Positions 1 through 45,281 of a stretch of DNA of 45,281 nucleotides are shown here, in pieces. Below the pieces are notes generated by a model. That model had not been told where the DNA came from, searched no databases, and saw only the letters and a program-made list of their open reading frames with translations. The stretch is from an uncultured Neomegalonema sp. (GTDB lineage: Bacteria; Pseudomonadota; Alphaproteobacteria; Rhodobacterales; Rhodobacteraceae), in assembly GCA_937922185.1 (NCBI GenBank), contig CAKZUT010000124.1, forward strand, positions 1 through 45,281, given 5' to 3'. Positions within the stretch are counted from its first letter, which is position 1. Each line of letters begins with the position of its first letter. Both the position numbers and the translations under genes were made by a program.

Positions 1-3000
1 GAGCCGCGCATCATCGAGATCAACACCTCCGAATTCCCGATCCTCAACGTCACCCTGTCCGGGGATGCCCCGGAACGCACTCTGGTACGGGTCGCGAACG
101 ATCTTCAGGATGCCATCGAGGGCATCTCCTCGGTGCTGGAGGCCGAGATCAACGGCAAGCGCGAGGAGCTGGTCGAGATCGTCATCGACCCCGTGCGCCT
201 TGAAAGCTACGGCATCACCGCCGCCGAGCTTCTGCAAGTGGTCAGCAACAACAATCAGGTCATCGCCGCCGGGGCGGTCGAGACCGAACAGGGCGCCTTC
301 TCGCTCAAACTGCCCGGTGCCATCGAGACGCTGGAGGATATCTACAATCTCCCCATCAAGGTGCAGGGCGCACGGGTCGTGACCATGCGCGATCTGGCCC
401 AGGTGCGCCGCACCTTCGAGGACCGCACCTCCATCGCCCGTTTCAACGGCGAGCCGACGATATCCCTCTCCGTCAAGCAGCGCACCGGCGAGAACATCAT
501 CGACACGGTGGCTCAGGTCCGCGCGGTGGTCGGCGCGGCAATGGAGGCTGCCCCCGACGGCCTGCGCGATTCGGTACAGGTGAACTTCTCGCTCGATCAG
601 GCGAGGAGCGTGGAGGATATGGTCAGCCAGCTCGAATCGAGCGTCATCACGGCGGTTGCGCTGGTGATGATCGTGGTGGTGGCCGCACTGGGCATCCGCT
701 CGGCGATCCTCGTGGCCTTCGCGATCCCGACCTCGTTCCTTCTGGCCTTCGCCCTGCTGGCGGCGCTGGGGATGACGGTCAACAACATGGTCATGTTCGG
801 CCTCATCCTCGCGGTGGGGATGCTGGTGGACGGGGCCATCGTGGTGACGGAATACGCCGATACCCGGCGGGCACAGGGGGCGCGGCCCTCGGTCGCCTAT
901 GGCGAGGCGGCCCGGCGGATGTTCTGGCCCATCGTCGCCTCCACCGCGACGACGCTCTGCGCCTTCCTGCCCATGCTGTTCTGGCCGGGGATGCCGGGTC
1001 AGTTCATGCGGTATCTGCCCATCACGCTGATCTTCGTCCTCAGCGCCTCGTTGCTGGTGGCGCTTATCTACCTGCCGATCACGGGTATCCTCGTCGCGCG
1101 GATCACCCGCGCGTTCAGCCGGGTGTCCGATGCCATACGGGCGCGACTGGGCTGGGTCGGGTCGATGGTGCTCGGCGGCGCGTTCGTCCTCGCCGCGCTG
1201 GCGCTGGTCGATATGGGTCAGGGCATGGCGCTGACCGATCTGTCGTCGGTGCCCGATGCGGTGGACGGCGGCGCGGAGCAGCCCGCAAACCGCAAGGTTC
1301 AGGCGATGTTCGGCCTTGCGGCCCTGTGTGCGCTGTTCGCCATTCTGGCCTTCGTGGCCGGTTTCCAGCGGCGCACGGTCCCCATCGAGCCGTATCGCCG
1401 CGACACCGGGCGACTGGGCCTCTACGGCAATTTCATGAAGCTGATCGTCGGCAACCCGGTGATGCCGCTTGTGGTGATCGCCCTCACCGGCGCGGCCCTG
1501 TTCACGATCTTCCAGACCTACCAGAAAAACAGCTACGGCGTGGAGTTCTTCGTCGAGACCGACCCGGAGGTCGCGAACCTCTATATCAGCGCGCGCGGCA
1601 ACCTCTCCATCGACGAGAAGGACGCCATCGTCCGCGTGGTCGAGAGCCGCGTGCTGGGCATGGAGGATGTGTCCTCGGCGCTGGCCATTGTCGGTGGCGG
1701 CGGCGGAGGCGGCGCGGATCAGGGCAGCGCCCCGAAAGATTCCATCGGGCGCATCCAGTTCGAGTTTGAAAACTGGCGCGAACGCAAACAGGGCGCGCTG
1801 ATCCTCGAGGATCTGCGCGAGGCCGTGGCGGGCCTGCCCGGCGTCAGGCTGGAACTGGCCGAACAGCAGGAAGGCCCCCAACAGGGCAAGCCCGTGCAGG
1901 TCCGGGTCGCCGCCGCAGATTTCGACAGATTACAGGCGGCAACCCGCGAGGTCATGGCCCATATGGAGGGGCTTGAGGGTATGAAGGACGTGTCCTCCAC
2001 CCTGCCCCTGCCCGGCATCGAGTGGGAGCTGGTCATCGACCGGACCGAGGCGGGCAAATTCGGCGCGAGCGTCGCCTCCATCGGGTCGATGGTGCAGCTT
2101 GTGACGCGCGGCGTGACCGTCGGCACCTACCGCCCGGACGATTCCGATGACGAGATCGACATCCGGGGCCGCTTTCCCTCGGAAGACCGTGATTTCGGCA
2201 TTCTCGACCGCCTGCGCGTACAGACGAATGTGGGCCTCGTACCGCTGGCCAATTTCGTCGAGCGGCGTCCGGTGGCGAAAGTCTCCGAGATCACCCGTGT
2301 CGATGGCATCCGCGTCTTCACGGTCGCCGCCGATGTGGAGGACGGAACGAATGCCAACGACAAGATCGCCGAAATCGGCGAATGGCTGAAGACCGCCGAT
2401 CTGGGCAAGGGCGTCAGGACGACCTTCGTGGGCGATTTCGAGGAACAGCAGGAAAGCGGACAGTTCCTCATGGCCGCCTTCGCGGGGGCGCTCGGCCTGA
2501 TGTTCATCATCCTGCTGGCGCAGTTCGACAGCATCTACAACTCGATCCTCGTTCTGCTGGCCGTCATCCTGTCGGTCGGCGGGGTGCTGGTCGGCATGAT
2601 GGTGATGGGTCAGTCTTTCTCGATCATCATGACCGGGATCGGCATCGTGGCGCTGGCCGGGATCGTGGTGAACAACAATATCGTACTCATCGACACGTTT
2701 CAGGAGTTCCGGCAGACCCTGCCCGATATCGAGGCGATCATCCAGACGGGGGTACAGCGGCTTCGCCCGGTCATCCTGACGACCATCACGACCATGGCCG
2801 GCCTGCTGCCGATGATGTTCGCGATTTCCATCGACTTCAAGGCGGGGGGTATCAGCGTCGGCGCACCCTCGGCGATGATGTGGACACAGCTTGCGACGGC
2901 CATCGTCTTCGGCCTCGGCTTCGCGACCGTGCTGACGCTGGTGGTTACGCCGTCCCTGCTGGCCCTGCGGGTCTGGTGGTTCGGCAAACTGCCGCGCCTC

Positions 3001-3435
3001 GGCTGGCGCGGATTGCGGACGCTGGCTCTCGCCGGGGCGGGGCAGAAGGCACAGTACAACCGCGACCGGCGGCTGACCCGCAAGGCCAGACGGGGCTTCA
3101 GCGAGGGGCAGACCGTGCGCTGGGACGAGACCGTGGCCTTCGGGGCGCAGCCTTCGGGCCTGCCGGTCCCCGCCTTCCCGGACATCCCGAACCGGGCCGA
3201 AACCCGACCCTATCCGATGCCCGGCTTCGGAACCGGGCCGCAGGTCGCGCGCCCCGCCGCTGCGGCTGCGGCATCAGGCTTCGCGCCTGCCCTCGGCGCG
3301 GCGGATCAGGATGTGCCCGATCTCTCCTTCCTGCGGGCCGACATGACGCCCACACTTGTCTGGTCCGAGGGGATGCCGCTCCCGCCCGATGATCCGGGGG
3401 ACGGCAAACCGCCCTTCACGCAGGCGGCGGAATAA
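1..3435 (+). CDS. Efflux RND transporter permease subunit (AcrB/MdtB-like), 5' end truncated by the window
   Basis: Frame 1 is open from base 1 (EPRIIEINTSEFPILNVTLSGDAPERTLVRVANDLQDAIEGISSV...) to the stop at 3435. RND features: FGLILAVGMLVDGAIVVTEYA, GIGIVALAGIVVNNNIVLIDT, RLRPVILTTITTMAGLLPMMF. Confidence 0.95.
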   Translation, partial: EPRIIEINTSEFPILNVTLSGDAPERTLVRVANDLQDAIEGISSVLEAEINGKREELVEIVIDPVRLESYGITAAELLQVVSNNNQVIAAGAVETEQGAFSLKLPGAIETLEDIYNLPIKVQGARVVTMRDLAQVRRTFEDRTSIARFNGEPTISLSVKQRTGENIIDTVAQVRAVVGAAMEAAPDGLRDSVQVNFSLDQARSVEDMVSQLESSVITAVALVMIVVVAALGIRSAILVAFAIPTSFLLAFALLAALGMTVNNMVMFGLILAVGMLVDGAIVVTEYADTRRAQGARPSVAYGEAARRMFWPIVASTATTLCAFLPMLFWPGMPGQFMRYLPITLIFVLSASLLVALIYLPITGILVARITRAFSRVSDAIRARLGWVGSMVLGGAFVLAALALVDMGQGMALTDLSSVPDAVDGGAEQPANRKVQAMFGLAALCALFAILAFVAGFQRRTVPIEPYRRDTGRLGLYGNFMKLIVGNPVMPLVVIALTGAALFTIFQTYQKNSYGVEFFVETDPEVANLYISARGNLSIDEKDAIVRVVESRVLGMEDVSSALAIVGGGGGGGADQGSAPKDSIGRIQFEFENWRERKQGALILEDLREAVAGLPGVRLELAEQQEGPQQGKPVQVRVAAADFDRLQAATREVMAHMEGLEGMKDVSSTLPLPGIEWELVIDRTEAGKFGASVASIGSMVQLVTRGVTVGTYRPDDSDDEIDIRGRFPSEDRDFGILDRLRVQTNVGLVPLANFVERRPVAKVSEITRVDGIRVFTVAADVEDGTNANDKIAEIGEWLKTADLGKGVRTTFVGDFEEQQESGQFLMAAFAGALGLMFIILLAQFDSIYNSILVLLAVILSVGGVLVGMMVMGQSFSIIMTGIGIVALAGIVVNNNIVLIDTFQEFRQTLPDIEAIIQTGVQRLRPVILTTITTMAGLLPMMFAISIDFKAGGISVGAPSAMMWTQLATAIVFGLGFATVLTLVVTPSLLALRVWWFGKLPRLGWRGLRTLALAGAGQKAQYNRDRRLTRKARRGFSEGQTVRWDETVAFGAQPSGLPVPAFPDIPNRAETRPYPMPGFGTGPQVARPAAAAAASGFAPALGAADQDVPDLSFLRADMTPTLVWSEGMPLPPDDPGDGKPPFTQAAE

Positions 3436-3525
3436 ACGCCATGGTTGCGGGAACAACCGCAGCGGACCTTGCGGCGCGGGCCGGTCTGTGCCACCACCGC
3501 ACGGTCTGAAGGGGGGCCTGGGGCC

Positions 3526-3954
3526 ATGCTGCTCAAGACGATCATTTCACCGCGCACCATCGTCTTCCTGACGCTGGTGATGGCGTTTCTGATCCGGTTC
3601 AACGGCTATGATGCCATGTTCGGGAACCTGCTGGAGTTTCTTCAGCTCCTGATCCTGATCCTCGTGGCCGGGGCGCTCTCGATCTCCGTGAGTGCCTTCG
3701 GCGCGTTCGATATCGAATCCAAGCGCGCCTTTGTCTGGGACATCATTCTCGATGTGATCGTCTTCGGCTTCGCGATCTGGATGCTGACCTATCTGCTGAC
3801 ACTACAGGTCTATGGCGCGAGGGTCTCGGTACAGGCCCTCTACCTGACCTTCACAGCGGTCGGATTGTCGGTCCTCGATTTCCTGATTTCGCTCAATGGC
3901 GGAGCCGGAAAACTGCTGGAGATGGACCGCGAACACTTCACCCGCGACCGCTGA
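3526..3954 (+). CDS. Small multi-pass membrane protein of unknown function
   Basis: 142-aa ORF from ATG 3526 (MLLKTIISPRTIVFLTLVMAFLIRF...), several hydrophobic segments, downstream of and co-directional with the RND gene. Confidence 0.75.
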   Translation: MLLKTIISPRTIVFLTLVMAFLIRFNGYDAMFGNLLEFLQLLILILVAGALSISVSAFGAFDIESKRAFVWDIILDVIVFGFAIWMLTYLLTLQVYGARVSVQALYLTFTAVGLSVLDFLISLNGGAGKLLEMDREHFTRDR

Positions 3955-3957
3955 ACC

Positions 3958-4626
3958 CTATTGCGGGATCGCGCCGTGATAGAAGAAACGGCCCAGCCCC
4001 AGCGTGAAGACAAGGCCCCCCGCGATCCAGTGCATCAGGAAGACCGCCGGGAATGACTGACTGCGCTGGTAGACCCAGGCGAACAGCAGGCCGCCGCCGA
4101 AGGTCATCAGCGGGGCGATCCAGTTCTGGAAGAACAGATGCGCGGCGGCGAAGACAACGGCGTTCACCAGAATGCGGGCCGTGTCCGACGGGAAAAGATG
4201 GCCATAGCGATAGAAGAACAGGGGCCGGAACACGATTTCCTGCCCCAGCACCGAAAACCACGGATAAAGCGCGAGGATCGCGATCCACAGAACCGGCTGC
4301 TCCCTCGGCAGGATCAGGAACCGCTCCGGCACGATCCACAGCGTCACGACGGTCAGGACCACCGCCGTCAGAATGCCGGTCCAGGCCAGTGTGGGGCCGA
4401 GGCCCCGCAGACTGCCCGCATCGCGCAGATGCCGCCATTCGTACCCGTCGGTGAAATGCAGCAGAACCAGCCCGACGATCATCGTCCCCGCAATCGCGAC
4501 ATAGAGGTCGATATAGGGCAGCAGGAAATACAGCGCGACGGGCGCGAGGATATAGAACGCCGCGAATTCCAGCCATAACTGCCCCTTGCCGGGGCGGCGG
4601 ACGGACGCGGGGGCGGCCTCAGCCAA
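3958..4626 (-). CDS. CPBP-family (Abi/CAAX-like) intramembrane metalloprotease homolog
   Basis: Multi-TM protein with GQEIVFRPLFF (QExxxR variant of EExxxR), AAAHLFF and HWIAGG motifs; overlaps the upstream DUF1467 gene by 8 bp. Confidence 0.75.
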   Translation of the reverse strand: MAEAAPASVRRPGKGQLWLEFAAFYILAPVALYFLLPYIDLYVAIAGTMIVGLVLLHFTDGYEWRHLRDAGSLRGLGPTLAWTGILTAVVLTVVTLWIVPERFLILPREQPVLWIAILALYPWFSVLGQEIVFRPLFFYRYGHLFPSDTARILVNAVVFAAAHLFFQNWIAPLMTFGGGLLFAWVYQRSQSFPAVFLMHWIAGGLVFTLGLGRFFYHGAIPQ

Positions 4627-4882
4627 AGATCCGTTCCAGCGTCTCCAGCGTCACGATGCGGTTGGTGATGATGTACCATGCGATGCCGGTGATGATCGCC
4701 GAGATGATGGTGGCCCCGATCATCTTGATACGCAGATTGGGGTTGGAGGGCGCGCCGCTCATCGCCCCTTCGGGAACGATATCGCCCGCCTCCTCCTGCG
4801 ACCGGATGCGGACGGGCAGCAGGCAATAGAGCGCGATGAACCATGTCACCGAGAACACGACGAAGGCGGATACCGGACCCAT
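4619..4882 (-). CDS. DUF1467 family membrane protein
   Basis: 87 aa, MGPVSAFVVFSVTWFIALYCLLPVRIRSQEEAGDIVPEGAMSGAPSNPNL...; the LPVRIRSQEE.G pattern and coupling to mce match my recollection of DUF1467. Confidence 0.8.
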   Translation of the reverse strand: MGPVSAFVVFSVTWFIALYCLLPVRIRSQEEAGDIVPEGAMSGAPSNPNLRIKMIGATIISAIITGIAWYIITNRIVTLETLERIFG

Positions 4883-5286
4883 CAGGCTTGCTCCAGTTCG
4901 ACGAGAGTTCCGGCGAAATCCTTTGGATGCAGGAACAGCACGGGTTTGCCATGCGCCCCGATCTTCGGTTCCCCGTCCCCCAGCACCCGCGCGCCGCTTT
5001 CCGTCAGCCGGTCACGGGCGGCAAGGATATCATCGACCTCGTAACAGATATGATGGATGCCTCCGGCGGGGTTCTTTTCCAGAAACCCGGCGATGGGCGA
5101 GTTCTCGCCCAGCGGATACAGGAACTCGATCTTGGTATTGGGCAGGTCAACGAAAACGACCGTGACGCCGTGATCCGGCTCATCCTGCGGAGCACCGACG
5201 CTGGCGCCGAGGGCCTCGCGATACTGGGCGCAGGCCGCGTCGAGATCGGGGACGGCGATGGCAACGTGATTGAGACGGCCAATCAT
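4882..5286 (-). CDS. mce: Methylmalonyl-CoA epimerase (VOC superfamily)
   Basis: MIGRLNHVAIAVPDLDAACAQYREALGA...GGIHHICYEVDDI...HPKDFAGTLVELEQ; ATG at 5286 chosen over the longer ORF start. Confidence 0.9.
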   Translation of the reverse strand: MIGRLNHVAIAVPDLDAACAQYREALGASVGAPQDEPDHGVTVVFVDLPNTKIEFLYPLGENSPIAGFLEKNPAGGIHHICYEVDDILAARDRLTESGARVLGDGEPKIGAHGKPVLFLHPKDFAGTLVELEQA

Positions 5287-5621
5287 GCGCGGGACTCCTT
5301 CATGCGATGTCAGGCGCAGCACTTATGCCCTTCCGCTCCGCTTCTCAAGCGGGTGCGTCGAGTGGACCGCACACGCGGGGAGGCAGTGGAAACACGGCCT
5401 GCGTGCGAGTTAACATGAAGGAAAACGGGTAGAGTCTTATAGAGTCGAGACTTTCTTACGCTAACGGATCAAAAAAGTGTTGCGCGATTCACGGTGATTC
5501 GCCTATCGTCGCCATGCATGTTGCAGGGGATCGCCTCTGGAACGCCAAGATGCGCCCACAACAAGACCAAAAAACCTGTCGAGCAAAGCAGGGCGTGAAA
5601 TTTTTGATAGAGGACCAGGTC

Positions 5622-7037
5622 ATGTCTCTCCCAGCATGGAACCGCAAGGCACCCTCGCGTGCCGCAATCGCCGCAACCCTTTCCGCCCTGACCGTTTTCG
5701 GGGCCTCCTCCGTCGCGACGGCGGATGTCACCCGGAATGCGTATCAGCAGCCGAGCTTCGGCTACGGCGCCCAGAGCCAGCCCCCCGCGCCCTACGGCCC
5801 GGCATTCGGCTATGCACCGCAGCCCGTCGCCCCGCAGGGCTATGCCCAGCCGGTCGCTCCGCAGCTTCCGGGCTACGGTCTGCCTCCGCAGGCTCCCGGC
5901 TTCGGCCTTCCCCCCGGATACGGTGAAGCGGTCGCTCCCGGCTTCCCGGTTCCCGGCGCACCCGGCGCGGGCTTCGGCCCCTATGGCGGCGGCTTCCCCG
6001 ATTACGGTTTCTCCTCGCAGTGGGGCCATTTCGCGCCCTCCGAGCCGAACTACGCCCCGCATGAACGCGCCGGGTCGAAGGCTCCGGCTCCTGTAGAGGC
6101 CCCCGCGCCCGCACCGGCCTCCGCGAAGGCATCCACGAAGCCCTCGCCCGCCACGGCAACCACGTCCTCGGATTACAGCTACGAGATTTCCCCGCTGAGC
6201 AACCCCACCTATGTGGGCAGCTCGACGCAGCTCGGCTCGGCTCCGGCGACCTATGCCGATCCCTACCAGTCGATCATCAACCAGCAGAGCACGACGACGG
6301 GATATCAGGCGGTCACGCCGTCCTACACGCAGCAGTATGATTCGTCTGCTTCCTACGCGGCCCCGGCTCCGGCCCCCGCACAGCCGGATTACAGCAACTA
6401 CGTCCCGGCCCCGGAGTACAACGTCACGCCGTCCTTCAACGCGGCTCCGGCTCCCACGCAGAGCTACACGTCCGCGCCGAACTACACCACGGCTGCCCCG
6501 ACGCCGAGCTACACCACGGCTGCACCGGCTCCCAGCTACACAACCGCTGCACCGGCTCCCAGCTACACCACGGCTGCACCGGCCCCGAACTACGCCGCCG
6601 CACCGGCTCCGAACTACACCGTGGCCGCGCCCGCTCCGCAGCAGGCTCCCCTGAACACGGGCAGCTACGAATACCAGTCCACGCCGTCCTACGAGCCGGC
6701 TCCCGCCGACTATTACGACCTGAACGCATCGGCCGCCGCCGCTGCGGTCGCGGCACAGCCCACCTATGAGGTCGCGGCCTACGCCCCGCCCCAGCCGGTG
6801 GCACGTCGCGGCGGTCATTTCGTGCAGGTCGGTGCCTTCCTCGATCAGGCCCGCGCTGCCCGGCTCGTCAACAAGCTGGGCGCATCCGGCCAGCAGGCGT
6901 TCATCGTGCCCGCTCAGGTCCGGGGTCGCCTCTATCACCGCGTCCGCATCGGCGGCGGCAGCAAGCGTGATGCCCGCGTCATCCGCGATCAGGTGCGCGA
7001 ACTGGGCTTCTACGAGGCTCGCGTCGTCAAGGGTTGA
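5622..7037 (+). CDS. Secreted/periplasmic SPOR-domain protein with a long Pro/Ala/Tyr/Thr-rich repeat region
   Basis: Signal peptide MSLPAWNRKAPSRAAIAATLSALTVFGASSVATA; C-terminal GGHFVQVGAFLDQARAARLVNKLG...RVRIGGGSKRDARVIRDQVRELGF is SPOR-like; central low-complexity tract. Confidence 0.85.
   Translation: MSLPAWNRKAPSRAAIAATLSALTVFGASSVATADVTRNAYQQPSFGYGAQSQPPAPYGPAFGYAPQPVAPQGYAQPVAPQLPGYGLPPQAPGFGLPPGYGEAVAPGFPVPGAPGAGFGPYGGGFPDYGFSSQWGHFAPSEPNYAPHERAGSKAPAPVEAPAPAPASAKASTKPSPATATTSSDYSYEISPLSNPTYVGSSTQLGSAPATYADPYQSIINQQSTTTGYQAVTPSYTQQYDSSASYAAPAPAPAQPDYSNYVPAPEYNVTPSFNAAPAPTQSYTSAPNYTTAAPTPSYTTAAPAPSYTTAAPAPSYTTAAPAPNYAAAPAPNYTVAAPAPQQAPLNTGSYEYQSTPSYEPAPADYYDLNASAAAAAVAAQPTYEVAAYAPPQPVARRGGHFVQVGAFLDQARAARLVNKLGASGQQAFIVPAQVRGRLYHRVRIGGGSKRDARVIRDQVRELGFYEARVVKG
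6480..6638 (+). repeat. In-frame tandem repeat, six units (five of 27 bp, one of 24 bp) encoding [S/N]Y[T/A][T/V/A]AAPAP-like nonapeptides
   Basis: Units at 6480, 6507, 6534, 6561, 6588 (24 bp) and 6612; e.g. agctacaccacggctgcaccggctccc. Confidence 0.9.
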
Positions 7038-7089
7038 TCCCGGCGACCACACGACCGTCGCCCTGACCGGGCGAATCGTCTAGACTTCG

Positions 7090-7123
7090 ATGCCGTGCCC
7101 TCCGGGGCGCGGCATTTTCGTTT
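7090..7123 (+). terminator. Rho-independent terminator downstream of the SPOR gene
   Basis: atgccgtgccc-tccg-gggcgcggcat (11-bp stem with one G:T), then tttcgttt. Confidence 0.65.
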
Positions 7124-7138
7124 CCGGGAGTACCCTCC

Positions 7139-8305
7139 ATGATCCGCTGGCTCGCCTTCTCGCTCGCCCTCGTCCTCGCCGCCCCGCAGGCACGGGCCGA
7201 ACAATTCGCCACGGAAGCGCGCAATGCGATCCTCGTCGATATGACCTCCGGGGCGATCCTGATGGAGAAGGAGGCCGATCAACCCGTCCCTCCCGCTTCC
7301 ATGTCAAAGCTGATGACGGTGGTTATGGTCTTCGAGGCCCTCGCCTCGGGGCGTCTGTCGATGGATGACGAATTCATCGTCAGCGAGAAGGCCTGGAAGA
7401 AACGCGGCTCGAAGATGTTCGTGAAGGTCGGTGACCGCATCACCGTCGGCAATCTGCTGCGCGGGATCATCGTGCAGTCGGGCAATGATGCCAGCATCGT
7501 GATCGCCGAGGGACTGGCGGGGTCCGAAGAGGAATTCGCCCGCCGCATGACCATCCGGGCGCGGGAACTGGGGCTGGAGAATTCACAGTTCCGCAATGCG
7601 ACCGGCTGGCCGGACGAGGACCACGAGATGAGCGTACGGGATCTGGCACGGCTCGCCGAACACATCATCCGCGAATATCCGCAATTCTACCCGATCTATT
7701 CCGAGGAAACTTTCGAGTGGGAAGGGATCAATCAGCGCAACCGCAATCCCCTGCTCGGTCTCGGCCTCGGGGCGGACGGCCTCAAGACCGGCCATACGGA
7801 AGCCGCCGGATACGGTCTGGTGGGGTCCGCCGTGAAGGGCGACCGGCGGCTCATCCTCGTGATCGCGGGCCTGCCCAGCGCGTCGAAACGCTCCATCGAG
7901 GCGGAACGGCTGATCCGCTGGGGCCTGCGGGAATTCGAGACCAGGGAATTGCTGCCCGCCGGGGCGGAGGTGGGCACCGCCGCCGTCTGGATCGGGGCCA
8001 CGCCCCGCGTATCGCTGGTGGTCGCGGAGCCGGTGGTCATGACCACCCCCTATGGCGGCCTGCGAAAGATCACGGGCGAGATTGTCTATTCCGGCCCCGT
8101 CGAGGCCCCCATCGAAAAGGGCCAGCGCATCGCTACCCTGCGCCTCGGTGCCGAGGGGATCAAGGGTGTCGAGGTTCCGCTCCATGCCGGTGAGGCGGTC
8201 GAGCGGGGCGGTGTTCAGGAAAAGCTGAAGGCCGGGGCGCTCTATCTCGTGGAGACGGCCCTCTCTGCGATCAGCCCGAAACCTGCGGAACAGCCTGCGG
8301 AATGA
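7139..8305 (+). CDS. dacA: D-alanyl-D-alanine carboxypeptidase (DacA/DacC-type low-molecular-weight PBP)
   Basis: SxxK (SMSKLM), SxN (SGND), KTG (KTGHTEAAGYGLVGSA), signal peptide, PBP5-like C-terminal domain. Confidence 0.93.
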   Translation: MIRWLAFSLALVLAAPQARAEQFATEARNAILVDMTSGAILMEKEADQPVPPASMSKLMTVVMVFEALASGRLSMDDEFIVSEKAWKKRGSKMFVKVGDRITVGNLLRGIIVQSGNDASIVIAEGLAGSEEEFARRMTIRARELGLENSQFRNATGWPDEDHEMSVRDLARLAEHIIREYPQFYPIYSEETFEWEGINQRNRNPLLGLGLGADGLKTGHTEAAGYGLVGSAVKGDRRLILVIAGLPSASKRSIEAERLIRWGLREFETRELLPAGAEVGTAAVWIGATPRVSLVVAEPVVMTTPYGGLRKITGEIVYSGPVEAPIEKGQRIATLRLGAEGIKGVEVPLHAGEAVERGGVQEKLKAGALYLVETALSAISPKPAEQPAE

Positions 8306-8907
8306 GCGTCCGGGGCCGTTTCATCACCATCGAGGGCGGCGAGGGGACCGGCAAATCGACGCTGGTTGCGGGCCTGCGCGCCTCGTCGGCATTCGGGCAG
8401 GCGCTGTTCACACGCGAACCGGGGGGATCGCCGGGGGCCGAGGAAATCCGCGCGCTCTTCGTATCGGGCGCAACGGATCGCTGGGATGCGCTGACGGAAC
8501 TCCTGCTCATCAATGCGGCCCGGCGCGATCATGTGGTTCGCACTGTCGAGCCGGCCCTTGCCACGGGGCGCGACGTGATCTGCGACCGCTATCTCGACAG
8601 CACCCGCGCCTATCAGGGGGTGCGCGGCGTTGATCGCGCGCTGATCGACACCATGCACGCGCAGGCCGTCGCCCTGTCGCCGGATCGGACGATCCTGCTC
8701 GATGCCGCGCCGGAGACAGGGCTGGCACGGGCAAAGGCGCGGGCGGGGCCGGATCGGTTCGAGCGGATGGAGGGCGGCTTCCACGGGGCCTTGCGCGCGG
8801 TGTTTCTGGATATCGCGAGAGCCGAGCCGGAGCGCGTGACGGTGCTGGACGCGACCCGCTCACCGGCGGAGACGCTGGCGGCGGCCCTGGAGGCCCTGGG
8901 ATGCTAG
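8302..8907 (+). CDS. tmk: Thymidylate kinase
   Basis: P-loop FITIEGGEGTGKSTL, TREPGGSPGAEEIR, DRYLDSTRAYQG; 4-bp overlap with the preceding gene. Confidence 0.95.
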   Translation: MSVRGRFITIEGGEGTGKSTLVAGLRASSAFGQALFTREPGGSPGAEEIRALFVSGATDRWDALTELLLINAARRDHVVRTVEPALATGRDVICDRYLDSTRAYQGVRGVDRALIDTMHAQAVALSPDRTILLDAAPETGLARAKARAGPDRFERMEGGFHGALRAVFLDIARAEPERVTVLDATRSPAETLAAALEALGC

Positions 8908-8962
8908 AGTATGCCGACGTGCATTCGGATCAGTATCCACGCCGGGACGTGTGTGAATACTG

Positions 8963-9958
8963 ATGTCCGATGATGTGCATAGAACTCAGAACGCCCTGAT
9001 CGGGCAGGACGAGGCGGTCGGCCATTTCGATGCCGCGCTGACGGCGGAGCGGATGCACCATGGCTGGCTGCTCTGCGGACCGCGCGGTATCGGCAAGGCG
9101 CTGTTCGCCCGACTGGCAAGCCATGCCCTGCTATCGGGGCGGGAGAGCATCGCGACCGCCCCGGACGATGCCGCATGGCGCAGGATCGGGGAGGGGAACG
9201 AACCGCGCCTGACCCTGATCGCACGGCGCATCAACGAGAAGACCGGCAAGCTGCGGGTACAGATCGACGTCGAGCAGATCCGCGACCTGCGCCATTCCTT
9301 CAGCCTCTCGGCGGGCGAGGGAGAATGGCGCTGCGTGATCGTCGATTGCGCGGAGGAGATGAACCCCAGCGCCGCGAATGCCCTGCTGAAACTGCTGGAG
9401 GAACCGCCTGAACGGGTGGCGTTCTTCCTCGTGACCCATGCCCCCGGTCGCCTTTTGCCGACGATCCGGTCCCGGTGCCGGGTGCTGGATTTCAGGCCAC
9501 TGGAAGACGGGGCGCTGGCGCGGGCGGTGGCCGCGCTCGGGGTCGAGCTGCCCCCTGCCCTGCTGCCCGTGGCGCGCGGATCGCCGGGCGAGGCGATCCG
9601 TCTGGCTTCCGAGGACGGGGCGGCGATCATGGCGGGGATCGACGCGGTGCTGGCCCCCCTGCCCGACCGGATCGACCGGGCTGCGCTGCACCGGCTGGGC
9701 GATGCGGTCGCGCCCGCCGACCGGGACGAGGGATTCGGTATCGCGATCCGCATTGTGGTCGATATCGCCGCAAGGCGGGCCTGCGACATCGGCGGCACCA
9801 CCCCTGCCGAGCGCGCGAACGGGGCGCGCTGGGCCGATGCCGCCATGGCGATCCAGTCCGATGCCGCCCGCACCCGCGCGCTCAACCTTGACCGGCGACA
9901 GGCATTGCTGGATACCTTCGCCCGGATCGAGGAGGCGGCGAGGCGCGCCGTGTCCTGA
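8963..9958 (+). CDS. holB: DNA polymerase III subunit delta'
   Basis: HHGWLLCGPRGIGKALFA, NPSAANALLKLLEEPPERVAFFLVTHAPGRLLPTIRSRCR. Confidence 0.93.
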   Translation: MSDDVHRTQNALIGQDEAVGHFDAALTAERMHHGWLLCGPRGIGKALFARLASHALLSGRESIATAPDDAAWRRIGEGNEPRLTLIARRINEKTGKLRVQIDVEQIRDLRHSFSLSAGEGEWRCVIVDCAEEMNPSAANALLKLLEEPPERVAFFLVTHAPGRLLPTIRSRCRVLDFRPLEDGALARAVAALGVELPPALLPVARGSPGEAIRLASEDGAAIMAGIDAVLAPLPDRIDRAALHRLGDAVAPADRDEGFGIAIRIVVDIAARRACDIGGTTPAERANGARWADAAMAIQSDAARTRALNLDRRQALLDTFARIEEAARRAVS

Positions 9959-9982
9959 CTTCTCTCGCACGGAAACCCATCG

Positions 9983-10762
9983 ATGCTCGTAGACAGTCAC
10001 TGCCATCTCGACTTTCCCGATTTCGACGGGGACCGCGACGATCTGGTCGTCCGGGCGCGAGCGGCGGGCGTCACGAAGATGGTGACGATCTGCACCCGTG
10101 CGAGCGCCGAGCCGACGGTGCGCGCAATCGCCGAACACTATGACGGCGTCTATTACGCGGTCGGGGCGCATCCCCTGAATGTGGGCGAGGCCCCGCTGAT
10201 GACGGTGCAGGAACTGGTCGGTTTCGCCGACCACCCGAAGATGGTCGGGATCGGCGAGACGGGGCTGGACTATCACTACGACAAATGGCCGCCGGAGATG
10301 CAGCAGGAAAGTTTCCGGCGGCATATCGTGGCCGCGCGGGAGACCGGCCTGCCGCTCATCATCCATGCGCGCAATGCCGATGACGACGTCGCCGCGATCC
10401 TGCGCGAGGGCTACGCGGAAGGGCCGTATACCTGCGTGATGCACTGTTTCTCATCTGGCAGGGCGCTGGCCGAGGCGGCGCTGGAAATGGGTTTCTACCT
10501 CTCCATGTCCGGGGTCGCGACCTTCAGGAATGCCGAAGACTTGCGGGCGATCTTCGCCGATGCGCCGCTGGACCGGGTGCTGGTTGAGACGGACGCGCCC
10601 TATCTCGCGCCGGTGCCGAAGCGCGGCAAGCGCAACGAACCGGCCTATGTGGCGCATACCGCCATTGTCGGGGCGCAGGTCTTCGGCGTGACGACGGAGG
10701 AGTTTTCCGCCGCGACCACCGCGAATTTCCACCGGCTGTTCTCGAAAGTCCCGACCACATGA
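9983..10762 (+). CDS. tatD: TatD family metal-dependent hydrolase
   Basis: MLVDSHCHLDFPDF, GIGETGLDYHYD, IIHARNAD, VMHCFSSG, LVETDAPYLAPVPKRGKRNEPA. Confidence 0.95.
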   Translation: MLVDSHCHLDFPDFDGDRDDLVVRARAAGVTKMVTICTRASAEPTVRAIAEHYDGVYYAVGAHPLNVGEAPLMTVQELVGFADHPKMVGIGETGLDYHYDKWPPEMQQESFRRHIVAARETGLPLIIHARNADDDVAAILREGYAEGPYTCVMHCFSSGRALAEAALEMGFYLSMSGVATFRNAEDLRAIFADAPLDRVLVETDAPYLAPVPKRGKRNEPAYVAHTAIVGAQVFGVTTEEFSAATTANFHRLFSKVPTT

Positions 10763-11580
10763 GCGGCGATATCCTGCGCGCGACGATCCTGGGCTGTGGC
10801 TCTTCGGGCGGAGTGCCGCGTCTGGGCGGCGAGGACGGGGGCGGAAACTGGGGGGCCTGCGACCCCGCGAACCCGAAGAACCGCCGCCGCCGCTGCGCCC
10901 TGCTGGTCGAGCGGATCGGGGCGCAGGGCACCACGCGGGTTATGGTCGATGCCGGGGCCGATGCGCGGGAGCAATTGCTGTCGGCCCGTGCCGGAACGGT
11001 CGATGCGGTTCTCGTGACCCATGAACATGCCGACCATATCCACGGCATCGACGACCTGCGCCCCATCGTTCTCAACCGGCGCGAGCGGCTGGATATCTGG
11101 ACCGATCCCGATACCGGGGCCGTGCTGCAACACCGCTTCGCCTATGTCTTCGAGCAGCTTGAGGGCAGCCCCTACCCGCCGATCTTCACCCTGCGTATCC
11201 ATCACGGATCGGTCGTCATCGACGGCGCGGGGGGGCCGGTCGAGGGGATCGCCCATGTGGTCGATCACGGGCCGAATTTTCAGGCACGGGGCTTCCGCTT
11301 CGGCGGTCTGGGCTACACCCCCGATGTCAGCGCGCTGCATGATGACAGCGCCGGGAAGCTGGCCGATCTCGATGTCTGGATCGTGGATGCCCTGCGCTGG
11401 ACCCCCCATCCGACCCATGCCCATGTCGATCAGGCCCTGGAATGGATCGCGGCCATCAAACCGAAACGGGCGATCCTGACCAACCTCCATATCGACCTCG
11501 ATTACGACGAACTGGCCGCCTACCTGCCCGACAATGTAGAACCCGCCTGGGACGGAATGCAGGTGGAACTGGGCATCTGA
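10759..11580 (+). CDS. MBL-fold metallo-hydrolase (PhnP-like phosphodiesterase family)
   Basis: LGCGSSGGVPRLGG, VLVTHEHADHIHGIDDLR, NLHIDLDYDEL; 4-bp overlap with tatD. Confidence 0.9.
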   Translation: MSGDILRATILGCGSSGGVPRLGGEDGGGNWGACDPANPKNRRRRCALLVERIGAQGTTRVMVDAGADAREQLLSARAGTVDAVLVTHEHADHIHGIDDLRPIVLNRRERLDIWTDPDTGAVLQHRFAYVFEQLEGSPYPPIFTLRIHHGSVVIDGAGGPVEGIAHVVDHGPNFQARGFRFGGLGYTPDVSALHDDSAGKLADLDVWIVDALRWTPHPTHAHVDQALEWIAAIKPKRAILTNLHIDLDYDELAAYLPDNVEPAWDGMQVELGI

Positions 11581-11610
11581 TCCCAACGGCCCTGAACGCT
11601 GACTGTTCTT

Positions 11611-11721
11611 CCCCGGATGCACTGCAACATGCAATGTTGCTGTGCTGGTCCGGGGCCGGGTTCTGACGCGGAGAGACCCCGGACCAGCAGCGCAGGACTG
11701 CGCCCCGCGCAGCATCCGGGG
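11611..11721. repeat. Head-to-head pair of ~45-bp imperfect palindromes (units 11611-11655 and 11677-11721)
   Basis: Unit 1 ccccggatgcactgcaacatgcaatgttgctgtgctggtccgggg; unit 2 ccccggaccagcagcgcaggactgcgccccgcgcagcatccgggg. The reverse complement of unit 1 aligns with unit 2. Confidence 0.8.
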
Positions 11722-11802
11722 ATTCGCAGTAACGGTCAGCCATAAAGGCGGTGGGTATGATCCCCGTACTGCGCGGGGGCGCGCCCTCCGGGAACGAGGC
11801 TG

Positions 11803-12810
11803 TTATCGCGGCTCCAGCCCCGGCTCGTCCAGAACACCGCGCGGGCAACCGGGCGACTGGACAGGGGCGGCGCTGATCAGCTCCGCGACGGGCGTGGCCG
11901 GGTCGATGCGGCCCCGCAGGGCGATGGTGATCTCCCGGATGAGGACACGGCCCTGCTGACCCCGGCATTTCACCTGCACCCGCTGGCCCGCACCCGGCCC
12001 GAAGGCCGTGTCAAAGGCCGCACGCAGGTCGCTCGTCTCGATCTCCCGCCCCACGCGATCCGCGAGGAAGGCCCCGACGGCGGACCCGTTGACGGCATCG
12101 GTCACGAGCAGGGTATCGTCGAAATATTCATCCGCCCCCCCTTCCGCGAAGTAGCAGGTGCCGTGCTTGATCCATTCATGCCGGTCGAGCAGGCTCCGCG
12201 CCCCCGGCATGGCCGCGTCGAGGGCCGCACGGGTCTCGGCATCGACCTCCGGGGCGGGCAGGGCGCGCCAGTTGCGCTCGGTATCGAGGCGCACCAGCAT
12301 GGTCGGCACACCACAGAAAAACGTCCCGTTCGGCTGGGGCCAGAGGCCATGGATCGAGAGACGCCGCCCCGCCTCCGGCAAGTCCCCGCCATTGAGCGCC
12401 ACGCATTCGGGGCGCGACGGGCTGCGCTCACAGAAGGCGGGCTGCCAGCTCAGGGCGAGCAGGTTATCGGTGGATTCCGTCCGCCCTGCGGGCACCGCGA
12501 TCTGCGGCACCGGCCCGTCCGTCGCGGGCACCGCATGGATACCGCAGGCCGTCGAGACCCAGCGCGCCGGGGTGACGGGGGCTTCGGGTATTCGCACCTG
12601 AAAGAAATCGCCCCCCGCCTCATTGATTGCGATCATGTCATAGGCGCGGCGCGGTTCGGTCCGAATGTCGCCCGGATTGGTGCGGCGGTTCTTGGACTGA
12701 AAAGCATCGCAGCTCTCGAAGGCGATGAAATAGCCGGTCAACGGCTCCGCCGCCCGCGCGGGAGCACCGGGCACCAGTCCCGCCACCACTGCCAAAACCG
12801 CTGCGCGCAT
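11803..12810 (-). CDS. Ribonuclease T2 family protein (secreted/periplasmic)
   Basis: Signal peptide MRAAVLAVVAGLVPGAPARA; CAS-I-like SIHGLWPQPNG; CAS-II-like HEWIKHGTC. Confidence 0.92.
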   Translation of the reverse strand: MRAAVLAVVAGLVPGAPARAAEPLTGYFIAFESCDAFQSKNRRTNPGDIRTEPRRAYDMIAINEAGGDFFQVRIPEAPVTPARWVSTACGIHAVPATDGPVPQIAVPAGRTESTDNLLALSWQPAFCERSPSRPECVALNGGDLPEAGRRLSIHGLWPQPNGTFFCGVPTMLVRLDTERNWRALPAPEVDAETRAALDAAMPGARSLLDRHEWIKHGTCYFAEGGADEYFDDTLLVTDAVNGSAVGAFLADRVGREIETSDLRAAFDTAFGPGAGQRVQVKCRGQQGRVLIREITIALRGRIDPATPVAELISAAPVQSPGCPRGVLDEPGLEPR

Positions 12811-12912
12811 CCGTTCTCTCCTTCACGTCCCTGCCGCATGACGTACCATGCCCGAACGGGGCGAGGCAAAAATCCGGCTTGAGTGACCCGCCCCCCCATG
12901 ACAAGGAAGGGC

Positions 12913-13818
12913 ATGATTCGCGCGACCGCAACCCCCCGTGCCGATGCCGCGCCGTCCTTCGCCGGACGGATGACCGAGTGTGCGCCGCTGGCCCCCTATA
13001 CGTGGTTTCGGGTGGGTGGAGAGGCCCAAATCCTCTACGCACCGGAAGATACGCAGGCACTGGCCGATATGATGCGGGGATGGTCCGGGCCGGTCCTGCC
13101 CATCGGGGTCGGCTCGAACCTGCTGGTCCGCGACGGGGGGATCGCGGGTCTGGTCGTGCGGCTCGGGCGGGGCTTTACGGGGATCACCGTCGAGGGCGAC
13201 ACGATCCGCGCCGGGGCGGCGGTGCCCGACGCAAAGCTGGCGCAGGCGGCCCGGCACGCGGGGCTGGCGGGTCTGGAATTCAATCGCGGCATACCGGGTA
13301 CAGTCGGCGGAGCCGTGCGGATGAATGCCGGATGCCACGGCACCGAAACCCGCGACCGGCTGATCGAGGCAACGGTCGTCTTTCGCGACGGCACCGTGCG
13401 GACGCTTTCAGAGGACGCTCTCGGGTTCGGCTATCGCCATTGCACCCTGCCCGATGATGCGGTGGTGACCGAGGCCCTCTTTCGCGGCACCCCGGACGAC
13501 CCGGATGCCATCGCCGCCCGCATGGCCGACCTGATGACCGCGCGCGAGGCGGCACAGCCGGTACGCGAGAAAACGGGCGGCTCGACCTTCCGCAACCCCC
13601 CCGGCGAGAGCGCATGGAAGCTGATCGACGCCGCCGGATGCCGGGGACTGCGGGTCGGGGACGCGCAGGTCAGCGAGAAGCACTGCAATTTCCTCGTCAA
13701 TCACGGGCAGGCGACCGCCGCCGATCTCGAACGCCTCGGCGAAACGGTGCGCGAGCGGGTACGCGCCGATTCCGGCCATGATCTGCATTGGGAAATCCGC
13801 CGGGTGGGACAGGCATGA
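12913..13818 (+). CDS. murB: UDP-N-acetylmuramate dehydrogenase
   Basis: [62 protein letters not shown]...[15 protein letters not shown] 12913 is preceded by aaggaagg; alternative start 12883. Confidence 0.95.
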
Positions 13819-14723
13819 ATCGTCAATTCCAGCGCATTGCCGTCCTGAAGGGCGGACCATCCGCCGAACGGGATGTATCGCTCGTTTCGGGCCGCGAATG
13901 CGCCAGCGGCCTCCGCGAGGCGGGCTACGACGTCACGGAAATCGACGCGGGCGATGATCTTGTGGACCGCCTGAACGAGGCGCGCCCCGATGCCGTCTTC
14001 AATGCCCTGCACGGGCGCTGGGGCGAGGACGGTTGCGTACAGGGCATCCTCGAATGGATGCGCCTGCCCTATACCCATTCGGGTGTGCTGGCCTCGGCGC
14101 TGGCGATGGACAAGGCGCGGGCCAAGACGGTGTTCGCCGCCGCAAACCTGCCGGTCGCCGATCATCTGCTCGTGGCTCCCGCCGCCATTGCCGCCGATCA
14201 CGCGATGGAGCCGCCCTATGTGGTCAAGCCCTGGAACGAGGGATCATCGGTCGGCATCCATCTGGTGCTGGACGGGGCGAACCGGCCTCCGGCGGTCGAT
14301 ACGGCGGACGCCCCCGCCCTGCTGATGGTCGAGCGATATGTGCCGGGGCGCGAACTGACCGTCGCGGTCAGGAACGGCGAGCCGCTGGCGGTGACGGAAA
14401 TCTTCGTGGAGGGATGGTACGACTACCACGCGAAATACAGCGCGGGCGGATCACGCCATGAAATTCCGGCGGATATCCCGGCGGCGCTGGCGACACGCTG
14501 TCTGGAGGCGGCGGTGCTGGCCCATGAGACGCTGGGATGCCGGGGGGTCTCGCGCACCGATTTCCGCTATGATCCCGATGCGGATCGCCTCATCGTGCTG
14601 GAGACGAATACGCAACCGGGCATGACCCCGACCTCGCTGGTGCCCGAACAGGCGGCGCAACTGGGTGAGAGCTTTCCGGACCTCGTCTCGTGGATGGTGG
14701 AGGATGCTTCATGCGACCGGTAG
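13815..14723 (+). CDS. ddl: D-alanine--D-alanine ligase
   Basis: [70 protein letters not shown]; start overlaps the murB stop (atga). Confidence 0.96.
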
Positions 14724-15631
14724 AGGAAACGCTTTCCGCGCGCGACCCTGCCCCCGTCGTGATGCAGGCAAAGGCAAAACCGAAGGCCGGGGAGACGGCC
14801 CCGCGCTTGCCCTCCCTTTTCACGAAGCACCGCTTGCTGACCCTGTGGCTGCCCGCCGTGCTGATCGCGGGGCTGGCGTTTGTCGCCTATAACTGGCAGC
14901 GCATCCGAAGCGAGGCGCTGATCCGCGCACAGGCCGTGCGAACCGCCGTCATCGACCACCCGGAATTCGCCGTCACGGATATGGAGGTCAGCGGCCATAT
15001 CCAGCTTTCCGTGCATGAAATCGGTCGGATCGTGGGGATCGAGCCGGGAACGCGCTCGATCTCGTCTCTGCGTTTCGATGCCCGCGAGGCCCGCGAGGCG
15101 CTGCTGGCGGACCCGTGGATCGAGCGCGCCTCGGTCGCTGTCGATCCTTCCGGCGTGATGAAGATCTCGATCATCGAGCGCATTCCGGTCGCGATCTGGC
15201 GCAATGACGAGGGGTTCTTCCTGATCGACGCCACCGGCCACCCCATCGTGTCGGTCGCCGATGCCGGAGAGCGGCTGGACCTGCCCGTCCTGATCGGGAC
15301 CGATGCGAACGAGGCCGTGGGCGATGCCCGCGCGCTGTTGCAGGCGGCTCCCATGGCGGCCCTGCCCCGGATCGCGGCACTGGTCCGCCGGGGACAGCGG
15401 CGCTGGGACATCGTGACCGACGGCGGGCTGGTCGTGAAGCTGCCTGCCGAAAAACCGCTCGATGCCCTGCGTCTGCTGGTGGATCGCGATCTCGAAAAGC
15501 GCCTTTCCCCGTTCGCGGTGACCGGGATTGACCTGCGCCTGCCGGACGAGCCGCCCGTGATCCGGCTGGAACCGGGGGCAAGCGGGATGCGCGAAGAACT
15601 GTTGCGGACTCTCAGGACGACCTACCGGTGA
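14711..15631 (+). CDS. ftsQ: Cell division protein FtsQ
   Basis: Cytosolic N-terminus, one TM, POTRA-like region ([24 protein letters not shown]...[37 protein letters not shown]); dcw position. Confidence 0.93.
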
Positions 15632-16917
15632 GTGGCCTGCCCGTCCTGCGCGCCTTCGAGGCGATCCGGGGCCGCGTGGCCACGGCACTGGGCGGCGAGC
15701 GGCTGGCCGTCATCGATCTCGGCGGATCGCATGTCTCGTGCCTGCTGGCGGATATCCGCCATTCCCTGCTGGACCGGACGATGCTGGACCGGGATGTCGA
15801 TATCTACGCCGCGCTGCGCGTGGTTGCCGCCGCCAGCGCCCCCTCCGCCGGGATGAAGGCCGGGGCGATAGACGATCCCGAGGCCACGGCGCAGGCCCTT
15901 CGCGCGGTGCTGCGCGATATCCATTCACAGATCGGGATGACCCCCGACCGCGCGATCTTCGCCCTGTCCGGCGGGTCGCCGCGTACCTTGCAGGCGACCG
16001 CGACCAGCGCGATCCCGGTGCGGAGCGTGGATGATGCCACGGTCGGGCGCGTGATGGCATCCTGCCGACAGGAAATCGCGCTCCGCATCCGCCGCCCGCT
16101 GCATATCGAACCTCTGGATTTCACGCGCAACGGCGTTCCTGAAATTGCCGACCCGAGGGGCCACGGTGCCCGTACACTCGGGGTGCGTTTCGGGATCGTG
16201 ACCGTGGAACGCGAGGCGCTCGAACGCCTCGGCACCGTGGCGAGCGGGGCGGGGCTGGCCGTCTCGGGCGTGGCCTGTGCCGCTGCCGCAAGCGGATATT
16301 CGACGCTGACCCAGGACGAGCTGGATCTGGGCGCGACGGTGGTGGATATCGGGGCGCATGTGACCGGGGTGGCCAGTTTCCGCCGCAACCGCCTGCGCTC
16401 GGTCCATTGCATCAGCATCGGCGGATCGACCATGACGCGCGACCTCGCCGAGGCCATGGGCATCGGCCTCGACGAGGCCGAGGTCATGAAACTCGGCCCC
16501 GGAGCGGCGGGCTTCTCCGCCGATCCCTCCATTCTGGGCGGTGCCGGGCCGGGGGAGACCACGATGGTGCTGACCGGCGTGATCCGCCCCAGAGTGGAGG
16601 AAATTTTCGAGCTGGTCCGCGCCGTCCTGCCGAACGACGAGCCACGCCCCGTCATCCTCACCGGCGGGGGCAGCCGGATGCAGGGAATGGTGCAGGCGGG
16701 AACCGCCGTGCTGGACCGCCGGGTGCGTCTGGGCAGGGCGATCCGCACACGCGGCGCACCGCAATCGACCCTGGGTCCGGAATTCGCCGCCGCTCACGGC
16801 CTGCTTGCCCATGCGATCCGCCTGCAATGCGAACCCTGGGCCGAAGCGATGTCCACAGTACGCGATGGCGAGCAGGCATTCGGCGGTTTGCGCCAATGGC
16901 TTCGGGAAAACTGGTAA
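15628..16917 (+). CDS. ftsA: Cell division protein FtsA
   Basis: LAVIDLGGSHVSCLLAD, ATVVDIGAHVTGVASFRRNRL, VILTGGGSRMQGM; between ftsQ and ftsZ. Confidence 0.95.
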   Translation: MSGLPVLRAFEAIRGRVATALGGERLAVIDLGGSHVSCLLADIRHSLLDRTMLDRDVDIYAALRVVAAASAPSAGMKAGAIDDPEATAQALRAVLRDIHSQIGMTPDRAIFALSGGSPRTLQATATSAIPVRSVDDATVGRVMASCRQEIALRIRRPLHIEPLDFTRNGVPEIADPRGHGARTLGVRFGIVTVEREALERLGTVASGAGLAVSGVACAAAASGYSTLTQDELDLGATVVDIGAHVTGVASFRRNRLRSVHCISIGGSTMTRDLAEAMGIGLDEAEVMKLGPGAAGFSADPSILGGAGPGETTMVLTGVIRPRVEEIFELVRAVLPNDEPRPVILTGGGSRMQGMVQAGTAVLDRRVRLGRAIRTRGAPQSTLGPEFAAAHGLLAHAIRLQCEPWAEAMSTVRDGEQAFGGLRQWLRENW

Positions 16918-17070
16918 GTTCCGATCTCAAGCGAAACGCTTGAATCGCCAGTGGAAGAACCCGTTAAAGGTCAATTTACCCTGTGACTTCCGTGAAAATT
17001 TCGTTACGATTCCGAATCACGAGCAGAAAAAAAACAACAAAACAAAAACCATCAACATACAGGCGGTACC

Positions 17071-18582
17071 ATGGCTTTGAATCTTGGGGCGGTAGACGAC
17101 CATGACATGAAGCCGAAGATCACGGTCTTCGGCGTGGGCGGTGCGGGCGGCAATGCCGTCAACAACATGATCAACAAAAACCTGGAGGGCGTGGAGTTCG
17201 TCGTGGCGAATACCGACGCGCAGGCGATCGAGCAGTCCCGCTCGTCGCGCCGGGTTCAGCTCGGCTCCGGCGTAACGGCGGGTCTGGGCGCGGGGATGAA
17301 ACCCTCCATCGGGCGCGAGGCCGCCGAGGAAACCATCGACGAGCTGATCGATCACCTCAACGGCGCGAATATGTGCTTCATCACCGCCGGCATGGGCGGG
17401 GGCACCGGCACGGGTGCCGCTCCGGTCATCGCCAAGGCGGCACGGGAACTGGGTGTCCTGACCGTCGGCGTCGTGACGAAGCCGTTCTCCTTCGAGGGCG
17501 CGAAACGGATGCAGCTTGCCGAGGACGGTCTTGAGGAGCTTCAGCAATACGTCGATACGCTCATCATCATCCCGAACCAGAACCTGTTCCGCATCGCGAC
17601 CGAGAACACGACCATCATGGATGCGTTCAACCTCGCCGATGATGTGCTGTATCAGGGCGTCAAGGGCGTCACCGACCTGATGGTCATGCCCGGCCTCATC
17701 AACCTCGACTTCGCGGATGTCCGCACGGTCATGGGCGAGATGGGCAAGGCCATGATGGGCACCGGTGAGGCCGAGGGCGAGGGCCGCGCGGTCGAGGCCG
17801 CCGAGAAAGCCATCGCCAACCCGCTGCTGGACGACGTGTCGCTCAAGGGCGCGCGGGGTGTTCTCATCAACATCACCGGCGGTCCCGACCTGAAACTGTT
17901 CGAGGTCGATGAGGCGGCATCCCGCATCAAGCAGGAAGTCGATCCCGGCGCGAACATCATCGTCGGCTCGTGCTTCGATGACAGCCTCAAGGGCCATATG
18001 CGCGTTTCCGTCGTCGCGACCGGCATCGAAGCCGAGGCGCAGACCGCGCGCGGTGCCGAGCCTGCGCGCCTCGGCGCAGCCAGCCGCCCCCGCCGGGCGA
18101 TCCCCGCTCCGCGCTATGCAAGCGATGCGGCGGGCGACCGCGAGATCGGGGCAGGAACGCGCCATGCGGTCCGTCAGGCCGTCGGCGCGCGCAGCGACGC
18201 TGTAGAAGAGCCGGTGACAGTCGATGACTATGCCGAGGAACCCCTCGCCGCGACCGGCACCGACGGCATCGCGCCGCAGATGCCGCTCAACGCCCCGACG
18301 ACCTCGACCCAGGGTGCCGTCGCGACCGTGATCGACCCCTCGGTCGCTGACACCGTTTCGATGGGTGCCTCCTCCGCACCGACCGAGAGCGCAGCACCGA
18401 TATCGGCCCGTGCCGGACTGAACCTGATCCGCCGCGTCGCCGACAGCCTCGGTGCCCGGTCGTCAGACAATGAGACAGCCCCGGCAAAATCGCCCTTCAA
18501 GGGCGAGAGCATCGACGGTGACGGGTCTTCCGAAGACGATGCGCTCCAGATCCCCGCATTTCTGCGGCGTCAGGCCAACTGA
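17071..18582 (+). CDS. ftsZ: Cell division protein FtsZ
   Basis: [42 protein letters not shown]; long linker and conserved tail [15 protein letters not shown]. Confidence 0.98.
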
Positions 18583-18626
18583 GCACGATCCCGCACCGCA
18601 AATCGGACGGGAAAAATCTGACGATG

Positions 18627-18655
18627 AAAAGGCCGGGTTGAATCCCGGCCTTTTT
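18627..18655 (+). terminator. Rho-independent terminator after ftsZ
   Basis: gaaaaggccggg-ttgaat-cccggccttttt, GC-rich stem with T-tract. Confidence 0.85.
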
Positions 18656-18682
18656 CATGTTGAATCACTTAACGTGCAAGAA

Positions 18683-18697
18683 TTAACCATTTGTTAG
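18683..18697. promoter_or_regulatory. Candidate CtrA-type site (TTAA-N7-TTAA-like) upstream of lpxC
   Basis: ttaaccatttgttag = TTAA-CCATTTG-TTAG, one mismatch to TTAAN7TTAA; AT-rich ftsZ-lpxC intergenic region. Confidence 0.4.
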
Positions 18698-18820
18698 TCA
18701 AATTGTTCCGAAGTTCATTCTTGGATAACCATTGTTGCAATCTGACATAAAGTTTGAATTGTCGTGCCGTGTACTGACTGCTACGTGGTAATTGTCTTCC
18801 CGACTTACGAGGTTTTTTTC

Positions 18821-19741
18821 ATGCAGCGCACTCTCGCCCGCAAGGCCCGGCTTTCCGGAGTCGGTGTCCACAGCGGCCAGCCTGCGACGGTCACGATCCT
18901 TCCCGCCCCCTGTGATACCGGCGTCCGGTTCATCCGCCTCGACATCGAGGATCGGAACAACCTGATCGACGCGCGCTTCGATACGGTCACGGATACGGCG
19001 CTGTGTACCTGCATCGGCAATGACGGCGGAGCGAAAGTCTCGACCATCGAACATCTGATGGCCGCACTGGCCGGATGCGGCATCGACAACGCCCTTGTCG
19101 AGGTGGACGGCCCCGAAGTGCCCATCATGGACGGCAGCTCCGGGCCATTTCTCGATGCCCTGCTCTCCGCCGGAACCATCGAACAGGATGAACCGCTGCG
19201 CGCGATTCGCATTCTCAAGCCGGTCACGGTCCATCTCGGTGACAAGACCGCCGAGTTACTGCCCGCCGAGCATTTCGAGATCGAATACGATATCGACTTC
19301 GACGATGCCGCCATTGGCAAACAACACCGGGTCGAGCGATTCACGGGCGATGCTTTTGTCCGCGATTATGCGGATTCGCGCACGTTCTGTACGCTGGGCG
19401 ATGTTGAGGCCCTGCGGAAGATCGGCTTCGCGCGCGGCGGTACGCTCCAGAACGCGATCGTCGTGGACAAGGGCCGCGTTCTCAATCGCGAGGGCCTGCG
19501 CCACCGGGACGAATTCGTCCGCCATAAGATGCTCGATGCCGTGGGCGATCTCGCCCTTGCCGGTGTGCCGGTCATCGGGCGTTATCGCGGTGTGCGCGCG
19601 GGGCATGACATGACGAACCGCCTGCTTCATGCCCTCTTCGCCGACCCCACCGCATGGCGTTACGAGGAAGTGGCCGACCGGGGGCTGGTCGCTCTCGACC
19701 ACGAGACGCAGGACCCGGCGCGCGATCTCGCCTATGCCTGA
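18821..19741 (+). CDS. lpxC: UDP-3-O-acyl-N-acetylglucosamine deacetylase
   Basis: MQRTLARKARLSGVGVHSGQPATVTILPA, STIEHLMAALAGCGIDNALVEVDGPEVPIMDGSS, HKMLDAVGDLALAG. Confidence 0.96.
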   Translation: MQRTLARKARLSGVGVHSGQPATVTILPAPCDTGVRFIRLDIEDRNNLIDARFDTVTDTALCTCIGNDGGAKVSTIEHLMAALAGCGIDNALVEVDGPEVPIMDGSSGPFLDALLSAGTIEQDEPLRAIRILKPVTVHLGDKTAELLPAEHFEIEYDIDFDDAAIGKQHRVERFTGDAFVRDYADSRTFCTLGDVEALRKIGFARGGTLQNAIVVDKGRVLNREGLRHRDEFVRHKMLDAVGDLALAGVPVIGRYRGVRAGHDMTNRLLHALFADPTAWRYEEVADRGLVALDHETQDPARDLAYA

Positions 19742-19891
19742 CCGGCTGTCCGGTGCGGCATCCTTGCGTTCAAAGCTCCTCGATTTCACGCGAAAAGCGG
19801 TTCCATAGGAGGGACCGCCTGCGCTATGCTTGCCCGCAAACCGCCGATCCGCCCGTTCCGGGTGCGGCGAAACCGACGATTGGGTGACTGC

Positions 19892-20773
19892 ATGTCAAGT
19901 TCCGACCTTTTCCGTAGCCGCGCCCTGCGGCCTGCCCTTCTGGTGACGCTGGCCCTCTCGCTCGGCGCATGTGGCGGAAATGTTCCGTCCCTCGGCGTGG
20001 GGTCGCTCTTCTCGAAGGAGGAAGCCCCCCTTGAGGCGCGTGAACCGCAGGCGATCTTCGCCGATGCACAGGACAATCTGAAGAAAGACAGGCCCAAGAC
20101 AGCCGCTTTCCTGTTCGATGAGGTCGAACGCCTCTACCCCTATTCCGACGTGGCGAAAGACGCGATGCTGATGTCCGCCGTCGCCTCGTATGAAGCTCAG
20201 GAATACGACAAGGCCGTCCTCGCCGCCGAACGCTTCGTCGGCTTCTACCCCAGCGACGATCAGACCGCCTATGCGCGCCATATCATCGCGCAGAGTTATT
20301 ACGAGCAGATCGTCGATGTGGGCCGCGATCAGGGCATGACGATTCAGGCCAAACAGGCTCTGGACGAGCTGATCGCCCGCCACCCGGAAAGCAAATACGC
20401 CAGGGACGCCTCCATCAAGCGCGATCTGACCGTCGATCAGATCGCCGGCAAGGAAATGGCCGTCGGACGCTATTATCTCAAGAACGGCCAGTATATCGGC
20501 GCGATCAACCGCTTTCAGACCGTCGCGAAGGATTACGACACCACCAGCCATGTCGAGGAGGCGCTGCATCGCCTTGTGGAGGCCAACCTCGCGCTCGGCC
20601 TGCTGGAAGAGGCCAAGGCCAACGCCGCCGTACTCGGCTTCAACTATCCCGGCTCGGACTGGTACGGGGCCAGCTATTCCCTGCTGACCGGCGAGAATCT
20701 GACCGGTGGCCTCTCGCAGGATGCCTGGTACAAACGGATGTACCGGCAGGTGATCCTCGGCGAGTGGCTCTGA
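19892..20773 (+). CDS. bamD: Outer membrane protein assembly factor BamD (lipoprotein)
   Basis: Lipobox LSLGAC near the N-terminus; BamD/ComL-like core (RPKTAAFLFDEVERLYPYSDVAKDAMLMSAVASYEAQEYDKAVLAAERFVGFYPSDDQTAYARHIIAQSYYEQI); precedes recN. Confidence 0.93.
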   Translation: MSSSDLFRSRALRPALLVTLALSLGACGGNVPSLGVGSLFSKEEAPLEAREPQAIFADAQDNLKKDRPKTAAFLFDEVERLYPYSDVAKDAMLMSAVASYEAQEYDKAVLAAERFVGFYPSDDQTAYARHIIAQSYYEQIVDVGRDQGMTIQAKQALDELIARHPESKYARDASIKRDLTVDQIAGKEMAVGRYYLKNGQYIGAINRFQTVAKDYDTTSHVEEALHRLVEANLALGLLEEAKANAAVLGFNYPGSDWYGASYSLLTGENLTGGLSQDAWYKRMYRQVILGEWL

Positions 20774-20789
20774 GCGAGGCGCGCGCGCC

Positions 20790-22466
20790 ATGCTCCGGCG
20801 TCTGTCGATCCGCAATATCGTCCTGATCGACGCGCTCGACCTCGATTTCGATGCGGGCCTCGGGGCCATGACGGGCGAGACGGGGGCGGGTAAATCGATC
20901 CTGCTGGACGCGCTCGGCGCGGCGCTCGGCGCGCGGGCCAATGCCGACCTCGTGCGAATGGGCGCGGATAAAGGCTCGGCCACGGCGGAATTTGAACTCG
21001 ATGAGGATCACCCCGCCTGGGCATGGCTGCGCGAGCAGGGGCACGACATCGAGGATGCCGCCCTCATCGTGCGCCGCGTGATCGGACGCGAGGGCCGCAG
21101 CCGGGCATTCGTCAACGATCAGCCGGTCGGCGTGGCCACCCTGCGCGAACTCGGCACGCGGCTGATCGAGATTCACGGGCAATTCGATGACCGGGCGCTG
21201 GTCGATCCCGCCGGACACCGGGGTCTTCTCGACGCCTATGGCGGATTGCAGAAGGAACACAGGCGGGTCCATACCCTCTACACCGCATGGCGCGATGCGA
21301 CGACCCGGCTGGAGGCCACCCGCGCCGAAATCGCCGAAGCCCAGCGCGATGCGGAATTCGTGCGGCATTCGGTCGATGAACTGGCCGACCTCGCCCCGGA
21401 AGAGGGCGAGGAGGATACACTCGATACCGAACGCCGCCGGATGCAGCGCGCTGAGTCGATTGCCGATGACGTGAGCAAGGCCATCGCCCAGCTCGGCAAT
21501 CAGGGGGCCGAGGGCGCGCTGTCGGACACCCTGCGCCGGATCGAGATCGCCGCGCAGAAGGCCGACGGACGGCTCGACGCGGCACTGGAGGCCATCGCAC
21601 GGGCGATGAATACCTGCGCCGAGGCCCTGTCGGAGGTCGAGCGCGCGGCGGAAGCCCTGACCTTCGATCCCCGGCGGCTGGAACAGGCCGAGGAACGTCT
21701 GTTCGCCCTGCGCGCCCTTGCCCGCAAGCACCGGATCGGCGTGGCCGACCTGCCCAACCTCCATGCCGGGCTGGCCGACAAGCTGGCCTTCATCGAACAG
21801 GGCGAGGCGAAGTTGACCGATATGGAGGCGGAGGTCGCCACGGCCCACGGTGCGTTTCTCGATGCGGCAAAGGCGCTCAGCCGGGCGCGGCAGGAGGCCG
21901 GGGGCGTTCTCGACAAGCAGGTCGTGGGCGAGCTTGCACCGCTGAAACTGGAACGCGCGATCTTCCGCACCCTCGTCGAGAGCGACCCGGACAAGGCAGG
22001 GCCGGACGGCATCGACCGCGTGGCCTTCGAGGTGACGACCAACCCCGGCTCGGCCCCCGGTGCCATCGACAGGATCGCCTCTGGCGGCGAACTCTCGCGC
22101 TTCCTGCTGGCGCTGAAAGTCTGTCTGGCGCGCAAGGGCGACGGCAAGACGCTGATCTTCGACGAGATCGACCGGGGCGTCGGCGGGGCCACGGCGGCGG
22201 CCATCGGGGCGCGGCTCAAGCGCCTCGGCGCAGACACGCAAACCCTTGTCATCACCCACGCGCCCCAGGTCGCCGCCGAAGCCGATCGCCAGTGGCGGAT
22301 CGAGAAATCGGTCGTACAGGGCGAGGACGGCGAAACCACCCTCACCCGCGTGGTCGAATTGTCGAAAACCGAGCGGGTGGACGAACTGGCGCGGATGCTG
22401 GCCGGGGAATCCGTGACGAAGGCCGCAAAGGACGCGGCGCGGAGCCTGCTCAAGGCGGCAAGCTAG
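20790..22466 (+). CDS. recN: DNA repair protein RecN
   Basis: MLRRLSIRNIVLIDALDLDFDAGLGAMTGETGAGKSILLDAL, LIEIHGQFDDRALVDPAGHRGLLD, ASGGELSRFLLALK, LIFDEIDRGVGG. Confidence 0.97.
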   Translation: MLRRLSIRNIVLIDALDLDFDAGLGAMTGETGAGKSILLDALGAALGARANADLVRMGADKGSATAEFELDEDHPAWAWLREQGHDIEDAALIVRRVIGREGRSRAFVNDQPVGVATLRELGTRLIEIHGQFDDRALVDPAGHRGLLDAYGGLQKEHRRVHTLYTAWRDATTRLEATRAEIAEAQRDAEFVRHSVDELADLAPEEGEEDTLDTERRRMQRAESIADDVSKAIAQLGNQGAEGALSDTLRRIEIAAQKADGRLDAALEAIARAMNTCAEALSEVERAAEALTFDPRRLEQAEERLFALRALARKHRIGVADLPNLHAGLADKLAFIEQGEAKLTDMEAEVATAHGAFLDAAKALSRARQEAGGVLDKQVVGELAPLKLERAIFRTLVESDPDKAGPDGIDRVAFEVTTNPGSAPGAIDRIASGGELSRFLLALKVCLARKGDGKTLIFDEIDRGVGGATAAAIGARLKRLGADTQTLVITHAPQVAAEADRQWRIEKSVVQGEDGETTLTRVVELSKTERVDELARMLAGESVTKAAKDAARSLLKAAS

Positions 22467-22481
22467 ACAGGGAGATATTCC

Positions 22482-23855
22482 ATGGCCTTCGACGCCACCA
22501 TTACCGCGCTGAAATCGGAATACGGCGACCGCTGCGCCACATCGGATGCGGTGCGCGATCACCATGCGAACGGCGAGGCATATCATGCGCCCGTGCGCCC
22601 CGATGCCGTGCTGTTTCCCGGCTCGACCGAGGAAGTCGCGGCCATCGTCAAGACCTGCGCGGCGGGCAATTGCCCCATCGTCCCCTTTGGCACCGGCACC
22701 TCGCTGGAGGGCCATGTGGTGCCCCTGCGCGGGGGCGTGACCCTTGATATGAGCCGGATGGATTCGGTTCTCGCGGTTCACCCCGAAGATCTCGACGTGG
22801 TGGTCCAGCCCGGCGTCACGCGGCGGCGTCTGAACGAGGAGTTGCGCGATACGGGCCTGTTCTTCCCGGTCGATCCGGGGGCGGATGCGTCGCTGGGGGG
22901 CATGGCGGCGACACGGGCCTCGGGCACGACCGCCGTGCGCTACGGCACGATGCGCGAGAACGTGCTGGCGGTCGAGGCGGTCATGGCCGACGGTCGCATC
23001 GTGCGAGCGGGCACGCGCGCGCGCAAATCCTCCGCCGGATACGATCTGTGCAAGCTGCTGGTCGGGTCGGAGGGAACGCTGGGGGTCATCACCGAACTGA
23101 CCCTGCGCCTTTATGGTCAGCCGGAGGCGACGGCGGCGGGGGTCTGCACCTTTGACACGGTGGAGGGGGCGGTCGATGCCGTCATCCTGACCATGCAGAG
23201 CGGCCTGCCGGTGGCGCGGATCGAGTTTCTGGACGAATTGCAGATCCGGGCGGTGAACAACTATTCCAAACTGGGGCTGGAGGAAAAACCCACCCTGTTC
23301 CTTGAATTTCACGGCACCGAAGCCGGGGTCGCGGAACAATCCGAACGCTTCGGCGAGATTGCCCGCGAATACGGCGGCGGGGCCTTCGACTGGGCCACCC
23401 AGGCCGAGGACCGCAACCGTCTGTGGCGCGCCCGGCACGATGCCTATTACGCCGTGAAGGCCCTGCGCCCCGGCGCGCAGGGTTACGTCACCGATGCCTG
23501 CGTCCCGATCTCGCGGCTGGCCGAGGCAATTCTGGAGACCAAGAAAGATATCGCCGAAAGCGGTATGCTGGCCCCGGTGGTCGGCCATGTCGGGGACGGC
23601 AATTTCCATCTCGCCATCCTGATCGACCCCAGAGATCAGGACGAGTTGAAAGGCGCGGAGGCCCTGGCCCATCGCATCGCCGAGCGCGCGCTGGACATGG
23701 GCGGCACGGTCACGGGCGAGCATGGCGTCGGCATGGGCAAGATGAAATACATGGCCGCCGAACATGGCGGAGGCTACGAAATCATGCGCCAGATCAAGCG
23801 CGCGCTCGACCCGCAGAACATCATGAACCCCGGCAAGATCGTGGACATGAACTGA
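22482..23855 (+). CDS. FAD-linked oxidase, D-lactate dehydrogenase/GlcD-like 2-hydroxyacid dehydrogenase
   Basis: PIVPFGTGTSLEGHVVPLRGGVTLDMSRM, KSSAGYDLCKLLVGSEGTLGVITELTLRL, GHVGDGNFHLAILID, GEHGVGMGKMKYM, DPQNIMNPGKI. Confidence 0.92.
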   Translation: MAFDATITALKSEYGDRCATSDAVRDHHANGEAYHAPVRPDAVLFPGSTEEVAAIVKTCAAGNCPIVPFGTGTSLEGHVVPLRGGVTLDMSRMDSVLAVHPEDLDVVVQPGVTRRRLNEELRDTGLFFPVDPGADASLGGMAATRASGTTAVRYGTMRENVLAVEAVMADGRIVRAGTRARKSSAGYDLCKLLVGSEGTLGVITELTLRLYGQPEATAAGVCTFDTVEGAVDAVILTMQSGLPVARIEFLDELQIRAVNNYSKLGLEEKPTLFLEFHGTEAGVAEQSERFGEIAREYGGGAFDWATQAEDRNRLWRARHDAYYAVKALRPGAQGYVTDACVPISRLAEAILETKKDIAESGMLAPVVGHVGDGNFHLAILIDPRDQDELKGAEALAHRIAERALDMGGTVTGEHGVGMGKMKYMAAEHGGGYEIMRQIKRALDPQNIMNPGKIVDMN

Positions 23856-23863
23856 GAACATTC

Positions 23864-23942
23864 CCGCTGATCCGGGGTCTGTCTCCGATCAGAGAAAGCC
23901 CGGACCGGCTGTGCAGGATTACGTTCCGCACAGCCTCCGGGG
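23864..23942. repeat. Second locus of the 11.6-kb intergenic palindromic element (one full unit plus a partial inverted unit)
   Basis: ctgatccggggtctgtctccgatcagagaaagcccggaccggctgtgcaggattacgttccgcacagcctccgggg aligns across its length with ctggtccggggccgggttctgacgcggagagaccccggaccagcagcgcaggactgcgccccgcgcagcatccgggg (11645-11721). Confidence 0.7.
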
Positions 23943-23963
23943 CAGCACCCGAAGGCCAGAACC

Positions 23964-24983
23964 GTGTTCGATATCCCCTCCCTCGACCTCTCCCGTGAAC
24001 CGGCGCTGCGCGATCTCATCGACGACAAGGCCAAGCCGGTCGGGTCGCTGGGGCGGCTGGAGGCTCTGGCCCTTCAGATCGCGCTCATACGCGGCGAGGA
24101 GCGGCCCGCACTCGGCAAGGCCCGCTCGGTCATCTTTGCGGGGGATCACGGCATCACGGCGGAAGGGGTGTCCTCGCATCCCCCCGAGGTGACGGCGGCG
24201 ATGGTCGGCAATTTTCTGGCGGGCGGCGCGACCATCTCTGCCTTCACGCGGATTGCGGGGGCGCAGTTGCGGGTGGTGGATGCCGGGGTCGCCTCGCCCC
24301 TGCCCGCCCATCCCGACCTGACAGATGCGAAGATCGCGCCCGGCACGCGCAATTCGGCGCTGGAACCGGCGATGACCGGCGCGCAACGCGATGCGGCCCT
24401 CGACCGGGGCATGGCACTGGCGCGGGAGGCTGTGGCGGAGGGTGTCGATATCCTTGCCCCCGGCGAGATGGGCATCGGCAATACCGCCGCCGCCAGCCTG
24501 ATCGTCCATCGGCTTGCTCCGGCTCCGCTCGACGCGGTGGTGGGGCGCGGGGCGGGGCTGGATGACCCCGGCCTGACCCGCAAGCGCGCGGTGCTGGCCA
24601 GAGCGGCGGCACGGACGGATACGACCGATCCTCTGGCGGTTCTGGCGGAATTCGGCGGGTTCGAGATCGCCATGATGACCGGGTTCATGCTGGGCGGCGC
24701 GGCGGAAAACCGCATCGTGATCGTGGACGGCTTCATTGCCGGAGCGGCGGCCCTGGTCGCCTGCCGCATCGCGCCCCCCGCGCGGGAGCGGATGGTCTTC
24801 GCCCATCGCTCGGCGGAACCGGGAGCAAAGGCGATCCTCGATGCGCTGGAGGCCGCCCCCCTGCTCGACCTGGGCCTGCGCCTCGGCGAGGGGTCCGGGG
24901 CCGCGCTGGCGATCCCCATGGTGCGGGCGGCGGCGGCGATCCTGACCGATCTGGCGGATTATCCGCGAGGGCCGGGACAATGA
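23964..24983 (+). CDS. cobT: Nicotinate-nucleotide--dimethylbenzimidazole phosphoribosyltransferase
   Basis: KPVGSLGRLEALALQIA, FAGDHGITAEGVSSHPPEVTAAMVGNFLAGGATISAF, GEMGIGNTAAASLIVHRL. Confidence 0.95.
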   Translation: MFDIPSLDLSREPALRDLIDDKAKPVGSLGRLEALALQIALIRGEERPALGKARSVIFAGDHGITAEGVSSHPPEVTAAMVGNFLAGGATISAFTRIAGAQLRVVDAGVASPLPAHPDLTDAKIAPGTRNSALEPAMTGAQRDAALDRGMALAREAVAEGVDILAPGEMGIGNTAAASLIVHRLAPAPLDAVVGRGAGLDDPGLTRKRAVLARAAARTDTTDPLAVLAEFGGFEIAMMTGFMLGGAAENRIVIVDGFIAGAAALVACRIAPPARERMVFAHRSAEPGAKAILDALEAAPLLDLGLRLGEGSGAALAIPMVRAAAAILTDLADYPRGPGQ

Positions 24984-25780
24984 AGCCCGGAACAATAAAG
25001 AGGGAATTGCAGGCCTTTTTCTCCGCCGTACAGTTCCTCACGCGCTTGCCTGTGCCGGACTGGACGGGGTGGGAAGCGGGTCGGCTCGACCGCGCGACCC
25101 CGCATTTCACGCTGGTCGGCGGCATCATCGGCGCGGCGGCGGGTCTCGTCTTCCTGATCGCGGGTCTTGTCTTCACCCCGCTGATCGCCGCCTTGCTGGC
25201 CACCGGCACCGCCATCATGCTGACCGGCGCATTGCATGAGGACGGTCTGGCCGATTTCGCCGACGGACTGGGCACCCGCGATCCGGTGCGGGCGCTGGCC
25301 ATCATGAAGGACAGCCATATCGGCGCCTTCGGCGTCATCGCCCTGATCGTGGTCCTGTCCCTGAAGATCGCGGCACTTGCGGCCCTGCCCCCGCTCTTCG
25401 GGGCGACGGCCCTGATCGCGGCCCATGGTCTCAGCCGCGCATGGCTCTACCCCACGGTAAAAGCACTGAACTACGCGCGCGATCCGGGCGAGGCCAAGGT
25501 CGCCCCCATCTCGCGCATGATCATGCGGGGCGAGTGGGTGCGGGTCGTCCTGTTCGCTTTGCTGGTCTTTGTTCCGATGGTCACCGCCGCCGTCCTCATC
25601 GACCCGTTGCGCCTGATCGGCTGTGCGCTGGCCCTGTTCGCCGCCGCCGCCGCCATGCTGGTCACCCTGAACACGATGAAGGTCCGCACGGGTGGCTGGA
25701 CCGGCGATACGCTGGGCGCGCAGCAACAGCTCACCGAAACCGCCTTCCTGATCGGAGCGAGCGCATGGATATCCATCTGA
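24980..25780 (+). CDS. cobS: Adenosylcobinamide-GDP ribazoletransferase (cobalamin synthase)
   Basis: FFSAVQFLTRLPVPDW, LTGALHEDGLADFADGLG, IMKDSHIGAFGVIAL, TGDTLGAQQQLTETAFLI; 4-bp overlap with cobT. Confidence 0.95.
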   Translation: MKPGTIKRELQAFFSAVQFLTRLPVPDWTGWEAGRLDRATPHFTLVGGIIGAAAGLVFLIAGLVFTPLIAALLATGTAIMLTGALHEDGLADFADGLGTRDPVRALAIMKDSHIGAFGVIALIVVLSLKIAALAALPPLFGATALIAAHGLSRAWLYPTVKALNYARDPGEAKVAPISRMIMRGEWVRVVLFALLVFVPMVTAAVLIDPLRLIGCALALFAAAAAMLVTLNTMKVRTGGWTGDTLGAQQQLTETAFLIGASAWISI

Positions 25781-26325
25781 TCCGGCATCCGCGTACCGTC
25801 GCCCCGCGCGGCACCTGCTACGGCGCGCTCGATATCGAGGCTGACCCGGAGCGGCTTGCCGCTGATGCCGCCCGCCTTGCGCCCGCGATCCCGGCGGGTG
25901 CGCGCTTTCTCTCCAGCCCCCTGCGGCGCGCACGCGCGCTGGCCGAAGCCCTTGCCGGAGGGCCGGTCCCGACCGATGCACGGCTTGTGGAGATGGATTT
26001 CGGCGAATGGGAGGGCAGGCTCTGGGATGATCTGCCCCGCACGGAAATCGACGCCTGGGCGGATGACGTGGCCGGTTATGCCATTCCCGGCGGCGAATCC
26101 GTCATGACGATGAACACACGGGTTCTCGACTGGTGGGAAAGCGTGGAGATCACGGATACACCGCTCGTCGTCGTCTCCCATGGCGGACCACTCAGACTGC
26201 TCGCAAGCCATGTGACCGGCTCGTCCCCGGCGAGGAGCATGGCCTTTGAAATCCAGTGGGGAAACCGGGCGCTGATCTGGCGCAATCCCGGACATACGGT
26301 ACTGGCGGGGTGGAATCTGCGCTGA
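25765..26325 (+). CDS. Histidine phosphatase family protein, probable alpha-ribazole phosphatase (CobC-like)
   Basis: MDIHLIRHPRTVAPRGTCYGALDIE, SSPLRRARALAEAL, MDFGEWEGRLWDDL, VVVSHGGPLRLL; overlaps the cobS end by 16 bp. Confidence 0.85.
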   Translation: MDIHLIRHPRTVAPRGTCYGALDIEADPERLAADAARLAPAIPAGARFLSSPLRRARALAEALAGGPVPTDARLVEMDFGEWEGRLWDDLPRTEIDAWADDVAGYAIPGGESVMTMNTRVLDWWESVEITDTPLVVVSHGGPLRLLASHVTGSSPARSMAFEIQWGNRALIWRNPGHTVLAGWNLR

Positions 26326-26413
26326 CTCACGGCCTGTCACGCTTTCGTGCCCTCGCTTGGCACAGGGCCGCCAACGGGATACCCGGCATCGCGAACCAAC
26401 CGGGAGTAGAGCC

Positions 26414-26833
26414 ATGACCGACACGACCCCCCATTCCGATCCGCCTCTTGAGCGCGCCCTGTTCGCGCTGCGTATCGGCCTCGCCGTCCTGTTCCTCATC
26501 TGGGCATTCGACAAGCTGCTGAACGTGGACCATGCAAAAGCGGTATTTGCCGGATTCTACGGACAGAATGCCGAGACGATGCCGAACATTCTGCCCTATG
26601 CGCTCGGCATCGCACAGCTTGCCCTCGTGATCGGCTTCACAATCGGCGCGAAGAAGACGATCACCTACGGCGCGCTGCTGCTGATGCATCTTGCCACCAC
26701 GGTTGTATCTCTCAAGATGCATCTCGATCCCTTCGGATTGCCGAATATCCTGTTCTGGGCGAACTGGCCCATTCTCGGTGCGCTGATCGCCCTGTTCCTG
26801 TTGCGGCATCGCGACCGGATGCTGTCCGTATAG
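26414..26833 (+). CDS. Small membrane protein, DoxX-like
   Basis: MTDTTPHSDPPLERALFALRIGLAVLFLIWAFDKLLNVDHAKAVFAGFYG...; about four hydrophobic segments. Confidence 0.6.
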   Translation: MTDTTPHSDPPLERALFALRIGLAVLFLIWAFDKLLNVDHAKAVFAGFYGQNAETMPNILPYALGIAQLALVIGFTIGAKKTITYGALLLMHLATTVVSLKMHLDPFGLPNILFWANWPILGALIALFLLRHRDRMLSV

Positions 26834-26850
26834 ATCATCTTGCGCGATAG

Positions 26851-26884
26851 GCGGTTCCATGGCGTTATCCGTGAATGGAACCGC
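26851..26884. promoter_or_regulatory. Perfect 10-bp inverted repeat (hairpin) ahead of the unknown/DUF3726 cassette
   Basis: gcggttccat-ggcgttatccgtga-atggaaccgc. Confidence 0.6.
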
Positions 26885-26928
26885 ATACCGCCCCGTTGAC
26901 GCCCCCCCTGCGCCCGCCGTCACAGGTG

Positions 26929-28548
26929 ATGCGCCTCGCCCGTATGGGCAGCGCCCATCAGAGCCGTCTGAGCTTCATGCGCTCGCTTCTGCGGTCGCTG
27001 AAACGCGAGAACTGGGCTTTCGACCGGCCTGTCTGGTCCGTGGATGACCATGGTGTGGGCCATGCGGTCTATCGTGCCATCGGCCCGAGGCGGACTTATT
27101 CGCTCATCGCCTTCGCCCATGACCTGCCCGATGACATGCGCTCCGACCGGGTGATCGCGACGGCATGGGATGCGACCTTCGCGCTGTTCGACGGAACACC
27201 CGACAAAGACGATATCGCCCGCCTGTCCCGGAACGTGCCCAAACAGGAGGCGGGGCGGATTTCAGACCGCGAATTGTCGCTCTCCCGTGCCAATCGTTCG
27301 GTGCGCCTCTGGTCGCATGTGGTCGATAGGCTGGCGGCGGGGCAGCAACCGGACGCGGAACAGATCAACGCGGTCGGCTATCTGATGCGGACCACCGCCG
27401 TCTACGGCTCCGGCAAGTTCGGGGCGGCGGATCGGGCGGTGCTGGCCGGGCGCACGATCATGGGCGCGCCCTTCCATGCCGAAATGCTGGCGGTCTGGCT
27501 GATCCGCAGCTTCTCCCTCGACCTCGTGGAGCATATGGCACGGGTCAGGGGCGGCGACCGGGCCACGCGAATCGCTGCCCCCCTGCGCCACCGCCTCGGA
27601 ATCGGCAATTCGACCGGCCTCGGCATGGCCCCGTTCCTCGTCAACCATCCCGCCCTGCTGAATGCGTGGATGACGGCGCGGGAAACCGCCATTGCCAGGG
27701 TCCGGGCCTTGCCCGATGCCCCGCCGGCGGCGCAGGCGACCTTTCGTCGGCGACTGGAGCAGGCGCGTGAGAATGCGGCGGACTGGCGCTCGGAACACCC
27801 CGTCCAGATACCCAGACTGGAGGCCCTTCGCGCCGATCTCGATCTGCTGGCCGACCGTGTGGCGGGCGGCGCGCTCGATACCGAGGCCCCCTGGGACGCC
27901 CTGATGCTCTGGTCAGCGAAGGCCCTGACGCTGGAGGGGCAGGAACAGCTTGCCTCGCTGATCCTGGAACCCCATGGCGATCTCGTGGATGAGCTGACGG
28001 CGGAAATGGCCACCGATGAAGCCGACAGTTTCCGCATCGAGGGCACGATGACGGTCGCGGCCCTGCGCTCCCTGATCTCACGCGATTACGACTGGGCGAT
28101 CGGGATCGACCACGACGCCGCCGACCGCTGCGCGCGGTTCTGGTATGTCTCCGAGGAAAAGCTCGAACCCCGGCTCGGCCAGCGGCACGAGGAACCCGGA
28201 GCCGAGCGCGAGCAACCGCTCGACATCTCCCGCGCGGTCCACGCTCTTGATACGGCGCTGCGGGAGGAGGACAATGCGACGCTGATCGCCGATTTCCTCC
28301 TGCGACGGGCGGAGTTCCGCCATACCGTCCGCCGGGTGCAGATCGGGGCGACCCGGCCCTATTCCGAAATTCGCGAGAACCTGATCGACAGCGACCTGTT
28401 GCCCATCGACATGCTGCGCTGCAAGCTGGCCTTCTTCGGGGCAAGCCGCTTCGATCCCCGTTCGGACCGCTGGGTGCGTATCTGCCTCTATCGCAATGCG
28501 CCCTTTCCCGATGACCTTGCGACGATGCCAGAAGACGAGTGGGCCTGA
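26929..28548 (+). CDS. Conserved-type protein of unknown function (~540 aa), cassette partner of the DUF3726-like gene
   Basis: Long ORF in frame with codon usage like neighbours: MRLARMGSAHQSRLSFMRSLLRSLKRENWAFDRPVWSVDDHGVGHAVYRAIGP...; ORF track start is 26875, 26929 is an alternative after acaggtg. Confidence 0.75.
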   Translation: MRLARMGSAHQSRLSFMRSLLRSLKRENWAFDRPVWSVDDHGVGHAVYRAIGPRRTYSLIAFAHDLPDDMRSDRVIATAWDATFALFDGTPDKDDIARLSRNVPKQEAGRISDRELSLSRANRSVRLWSHVVDRLAAGQQPDAEQINAVGYLMRTTAVYGSGKFGAADRAVLAGRTIMGAPFHAEMLAVWLIRSFSLDLVEHMARVRGGDRATRIAAPLRHRLGIGNSTGLGMAPFLVNHPALLNAWMTARETAIARVRALPDAPPAAQATFRRRLEQARENAADWRSEHPVQIPRLEALRADLDLLADRVAGGALDTEAPWDALMLWSAKALTLEGQEQLASLILEPHGDLVDELTAEMATDEADSFRIEGTMTVAALRSLISRDYDWAIGIDHDAADRCARFWYVSEEKLEPRLGQRHEEPGAEREQPLDISRAVHALDTALREEDNATLIADFLLRRAEFRHTVRRVQIGATRPYSEIRENLIDSDLLPIDMLRCKLAFFGASRFDPRSDRWVRICLYRNAPFPDDLATMPEDEWA

Positions 28549-28550
28549 TC

Positions 28551-29138
28551 ATGCCGGTGATGACTCTTGCCGAGATTGACGCGACGGGGCGCAAGGCGGC
28601 GCGCGGATGCGGCTGTCCCTGGGGGCTGGCCGAAGAGGCGGGCAAATCGGCGCGCTGGCTGGCCTCCCACGGGTTGCCGGGGGCCGAGTCGCTTGCCGCC
28701 CTGCTGCAAGACAACGAGGGATGCTGCGTCGGCACGGGCAAGCCCTGCGCGCTGGCCCTCGGCGCGTCTCTGGCGGATCGGGCGGCGACCATCGACGACG
28801 AGCCGGTTCGCACGGCCCCGGTCGCCGACCCGCTGCTCGTCATCGCGCAGATGGGATGCGCCGCCGATGCGCTGCACCGCAGTTTTCTTCTCGAATGGCA
28901 CGGCGGAAGGGCAATCGTAGGCCGCCATACGCTTTCCTTCGAGGGCAGCGCCATGGCATCCGATATGACATGCCGGGCAATTGCCGACCCCGATAACAGA
29001 GTGCCCCCGTCTCCCGCCTCACGCACCGTTGCCGGGCAGGCATGGGCGGCCCTTGAGGCCCTTGCCCACCGTGTTCTCGTCCCCGCCAGCGATGCTTCCC
29101 GCGCCGGGGCGGGGGCGGGTTTGCAGGACAATGATTAA
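28551..29138 (+). CDS. DUF3726-like protein
   Basis: MPVMTLAEIDATGRKAARGCGCPWGLAEEAGKSARWLASHGLPG...; recognised from the KAARG.G.PWGLAEEAGK..RWL signature (from memory). Starts 2 bp after the upstream stop. Confidence 0.65.
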   Translation: MPVMTLAEIDATGRKAARGCGCPWGLAEEAGKSARWLASHGLPGAESLAALLQDNEGCCVGTGKPCALALGASLADRAATIDDEPVRTAPVADPLLVIAQMGCAADALHRSFLLEWHGGRAIVGRHTLSFEGSAMASDMTCRAIADPDNRVPPSPASRTVAGQAWAALEALAHRVLVPASDASRAGAGAGLQDND

Positions 29139-29178
29139 TTATCGAAACAAGTGAATTTCTATCGTTGACACAACACAC

Positions 29179-29193
29179 GAACCAAAATAGAAC
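29179..29193. promoter_or_regulatory. SOS (LexA) box 1: gaac-caaaata-gaac
   Basis: Exact GAACN7GAAC (reverse complement GTTCN7GTTC), the alphaproteobacterial LexA operator, upstream of lexA. Confidence 0.85.
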
Positions 29194-29242
29194 GAAATGC
29201 GACTACTTAACCCTGATTAAGAACAAGGCGTAACTTCAGGCG

Positions 29243-29257
29243 GAACCCACCACGAAC
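29243..29257. promoter_or_regulatory. SOS (LexA) box 2: gaac-ccaccac-gaac
   Basis: Second exact GAACN7GAAC, 56 bp upstream of the lexA ATG. Confidence 0.8.
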
Positions 29258-29312
29258 CGCTTGCGCCGATTGCATCATTACGGGATGCTTCAAACCTCGG
29301 GAGGGGATCGAC

Positions 29313-30014
29313 ATGCTGACGAAAAAACAGCACCAGCTTCTGACCTTCATCGACCAGCACATCAGTGAAAAGGGGATTTCCCCGTCCTTTGACGAGATGA
29401 AGGAAGCACTGGAGCTGAAGTCGAAATCCGGCATTCACCGTCTCATCTCGGCTCTTGAGGAACGCGGTTTCCTGCGCCGTCTGCGCCACCGGGCGCGGGC
29501 GCTGGAGGTGCTTAAACGCCCCGAGGAGATGTCCAAGGCGAACGCGATGCCATTCCGTGTCATCGAGGGCGGTCGGCGGCAGAGCGATCCCCGGTCCGCT
29601 TCGGCACCGCCCGCCGGGGTCCGTGAAATCCCGAAACTCAGCAAGATCGCTGCGGGCCAGCCCATCGATGCCGTTCTCGGCGAGCCTGACGACATAATCT
29701 CGATCCCCGATATGATGGTACCCTCCGCAGGCGAATTCTATGCGCTGACCGTCGATGGGGACTCGATGACCGGCGTGGGCATCCATCACGACGATACGGT
29801 CATCGTGGAGCGCACCGATACGGCCCGCCCCGGCGAGATCGTGGTGGCCCTGATCCATGATGAGAACAAGGCGACGCTCAAGACTCTGAAGATGGAAGGC
29901 GACACCATCGTCCTCCAACCGGAAAACCCGGTCTATGAAAAACAGCGTTATGCCCCGGATCAGGTGACCATTCAGGGCCGTCTCACGGCACTGATGCGAA
30001 GCTATCGCGGCTGA
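29313..30014 (+). CDS. lexA: Transcriptional repressor LexA
   Basis: MLTKKQHQLLTFIDQHISEKGISPSFDEMKEAL, AAGQP cleavage region, catalytic GDSM and NKATLK. Confidence 0.97.
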   Translation: MLTKKQHQLLTFIDQHISEKGISPSFDEMKEALELKSKSGIHRLISALEERGFLRRLRHRARALEVLKRPEEMSKANAMPFRVIEGGRRQSDPRSASAPPAGVREIPKLSKIAAGQPIDAVLGEPDDIISIPDMMVPSAGEFYALTVDGDSMTGVGIHHDDTVIVERTDTARPGEIVVALIHDENKATLKTLKMEGDTIVLQPENPVYEKQRYAPDQVTIQGRLTALMRSYRG

Positions 30015-32038
30015 TCATCCCGTCCGGCCTGAAAGGGATGCGCCGTTCTCATGACCGGTGCCTCCCTTGCAGGCCAGTCGAGCGCAAGCGCGCTCGCTCC
30101 GTCGAAGGCATCCGCCCCGATGAAAAGACAGGCGCTGTCCGGCGCTGTCCGCAGGTGAGGGGCGATAAGGATCGCCCCTTTTCCGCAATCTCCCGGTCGC
30201 ACATCCCCTTCGCGCAGGAACACGATGCGCCGGTCCTCTCCCGTCCAGCCGCGACAGCGCCGTTTCGTGCAGGACCATTCCCGCCGCGCATGAGCCGCCG
30301 CCCGGTCGGGCCGCGCCTCGCCATCCCGACGCAGCCATGTCTGCGCGGCATAGGTTTCGGCCCGTGATCGGCTGACCCAGAGCCGCCCGTCCTCGCCCCG
30401 CCCGGCGATCAGGGCGGCATCACCGGCGATGATGAGATCGGGTCTCGGGGCTTCGGACCAGAGGAACAGGCCGAGCGCGACCGGCGCGATTCCGGCCAGC
30501 CGGACCCGGCCCCGCCATATCGTCACCCACAGACCGCCGAACACGATGCAGAACAACGTCAGGGGCGAGGCGGCAACCGCCCCCGCAACAGCGCCCTCCA
30601 TCCCTCCGAACCACTCCGCCACGCCGAGAATGAAGCCGATCCCGATCCCCAGAACCGTCAGAACCGGGCCTTCCAGACCGAAGGGCGACAGGATCGCCGC
30701 GAGCAGGATACAGGGCATGATCCACAGCCCCATGAGCGGCGTCGCAAGCAGATTGGCGGGCAACCCCCAGATAACGAGCCTGTTGAAATGATAGGCCGCA
30801 AAGGGCGCGGTCGCGACCCCCGCCAGAATGCTCGTCATCGCCGTCGCCAGAACCCCGCTCGACAACCGGGTCACGATCCCGCCCCTCTGCGCCCGCTCAC
30901 GCCAGAAATCGCGGGTCGCATCATATCCGGCCACCAGCACGGCAACGGCGGCAAAGGACATCTGGAACCCGGCCTCGAACAGGCTTTCGGGCCGGAACAA
31001 CAGGATCAGAACGGCGGCCACCGCCAGCCCACGCATCGTCACCGCCCCCCGGTCGAACACGATGGCCAGCAACGCGACCGCCGCCATGACAAAGGCACGC
31101 TGGGTCGCGACACTCGCCCCGGACATCACCAGATAAAACGCCACCGCCACCAGCGCACAGACCGCCGCGACCTTGCGGATCGCGAACCGCTCGGAAATCT
31201 GCGGCGGCAGGGCCAGCGCAAGCCGCACCACCCAGTAGACGAGTGCTCCGAGCAACCCGACATGCAGGCCGGAGATGGCCAGAAGATGCGCCAGCCCGGA
31301 ATCGCGCAGGGCATCGCGGGCCTGCGCCGGAATACCGCTGCGATCCCCGACCACCAGCGCCGCCGCGATCGCCCCTTCCGTCCCCCCGATCCGCGCGCGC
31401 AGGGACGCCGCAATCTCACCCCGCAGCCTGTCGATCCGCAACCGCAGGGGCAGCGCCCCGCTCTCCACCGGCACCGCCCGCACATCCCCGATCGCATACC
31501 CCACACCGCCGAGCCGGTCGAAATACGCCTTGCGCGAAAAATCGAAGCCCCCCGGCTCCGCCGGACCGCGCGGGGCGGCGAGAACGGCGAACACCTGCAC
31601 CCTGTCCCCGACACGGGGAACCGCCCTGCCCCGCCGCAGCGACACGCGCAGCGTCGCGGGCAGGCGCGCGACGTCCTCCATGGCAACCCGGTCCAGAGTC
31701 AGCCGGGGCGCGCCCGCCACCGTCGCATCCACAAGGATGACACGTCCCGCCACCTCACCCCGATACGGCGCGTCGAGTATCGGAGCGGCCACATCGGCCA
31801 GCCGCATCTCCGCCGCCGCGATCCCCGCGACCACCGCAACCCCGGCCCAGAAAACATGGGTGCGTACCGGCCTGAAAAAGGCCAGCGACAGCAGAACCGC
31901 GCCGACCGCCATGCCGGTCACGATTCCGGCATCGAGGCGCAGCCAGATGCCCAGCCCGACCAGAACCGGAAACCACAGGGCGAAGCGTCGCGCCTGCCCT
32001 CGCCATAACCGCTTTACGGAATCGCGTCGCTCGGCCAT
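30002..32038 (-). CDS. comEC: ComEC/Rec2 family competence protein (DNA uptake channel)
   Basis: Multi-TM; GDRSGIPAQARDALRDSGLAHLLAISGLHVGLLGALVYW; GASVATQRAFVMAAVAL. Start MAERRDSVKRLWRG at 32038; 3' end overlaps lexA tail-to-tail. Confidence 0.9.
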   Translation of the reverse strand: MAERRDSVKRLWRGQARRFALWFPVLVGLGIWLRLDAGIVTGMAVGAVLLSLAFFRPVRTHVFWAGVAVVAGIAAAEMRLADVAAPILDAPYRGEVAGRVILVDATVAGAPRLTLDRVAMEDVARLPATLRVSLRRGRAVPRVGDRVQVFAVLAAPRGPAEPGGFDFSRKAYFDRLGGVGYAIGDVRAVPVESGALPLRLRIDRLRGEIAASLRARIGGTEGAIAAALVVGDRSGIPAQARDALRDSGLAHLLAISGLHVGLLGALVYWVVRLALALPPQISERFAIRKVAAVCALVAVAFYLVMSGASVATQRAFVMAAVALLAIVFDRGAVTMRGLAVAAVLILLFRPESLFEAGFQMSFAAVAVLVAGYDATRDFWRERAQRGGIVTRLSSGVLATAMTSILAGVATAPFAAYHFNRLVIWGLPANLLATPLMGLWIMPCILLAAILSPFGLEGPVLTVLGIGIGFILGVAEWFGGMEGAVAGAVAASPLTLFCIVFGGLWVTIWRGRVRLAGIAPVALGLFLWSEAPRPDLIIAGDAALIAGRGEDGRLWVSRSRAETYAAQTWLRRDGEARPDRAAAHARREWSCTKRRCRGWTGEDRRIVFLREGDVRPGDCGKGAILIAPHLRTAPDSACLFIGADAFDGASALALDWPAREAPVMRTAHPFQAGRDDQPR

Positions 32039-32078
32039 AACCGCCCCCGTCCCGCCATGATCAAAGCAGGAGCCTGCG

Positions 32079-33488
<1,410 letters not shown>

Positions 33489-33587
33489 CTTTCCGGCCCT
33501 CCCTTCACAATCGACGACGGCGCCGATCCCGGATGCCCCCCGCAAGGGGCCTGCGAACGGGATGCGTCACCTGACGAAAGGTACGAC

Positions 33588-34886
33588 ATGAGCGAAGAAA
33601 AACACGGCACCGCAACGCTGACAGTGGATGGCAAGACCGTCGAACTTCCGGTCTATAATGCATCGGTCGGCCCGTCGGTGATCGACGTCCGCAAACTCTA
33701 CGCCCAGACCGGCCATTTCACCTATGATCCCGGCTTCACCTCCACGGCGGCCTGTGATTCCGACATCACCTATATCGACGGCGACAAGGGCGAATTGCTC
33801 TATCGCGGCTATCCCATCGACCAGCTTGCGGATGAGAGCCATTTCCTTGAGGTCTGCTACCTGCTGCTCTACGGCGAACTGCCCGATAAGGCCCAGATGG
33901 TCGATTTTGAAAGCCGCGTGACCAACCATACGATGCTTCACGAGCAGATGACGAATTTCTATCGGGGGTTCCGGCGCGACGGGCATCCGATGGCGATCAT
34001 GGTCGGTGTCGTGGGCGCGTTGTCGGCCTTCTATCACGACTCGACGGATATCACCGACCCCCAACAGCGCGAAATCGCCTCGGTCCGCATGATCGCGAAG
34101 ATGCCGACCATCGCAGCCTGGGCCTATAAATATTCCATCGGCCAGCCTTTCGTCTATCCGCGCAACGATCTCGATTACGCCGCGAATTTCATGCATATGT
34201 GCTTCTCGGTGCCCTGCGAGGAATATAAGGTCGATCCGGTCATGGCGCGGGCCATGGACAGGATCATGACGCTCCATGCCGACCATGAGCAGAACGCCTC
34301 CACCTCGACGGTGCGCCTCGCCGGGTCGTCGGATGCGAACCCCTTCGCCTGTGTCGCCGCCGGTGTCGCCTGCCTCTGGGGTCCGGCCCATGGCGGCGCG
34401 AACGAGGCCTGCCTCAACATGCTGCGCGAGATCGGCACCCCCGACCGCATTCCCGAATTCATCGCCCGCGCGAAGGACAAGGAAGATCCCTTCCGTCTGA
34501 TGGGCTTCGGGCACCGGGTCTACAAGAACTACGATCCTCGCGCGAAGGTGATGCAGGAAACGGCGAAGGAGGTGCTGGAACTTGTCGGCGTCGAAAACTC
34601 GCCGATCCTTCAGGTCGCGCAGGAACTGGAACGCATCGCGCTGGAAGACCCGTATTTCGTCGAGCGGAAACTCTATCCGAACGTCGATTTCTATTCCGGC
34701 ATCGTGCTGAACGCGATGGGTTTCCCCACCTCAATGTTCACGGCGATCTTCGCCATGTCCCGCACCGTCGGCTGGATCGCCCAGTGGAAGGAAATGATCT
34801 CCGACCCCGCCCAGCGGATCGGTCGTCCGCGCCAGCTTTATACCGGTGCCGATAACCGCGATTATGTGGCGGTCGAGAAACGCTGA
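33588..34886 (+). CDS. gltA: Citrate synthase
   Basis: [98 protein letters not shown]. Confidence 0.98.
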
Positions 34887-34900
34887 CCCGGCGCCTCTGG

Positions 34901-34988
34901 AGCGTATTGTGTTCAGGTTCAACCGGAAGGCATCGGCATTCACACACGTTCTGGTGTGAATGCCGATCCGACTTGAACACAACACGCT
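34901..34988. terminator. Large composite palindrome, probable bidirectional terminator between convergent gltA and lpxB
   Basis: Outer arms agcgtattgtgttcag / ttgaacacaacacgct; inner perfect 14-bp arms atcggcattcacac / gtgtgaatgccgat, loop acgttctg. Confidence 0.7.
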
Positions 34989-36191
34989 TTAAACGGGCGG
35001 CTGTCGCTTTTTTTGCGCGATGGCGGTCAGAACACCGCGCGCGGCCCTCGTTGAGGGCGGCGCGCCCGTATCCCCGAAGGTCGCGAAGGCTTCCTCGAAG
35101 GCGGCGTGCTGATCGGTGCTGTCCTCAAGGACCGCCATGAGAGCATCCGCCAGCCTCGGGCCGGTGCAGCGTTCCTGAAGCAATTCGGGAATCGCCTTGC
35201 GACCGACCATGAGATTGACCAGCGTGAAGCTGCGGACATTCACCAGACGCCGGACCAGCCATTCCGAACTCTTGCGAACGCGATAGCCGACGATCATCGG
35301 TGTCCCCATGGCCGCGACTTCCAGCGCCACGGTGCCCGACGCGACAAGGGCGAGGTCGGCGGCCCCGAACGCCGCGAATTTACGGTGCTCGGCCTCCTCC
35401 GCCGACATGCCCCCCGCCCGCATCAGATGGACCGGAACATCCCAGCCGGAGACCGTCCGCTCCACCCGATCCGCCACGCCCTCGGCCACCGGCACGATAA
35501 CCTGCAAGCCGGGAAGGCGCTGCGACAGCAGCAGCGCCGCCTCGCCGAAAGGGTCCAGCAATCGCGAAATCTCGCTCTGCCTGCTGCCCGGTGCGACCAG
35601 CAGGACCGGCGCATCGGGCGCGATCCCCAGCGTGTCCCGCAAGGCACGGGGGGCATCATCCGCGAGCGAGGCCACCCGCTCGACAACCGGATGCCCCACA
35701 TAATCCGCTTCCAGCCCCACCCGCTCGAAATAGGGCGGCTCGAAGGGCAGCAGCGTCAGCATCCGATCATAGATCCTCGCCGCCTTCGCCGCCCGCCACG
35801 GCTTCCATGCCCAGACGGTCGGAGCGACATACTGCACGAGTGCCGTGTCCGGGGCCGCGCGCTTTGCCCGCCTCGCAAGCATGGCCGAAAAGACCTGCGC
35901 GTCGATAGTGACCAACGCATCGGGCCGCGTTGCCGCCACGGCGGCGGTCGCCTGCCGCATCCGCCGCATGATGCGCGGGATATGCGGCACCACCTCGGCA
36001 AAGCCCATGACCGAGATATCCGCCGTCGGGAACAGCACATCCAGCCCCTCGCCCCGCATGGCCGGGCCACCGACGCCCGAAAACCGGATCGGGCCATCGG
36101 TTTCAGCCCGCAGCGCCCGCATAAGCGCGGCCCCCAGCCGGTCACCGGAACTTTCTCCGGCAACGATCATGATGTGAGGAGCGTCGGTCAT
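34989..36191 (-). CDS. lpxB: Lipid-A-disaccharide synthase
   Basis: MTDAPHIMIVAGESSGDRLGAALMRAL, GVGGPAMRGEGL, YVAPTVWAWKPWRAAK, VGHPVVERV; start overlaps the lpxI stop. Confidence 0.95.
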   Translation of the reverse strand: MTDAPHIMIVAGESSGDRLGAALMRALRAETDGPIRFSGVGGPAMRGEGLDVLFPTADISVMGFAEVVPHIPRIMRRMRQATAAVAATRPDALVTIDAQVFSAMLARRAKRAAPDTALVQYVAPTVWAWKPWRAAKAARIYDRMLTLLPFEPPYFERVGLEADYVGHPVVERVASLADDAPRALRDTLGIAPDAPVLLVAPGSRQSEISRLLDPFGEAALLLSQRLPGLQVIVPVAEGVADRVERTVSGWDVPVHLMRAGGMSAEEAEHRKFAAFGAADLALVASGTVALEVAAMGTPMIVGYRVRKSSEWLVRRLVNVRSFTLVNLMVGRKAIPELLQERCTGPRLADALMAVLEDSTDQHAAFEEAFATFGDTGAPPSTRAARGVLTAIAQKKRQPPV

Positions 36192-37021
36192 GGCTCGAAC
36201 CCGAAAAGAAAGAGGCCGCTCTGATCGGCCAGATCGACGGTGCGCGGCGCATCGAGAACGAATACGCCGCCCGCTTCGACCGCAATCCCCGACAACCCCG
36301 CCTTCGCCGCCGCACGGATGGTATCGGGGCCGATAGCGGGGCGGTCCACGCGAAAATCCTGACCCCGCTTCGGCATTTTCACCAGAACGCCCCCCCTCTC
36401 GTCCCCGGCGCGCAGGGCCGCCACCCGGTCCAGCATCGCCGCTGTGCCCTCCGCCGCCTCCACCGCGAGGCACCGTCCGCCCGCCACCACGACCGCCTGT
36501 CCGATATCGAACGGGCCGAGCGCGTCGAGGATCGCCCGTCCCGTCGCGATGCCGTCCTCCTCGCACAGGGTTCCAGCCAGAACGCCACTGCCCGCGACAC
36601 TGCGAGGGAGAAAGGCTTCGGCTCCGATGACCGGAAAGCCGTGTTCCTCGAACAGATCGGCGACCCCGGAGAGCAACCCGTCATCGCCCCGCCCGAACAG
36701 CCGCGCAACCCTCGGCAGCAGGGCCAGCCCCTGCCGGTCGAACCGAACCTTCGTGAGCGAGGGACGGGTCAGCCCCCCCGCCATCGTCACCGCGTCACAG
36801 CCCTCGCGTTCCAGCAGGGCCAGCACCCGACCGACCTGCCCCAGCGATACCCGCTCGTTCGGAAAGGACGATGCCCATTGCGCCGCCGCACCTTCCAGAT
36901 CGACAATGAAGACCGGCTTGCCCTCGGCACGCCGCGCCTCGGCCACCTCCTCCGGTAATCGCCCGGTCCCCGCGAGGATGCCGAGCTTGCGGACCGATGG
37001 TTCCTCAGCTTTCAGGGACAC
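36188..37021 (-). CDS. lpxI: UDP-2,3-diacylglucosamine diphosphatase LpxI (DUF1009), probable GTG start
   Basis: KLGILAGTGRLPEEVAEARRAEGKPVFIVDLEG...VTMAGGLTRPSL...VKMPKRGQDFRVDRPAIGPDTIRAAAKAGLSGIAVEAGGVFVLD; between lpxA and lpxB. Confidence 0.9.
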   Translation of the reverse strand: MSLKAEEPSVRKLGILAGTGRLPEEVAEARRAEGKPVFIVDLEGAAAQWASSFPNERVSLGQVGRVLALLEREGCDAVTMAGGLTRPSLTKVRFDRQGLALLPRVARLFGRGDDGLLSGVADLFEEHGFPVIGAEAFLPRSVAGSGVLAGTLCEEDGIATGRAILDALGPFDIGQAVVVAGGRCLAVEAAEGTAAMLDRVAALRAGDERGGVLVKMPKRGQDFRVDRPAIGPDTIRAAAKAGLSGIAVEAGGVFVLDAPRTVDLADQSGLFLFGFEP

Positions 37022-37811
37022 AGAACCGGCGGCTGCCACCCGCGAGGATGAAATCGACCATTTCGCGGGCGGCCCCGTCTCCTTCCAGTCCGGCGGCCAC
37101 CGCACTTGCGCGCTCATGCAACGATCCGTCCTCATCGAGGAACACGGCCTTATAGGCCGCGCGCAGGGCGTGAATCTGGGGCCGGTCAAAGCCGCGCCGC
37201 TTCATACCGACCATATTCAGGCCCGCCAGATGCGCGCGGTTGCCGATCACCGAGCCATAGGGGATCACGTCGCGCTCCACGCCGGTCATACCGCCGACCA
37301 TCGCATGAGCACCGATTCTCGCGAACTGATGAATGCCGCAAAATCCGCCCAGAACCGCGAAATCACCGACCTCCACATGCCCCGCCAGCGTGGCATTGTT
37401 CGCGGCAATGACATTCGAGCCGACATGACAGTCATGGGCGACATGGGAACCGACCATGAAGAGGCAGTTATCGCCGACTCGCGTGACGGCGCCTCCCCCC
37501 TCGGTGCCGGGGTTCATCGTCACATTCTCGCGGATCTTGACATTCTCGCCGATTTCCAGCGTCGAGCGTTCGCCCCTGAACTTGAGATCCTGCGGGGCCG
37601 TCCCGAGCGATGCGAAGGGAAAGACTTCCGTGCCCCGCCCGATCACGGTCTGCCCCGTCACGACCACATGCGATCCGATACGGACCCCTTCCGACAGCCG
37701 AACCTCCGGCCCGATAACGGCATAGGGGCCGATCTGGACCTTGTCGCCGATGACGGCCCCGTCCTCGACAATAGCCGAGGCATGGATTTGCGCGGTTTCA
37801 GCTATCGCCAT
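37005..37811 (-). CDS. lpxA: Acyl-ACP--UDP-N-acetylglucosamine O-acyltransferase
   Basis: Left-handed beta-helix hexapeptide repeats: IHASAIVEDGAVIGDKVQIGPYAVIGPEVRLSEGVRIGSHVVVTGQT... Confidence 0.96.
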   Translation of the reverse strand: MAIAETAQIHASAIVEDGAVIGDKVQIGPYAVIGPEVRLSEGVRIGSHVVVTGQTVIGRGTEVFPFASLGTAPQDLKFRGERSTLEIGENVKIRENVTMNPGTEGGGAVTRVGDNCLFMVGSHVAHDCHVGSNVIAANNATLAGHVEVGDFAVLGGFCGIHQFARIGAHAMVGGMTGVERDVIPYGSVIGNRAHLAGLNMVGMKRRGFDRPQIHALRAAYKAVFLDEDGSLHERASAVAAGLEGDGAAREMVDFILAGGSRRFCVPES

Positions 37812-37842
37812 TCTGGTTTCCGTTCGGTTCCTGGTAGAGCGA

Positions 37843-38298
37843 TCACGCGGGATCGACGATCATCGCGCTGAACTCGCTTTCGGCACAGACGCGATCACCG
37901 ACCATCCCCCGGCCAGTAAAACGCCACACATTGCCCTTGTTCCGCTGGACCACGACATGCAGTTCCAGCACGTCTCCCGGCACGACGGGCGCGCGGAACC
38001 GTGTCTTATCGACGGTCATGAAATAGACGAGCATCCCCTTGTCGATCATATCGAGCGTCTCGACGACCATGACCGCCGCCGTCTGCGCCATCGCCTCGAC
38101 GATGAGAACGCCGGGCATGATCGGCCTGCCGGGGAAGTGGCCCGCGAAATGCGGCTCGTTCGCCGTGACGTTCTTCACGCCCACGGCGGATTTGCCCTTT
38201 TCGATATCGCGCACCTTGTCAATCATGAGAAAAGGCGCGCGGTGCGGAATCATCCGCATGATCCGCTCCAGATCGGCGGCTCCGTGGCTCTCGGTCAT
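37843..38298 (-). CDS. fabZ: 3-hydroxyacyl-ACP dehydratase FabZ
   Basis: RIMRMIPHRAPFLMIDKV, VTANEPHFAGHFPGRPIMPGVLIVEAMAQTAAV. Confidence 0.96.
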   Translation of the reverse strand: MTESHGAADLERIMRMIPHRAPFLMIDKVRDIEKGKSAVGVKNVTANEPHFAGHFPGRPIMPGVLIVEAMAQTAAVMVVETLDMIDKGMLVYFMTVDKTRFRAPVVPGDVLELHVVVQRNKGNVWRFTGRGMVGDRVCAESEFSAMIVDPA

Positions 38299-38369
38299 GC
38301 GATACTCCGGGATATCCGTACGATGCCCCTCCTTTGCCCCGGAAGCGAAGGACGGGTCAAGCACCGCTC

Positions 38370-38750
38370 CTACGAATATCGCGAGAAGCCGTGCATCCTG
38401 AGCGCCCATTGCAGCGCGATCACGAATCCTTTCGCAAAAGGCAGGATCAGCAGGGACAGGACCAGCACGAGGCCGGGCCATAATGTCATATGAACCCAGT
38501 CGGGCCAGTTATATCCCGTCGCGGTGGTCAGCATCAGCGGCACGACGATATGTCCCACGATCAGGATCGTCATCCAGGTCGGCATGTCGTCTGCCCGGTG
38601 ATGATGGAATTCAAGCTCACAGGTCTCACAGGCTTCCCTGACGCTCAGATAGCCGCTGAACAGCGCACTGTCGCCGCAACGCGGACATTTACGCGCAAGC
38701 CCCTTCAACAGCACGGGAACAAGTTTCCGTTCGGAATGATCGGCTGACAT
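38370..38750 (-). CDS. DUF983 family membrane protein
   Basis: KGLARKCPRCGDSALFSGYLSVREACETCELEFHHHRADDMPTWMTILIVGHIVVP: CPxC...CxxC zinc-ribbon-like head then TM segments. Confidence 0.85.
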   Translation of the reverse strand: MSADHSERKLVPVLLKGLARKCPRCGDSALFSGYLSVREACETCELEFHHHRADDMPTWMTILIVGHIVVPLMLTTATGYNWPDWVHMTLWPGLVLVLSLLILPFAKGFVIALQWALRMHGFSRYS

Positions 38751-38934
38751 CGTTGTTCCCCCGTGCAATCGGCACGCCCCGTCTGTACCGCGCCGGGACG
38801 GGATCGAGAAAGCGCCGGAATGCCCTTGCGTCGTCATGTCACCCGGCTTCGGAAATGTTTCCTATGAAAACGACGGAAACCCGCATCGGGCGCGTATTAC
38901 TCCCCAGAACACGGGATCAATGGAGGCGGACGCC

Positions 38935-39495
38935 ATGAGACGAACGGCTGGTTTCCTCGGTTGCATGGCATCGCTGGCGATGCTTGTTGCCGGAAATGCG
39001 TTTGCAGAACAGCGCGGTAGCGAAAACCGCCTTACGAAGCTGTTCGAGCAGATCGACCTCGATGCCAGTGGTACGCTGACCGTGCGGGAAATGCGCGACG
39101 CCGCCGCCGCGCGCTTCAATGCGCTCGATCTCAACGGCGATGGCCGGGTCACGGCGGATGAAAGACACCAGAGCCGCAACAACCGCCTGAAAATCCGCTT
39201 CAGCCGCGCGGATGCCGACCATAACGGGATGCTGGATCTCCACGAGATGCAGGAAGTGGCGAAACAACGCGCCCGCCGACGCCTCGCACGGCTTGACATG
39301 AACGGTGACGGGATGCTCTCGCTGGACGAATTGCAGAAGGGACGGCACAGTAACAGCCCTCTGGCCGGTTCCGAACCGGAAACGCTGACCTTGCCGATGC
39401 TGGACGCGCGGATGATGACGATGTTCCGAAACGCGGATGCGGATGGTGACGGGATCGTCACCCTGCGCGAAGCGATGGACGGAGCGGGCGGATGA
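38935..39495 (+). CDS. Exported EF-hand (calcium-binding) protein with five EF loops
   Basis: Signal peptide MRRTAGFLGCMASLAMLVAGNAFA; loops DLDASGTLTVRE, DLNGDGRVTADE, DADHNGMLDLHE, DMNGDGMLSLDE, DADGDGIVTLRE. Confidence 0.9.
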   Translation: MRRTAGFLGCMASLAMLVAGNAFAEQRGSENRLTKLFEQIDLDASGTLTVREMRDAAAARFNALDLNGDGRVTADERHQSRNNRLKIRFSRADADHNGMLDLHEMQEVAKQRARRRLARLDMNGDGMLSLDELQKGRHSNSPLAGSEPETLTLPMLDARMMTMFRNADADGDGIVTLREAMDGAGG

Positions 39496-40160
39496 GCACC
39501 GGTATCATGACAGAACCGGTTGCCGGATTCGGCAAAGGCTGGATACGACGCCGACAGGGGGGCGCAACCATGGTCGAGACGGCGGATGCCGCCTCCATAG
39601 GGACGGACGCGGATGACGATGACGCGCTGATCGTGCGCTTCGCCGCCGGGGACCAGTCCGCCGCGCGCCTGCTGACCGAGCGTCATCTGGGCCGGGTGCT
39701 TGCCCTCGCCACACGGATGCTGCGTGACACGGCGGAAGCCGAGGACGTGGCGCAGGAGGCGATGATGCGCGCCTGGCGCAACGCCGCCAAATGGGAGCCG
39801 GGGCGGGCAAAATTCTCGACCTGGCTTCACAAGGTTGCGCTGAACCTTTGCTATGATCGTCTGCGGAAACGCAAATCCGCCTCGCTGGACGATGTGGCGG
39901 AGCCGGTAGACGACCGGGCATCGGCCCAGGACGGGCTGGAGGCGGACGAGCGCCTGACGGTACTCAAAGGCGCGATCGCCGCCTTGCCGGAGCGCCAGCG
40001 CGCGGCGATCCAGCTGCGCCACTTCGAAGAGCGCGGCAATGACGAGACAGCGGAAATTCTCGGCGTGAGCGTCGAGGCGGTCGAATCTCTTTTATCAAGG
40101 GGACGCCGGGCATTGCGTGACAAACTCGCGGGACAGCGGGCATTGTTGCTGGAAGAATGA
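39492..40160 (+). CDS. RNA polymerase ECF-type sigma factor
   Basis: Sigma2: LATRMLRDTAEAEDVAQEAMMRAWRNAAKWEPGRAKFSTWLHKVALNLCYDRLRKRK; Sigma4: ALPERQRAAIQLRHFEERGNDETAEILGVSVEAVESLLSRGRRALR. Internal ATG at 39570 possible. Confidence 0.9.
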   Translation: MSTGIMTEPVAGFGKGWIRRRQGGATMVETADAASIGTDADDDDALIVRFAAGDQSAARLLTERHLGRVLALATRMLRDTAEAEDVAQEAMMRAWRNAAKWEPGRAKFSTWLHKVALNLCYDRLRKRKSASLDDVAEPVDDRASAQDGLEADERLTVLKGAIAALPERQRAAIQLRHFEERGNDETAEILGVSVEAVESLLSRGRRALRDKLAGQRALLLEE

Positions 40161-40678
40161 TGGTGATGGATATGATTTCCACGATGACGACAGACGAATT
40201 CGAGGAACGCGCCATGGCATACGGTGCGCGGATCGATGGCTGGCCGGAAGAAGACCGGGCACCGGCCCGCGCCCTGCTGGCCGAGTCGGCTGTGGCGCGC
40301 GAGATGCTGGAAGAGGCGGCATCGCTCGATGCGATGCTTGATCTCTGGGAAGGCCCGCAGCCGTCCAATGCCCTGCTGGGTCGGGTTCTGTCCGACGCGG
40401 CGCTGGTCGCGGGGGAAGCACGGGCGCCAGTCCCGACCCCGGCTCCGGCCCGCGAAGGATGGCTTTCGCGGTTGTTCGGGAACACGCCGGTCTTCAGGCC
40501 GGGCATGGCCCTCGCGGCCTGCCTCGCGCTCGGCTTCGTAATGGGCACCGCGATCGAGGACAGCGTGATCGCCCCGTCTTCCTCCGCCGGGGCGGCGCAG
40601 GAAATCGGCGTGATCGACTTCGCCTTCGCAATGGAGGATGATAGCGATCTGCTGCTCGGTCCAGAGGCCCTTCTATGA
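40157..40678 (+). CDS. Single-TM protein, probable anti-sigma factor
   Basis: Overlaps the sigma gene stop; cytosolic N-terminus, one TM (PGMALAACLALGFVMGTAI), short periplasmic tail; assigned by position and topology. Confidence 0.6.
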   Translation: MMVMDMISTMTTDEFEERAMAYGARIDGWPEEDRAPARALLAESAVAREMLEEAASLDAMLDLWEGPQPSNALLGRVLSDAALVAGEARAPVPTPAPAREGWLSRLFGNTPVFRPGMALAACLALGFVMGTAIEDSVIAPSSSAGAAQEIGVIDFAFAMEDDSDLLLGPEALL

Positions 40679-41202
40679 CGGATACCGCGTCCTCTCCCCG
40701 ACGTTCATGGCTCAAGCCCGCCCTTCTGGTGTCGCTGGCCCTGAATCTGTTCCTTGTCGGTCTGATCGGCGGTCAGGTGCTGTCCGAACCCGACGAGACG
40801 GTGAAGCGGGCGCAGGCATCGCGGGGCTATTCCCTGCATCCCCGCACGATGATGGAGGCTTTGCCCGAGGACCGGCATGACGATATCCGCGCCTACTGGG
40901 CCGAGGCCCACAAGGGCATGGGTCAGGAATGGCGCAAGATCAACACGATCCGGCGCGAGGTCGATGCCGCCCTGCGCGCCCGCCCGTTCGACGCCACAGC
41001 CCTGCGCGAGGCACAGCGGCGCGAGGTGGAGGCCAGGGCGGCCCTGCGCTTGAGGCAGAATGACGATATCGCCGGATTTCTGGAAACACTGAGCGACGAG
41101 GACCGCAAAGCCGTCGCCGATCTTGCCCTTGCAAGGCTGGACAAGCAGACCGCGTACTGGCGCGAACGTGCCAGAAAGCGCCGGGAAGCCGAGAAACAAT
41201 AG
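40675..41202 (+). CDS. Periplasmic heavy-metal-sensor-like protein (CnrX/CpxP/Spy-type)
   Basis: N-terminal TM anchor, helical charged domain (HPRTMMEALPEDRHDDIRAYWAEAHKGMGQEWRKINTIRREVDAALRARPFDATALREAQRREVEARAALR); 4-bp overlap with the previous gene. Confidence 0.65.
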   Translation: MTDTASSPRRSWLKPALLVSLALNLFLVGLIGGQVLSEPDETVKRAQASRGYSLHPRTMMEALPEDRHDDIRAYWAEAHKGMGQEWRKINTIRREVDAALRARPFDATALREAQRREVEARAALRLRQNDDIAGFLETLSDEDRKAVADLALARLDKQTAYWRERARKRREAEKQ

Positions 41203-41245
41203 AAGTGCCGGGCGGGGGACGTCGGACGCCGCCCGCCCTGTCTGT

Positions 41246-42637
41246 TTACGCCGCCACTGAAGACGGGGCGAGCGTGACCCGGTTCCGCCCTTCTCGCTTG
41301 GAGCGATAGAGCGCCTCATCAGCCACCTGAAGCATACTGTCAGGCGTCATCTGGGTGAAGGACATCATCGCGACACCGATGCTGACAGTGATATCCAGCT
41401 CATCCTTTTCAGGATGCGTGATCTTGAAGGGCTTGGCGGCGATGGTCGCCCGCAGCCTCTCGGCCACGATAGCGGCACCGGCCAGATCGGTCTCCGGCAT
41501 GATCCCGAGGAATTCCTCGCCACCGATACGGGCCGTCATGTCCATGCCGCGCAGGTTCACGCGCAGGCGGGCCGCGAATTCCTTGAGAACCTCGTCCCCG
41601 ACCGCATGGCCGTAAGTGTCGTTCACTGCCTTGAAGGAATCGATATCCAGCAGGGCGACGGCCAGATCATGACCATCCACCTGCGCCCGCTCGATCAGCG
41701 CCTTCAGATGCGGCATCGCATAGCGGCGATTATAGAGGCCCGTCAGCTCGTCGGTCACGGACAGCTTGAGGCTGTTATGGACGTTATCGCGCAGACGATC
41801 CGCGTAGCACAGGCGCCGAAGCTGCGACCGGCATCGCGCGACCAGTTCGTTATCGTCCACGGGGCGCATCACATAGTCATTGGCACCGAGGTCGAGACTG
41901 GCCGAAATCGTCTTGAAATCATTATGATCGACCATCAGCACGATGGCCGATTGCCGTGCATCGGGATGCGAGCGGATTTCGGAACACAGGCGCAGCCCGT
42001 CATAACTTTCAAGGCTGGAATTGATGAGGATGATCTCGCTCATCTGCTTGCGGACATGGGCAATGGAATCGTCGCGGTTATCGACGATATCGCATTCGAT
42101 ACCCAGCCGCCCGGAAATCGTCGTTGCCAGCGCCCGCGCCGCATTGGGCCGGTCATCCACGATCAGGACGCGACCCTTGAGCATATCGTCCGAGATATCC
42201 GCATATCCCGATTCGAAGCCCAGTTCACGGCACGTCTCGTCGCGCAGACGCAATTCGTCGATCATCATCTTCACCCGCACGAGCGAACGCACCCGTGCGA
42301 AGAGAGCCAGATCATTGGCGGGCTTGGTCAGGAAGTCATCCGCCCCGACCTCAAGGCCGCGCACACGGTCGGTCGGCTGATCGAGCGCCGTGACCATCAC
42401 GACCGGGATATGCGCCGTCATGGGATCGGATTTCAGGCGCTTGCACGCCTCGAAGCCATCCATCTTCGGCATCATAACGTCGAGCAGGATGAGGTCGGGC
42501 TGCTCGGCCCTGGCGACCTCAATCGCCTCGAATCCGTTGCTGGCGGTCAGAACAGAATAGTATTCCGACATGAGCTTGGCTTCGAGTAGCTTCACGTTCG
42601 GAAGGATATCGTCCACGACCAGAATACGCGCTGACAT
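41246..42637 (-). CDS. pleD: PleD-type response regulator / diguanylate cyclase (REC-REC-GGDEF)
   Basis: MSARILVVDDILPNVKLLEAKLMSEYYSVLTASNGFEAIEVAR...LILLDVMMPKMDGFEACKRLK; RGMD (I-site RxxD) 5 residues before GGEEF. Confidence 0.95.
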   Translation of the reverse strand: MSARILVVDDILPNVKLLEAKLMSEYYSVLTASNGFEAIEVARAEQPDLILLDVMMPKMDGFEACKRLKSDPMTAHIPVVMVTALDQPTDRVRGLEVGADDFLTKPANDLALFARVRSLVRVKMMIDELRLRDETCRELGFESGYADISDDMLKGRVLIVDDRPNAARALATTISGRLGIECDIVDNRDDSIAHVRKQMSEIILINSSLESYDGLRLCSEIRSHPDARQSAIVLMVDHNDFKTISASLDLGANDYVMRPVDDNELVARCRSQLRRLCYADRLRDNVHNSLKLSVTDELTGLYNRRYAMPHLKALIERAQVDGHDLAVALLDIDSFKAVNDTYGHAVGDEVLKEFAARLRVNLRGMDMTARIGGEEFLGIMPETDLAGAAIVAERLRATIAAKPFKITHPEKDELDITVSIGVAMMSFTQMTPDSMLQVADEALYRSKREGRNRVTLAPSSVAA

Positions 42638-42687
42638 GATCTCCGGCCTCTCTCCAGCTTGCTTGCAGGGGCGAGTATTACAGACGA

Positions 42688-43053
42688 CTAGTCAAGGAAA
42701 CGTTTTACCGTCGCGAGAAAATCGGCAACCGCGATAGGCTTTGCAATATAATCCTCGCACCCCCCGTCCCGGATTTTCTCCTCGTCGCCTTTCATCGCAA
42801 AGGCGGTGACCGCGACAACGGGAATATGACGCAGATCGTCCTCTTCCTTCAGCCACTTGGTCACTTCCAGACCCGAAACCTCGGGAAGCTGAATATCCAT
42901 CAGGATCAGATCCGGCGACTCGGTCCGCGCTATCTCCAGCGCCTCCATGCCGTTCTGCGTCTGAAGCGTCCGGTATCCCTGCGCGTCGAGCAGATCATGG
43001 AAGAGCTTCATGTTGAGTTCGTTGTCTTCGACAATCAGAACCGTTTTTGTCAT
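42688..43053 (-). CDS. divK: Single-domain response regulator DivK
   Basis: [107 protein letters not shown]; upstream of pleD. Confidence 0.95.
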
Positions 43054-43203
43054 GAATGGCGCTCCAGAACTCTCGGCCCCACATCGGGGTTCCGCTATAA
43101 GGCCACACGATAGGTTGTATCTGGTTAATTAAGTCTTTCCCGGCCATACGTCGATGATATCACGTACATCGTCTTAATCTGAAACGATCAACGGGAATTC
43201 CAA

Positions 43204-43503
43204 GTGGCCACAAAGCAACACACGATGACGCTCGACCGGGCCACCGTGACGGGATTGCAGGCGCTGTCCCATATTGCCGCTGATGAAGACCTTTTCGGCG
43301 CTTTTCTCGATCAGGCGGGCACCGATGCCGGCGATGTGAAAAGTCGGGCGACGGACCCGGATTTTCTTGGCTTCGTGCTCGACTTCCTGATGCAGGATGA
43401 CGGGCGGGTCATCGGCTTCGCCGCGACCCTGGGAATACCACCGGAGGATGTGCCGATGGCGCGCCGGGCGCTTCCGGGCGGGGATGTGCCCGAATGGACA
43501 TGA
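43204..43503 (+). CDS. DUF3572-like protein
   Basis: 99 aa, ...ALSHIAADEDLFGAFLDQAGTDAGDVKSRATDPDFLGFVLDFLMQDDGRVIGFAATLGIPPEDVPMARRALPGG; divergent from divK. Confidence 0.75.
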   Translation: MATKQHTMTLDRATVTGLQALSHIAADEDLFGAFLDQAGTDAGDVKSRATDPDFLGFVLDFLMQDDGRVIGFAATLGIPPEDVPMARRALPGGDVPEWT

Positions 43504-44165
43504 CATCATCGACCGGATTGCGCGAGGACGTTGCCGAGCAGCTTGCAACCCTCGATCTCGATGCGGGTCGGCCCCTGCTGGCGGTCGATGTGGATGAGGT
43601 GATCGTGGGCCTTGCCGGGCATCTGGGTGACTATGCCCGTGAGAATGGCTTCGATCTGCGCCTGACCGGCTATAAGCTGAACGGTGCCCTGTGGCGCGCG
43701 GACGGCACCGAGGCCAGCCGTGAAGAGTTCAATGATCTTTTCCGGGGGTTCTTCGAGACGCAGACACGGCACCAGAGGGTCTATCCCGGCGCGGCGGACG
43801 CCCTGCGTACGCTGTCGGAGCGGGTGCAGGTGGTGATCCTGACCAATGTGCCGTTCTATGCGCGGGCGGATCGGATCGACAATCTGTCGGATCACGGCAT
43901 CGAGTATCCCCTGGTGGCAAATGCGGGGCCGAAAGGACCGGCGCTGCGCTGGCTGTCGGCGCGGGCGGGGCGGATGGCCTTTATCGACGATTCGCCCGCA
44001 CAGCTCGATTCCTCGGCCACGGATGCTCCGCAGGTTACCCGCATCCATTTCGTCGGGGATGATGCCCTGCGCGGGTGGCTTGCCGACGTGGAGGCGGCGC
44101 AGCACCGGGCGGATGACTGGGCGGCATTGCACCGGATTGTGGAAACGGTGCTGCTGGGACGTTAG
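43494..44165 (+). CDS. HAD-like hydrolase-fold protein, function unknown
   Basis: LAVDVDEVIVGL (motif I-like), VVILTNVP (II), GPKGPALRWL (III), MAFIDDSPAQ (IV). Confidence 0.7.
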   Translation: MDMTSSTGLREDVAEQLATLDLDAGRPLLAVDVDEVIVGLAGHLGDYARENGFDLRLTGYKLNGALWRADGTEASREEFNDLFRGFFETQTRHQRVYPGAADALRTLSERVQVVILTNVPFYARADRIDNLSDHGIEYPLVANAGPKGPALRWLSARAGRMAFIDDSPAQLDSSATDAPQVTRIHFVGDDALRGWLADVEAAQHRADDWAALHRIVETVLLGR

Positions 44166-44206
44166 CCCCGCTTGCGAATCACCCGGCGAGGGCGCATCTC
44201 TGCCCT

Positions 44207-45281
44207 ATGGCCATCGAACCCGGATATCTTGATCAGCTACGCGCGCGGGTCTCCATTGCGGAGGCGATCGGCAAACGGCTGGACTGGGATGTGCGGAAGT
44301 CCAACCCGGCGCGCGGGGATTACTGGGCTTGCTGCCCCTTTCACGGCGAAAAGACACCCAGCTTCCATGTCGAGGATCGCAAGGGCTTTTTCTATTGCTT
44401 CGGCTGTCACGAGAAGGGCGACGTGATCGGCTTCGTGATGAGGAACGACAATCTGCGCTTCGACGAGGCGGTGGATCTGCTGGCCCGCGAAGCCGGGATG
44501 CAGCCCCCCGTCCGCGATGCCCGCGCCAGGGAAAAGCAGGAAAAGCGCAAGGGCCTGTCCGAAGCCATGGAGGCGGCGCAGCGTTTCTACCGCGCGCAGC
44601 TCGGCGGGGCGGCGGCGCGGGACGCGCGGGCCTATCTGGAACGGCGGGAACTGGACGCCGCCACTATCGGGGAATTCGGCATCGGCTATGCCCCCGGTGG
44701 CAATGCGCTGGGCGAGACGCTGCGCGGGCAGGGCTTTACGCCTGCGATTCTGGCCGAGGCGGGCCTGGTCGGCAGCAACGAAAGCGGCTCGACCTACGAT
44801 ATCTTCAGAGAGCGCATCCTGTTTCCCATCCGGGATCAGCGCGGCGGGGTCATCGCGTTCGGCGGTCGGGCCATGCGCGAGGATGCGCGGGCCAAATATC
44901 TCAATTCGCCCGAAACTCCGCTCTTCTCGAAGCGCGGCACACTCTACAATTTCGGTCCCGCACGCGCGGCGGCGGGCAAGGGTCAGCGGATGATCGTGGC
45001 CGAGGGCTACATGGATGTCATCGCCCTTCACCGGGCGGGGCTGGCGGCGGCGGTCGCCCCCCTCGGCACGGCCCTGACCGCCGATCAGCTTTCCCTGCTC
45101 TGGCGCGCCGTGGATGAGCCGGTCATCGCGCTTGACGGCGATGCCGCCGGATTGCGCGCGGCGGCCCGCACGGCGGAACTGGCGCTTCCCCTGCTGCAAC
45201 CCGGCAAGACATTGCTGTTCGCCCTCATGCCGGAGGGAAAAGACCCCGATGACCTGATTCGCGAAAAAGGCCGGACAGGGA
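44207..45281 (+). CDS. dnaG: DNA primase, 3' end truncated by the window
   Basis: ATG 44207: MAIEPGYLDQLRARVSIAEAIGKRLDWDVRKSNPARGDYWACCPFHGEKTPSFHVEDRKGFFYCFGCHEKGDVIGFVM (CHC2 finger), TOPRIM MIVAEGYMDVIALHRAG...VIALDGDAAG; open to the window end, so missing from the ORF track. Confidence 0.95.
   Translation, partial: MAIEPGYLDQLRARVSIAEAIGKRLDWDVRKSNPARGDYWACCPFHGEKTPSFHVEDRKGFFYCFGCHEKGDVIGFVMRNDNLRFDEAVDLLAREAGMQPPVRDARAREKQEKRKGLSEAMEAAQRFYRAQLGGAAARDARAYLERRELDAATIGEFGIGYAPGGNALGETLRGQGFTPAILAEAGLVGSNESGSTYDIFRERILFPIRDQRGGVIAFGGRAMREDARAKYLNSPETPLFSKRGTLYNFGPARAAAGKGQRMIVAEGYMDVIALHRAGLAAAVAPLGTALTADQLSLLWRAVDEPVIALDGDAAGLRAAARTAELALPLLQPGKTLLFALMPEGKDPDDLIREKGRTG

Follow-up and report, generated by a model that had tools for sequence, protein, structure and literature searches.

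The closest described case to the locus reported here is the cabp-sigV pair of Caulobacter vibrioides (CCNA_02838-CCNA_02837), an EF-hand gene and an ECF sigma gene published in May 2026 (PMC13171946). The cabp promoter, whose start has been mapped, reads GGAAA-13 nt-CGTTCA and needs SigV for its activity, and sigV has a separate, intragenic promoter. Calcium limitation and acid induce both genes, CaBP overproduction raises sigV, and under EGTA the cabp promoter behaves alike in the wild type and in a cabp mutant. The study names neither an anti-sigma factor nor a sensor, and leaves the membrane link as a question mark. Few circuits of bacterial periplasmic Ca2+ signalling have been defined. 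Another relative is the RpoE8 operon of Azospirillum brasilense (AMK58_RS24945-24955), which was found as a target of RpoE6 (PMC12826043). Here we lay out a whole candidate circuit, comprising promoter, sigma factor, anti-sigma-like protein, sensor and putative Ca2+-binding product, together with a predicted regulon open to testing in common laboratory alphaproteobacteria.

The locus lies in a 45,281-nucleotide stretch of DNA from an uncultured Neomegalonema sp. (hereafter the window). Positions 38935-41202 hold four open reading frames where the first-pass annotation had placed them, and Pfam matches to EF-hand, Sigma70_r2/r4 and Metal_resist domains bear out the identities it gave the genes. 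All four are on the + strand, in the order exported EF-hand protein, ECF sigma factor, anti-sigma-like protein and PF13801 sensor:

38870-38896, + strand: predicted ECF-type promoter ACGACGGAA-N14-CGTA, with the -35 element at 38870-38878 and the -10 element at 38893-38896, matching the family consensus
38935-39495, + strand: exported EF-hand protein, 186 aa, with a signal-peptide-like N-terminus and five canonical EF loops (EF-hand_5, 2.6e-25)
39055-39471, + strand: the five EF loops, DLDASGTLTVRE (39055-39090), DLNGDGRVTADE (39127-39162), DADHNGMLDLHE (39211-39246), DMNGDGMLSLDE (39295-39330) and DADGDGIVTLRE (39436-39471)
39570-40160, + strand: ECF sigma factor, ~196 aa from 39570 (Sigma70_r2, 1.8e-23; r4_2, 5e-15)
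40157-40678, + strand: anti-sigma-like protein, 173 aa, with an N-terminal four-helix domain, one transmembrane (TM) helix with GxxxG and a periplasmic tail
40493-40552, + strand: predicted anti-sigma-like TM helix (residues 113-132), containing Gly126 and Gly130 (structure prediction and hydropathy)
40675-41202, + strand: TM-anchored periplasmic sensor, PF13801 Metal_resist, with the CnrX/NccX/Spy/CpxP fold
40711-40782, + strand: sensor TM helix (residues 13-36), which contains Ser20 and the invariant Asn24

The cassette is flanked by a DUF983 gene and a response-regulator diguanylate cyclase gene. The DUF983 gene, divergent from the cassette, is the last of a - strand stretch (34989-38837) with lpxB-, lpxA- and FabA/FabZ-like genes, for which the Pfam check covered the FabA and DUF983 domains only. 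Other in-frame starts for the EF-hand gene lie at 38836 and 38920, and a sigma-70 promoter scan of the cassette region found nothing. A 4-bp overlap had been claimed for every junction. The DNA does have an ATGA at each of the three, and the overlaps of sigma with anti-sigma (40157) and of anti-sigma with sensor (40675) are plausible; the one at 39492, from which the sigma reading frame is open, is probably not the true sigma start, judging by the starts of relatives. Many relatives have just 10-14 codons ahead of the conserved sigma residue D43, so the start is better placed at the ATG at 39570, before which stands AGGGGGG, and the resulting gap of ~74 nt to the EF-hand gene is similar to that in relatives. 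The cassette is a single tight operon, probably with two overlaps instead of three.

Conservation was surveyed in 61 genomes of the same family, which were searched with the sensor and their flanks then read; a later profile search added 11 four-gene genomes. The sampled genome set held one genome per species, and EF-hand genes were counted by loop pattern, with at least two loops. The full cassette, as the first-pass annotation had anticipated, is conserved across the family and occurs in at least 47 of the 61 genomes. The sigma gene stands upstream of the sensor gene in 38 of 39 family loci, and of the 38 family cassettes whose upstream stretch can be seen, 36 have an exported EF-hand gene directly ahead of sigma. 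With just 0-3 matches to the window's EF-hand protein per comparable genome, this adjacency is beyond chance. Lack of co-conservation between the EF-hand and sigma genes, which that annotation had named as grounds for abandoning its proposal, is thus not what we see within the family.

Across the class, 110 of 240 sampled genomes have a PF13801 match. Among the 90 class loci read, 83 have the sigma gene upstream of the sensor gene and 76 a recognisable anti-sigma-like gene as well, whereas the EF-hand gene is present in 24 and absent from 32 of the 56 class loci with at least 500 nt visible upstream. At the level of gene content, therefore, the sigma/anti-sigma/sensor trio forms a stable core that the EF-hand gene often accompanies but that can do without it. 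The sigma tree requires at least six changes of the EF-hand label, and the window's clade contains 38 members with an EF-hand gene and 2 without. In a family with holdfast (HfaA; that of G064), the trio is kept and no EF-hand gene adjoins it in the loci read (L210-L229). Two further loci (L360 in genome G059 and L283 in G045) have sensor-like genes and no recognisable sigma gene in the stretch examined, and these are possibly decayed or rearranged cassettes.

An unbiased count of spaced tetramers found GCGACGGAA-N14-CGTTTGA to be common to the upstream regions of EF-hand genes. In most cassettes of the family the shorter form, GCGACGGAA-N14-CGTT, lies at ~-70 to -127 relative to the EF-hand start; the window's promoter is one base off the consensus CGTT in its -10 element. 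Searched strictly, the motif has 87 sites in the 61 genomes, against 22 for a reversed control. All 87 fall in genomes with a sensor match, 54 in number, and the 7 that lack one have no site; in this tally G030, with one weak match (23.6 bits in a 510-aa frame), is counted as sensor-absent and G045 as sensor-present by a profile match beside the motif site, not by PF13801. Given the 22 matches of the control, some motif sites inside other reading frames are expected to be chance. Motif sites revealed cassettes in four genomes (G003, G012, G013 and G060) whose sensors a single-sequence search had missed, and two others (G006 and G031) were noticed first by their motif targets and then shown to hold cassettes. 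In Caulobacter sigV has its intragenic promoter, whereas a search of the 3'-terminal parts of 70 EF-hand genes here found no copy of the motif. The module's own sigma is the presumed reader of the motif, a role that another ECF sigma could also fill.

The shared promoter motif predicts further genes under the switch, including efflux pumps and the heat-shock regulator RpoH. It lies upstream of an RND periplasmic adaptor gene in nine genera (L273, L292, L295, L296, L298, L307, L316, L317 and L318), of RpoH in five (L262, L280, L297, L300 and L320), of a second exported EF-hand protein in five (L286, L289, L302, L313 and L319) and of cytochrome b561 in three (L272, L278 and L285), and there is one case each of a ferric-reductase-like and a MacA-like gene. 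In L295, the sole RND operon followed further, an AcrB-type pump gene comes after the adaptor. The first-pass annotation had remarked that no efflux pump is adjacent; this holds at the cassette, with no metal-efflux genes beside it, but the predicted regulon takes in the RND adaptor genes. In the window's own genome a two-mismatch search returned background levels (165 sites against 151), and only three sites are convincing: that at 38870, C102:7780 and C112:1607. The second is a perfect motif (L250/L264) before an exported Tyr/Thr/Pro-rich protein of 259 aa (L250:1640-2419), which matches no Pfam family and is adjoined by an hrcA-like gene; a homologue of it also sits behind the motif in a genome of the same genus (G054, L290). 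The third, with one mismatch, precedes a second exported five-loop EF-hand protein (L331:1587-2210).

The loops of the window's EF-hand protein begin at protein positions 41, 65, 93, 121 and 168, comprise 12 residues each and are canonical at positions 1, 3, 5, 6 and 12. Pro at position 2, typical of lanmodulin, is absent in all five, and the first-pass annotation's link between the exported protein and calcium is borne out to this extent; by its loops the protein would be expected to bind Ca2+. Lanmodulin itself was considered as an identity and rejected, as the protein scores 57.6 bits against an NCBIfam cut-off of 135 and no loop has Pro2.

The sigma factor matches the Pfam models of Sigma70 regions 2 and 4 only, which marks it as ECF type, and it exceeds the equivalog cut-off of NCBIfam NF004113 (PRK05602; 233 bits against 208). 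The anti-sigma-like protein has no significant match to a sequence family or fold: it belongs to no Pfam family, falls far under the cut-off of the NCBIfam anti-sigma model (17.4 bits against 100) and has as its best fold match the anti-sigma factor RslA, at a weak E of 3.7. Its N-terminal four-helix domain is confidently predicted, and presumably binds the sigma. Gly126 is kept in 111 and Gly130 in 112 of 113 anti-sigma-like rows, which were recruited by profile and are to that extent biased.

The fourth protein meets PF13801 at 68.5 bits (curated cut-off 29.2), and its AlphaFold model, a CnrX-like helical hairpin, has a mean pLDDT of 90.3. In a fold search the best matches were NccX and CnrX (TM-score by target up to 0.76, probability 1.00, E-values above 0.1), and its sequence profile finds NccX (1.4e-06), Spy, CnrX and CpxP, in agreement with the CnrX/CpxP-like fold that had been proposed for it. 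Among 121 sensors, Ser20 (118/121) and Asn24 (121/121), both in the TM helix, and Arg144 (119/121) are conserved, whereas no His or Cys column is: the best His column reaches 24%, and there is no Cys column. This contrast favours a sensor that has ceased to read a transition metal and instead communicates with the anti-sigma-like protein via the membrane; the TM helices of the two proteins would be expected to pair.

It is moderately probable that the four genes form one autoregulated envelope-stress sigma operon, with the EF-hand protein mainly an output and feedback possible. At rest, the cytoplasmic helical domain of the anti-sigma-like protein would tether the sigma factor to the inner membrane, with the CnrX/Spy-fold sensor anchored beside it and the two membrane helices packed, GxxxG against Ser20/Asn24. 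A periplasmic change would act on the sensor, which appears to have lost the CnrX metal site, and the sigma would be released; the cue would most likely be envelope damage, misfolded protein or a disturbed divalent-cation balance. Freed sigma would then read GCGACGGAA-N14-CGTT promoters, that of its own operon first, giving the periplasmic EF-hand protein as the first product and thereafter further EF-hand proteins, the RND efflux pump, RpoH and b-type cytochromes, in a set that differs by genus. The EF-hand protein would bind or buffer Ca2+ where the envelope is under stress, and may act back on the switch, as the rise of sigV on CaBP overproduction suggests.

A calcium-gated switch would assign the EF-hand protein a different place: loaded with Ca2+, it would dock on the pair of sensor and anti-sigma-like protein and hold the sigma off, and loss of Ca2+ would free the sigma. 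Such gating draws on the tight co-conservation of the EF-hand gene within the family, on its five canonical loops, and on the responses of cabp and sigV to calcium limitation, acid and CaBP overproduction in Caulobacter (PMC13171946). However, many trios have no EF-hand gene adjoining (Azospirillum RpoE8, the 32 class loci and the HfaA family), which argues that the switch works without the protein; the EF-hand genes of the cassettes, and paralogues elsewhere, carry the module's own promoter, as outputs would; and the Caulobacter wild type equals the cabp mutant at the cabp promoter under EGTA. We consider calcium gating unlikely. Similarly doubtful is that the EF-hand protein reports Ca2+, or the state of Ca2+-bridged lipopolysaccharide, to a CnrX-fold sensor without its metal site and, by way of the anti-sigma-like protein, sets the pump, RpoH, the cytochromes and further Ca2+-binding proteins; if true, this would supply the membrane link left open in the CaBP-SigV model. 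Because trios without the gene are common, and the motif stands at its own promoter and at those of other EF-hand genes, we regard the EF-hand protein as mainly an output and less likely the sensor that the first-pass annotation had allowed for.

Two further explanations appear improbable to about the same degree. One is a heavy-metal sensor of the CnrYXH kind, responding to Ni, Co or Cu, in which a transition metal would bind to the fourth protein and the sigma would switch on metal efflux. The fold and profile matches to CnrX/NccX and the motif at RND adaptor genes are consistent with it, yet the pump is known as AcrB-type only, metal subtype aside, the 121 sensors share no His/Cys column, and metal-efflux genes do not adjoin. 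Additionally, eight Cnr-order sigmas, defined by a sensor gene before the sigma gene, group in a single clade (100/100 support) to which the window's sigma does not belong (the original CnrH is not in the tree), and the cassette lacks the sensor-before-sigma order of the Novosphingobium copper cluster. In the other explanation, the EF-hand gene is a mere neighbour sharing the promoter, serving for example Ca2+ storage or outer-membrane support, with no role in signalling or stress. The repeated gains or losses that the sigma tree forces on the EF-hand label would suit this, but its recurrence over many families and the promoter at other EF-hand genes point to a shared physiological theme. We retain the autoregulated envelope-stress operon as our working model.

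CpxP and Spy, both soluble, are linked to a two-component system. The cassette shares with them a periplasmic helical fold and a putative role in envelope stress, but its sensor is membrane-anchored and encoded next to a sigma/anti-sigma pair. CnrYXH and NccYXH of Cupriavidus metallidurans likewise combine a sigma factor, a membrane anti-sigma factor and a TM-anchored sensor of like fold; the cassette differs from them in gene order, in having no conserved metal ligands, in its extra EF-hand gene and, so far as Cnr-order relatives represent theirs, in sigma clade. On sensor residues and sigma clade we reject membership in CnrYXH, and with gene order these also count against the kinship to Cnr that the first reading of the locus had drawn. 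On plasmid p3 of Novosphingobium sp. ES2-1 (L167), a hypothetical gene, a sensor gene and a sigma gene are flanked by copC/copD on one side and a multicopper oxidase/CopB pair on the other, and this cluster is probably a copper-responsive CnrYXH relative on a conjugative plasmid.

The Azospirillum brasilense RpoE8 operon has the order of the trio, with sigma, hypothetical and 'periplasmic heavy metal sensor' genes that all match the cassette profiles; unlike the window, it has no EF-hand gene alongside. Alphaproteobacterial genes with this label are mostly found in this sigma module, and their products have no conserved metal ligands. The named plasmid loci came from a search with the sigma, whereas a plasmid search with the sensor gave no hits. 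Phaeobacter sp. G2 has the same four genes on plasmid CP104104.1 with the same flanks, DUF983 on one side and diguanylate cyclase, DUF3572 and HAD hydrolase genes on the other; cassette and chromosomal-looking neighbours thus reside on a 120-kb plasmid (unnamed4, L166). For this locus we found annotation in the deposited record only and no functional study.

The module had been put forward as undescribed. Our literature search, limited to open-access papers, turned up no account of the four-gene cassette, although its EF-hand/sigma pair is already published as cabp-sigV (PMC13171946). As in the window, the ECF sigma gene of the Caulobacter pair has an exported multi-EF-hand gene immediately ahead of it; CaBP has three loops against five here. 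The promoter geometry, GGAA-N14-CGTT, is also shared, the window's ACGACGGAA-N14-CGTA departing from it by one base of the -10 element, and C. vibrioides holds a PF13801 protein. The cassette and cabp-sigV are likely the same system. If so, the anatomy of the cassette would explain the missing membrane link, and its anti-sigma-like protein and sensor are concrete candidates for the membrane component absent from the 2026 Caulobacter study.
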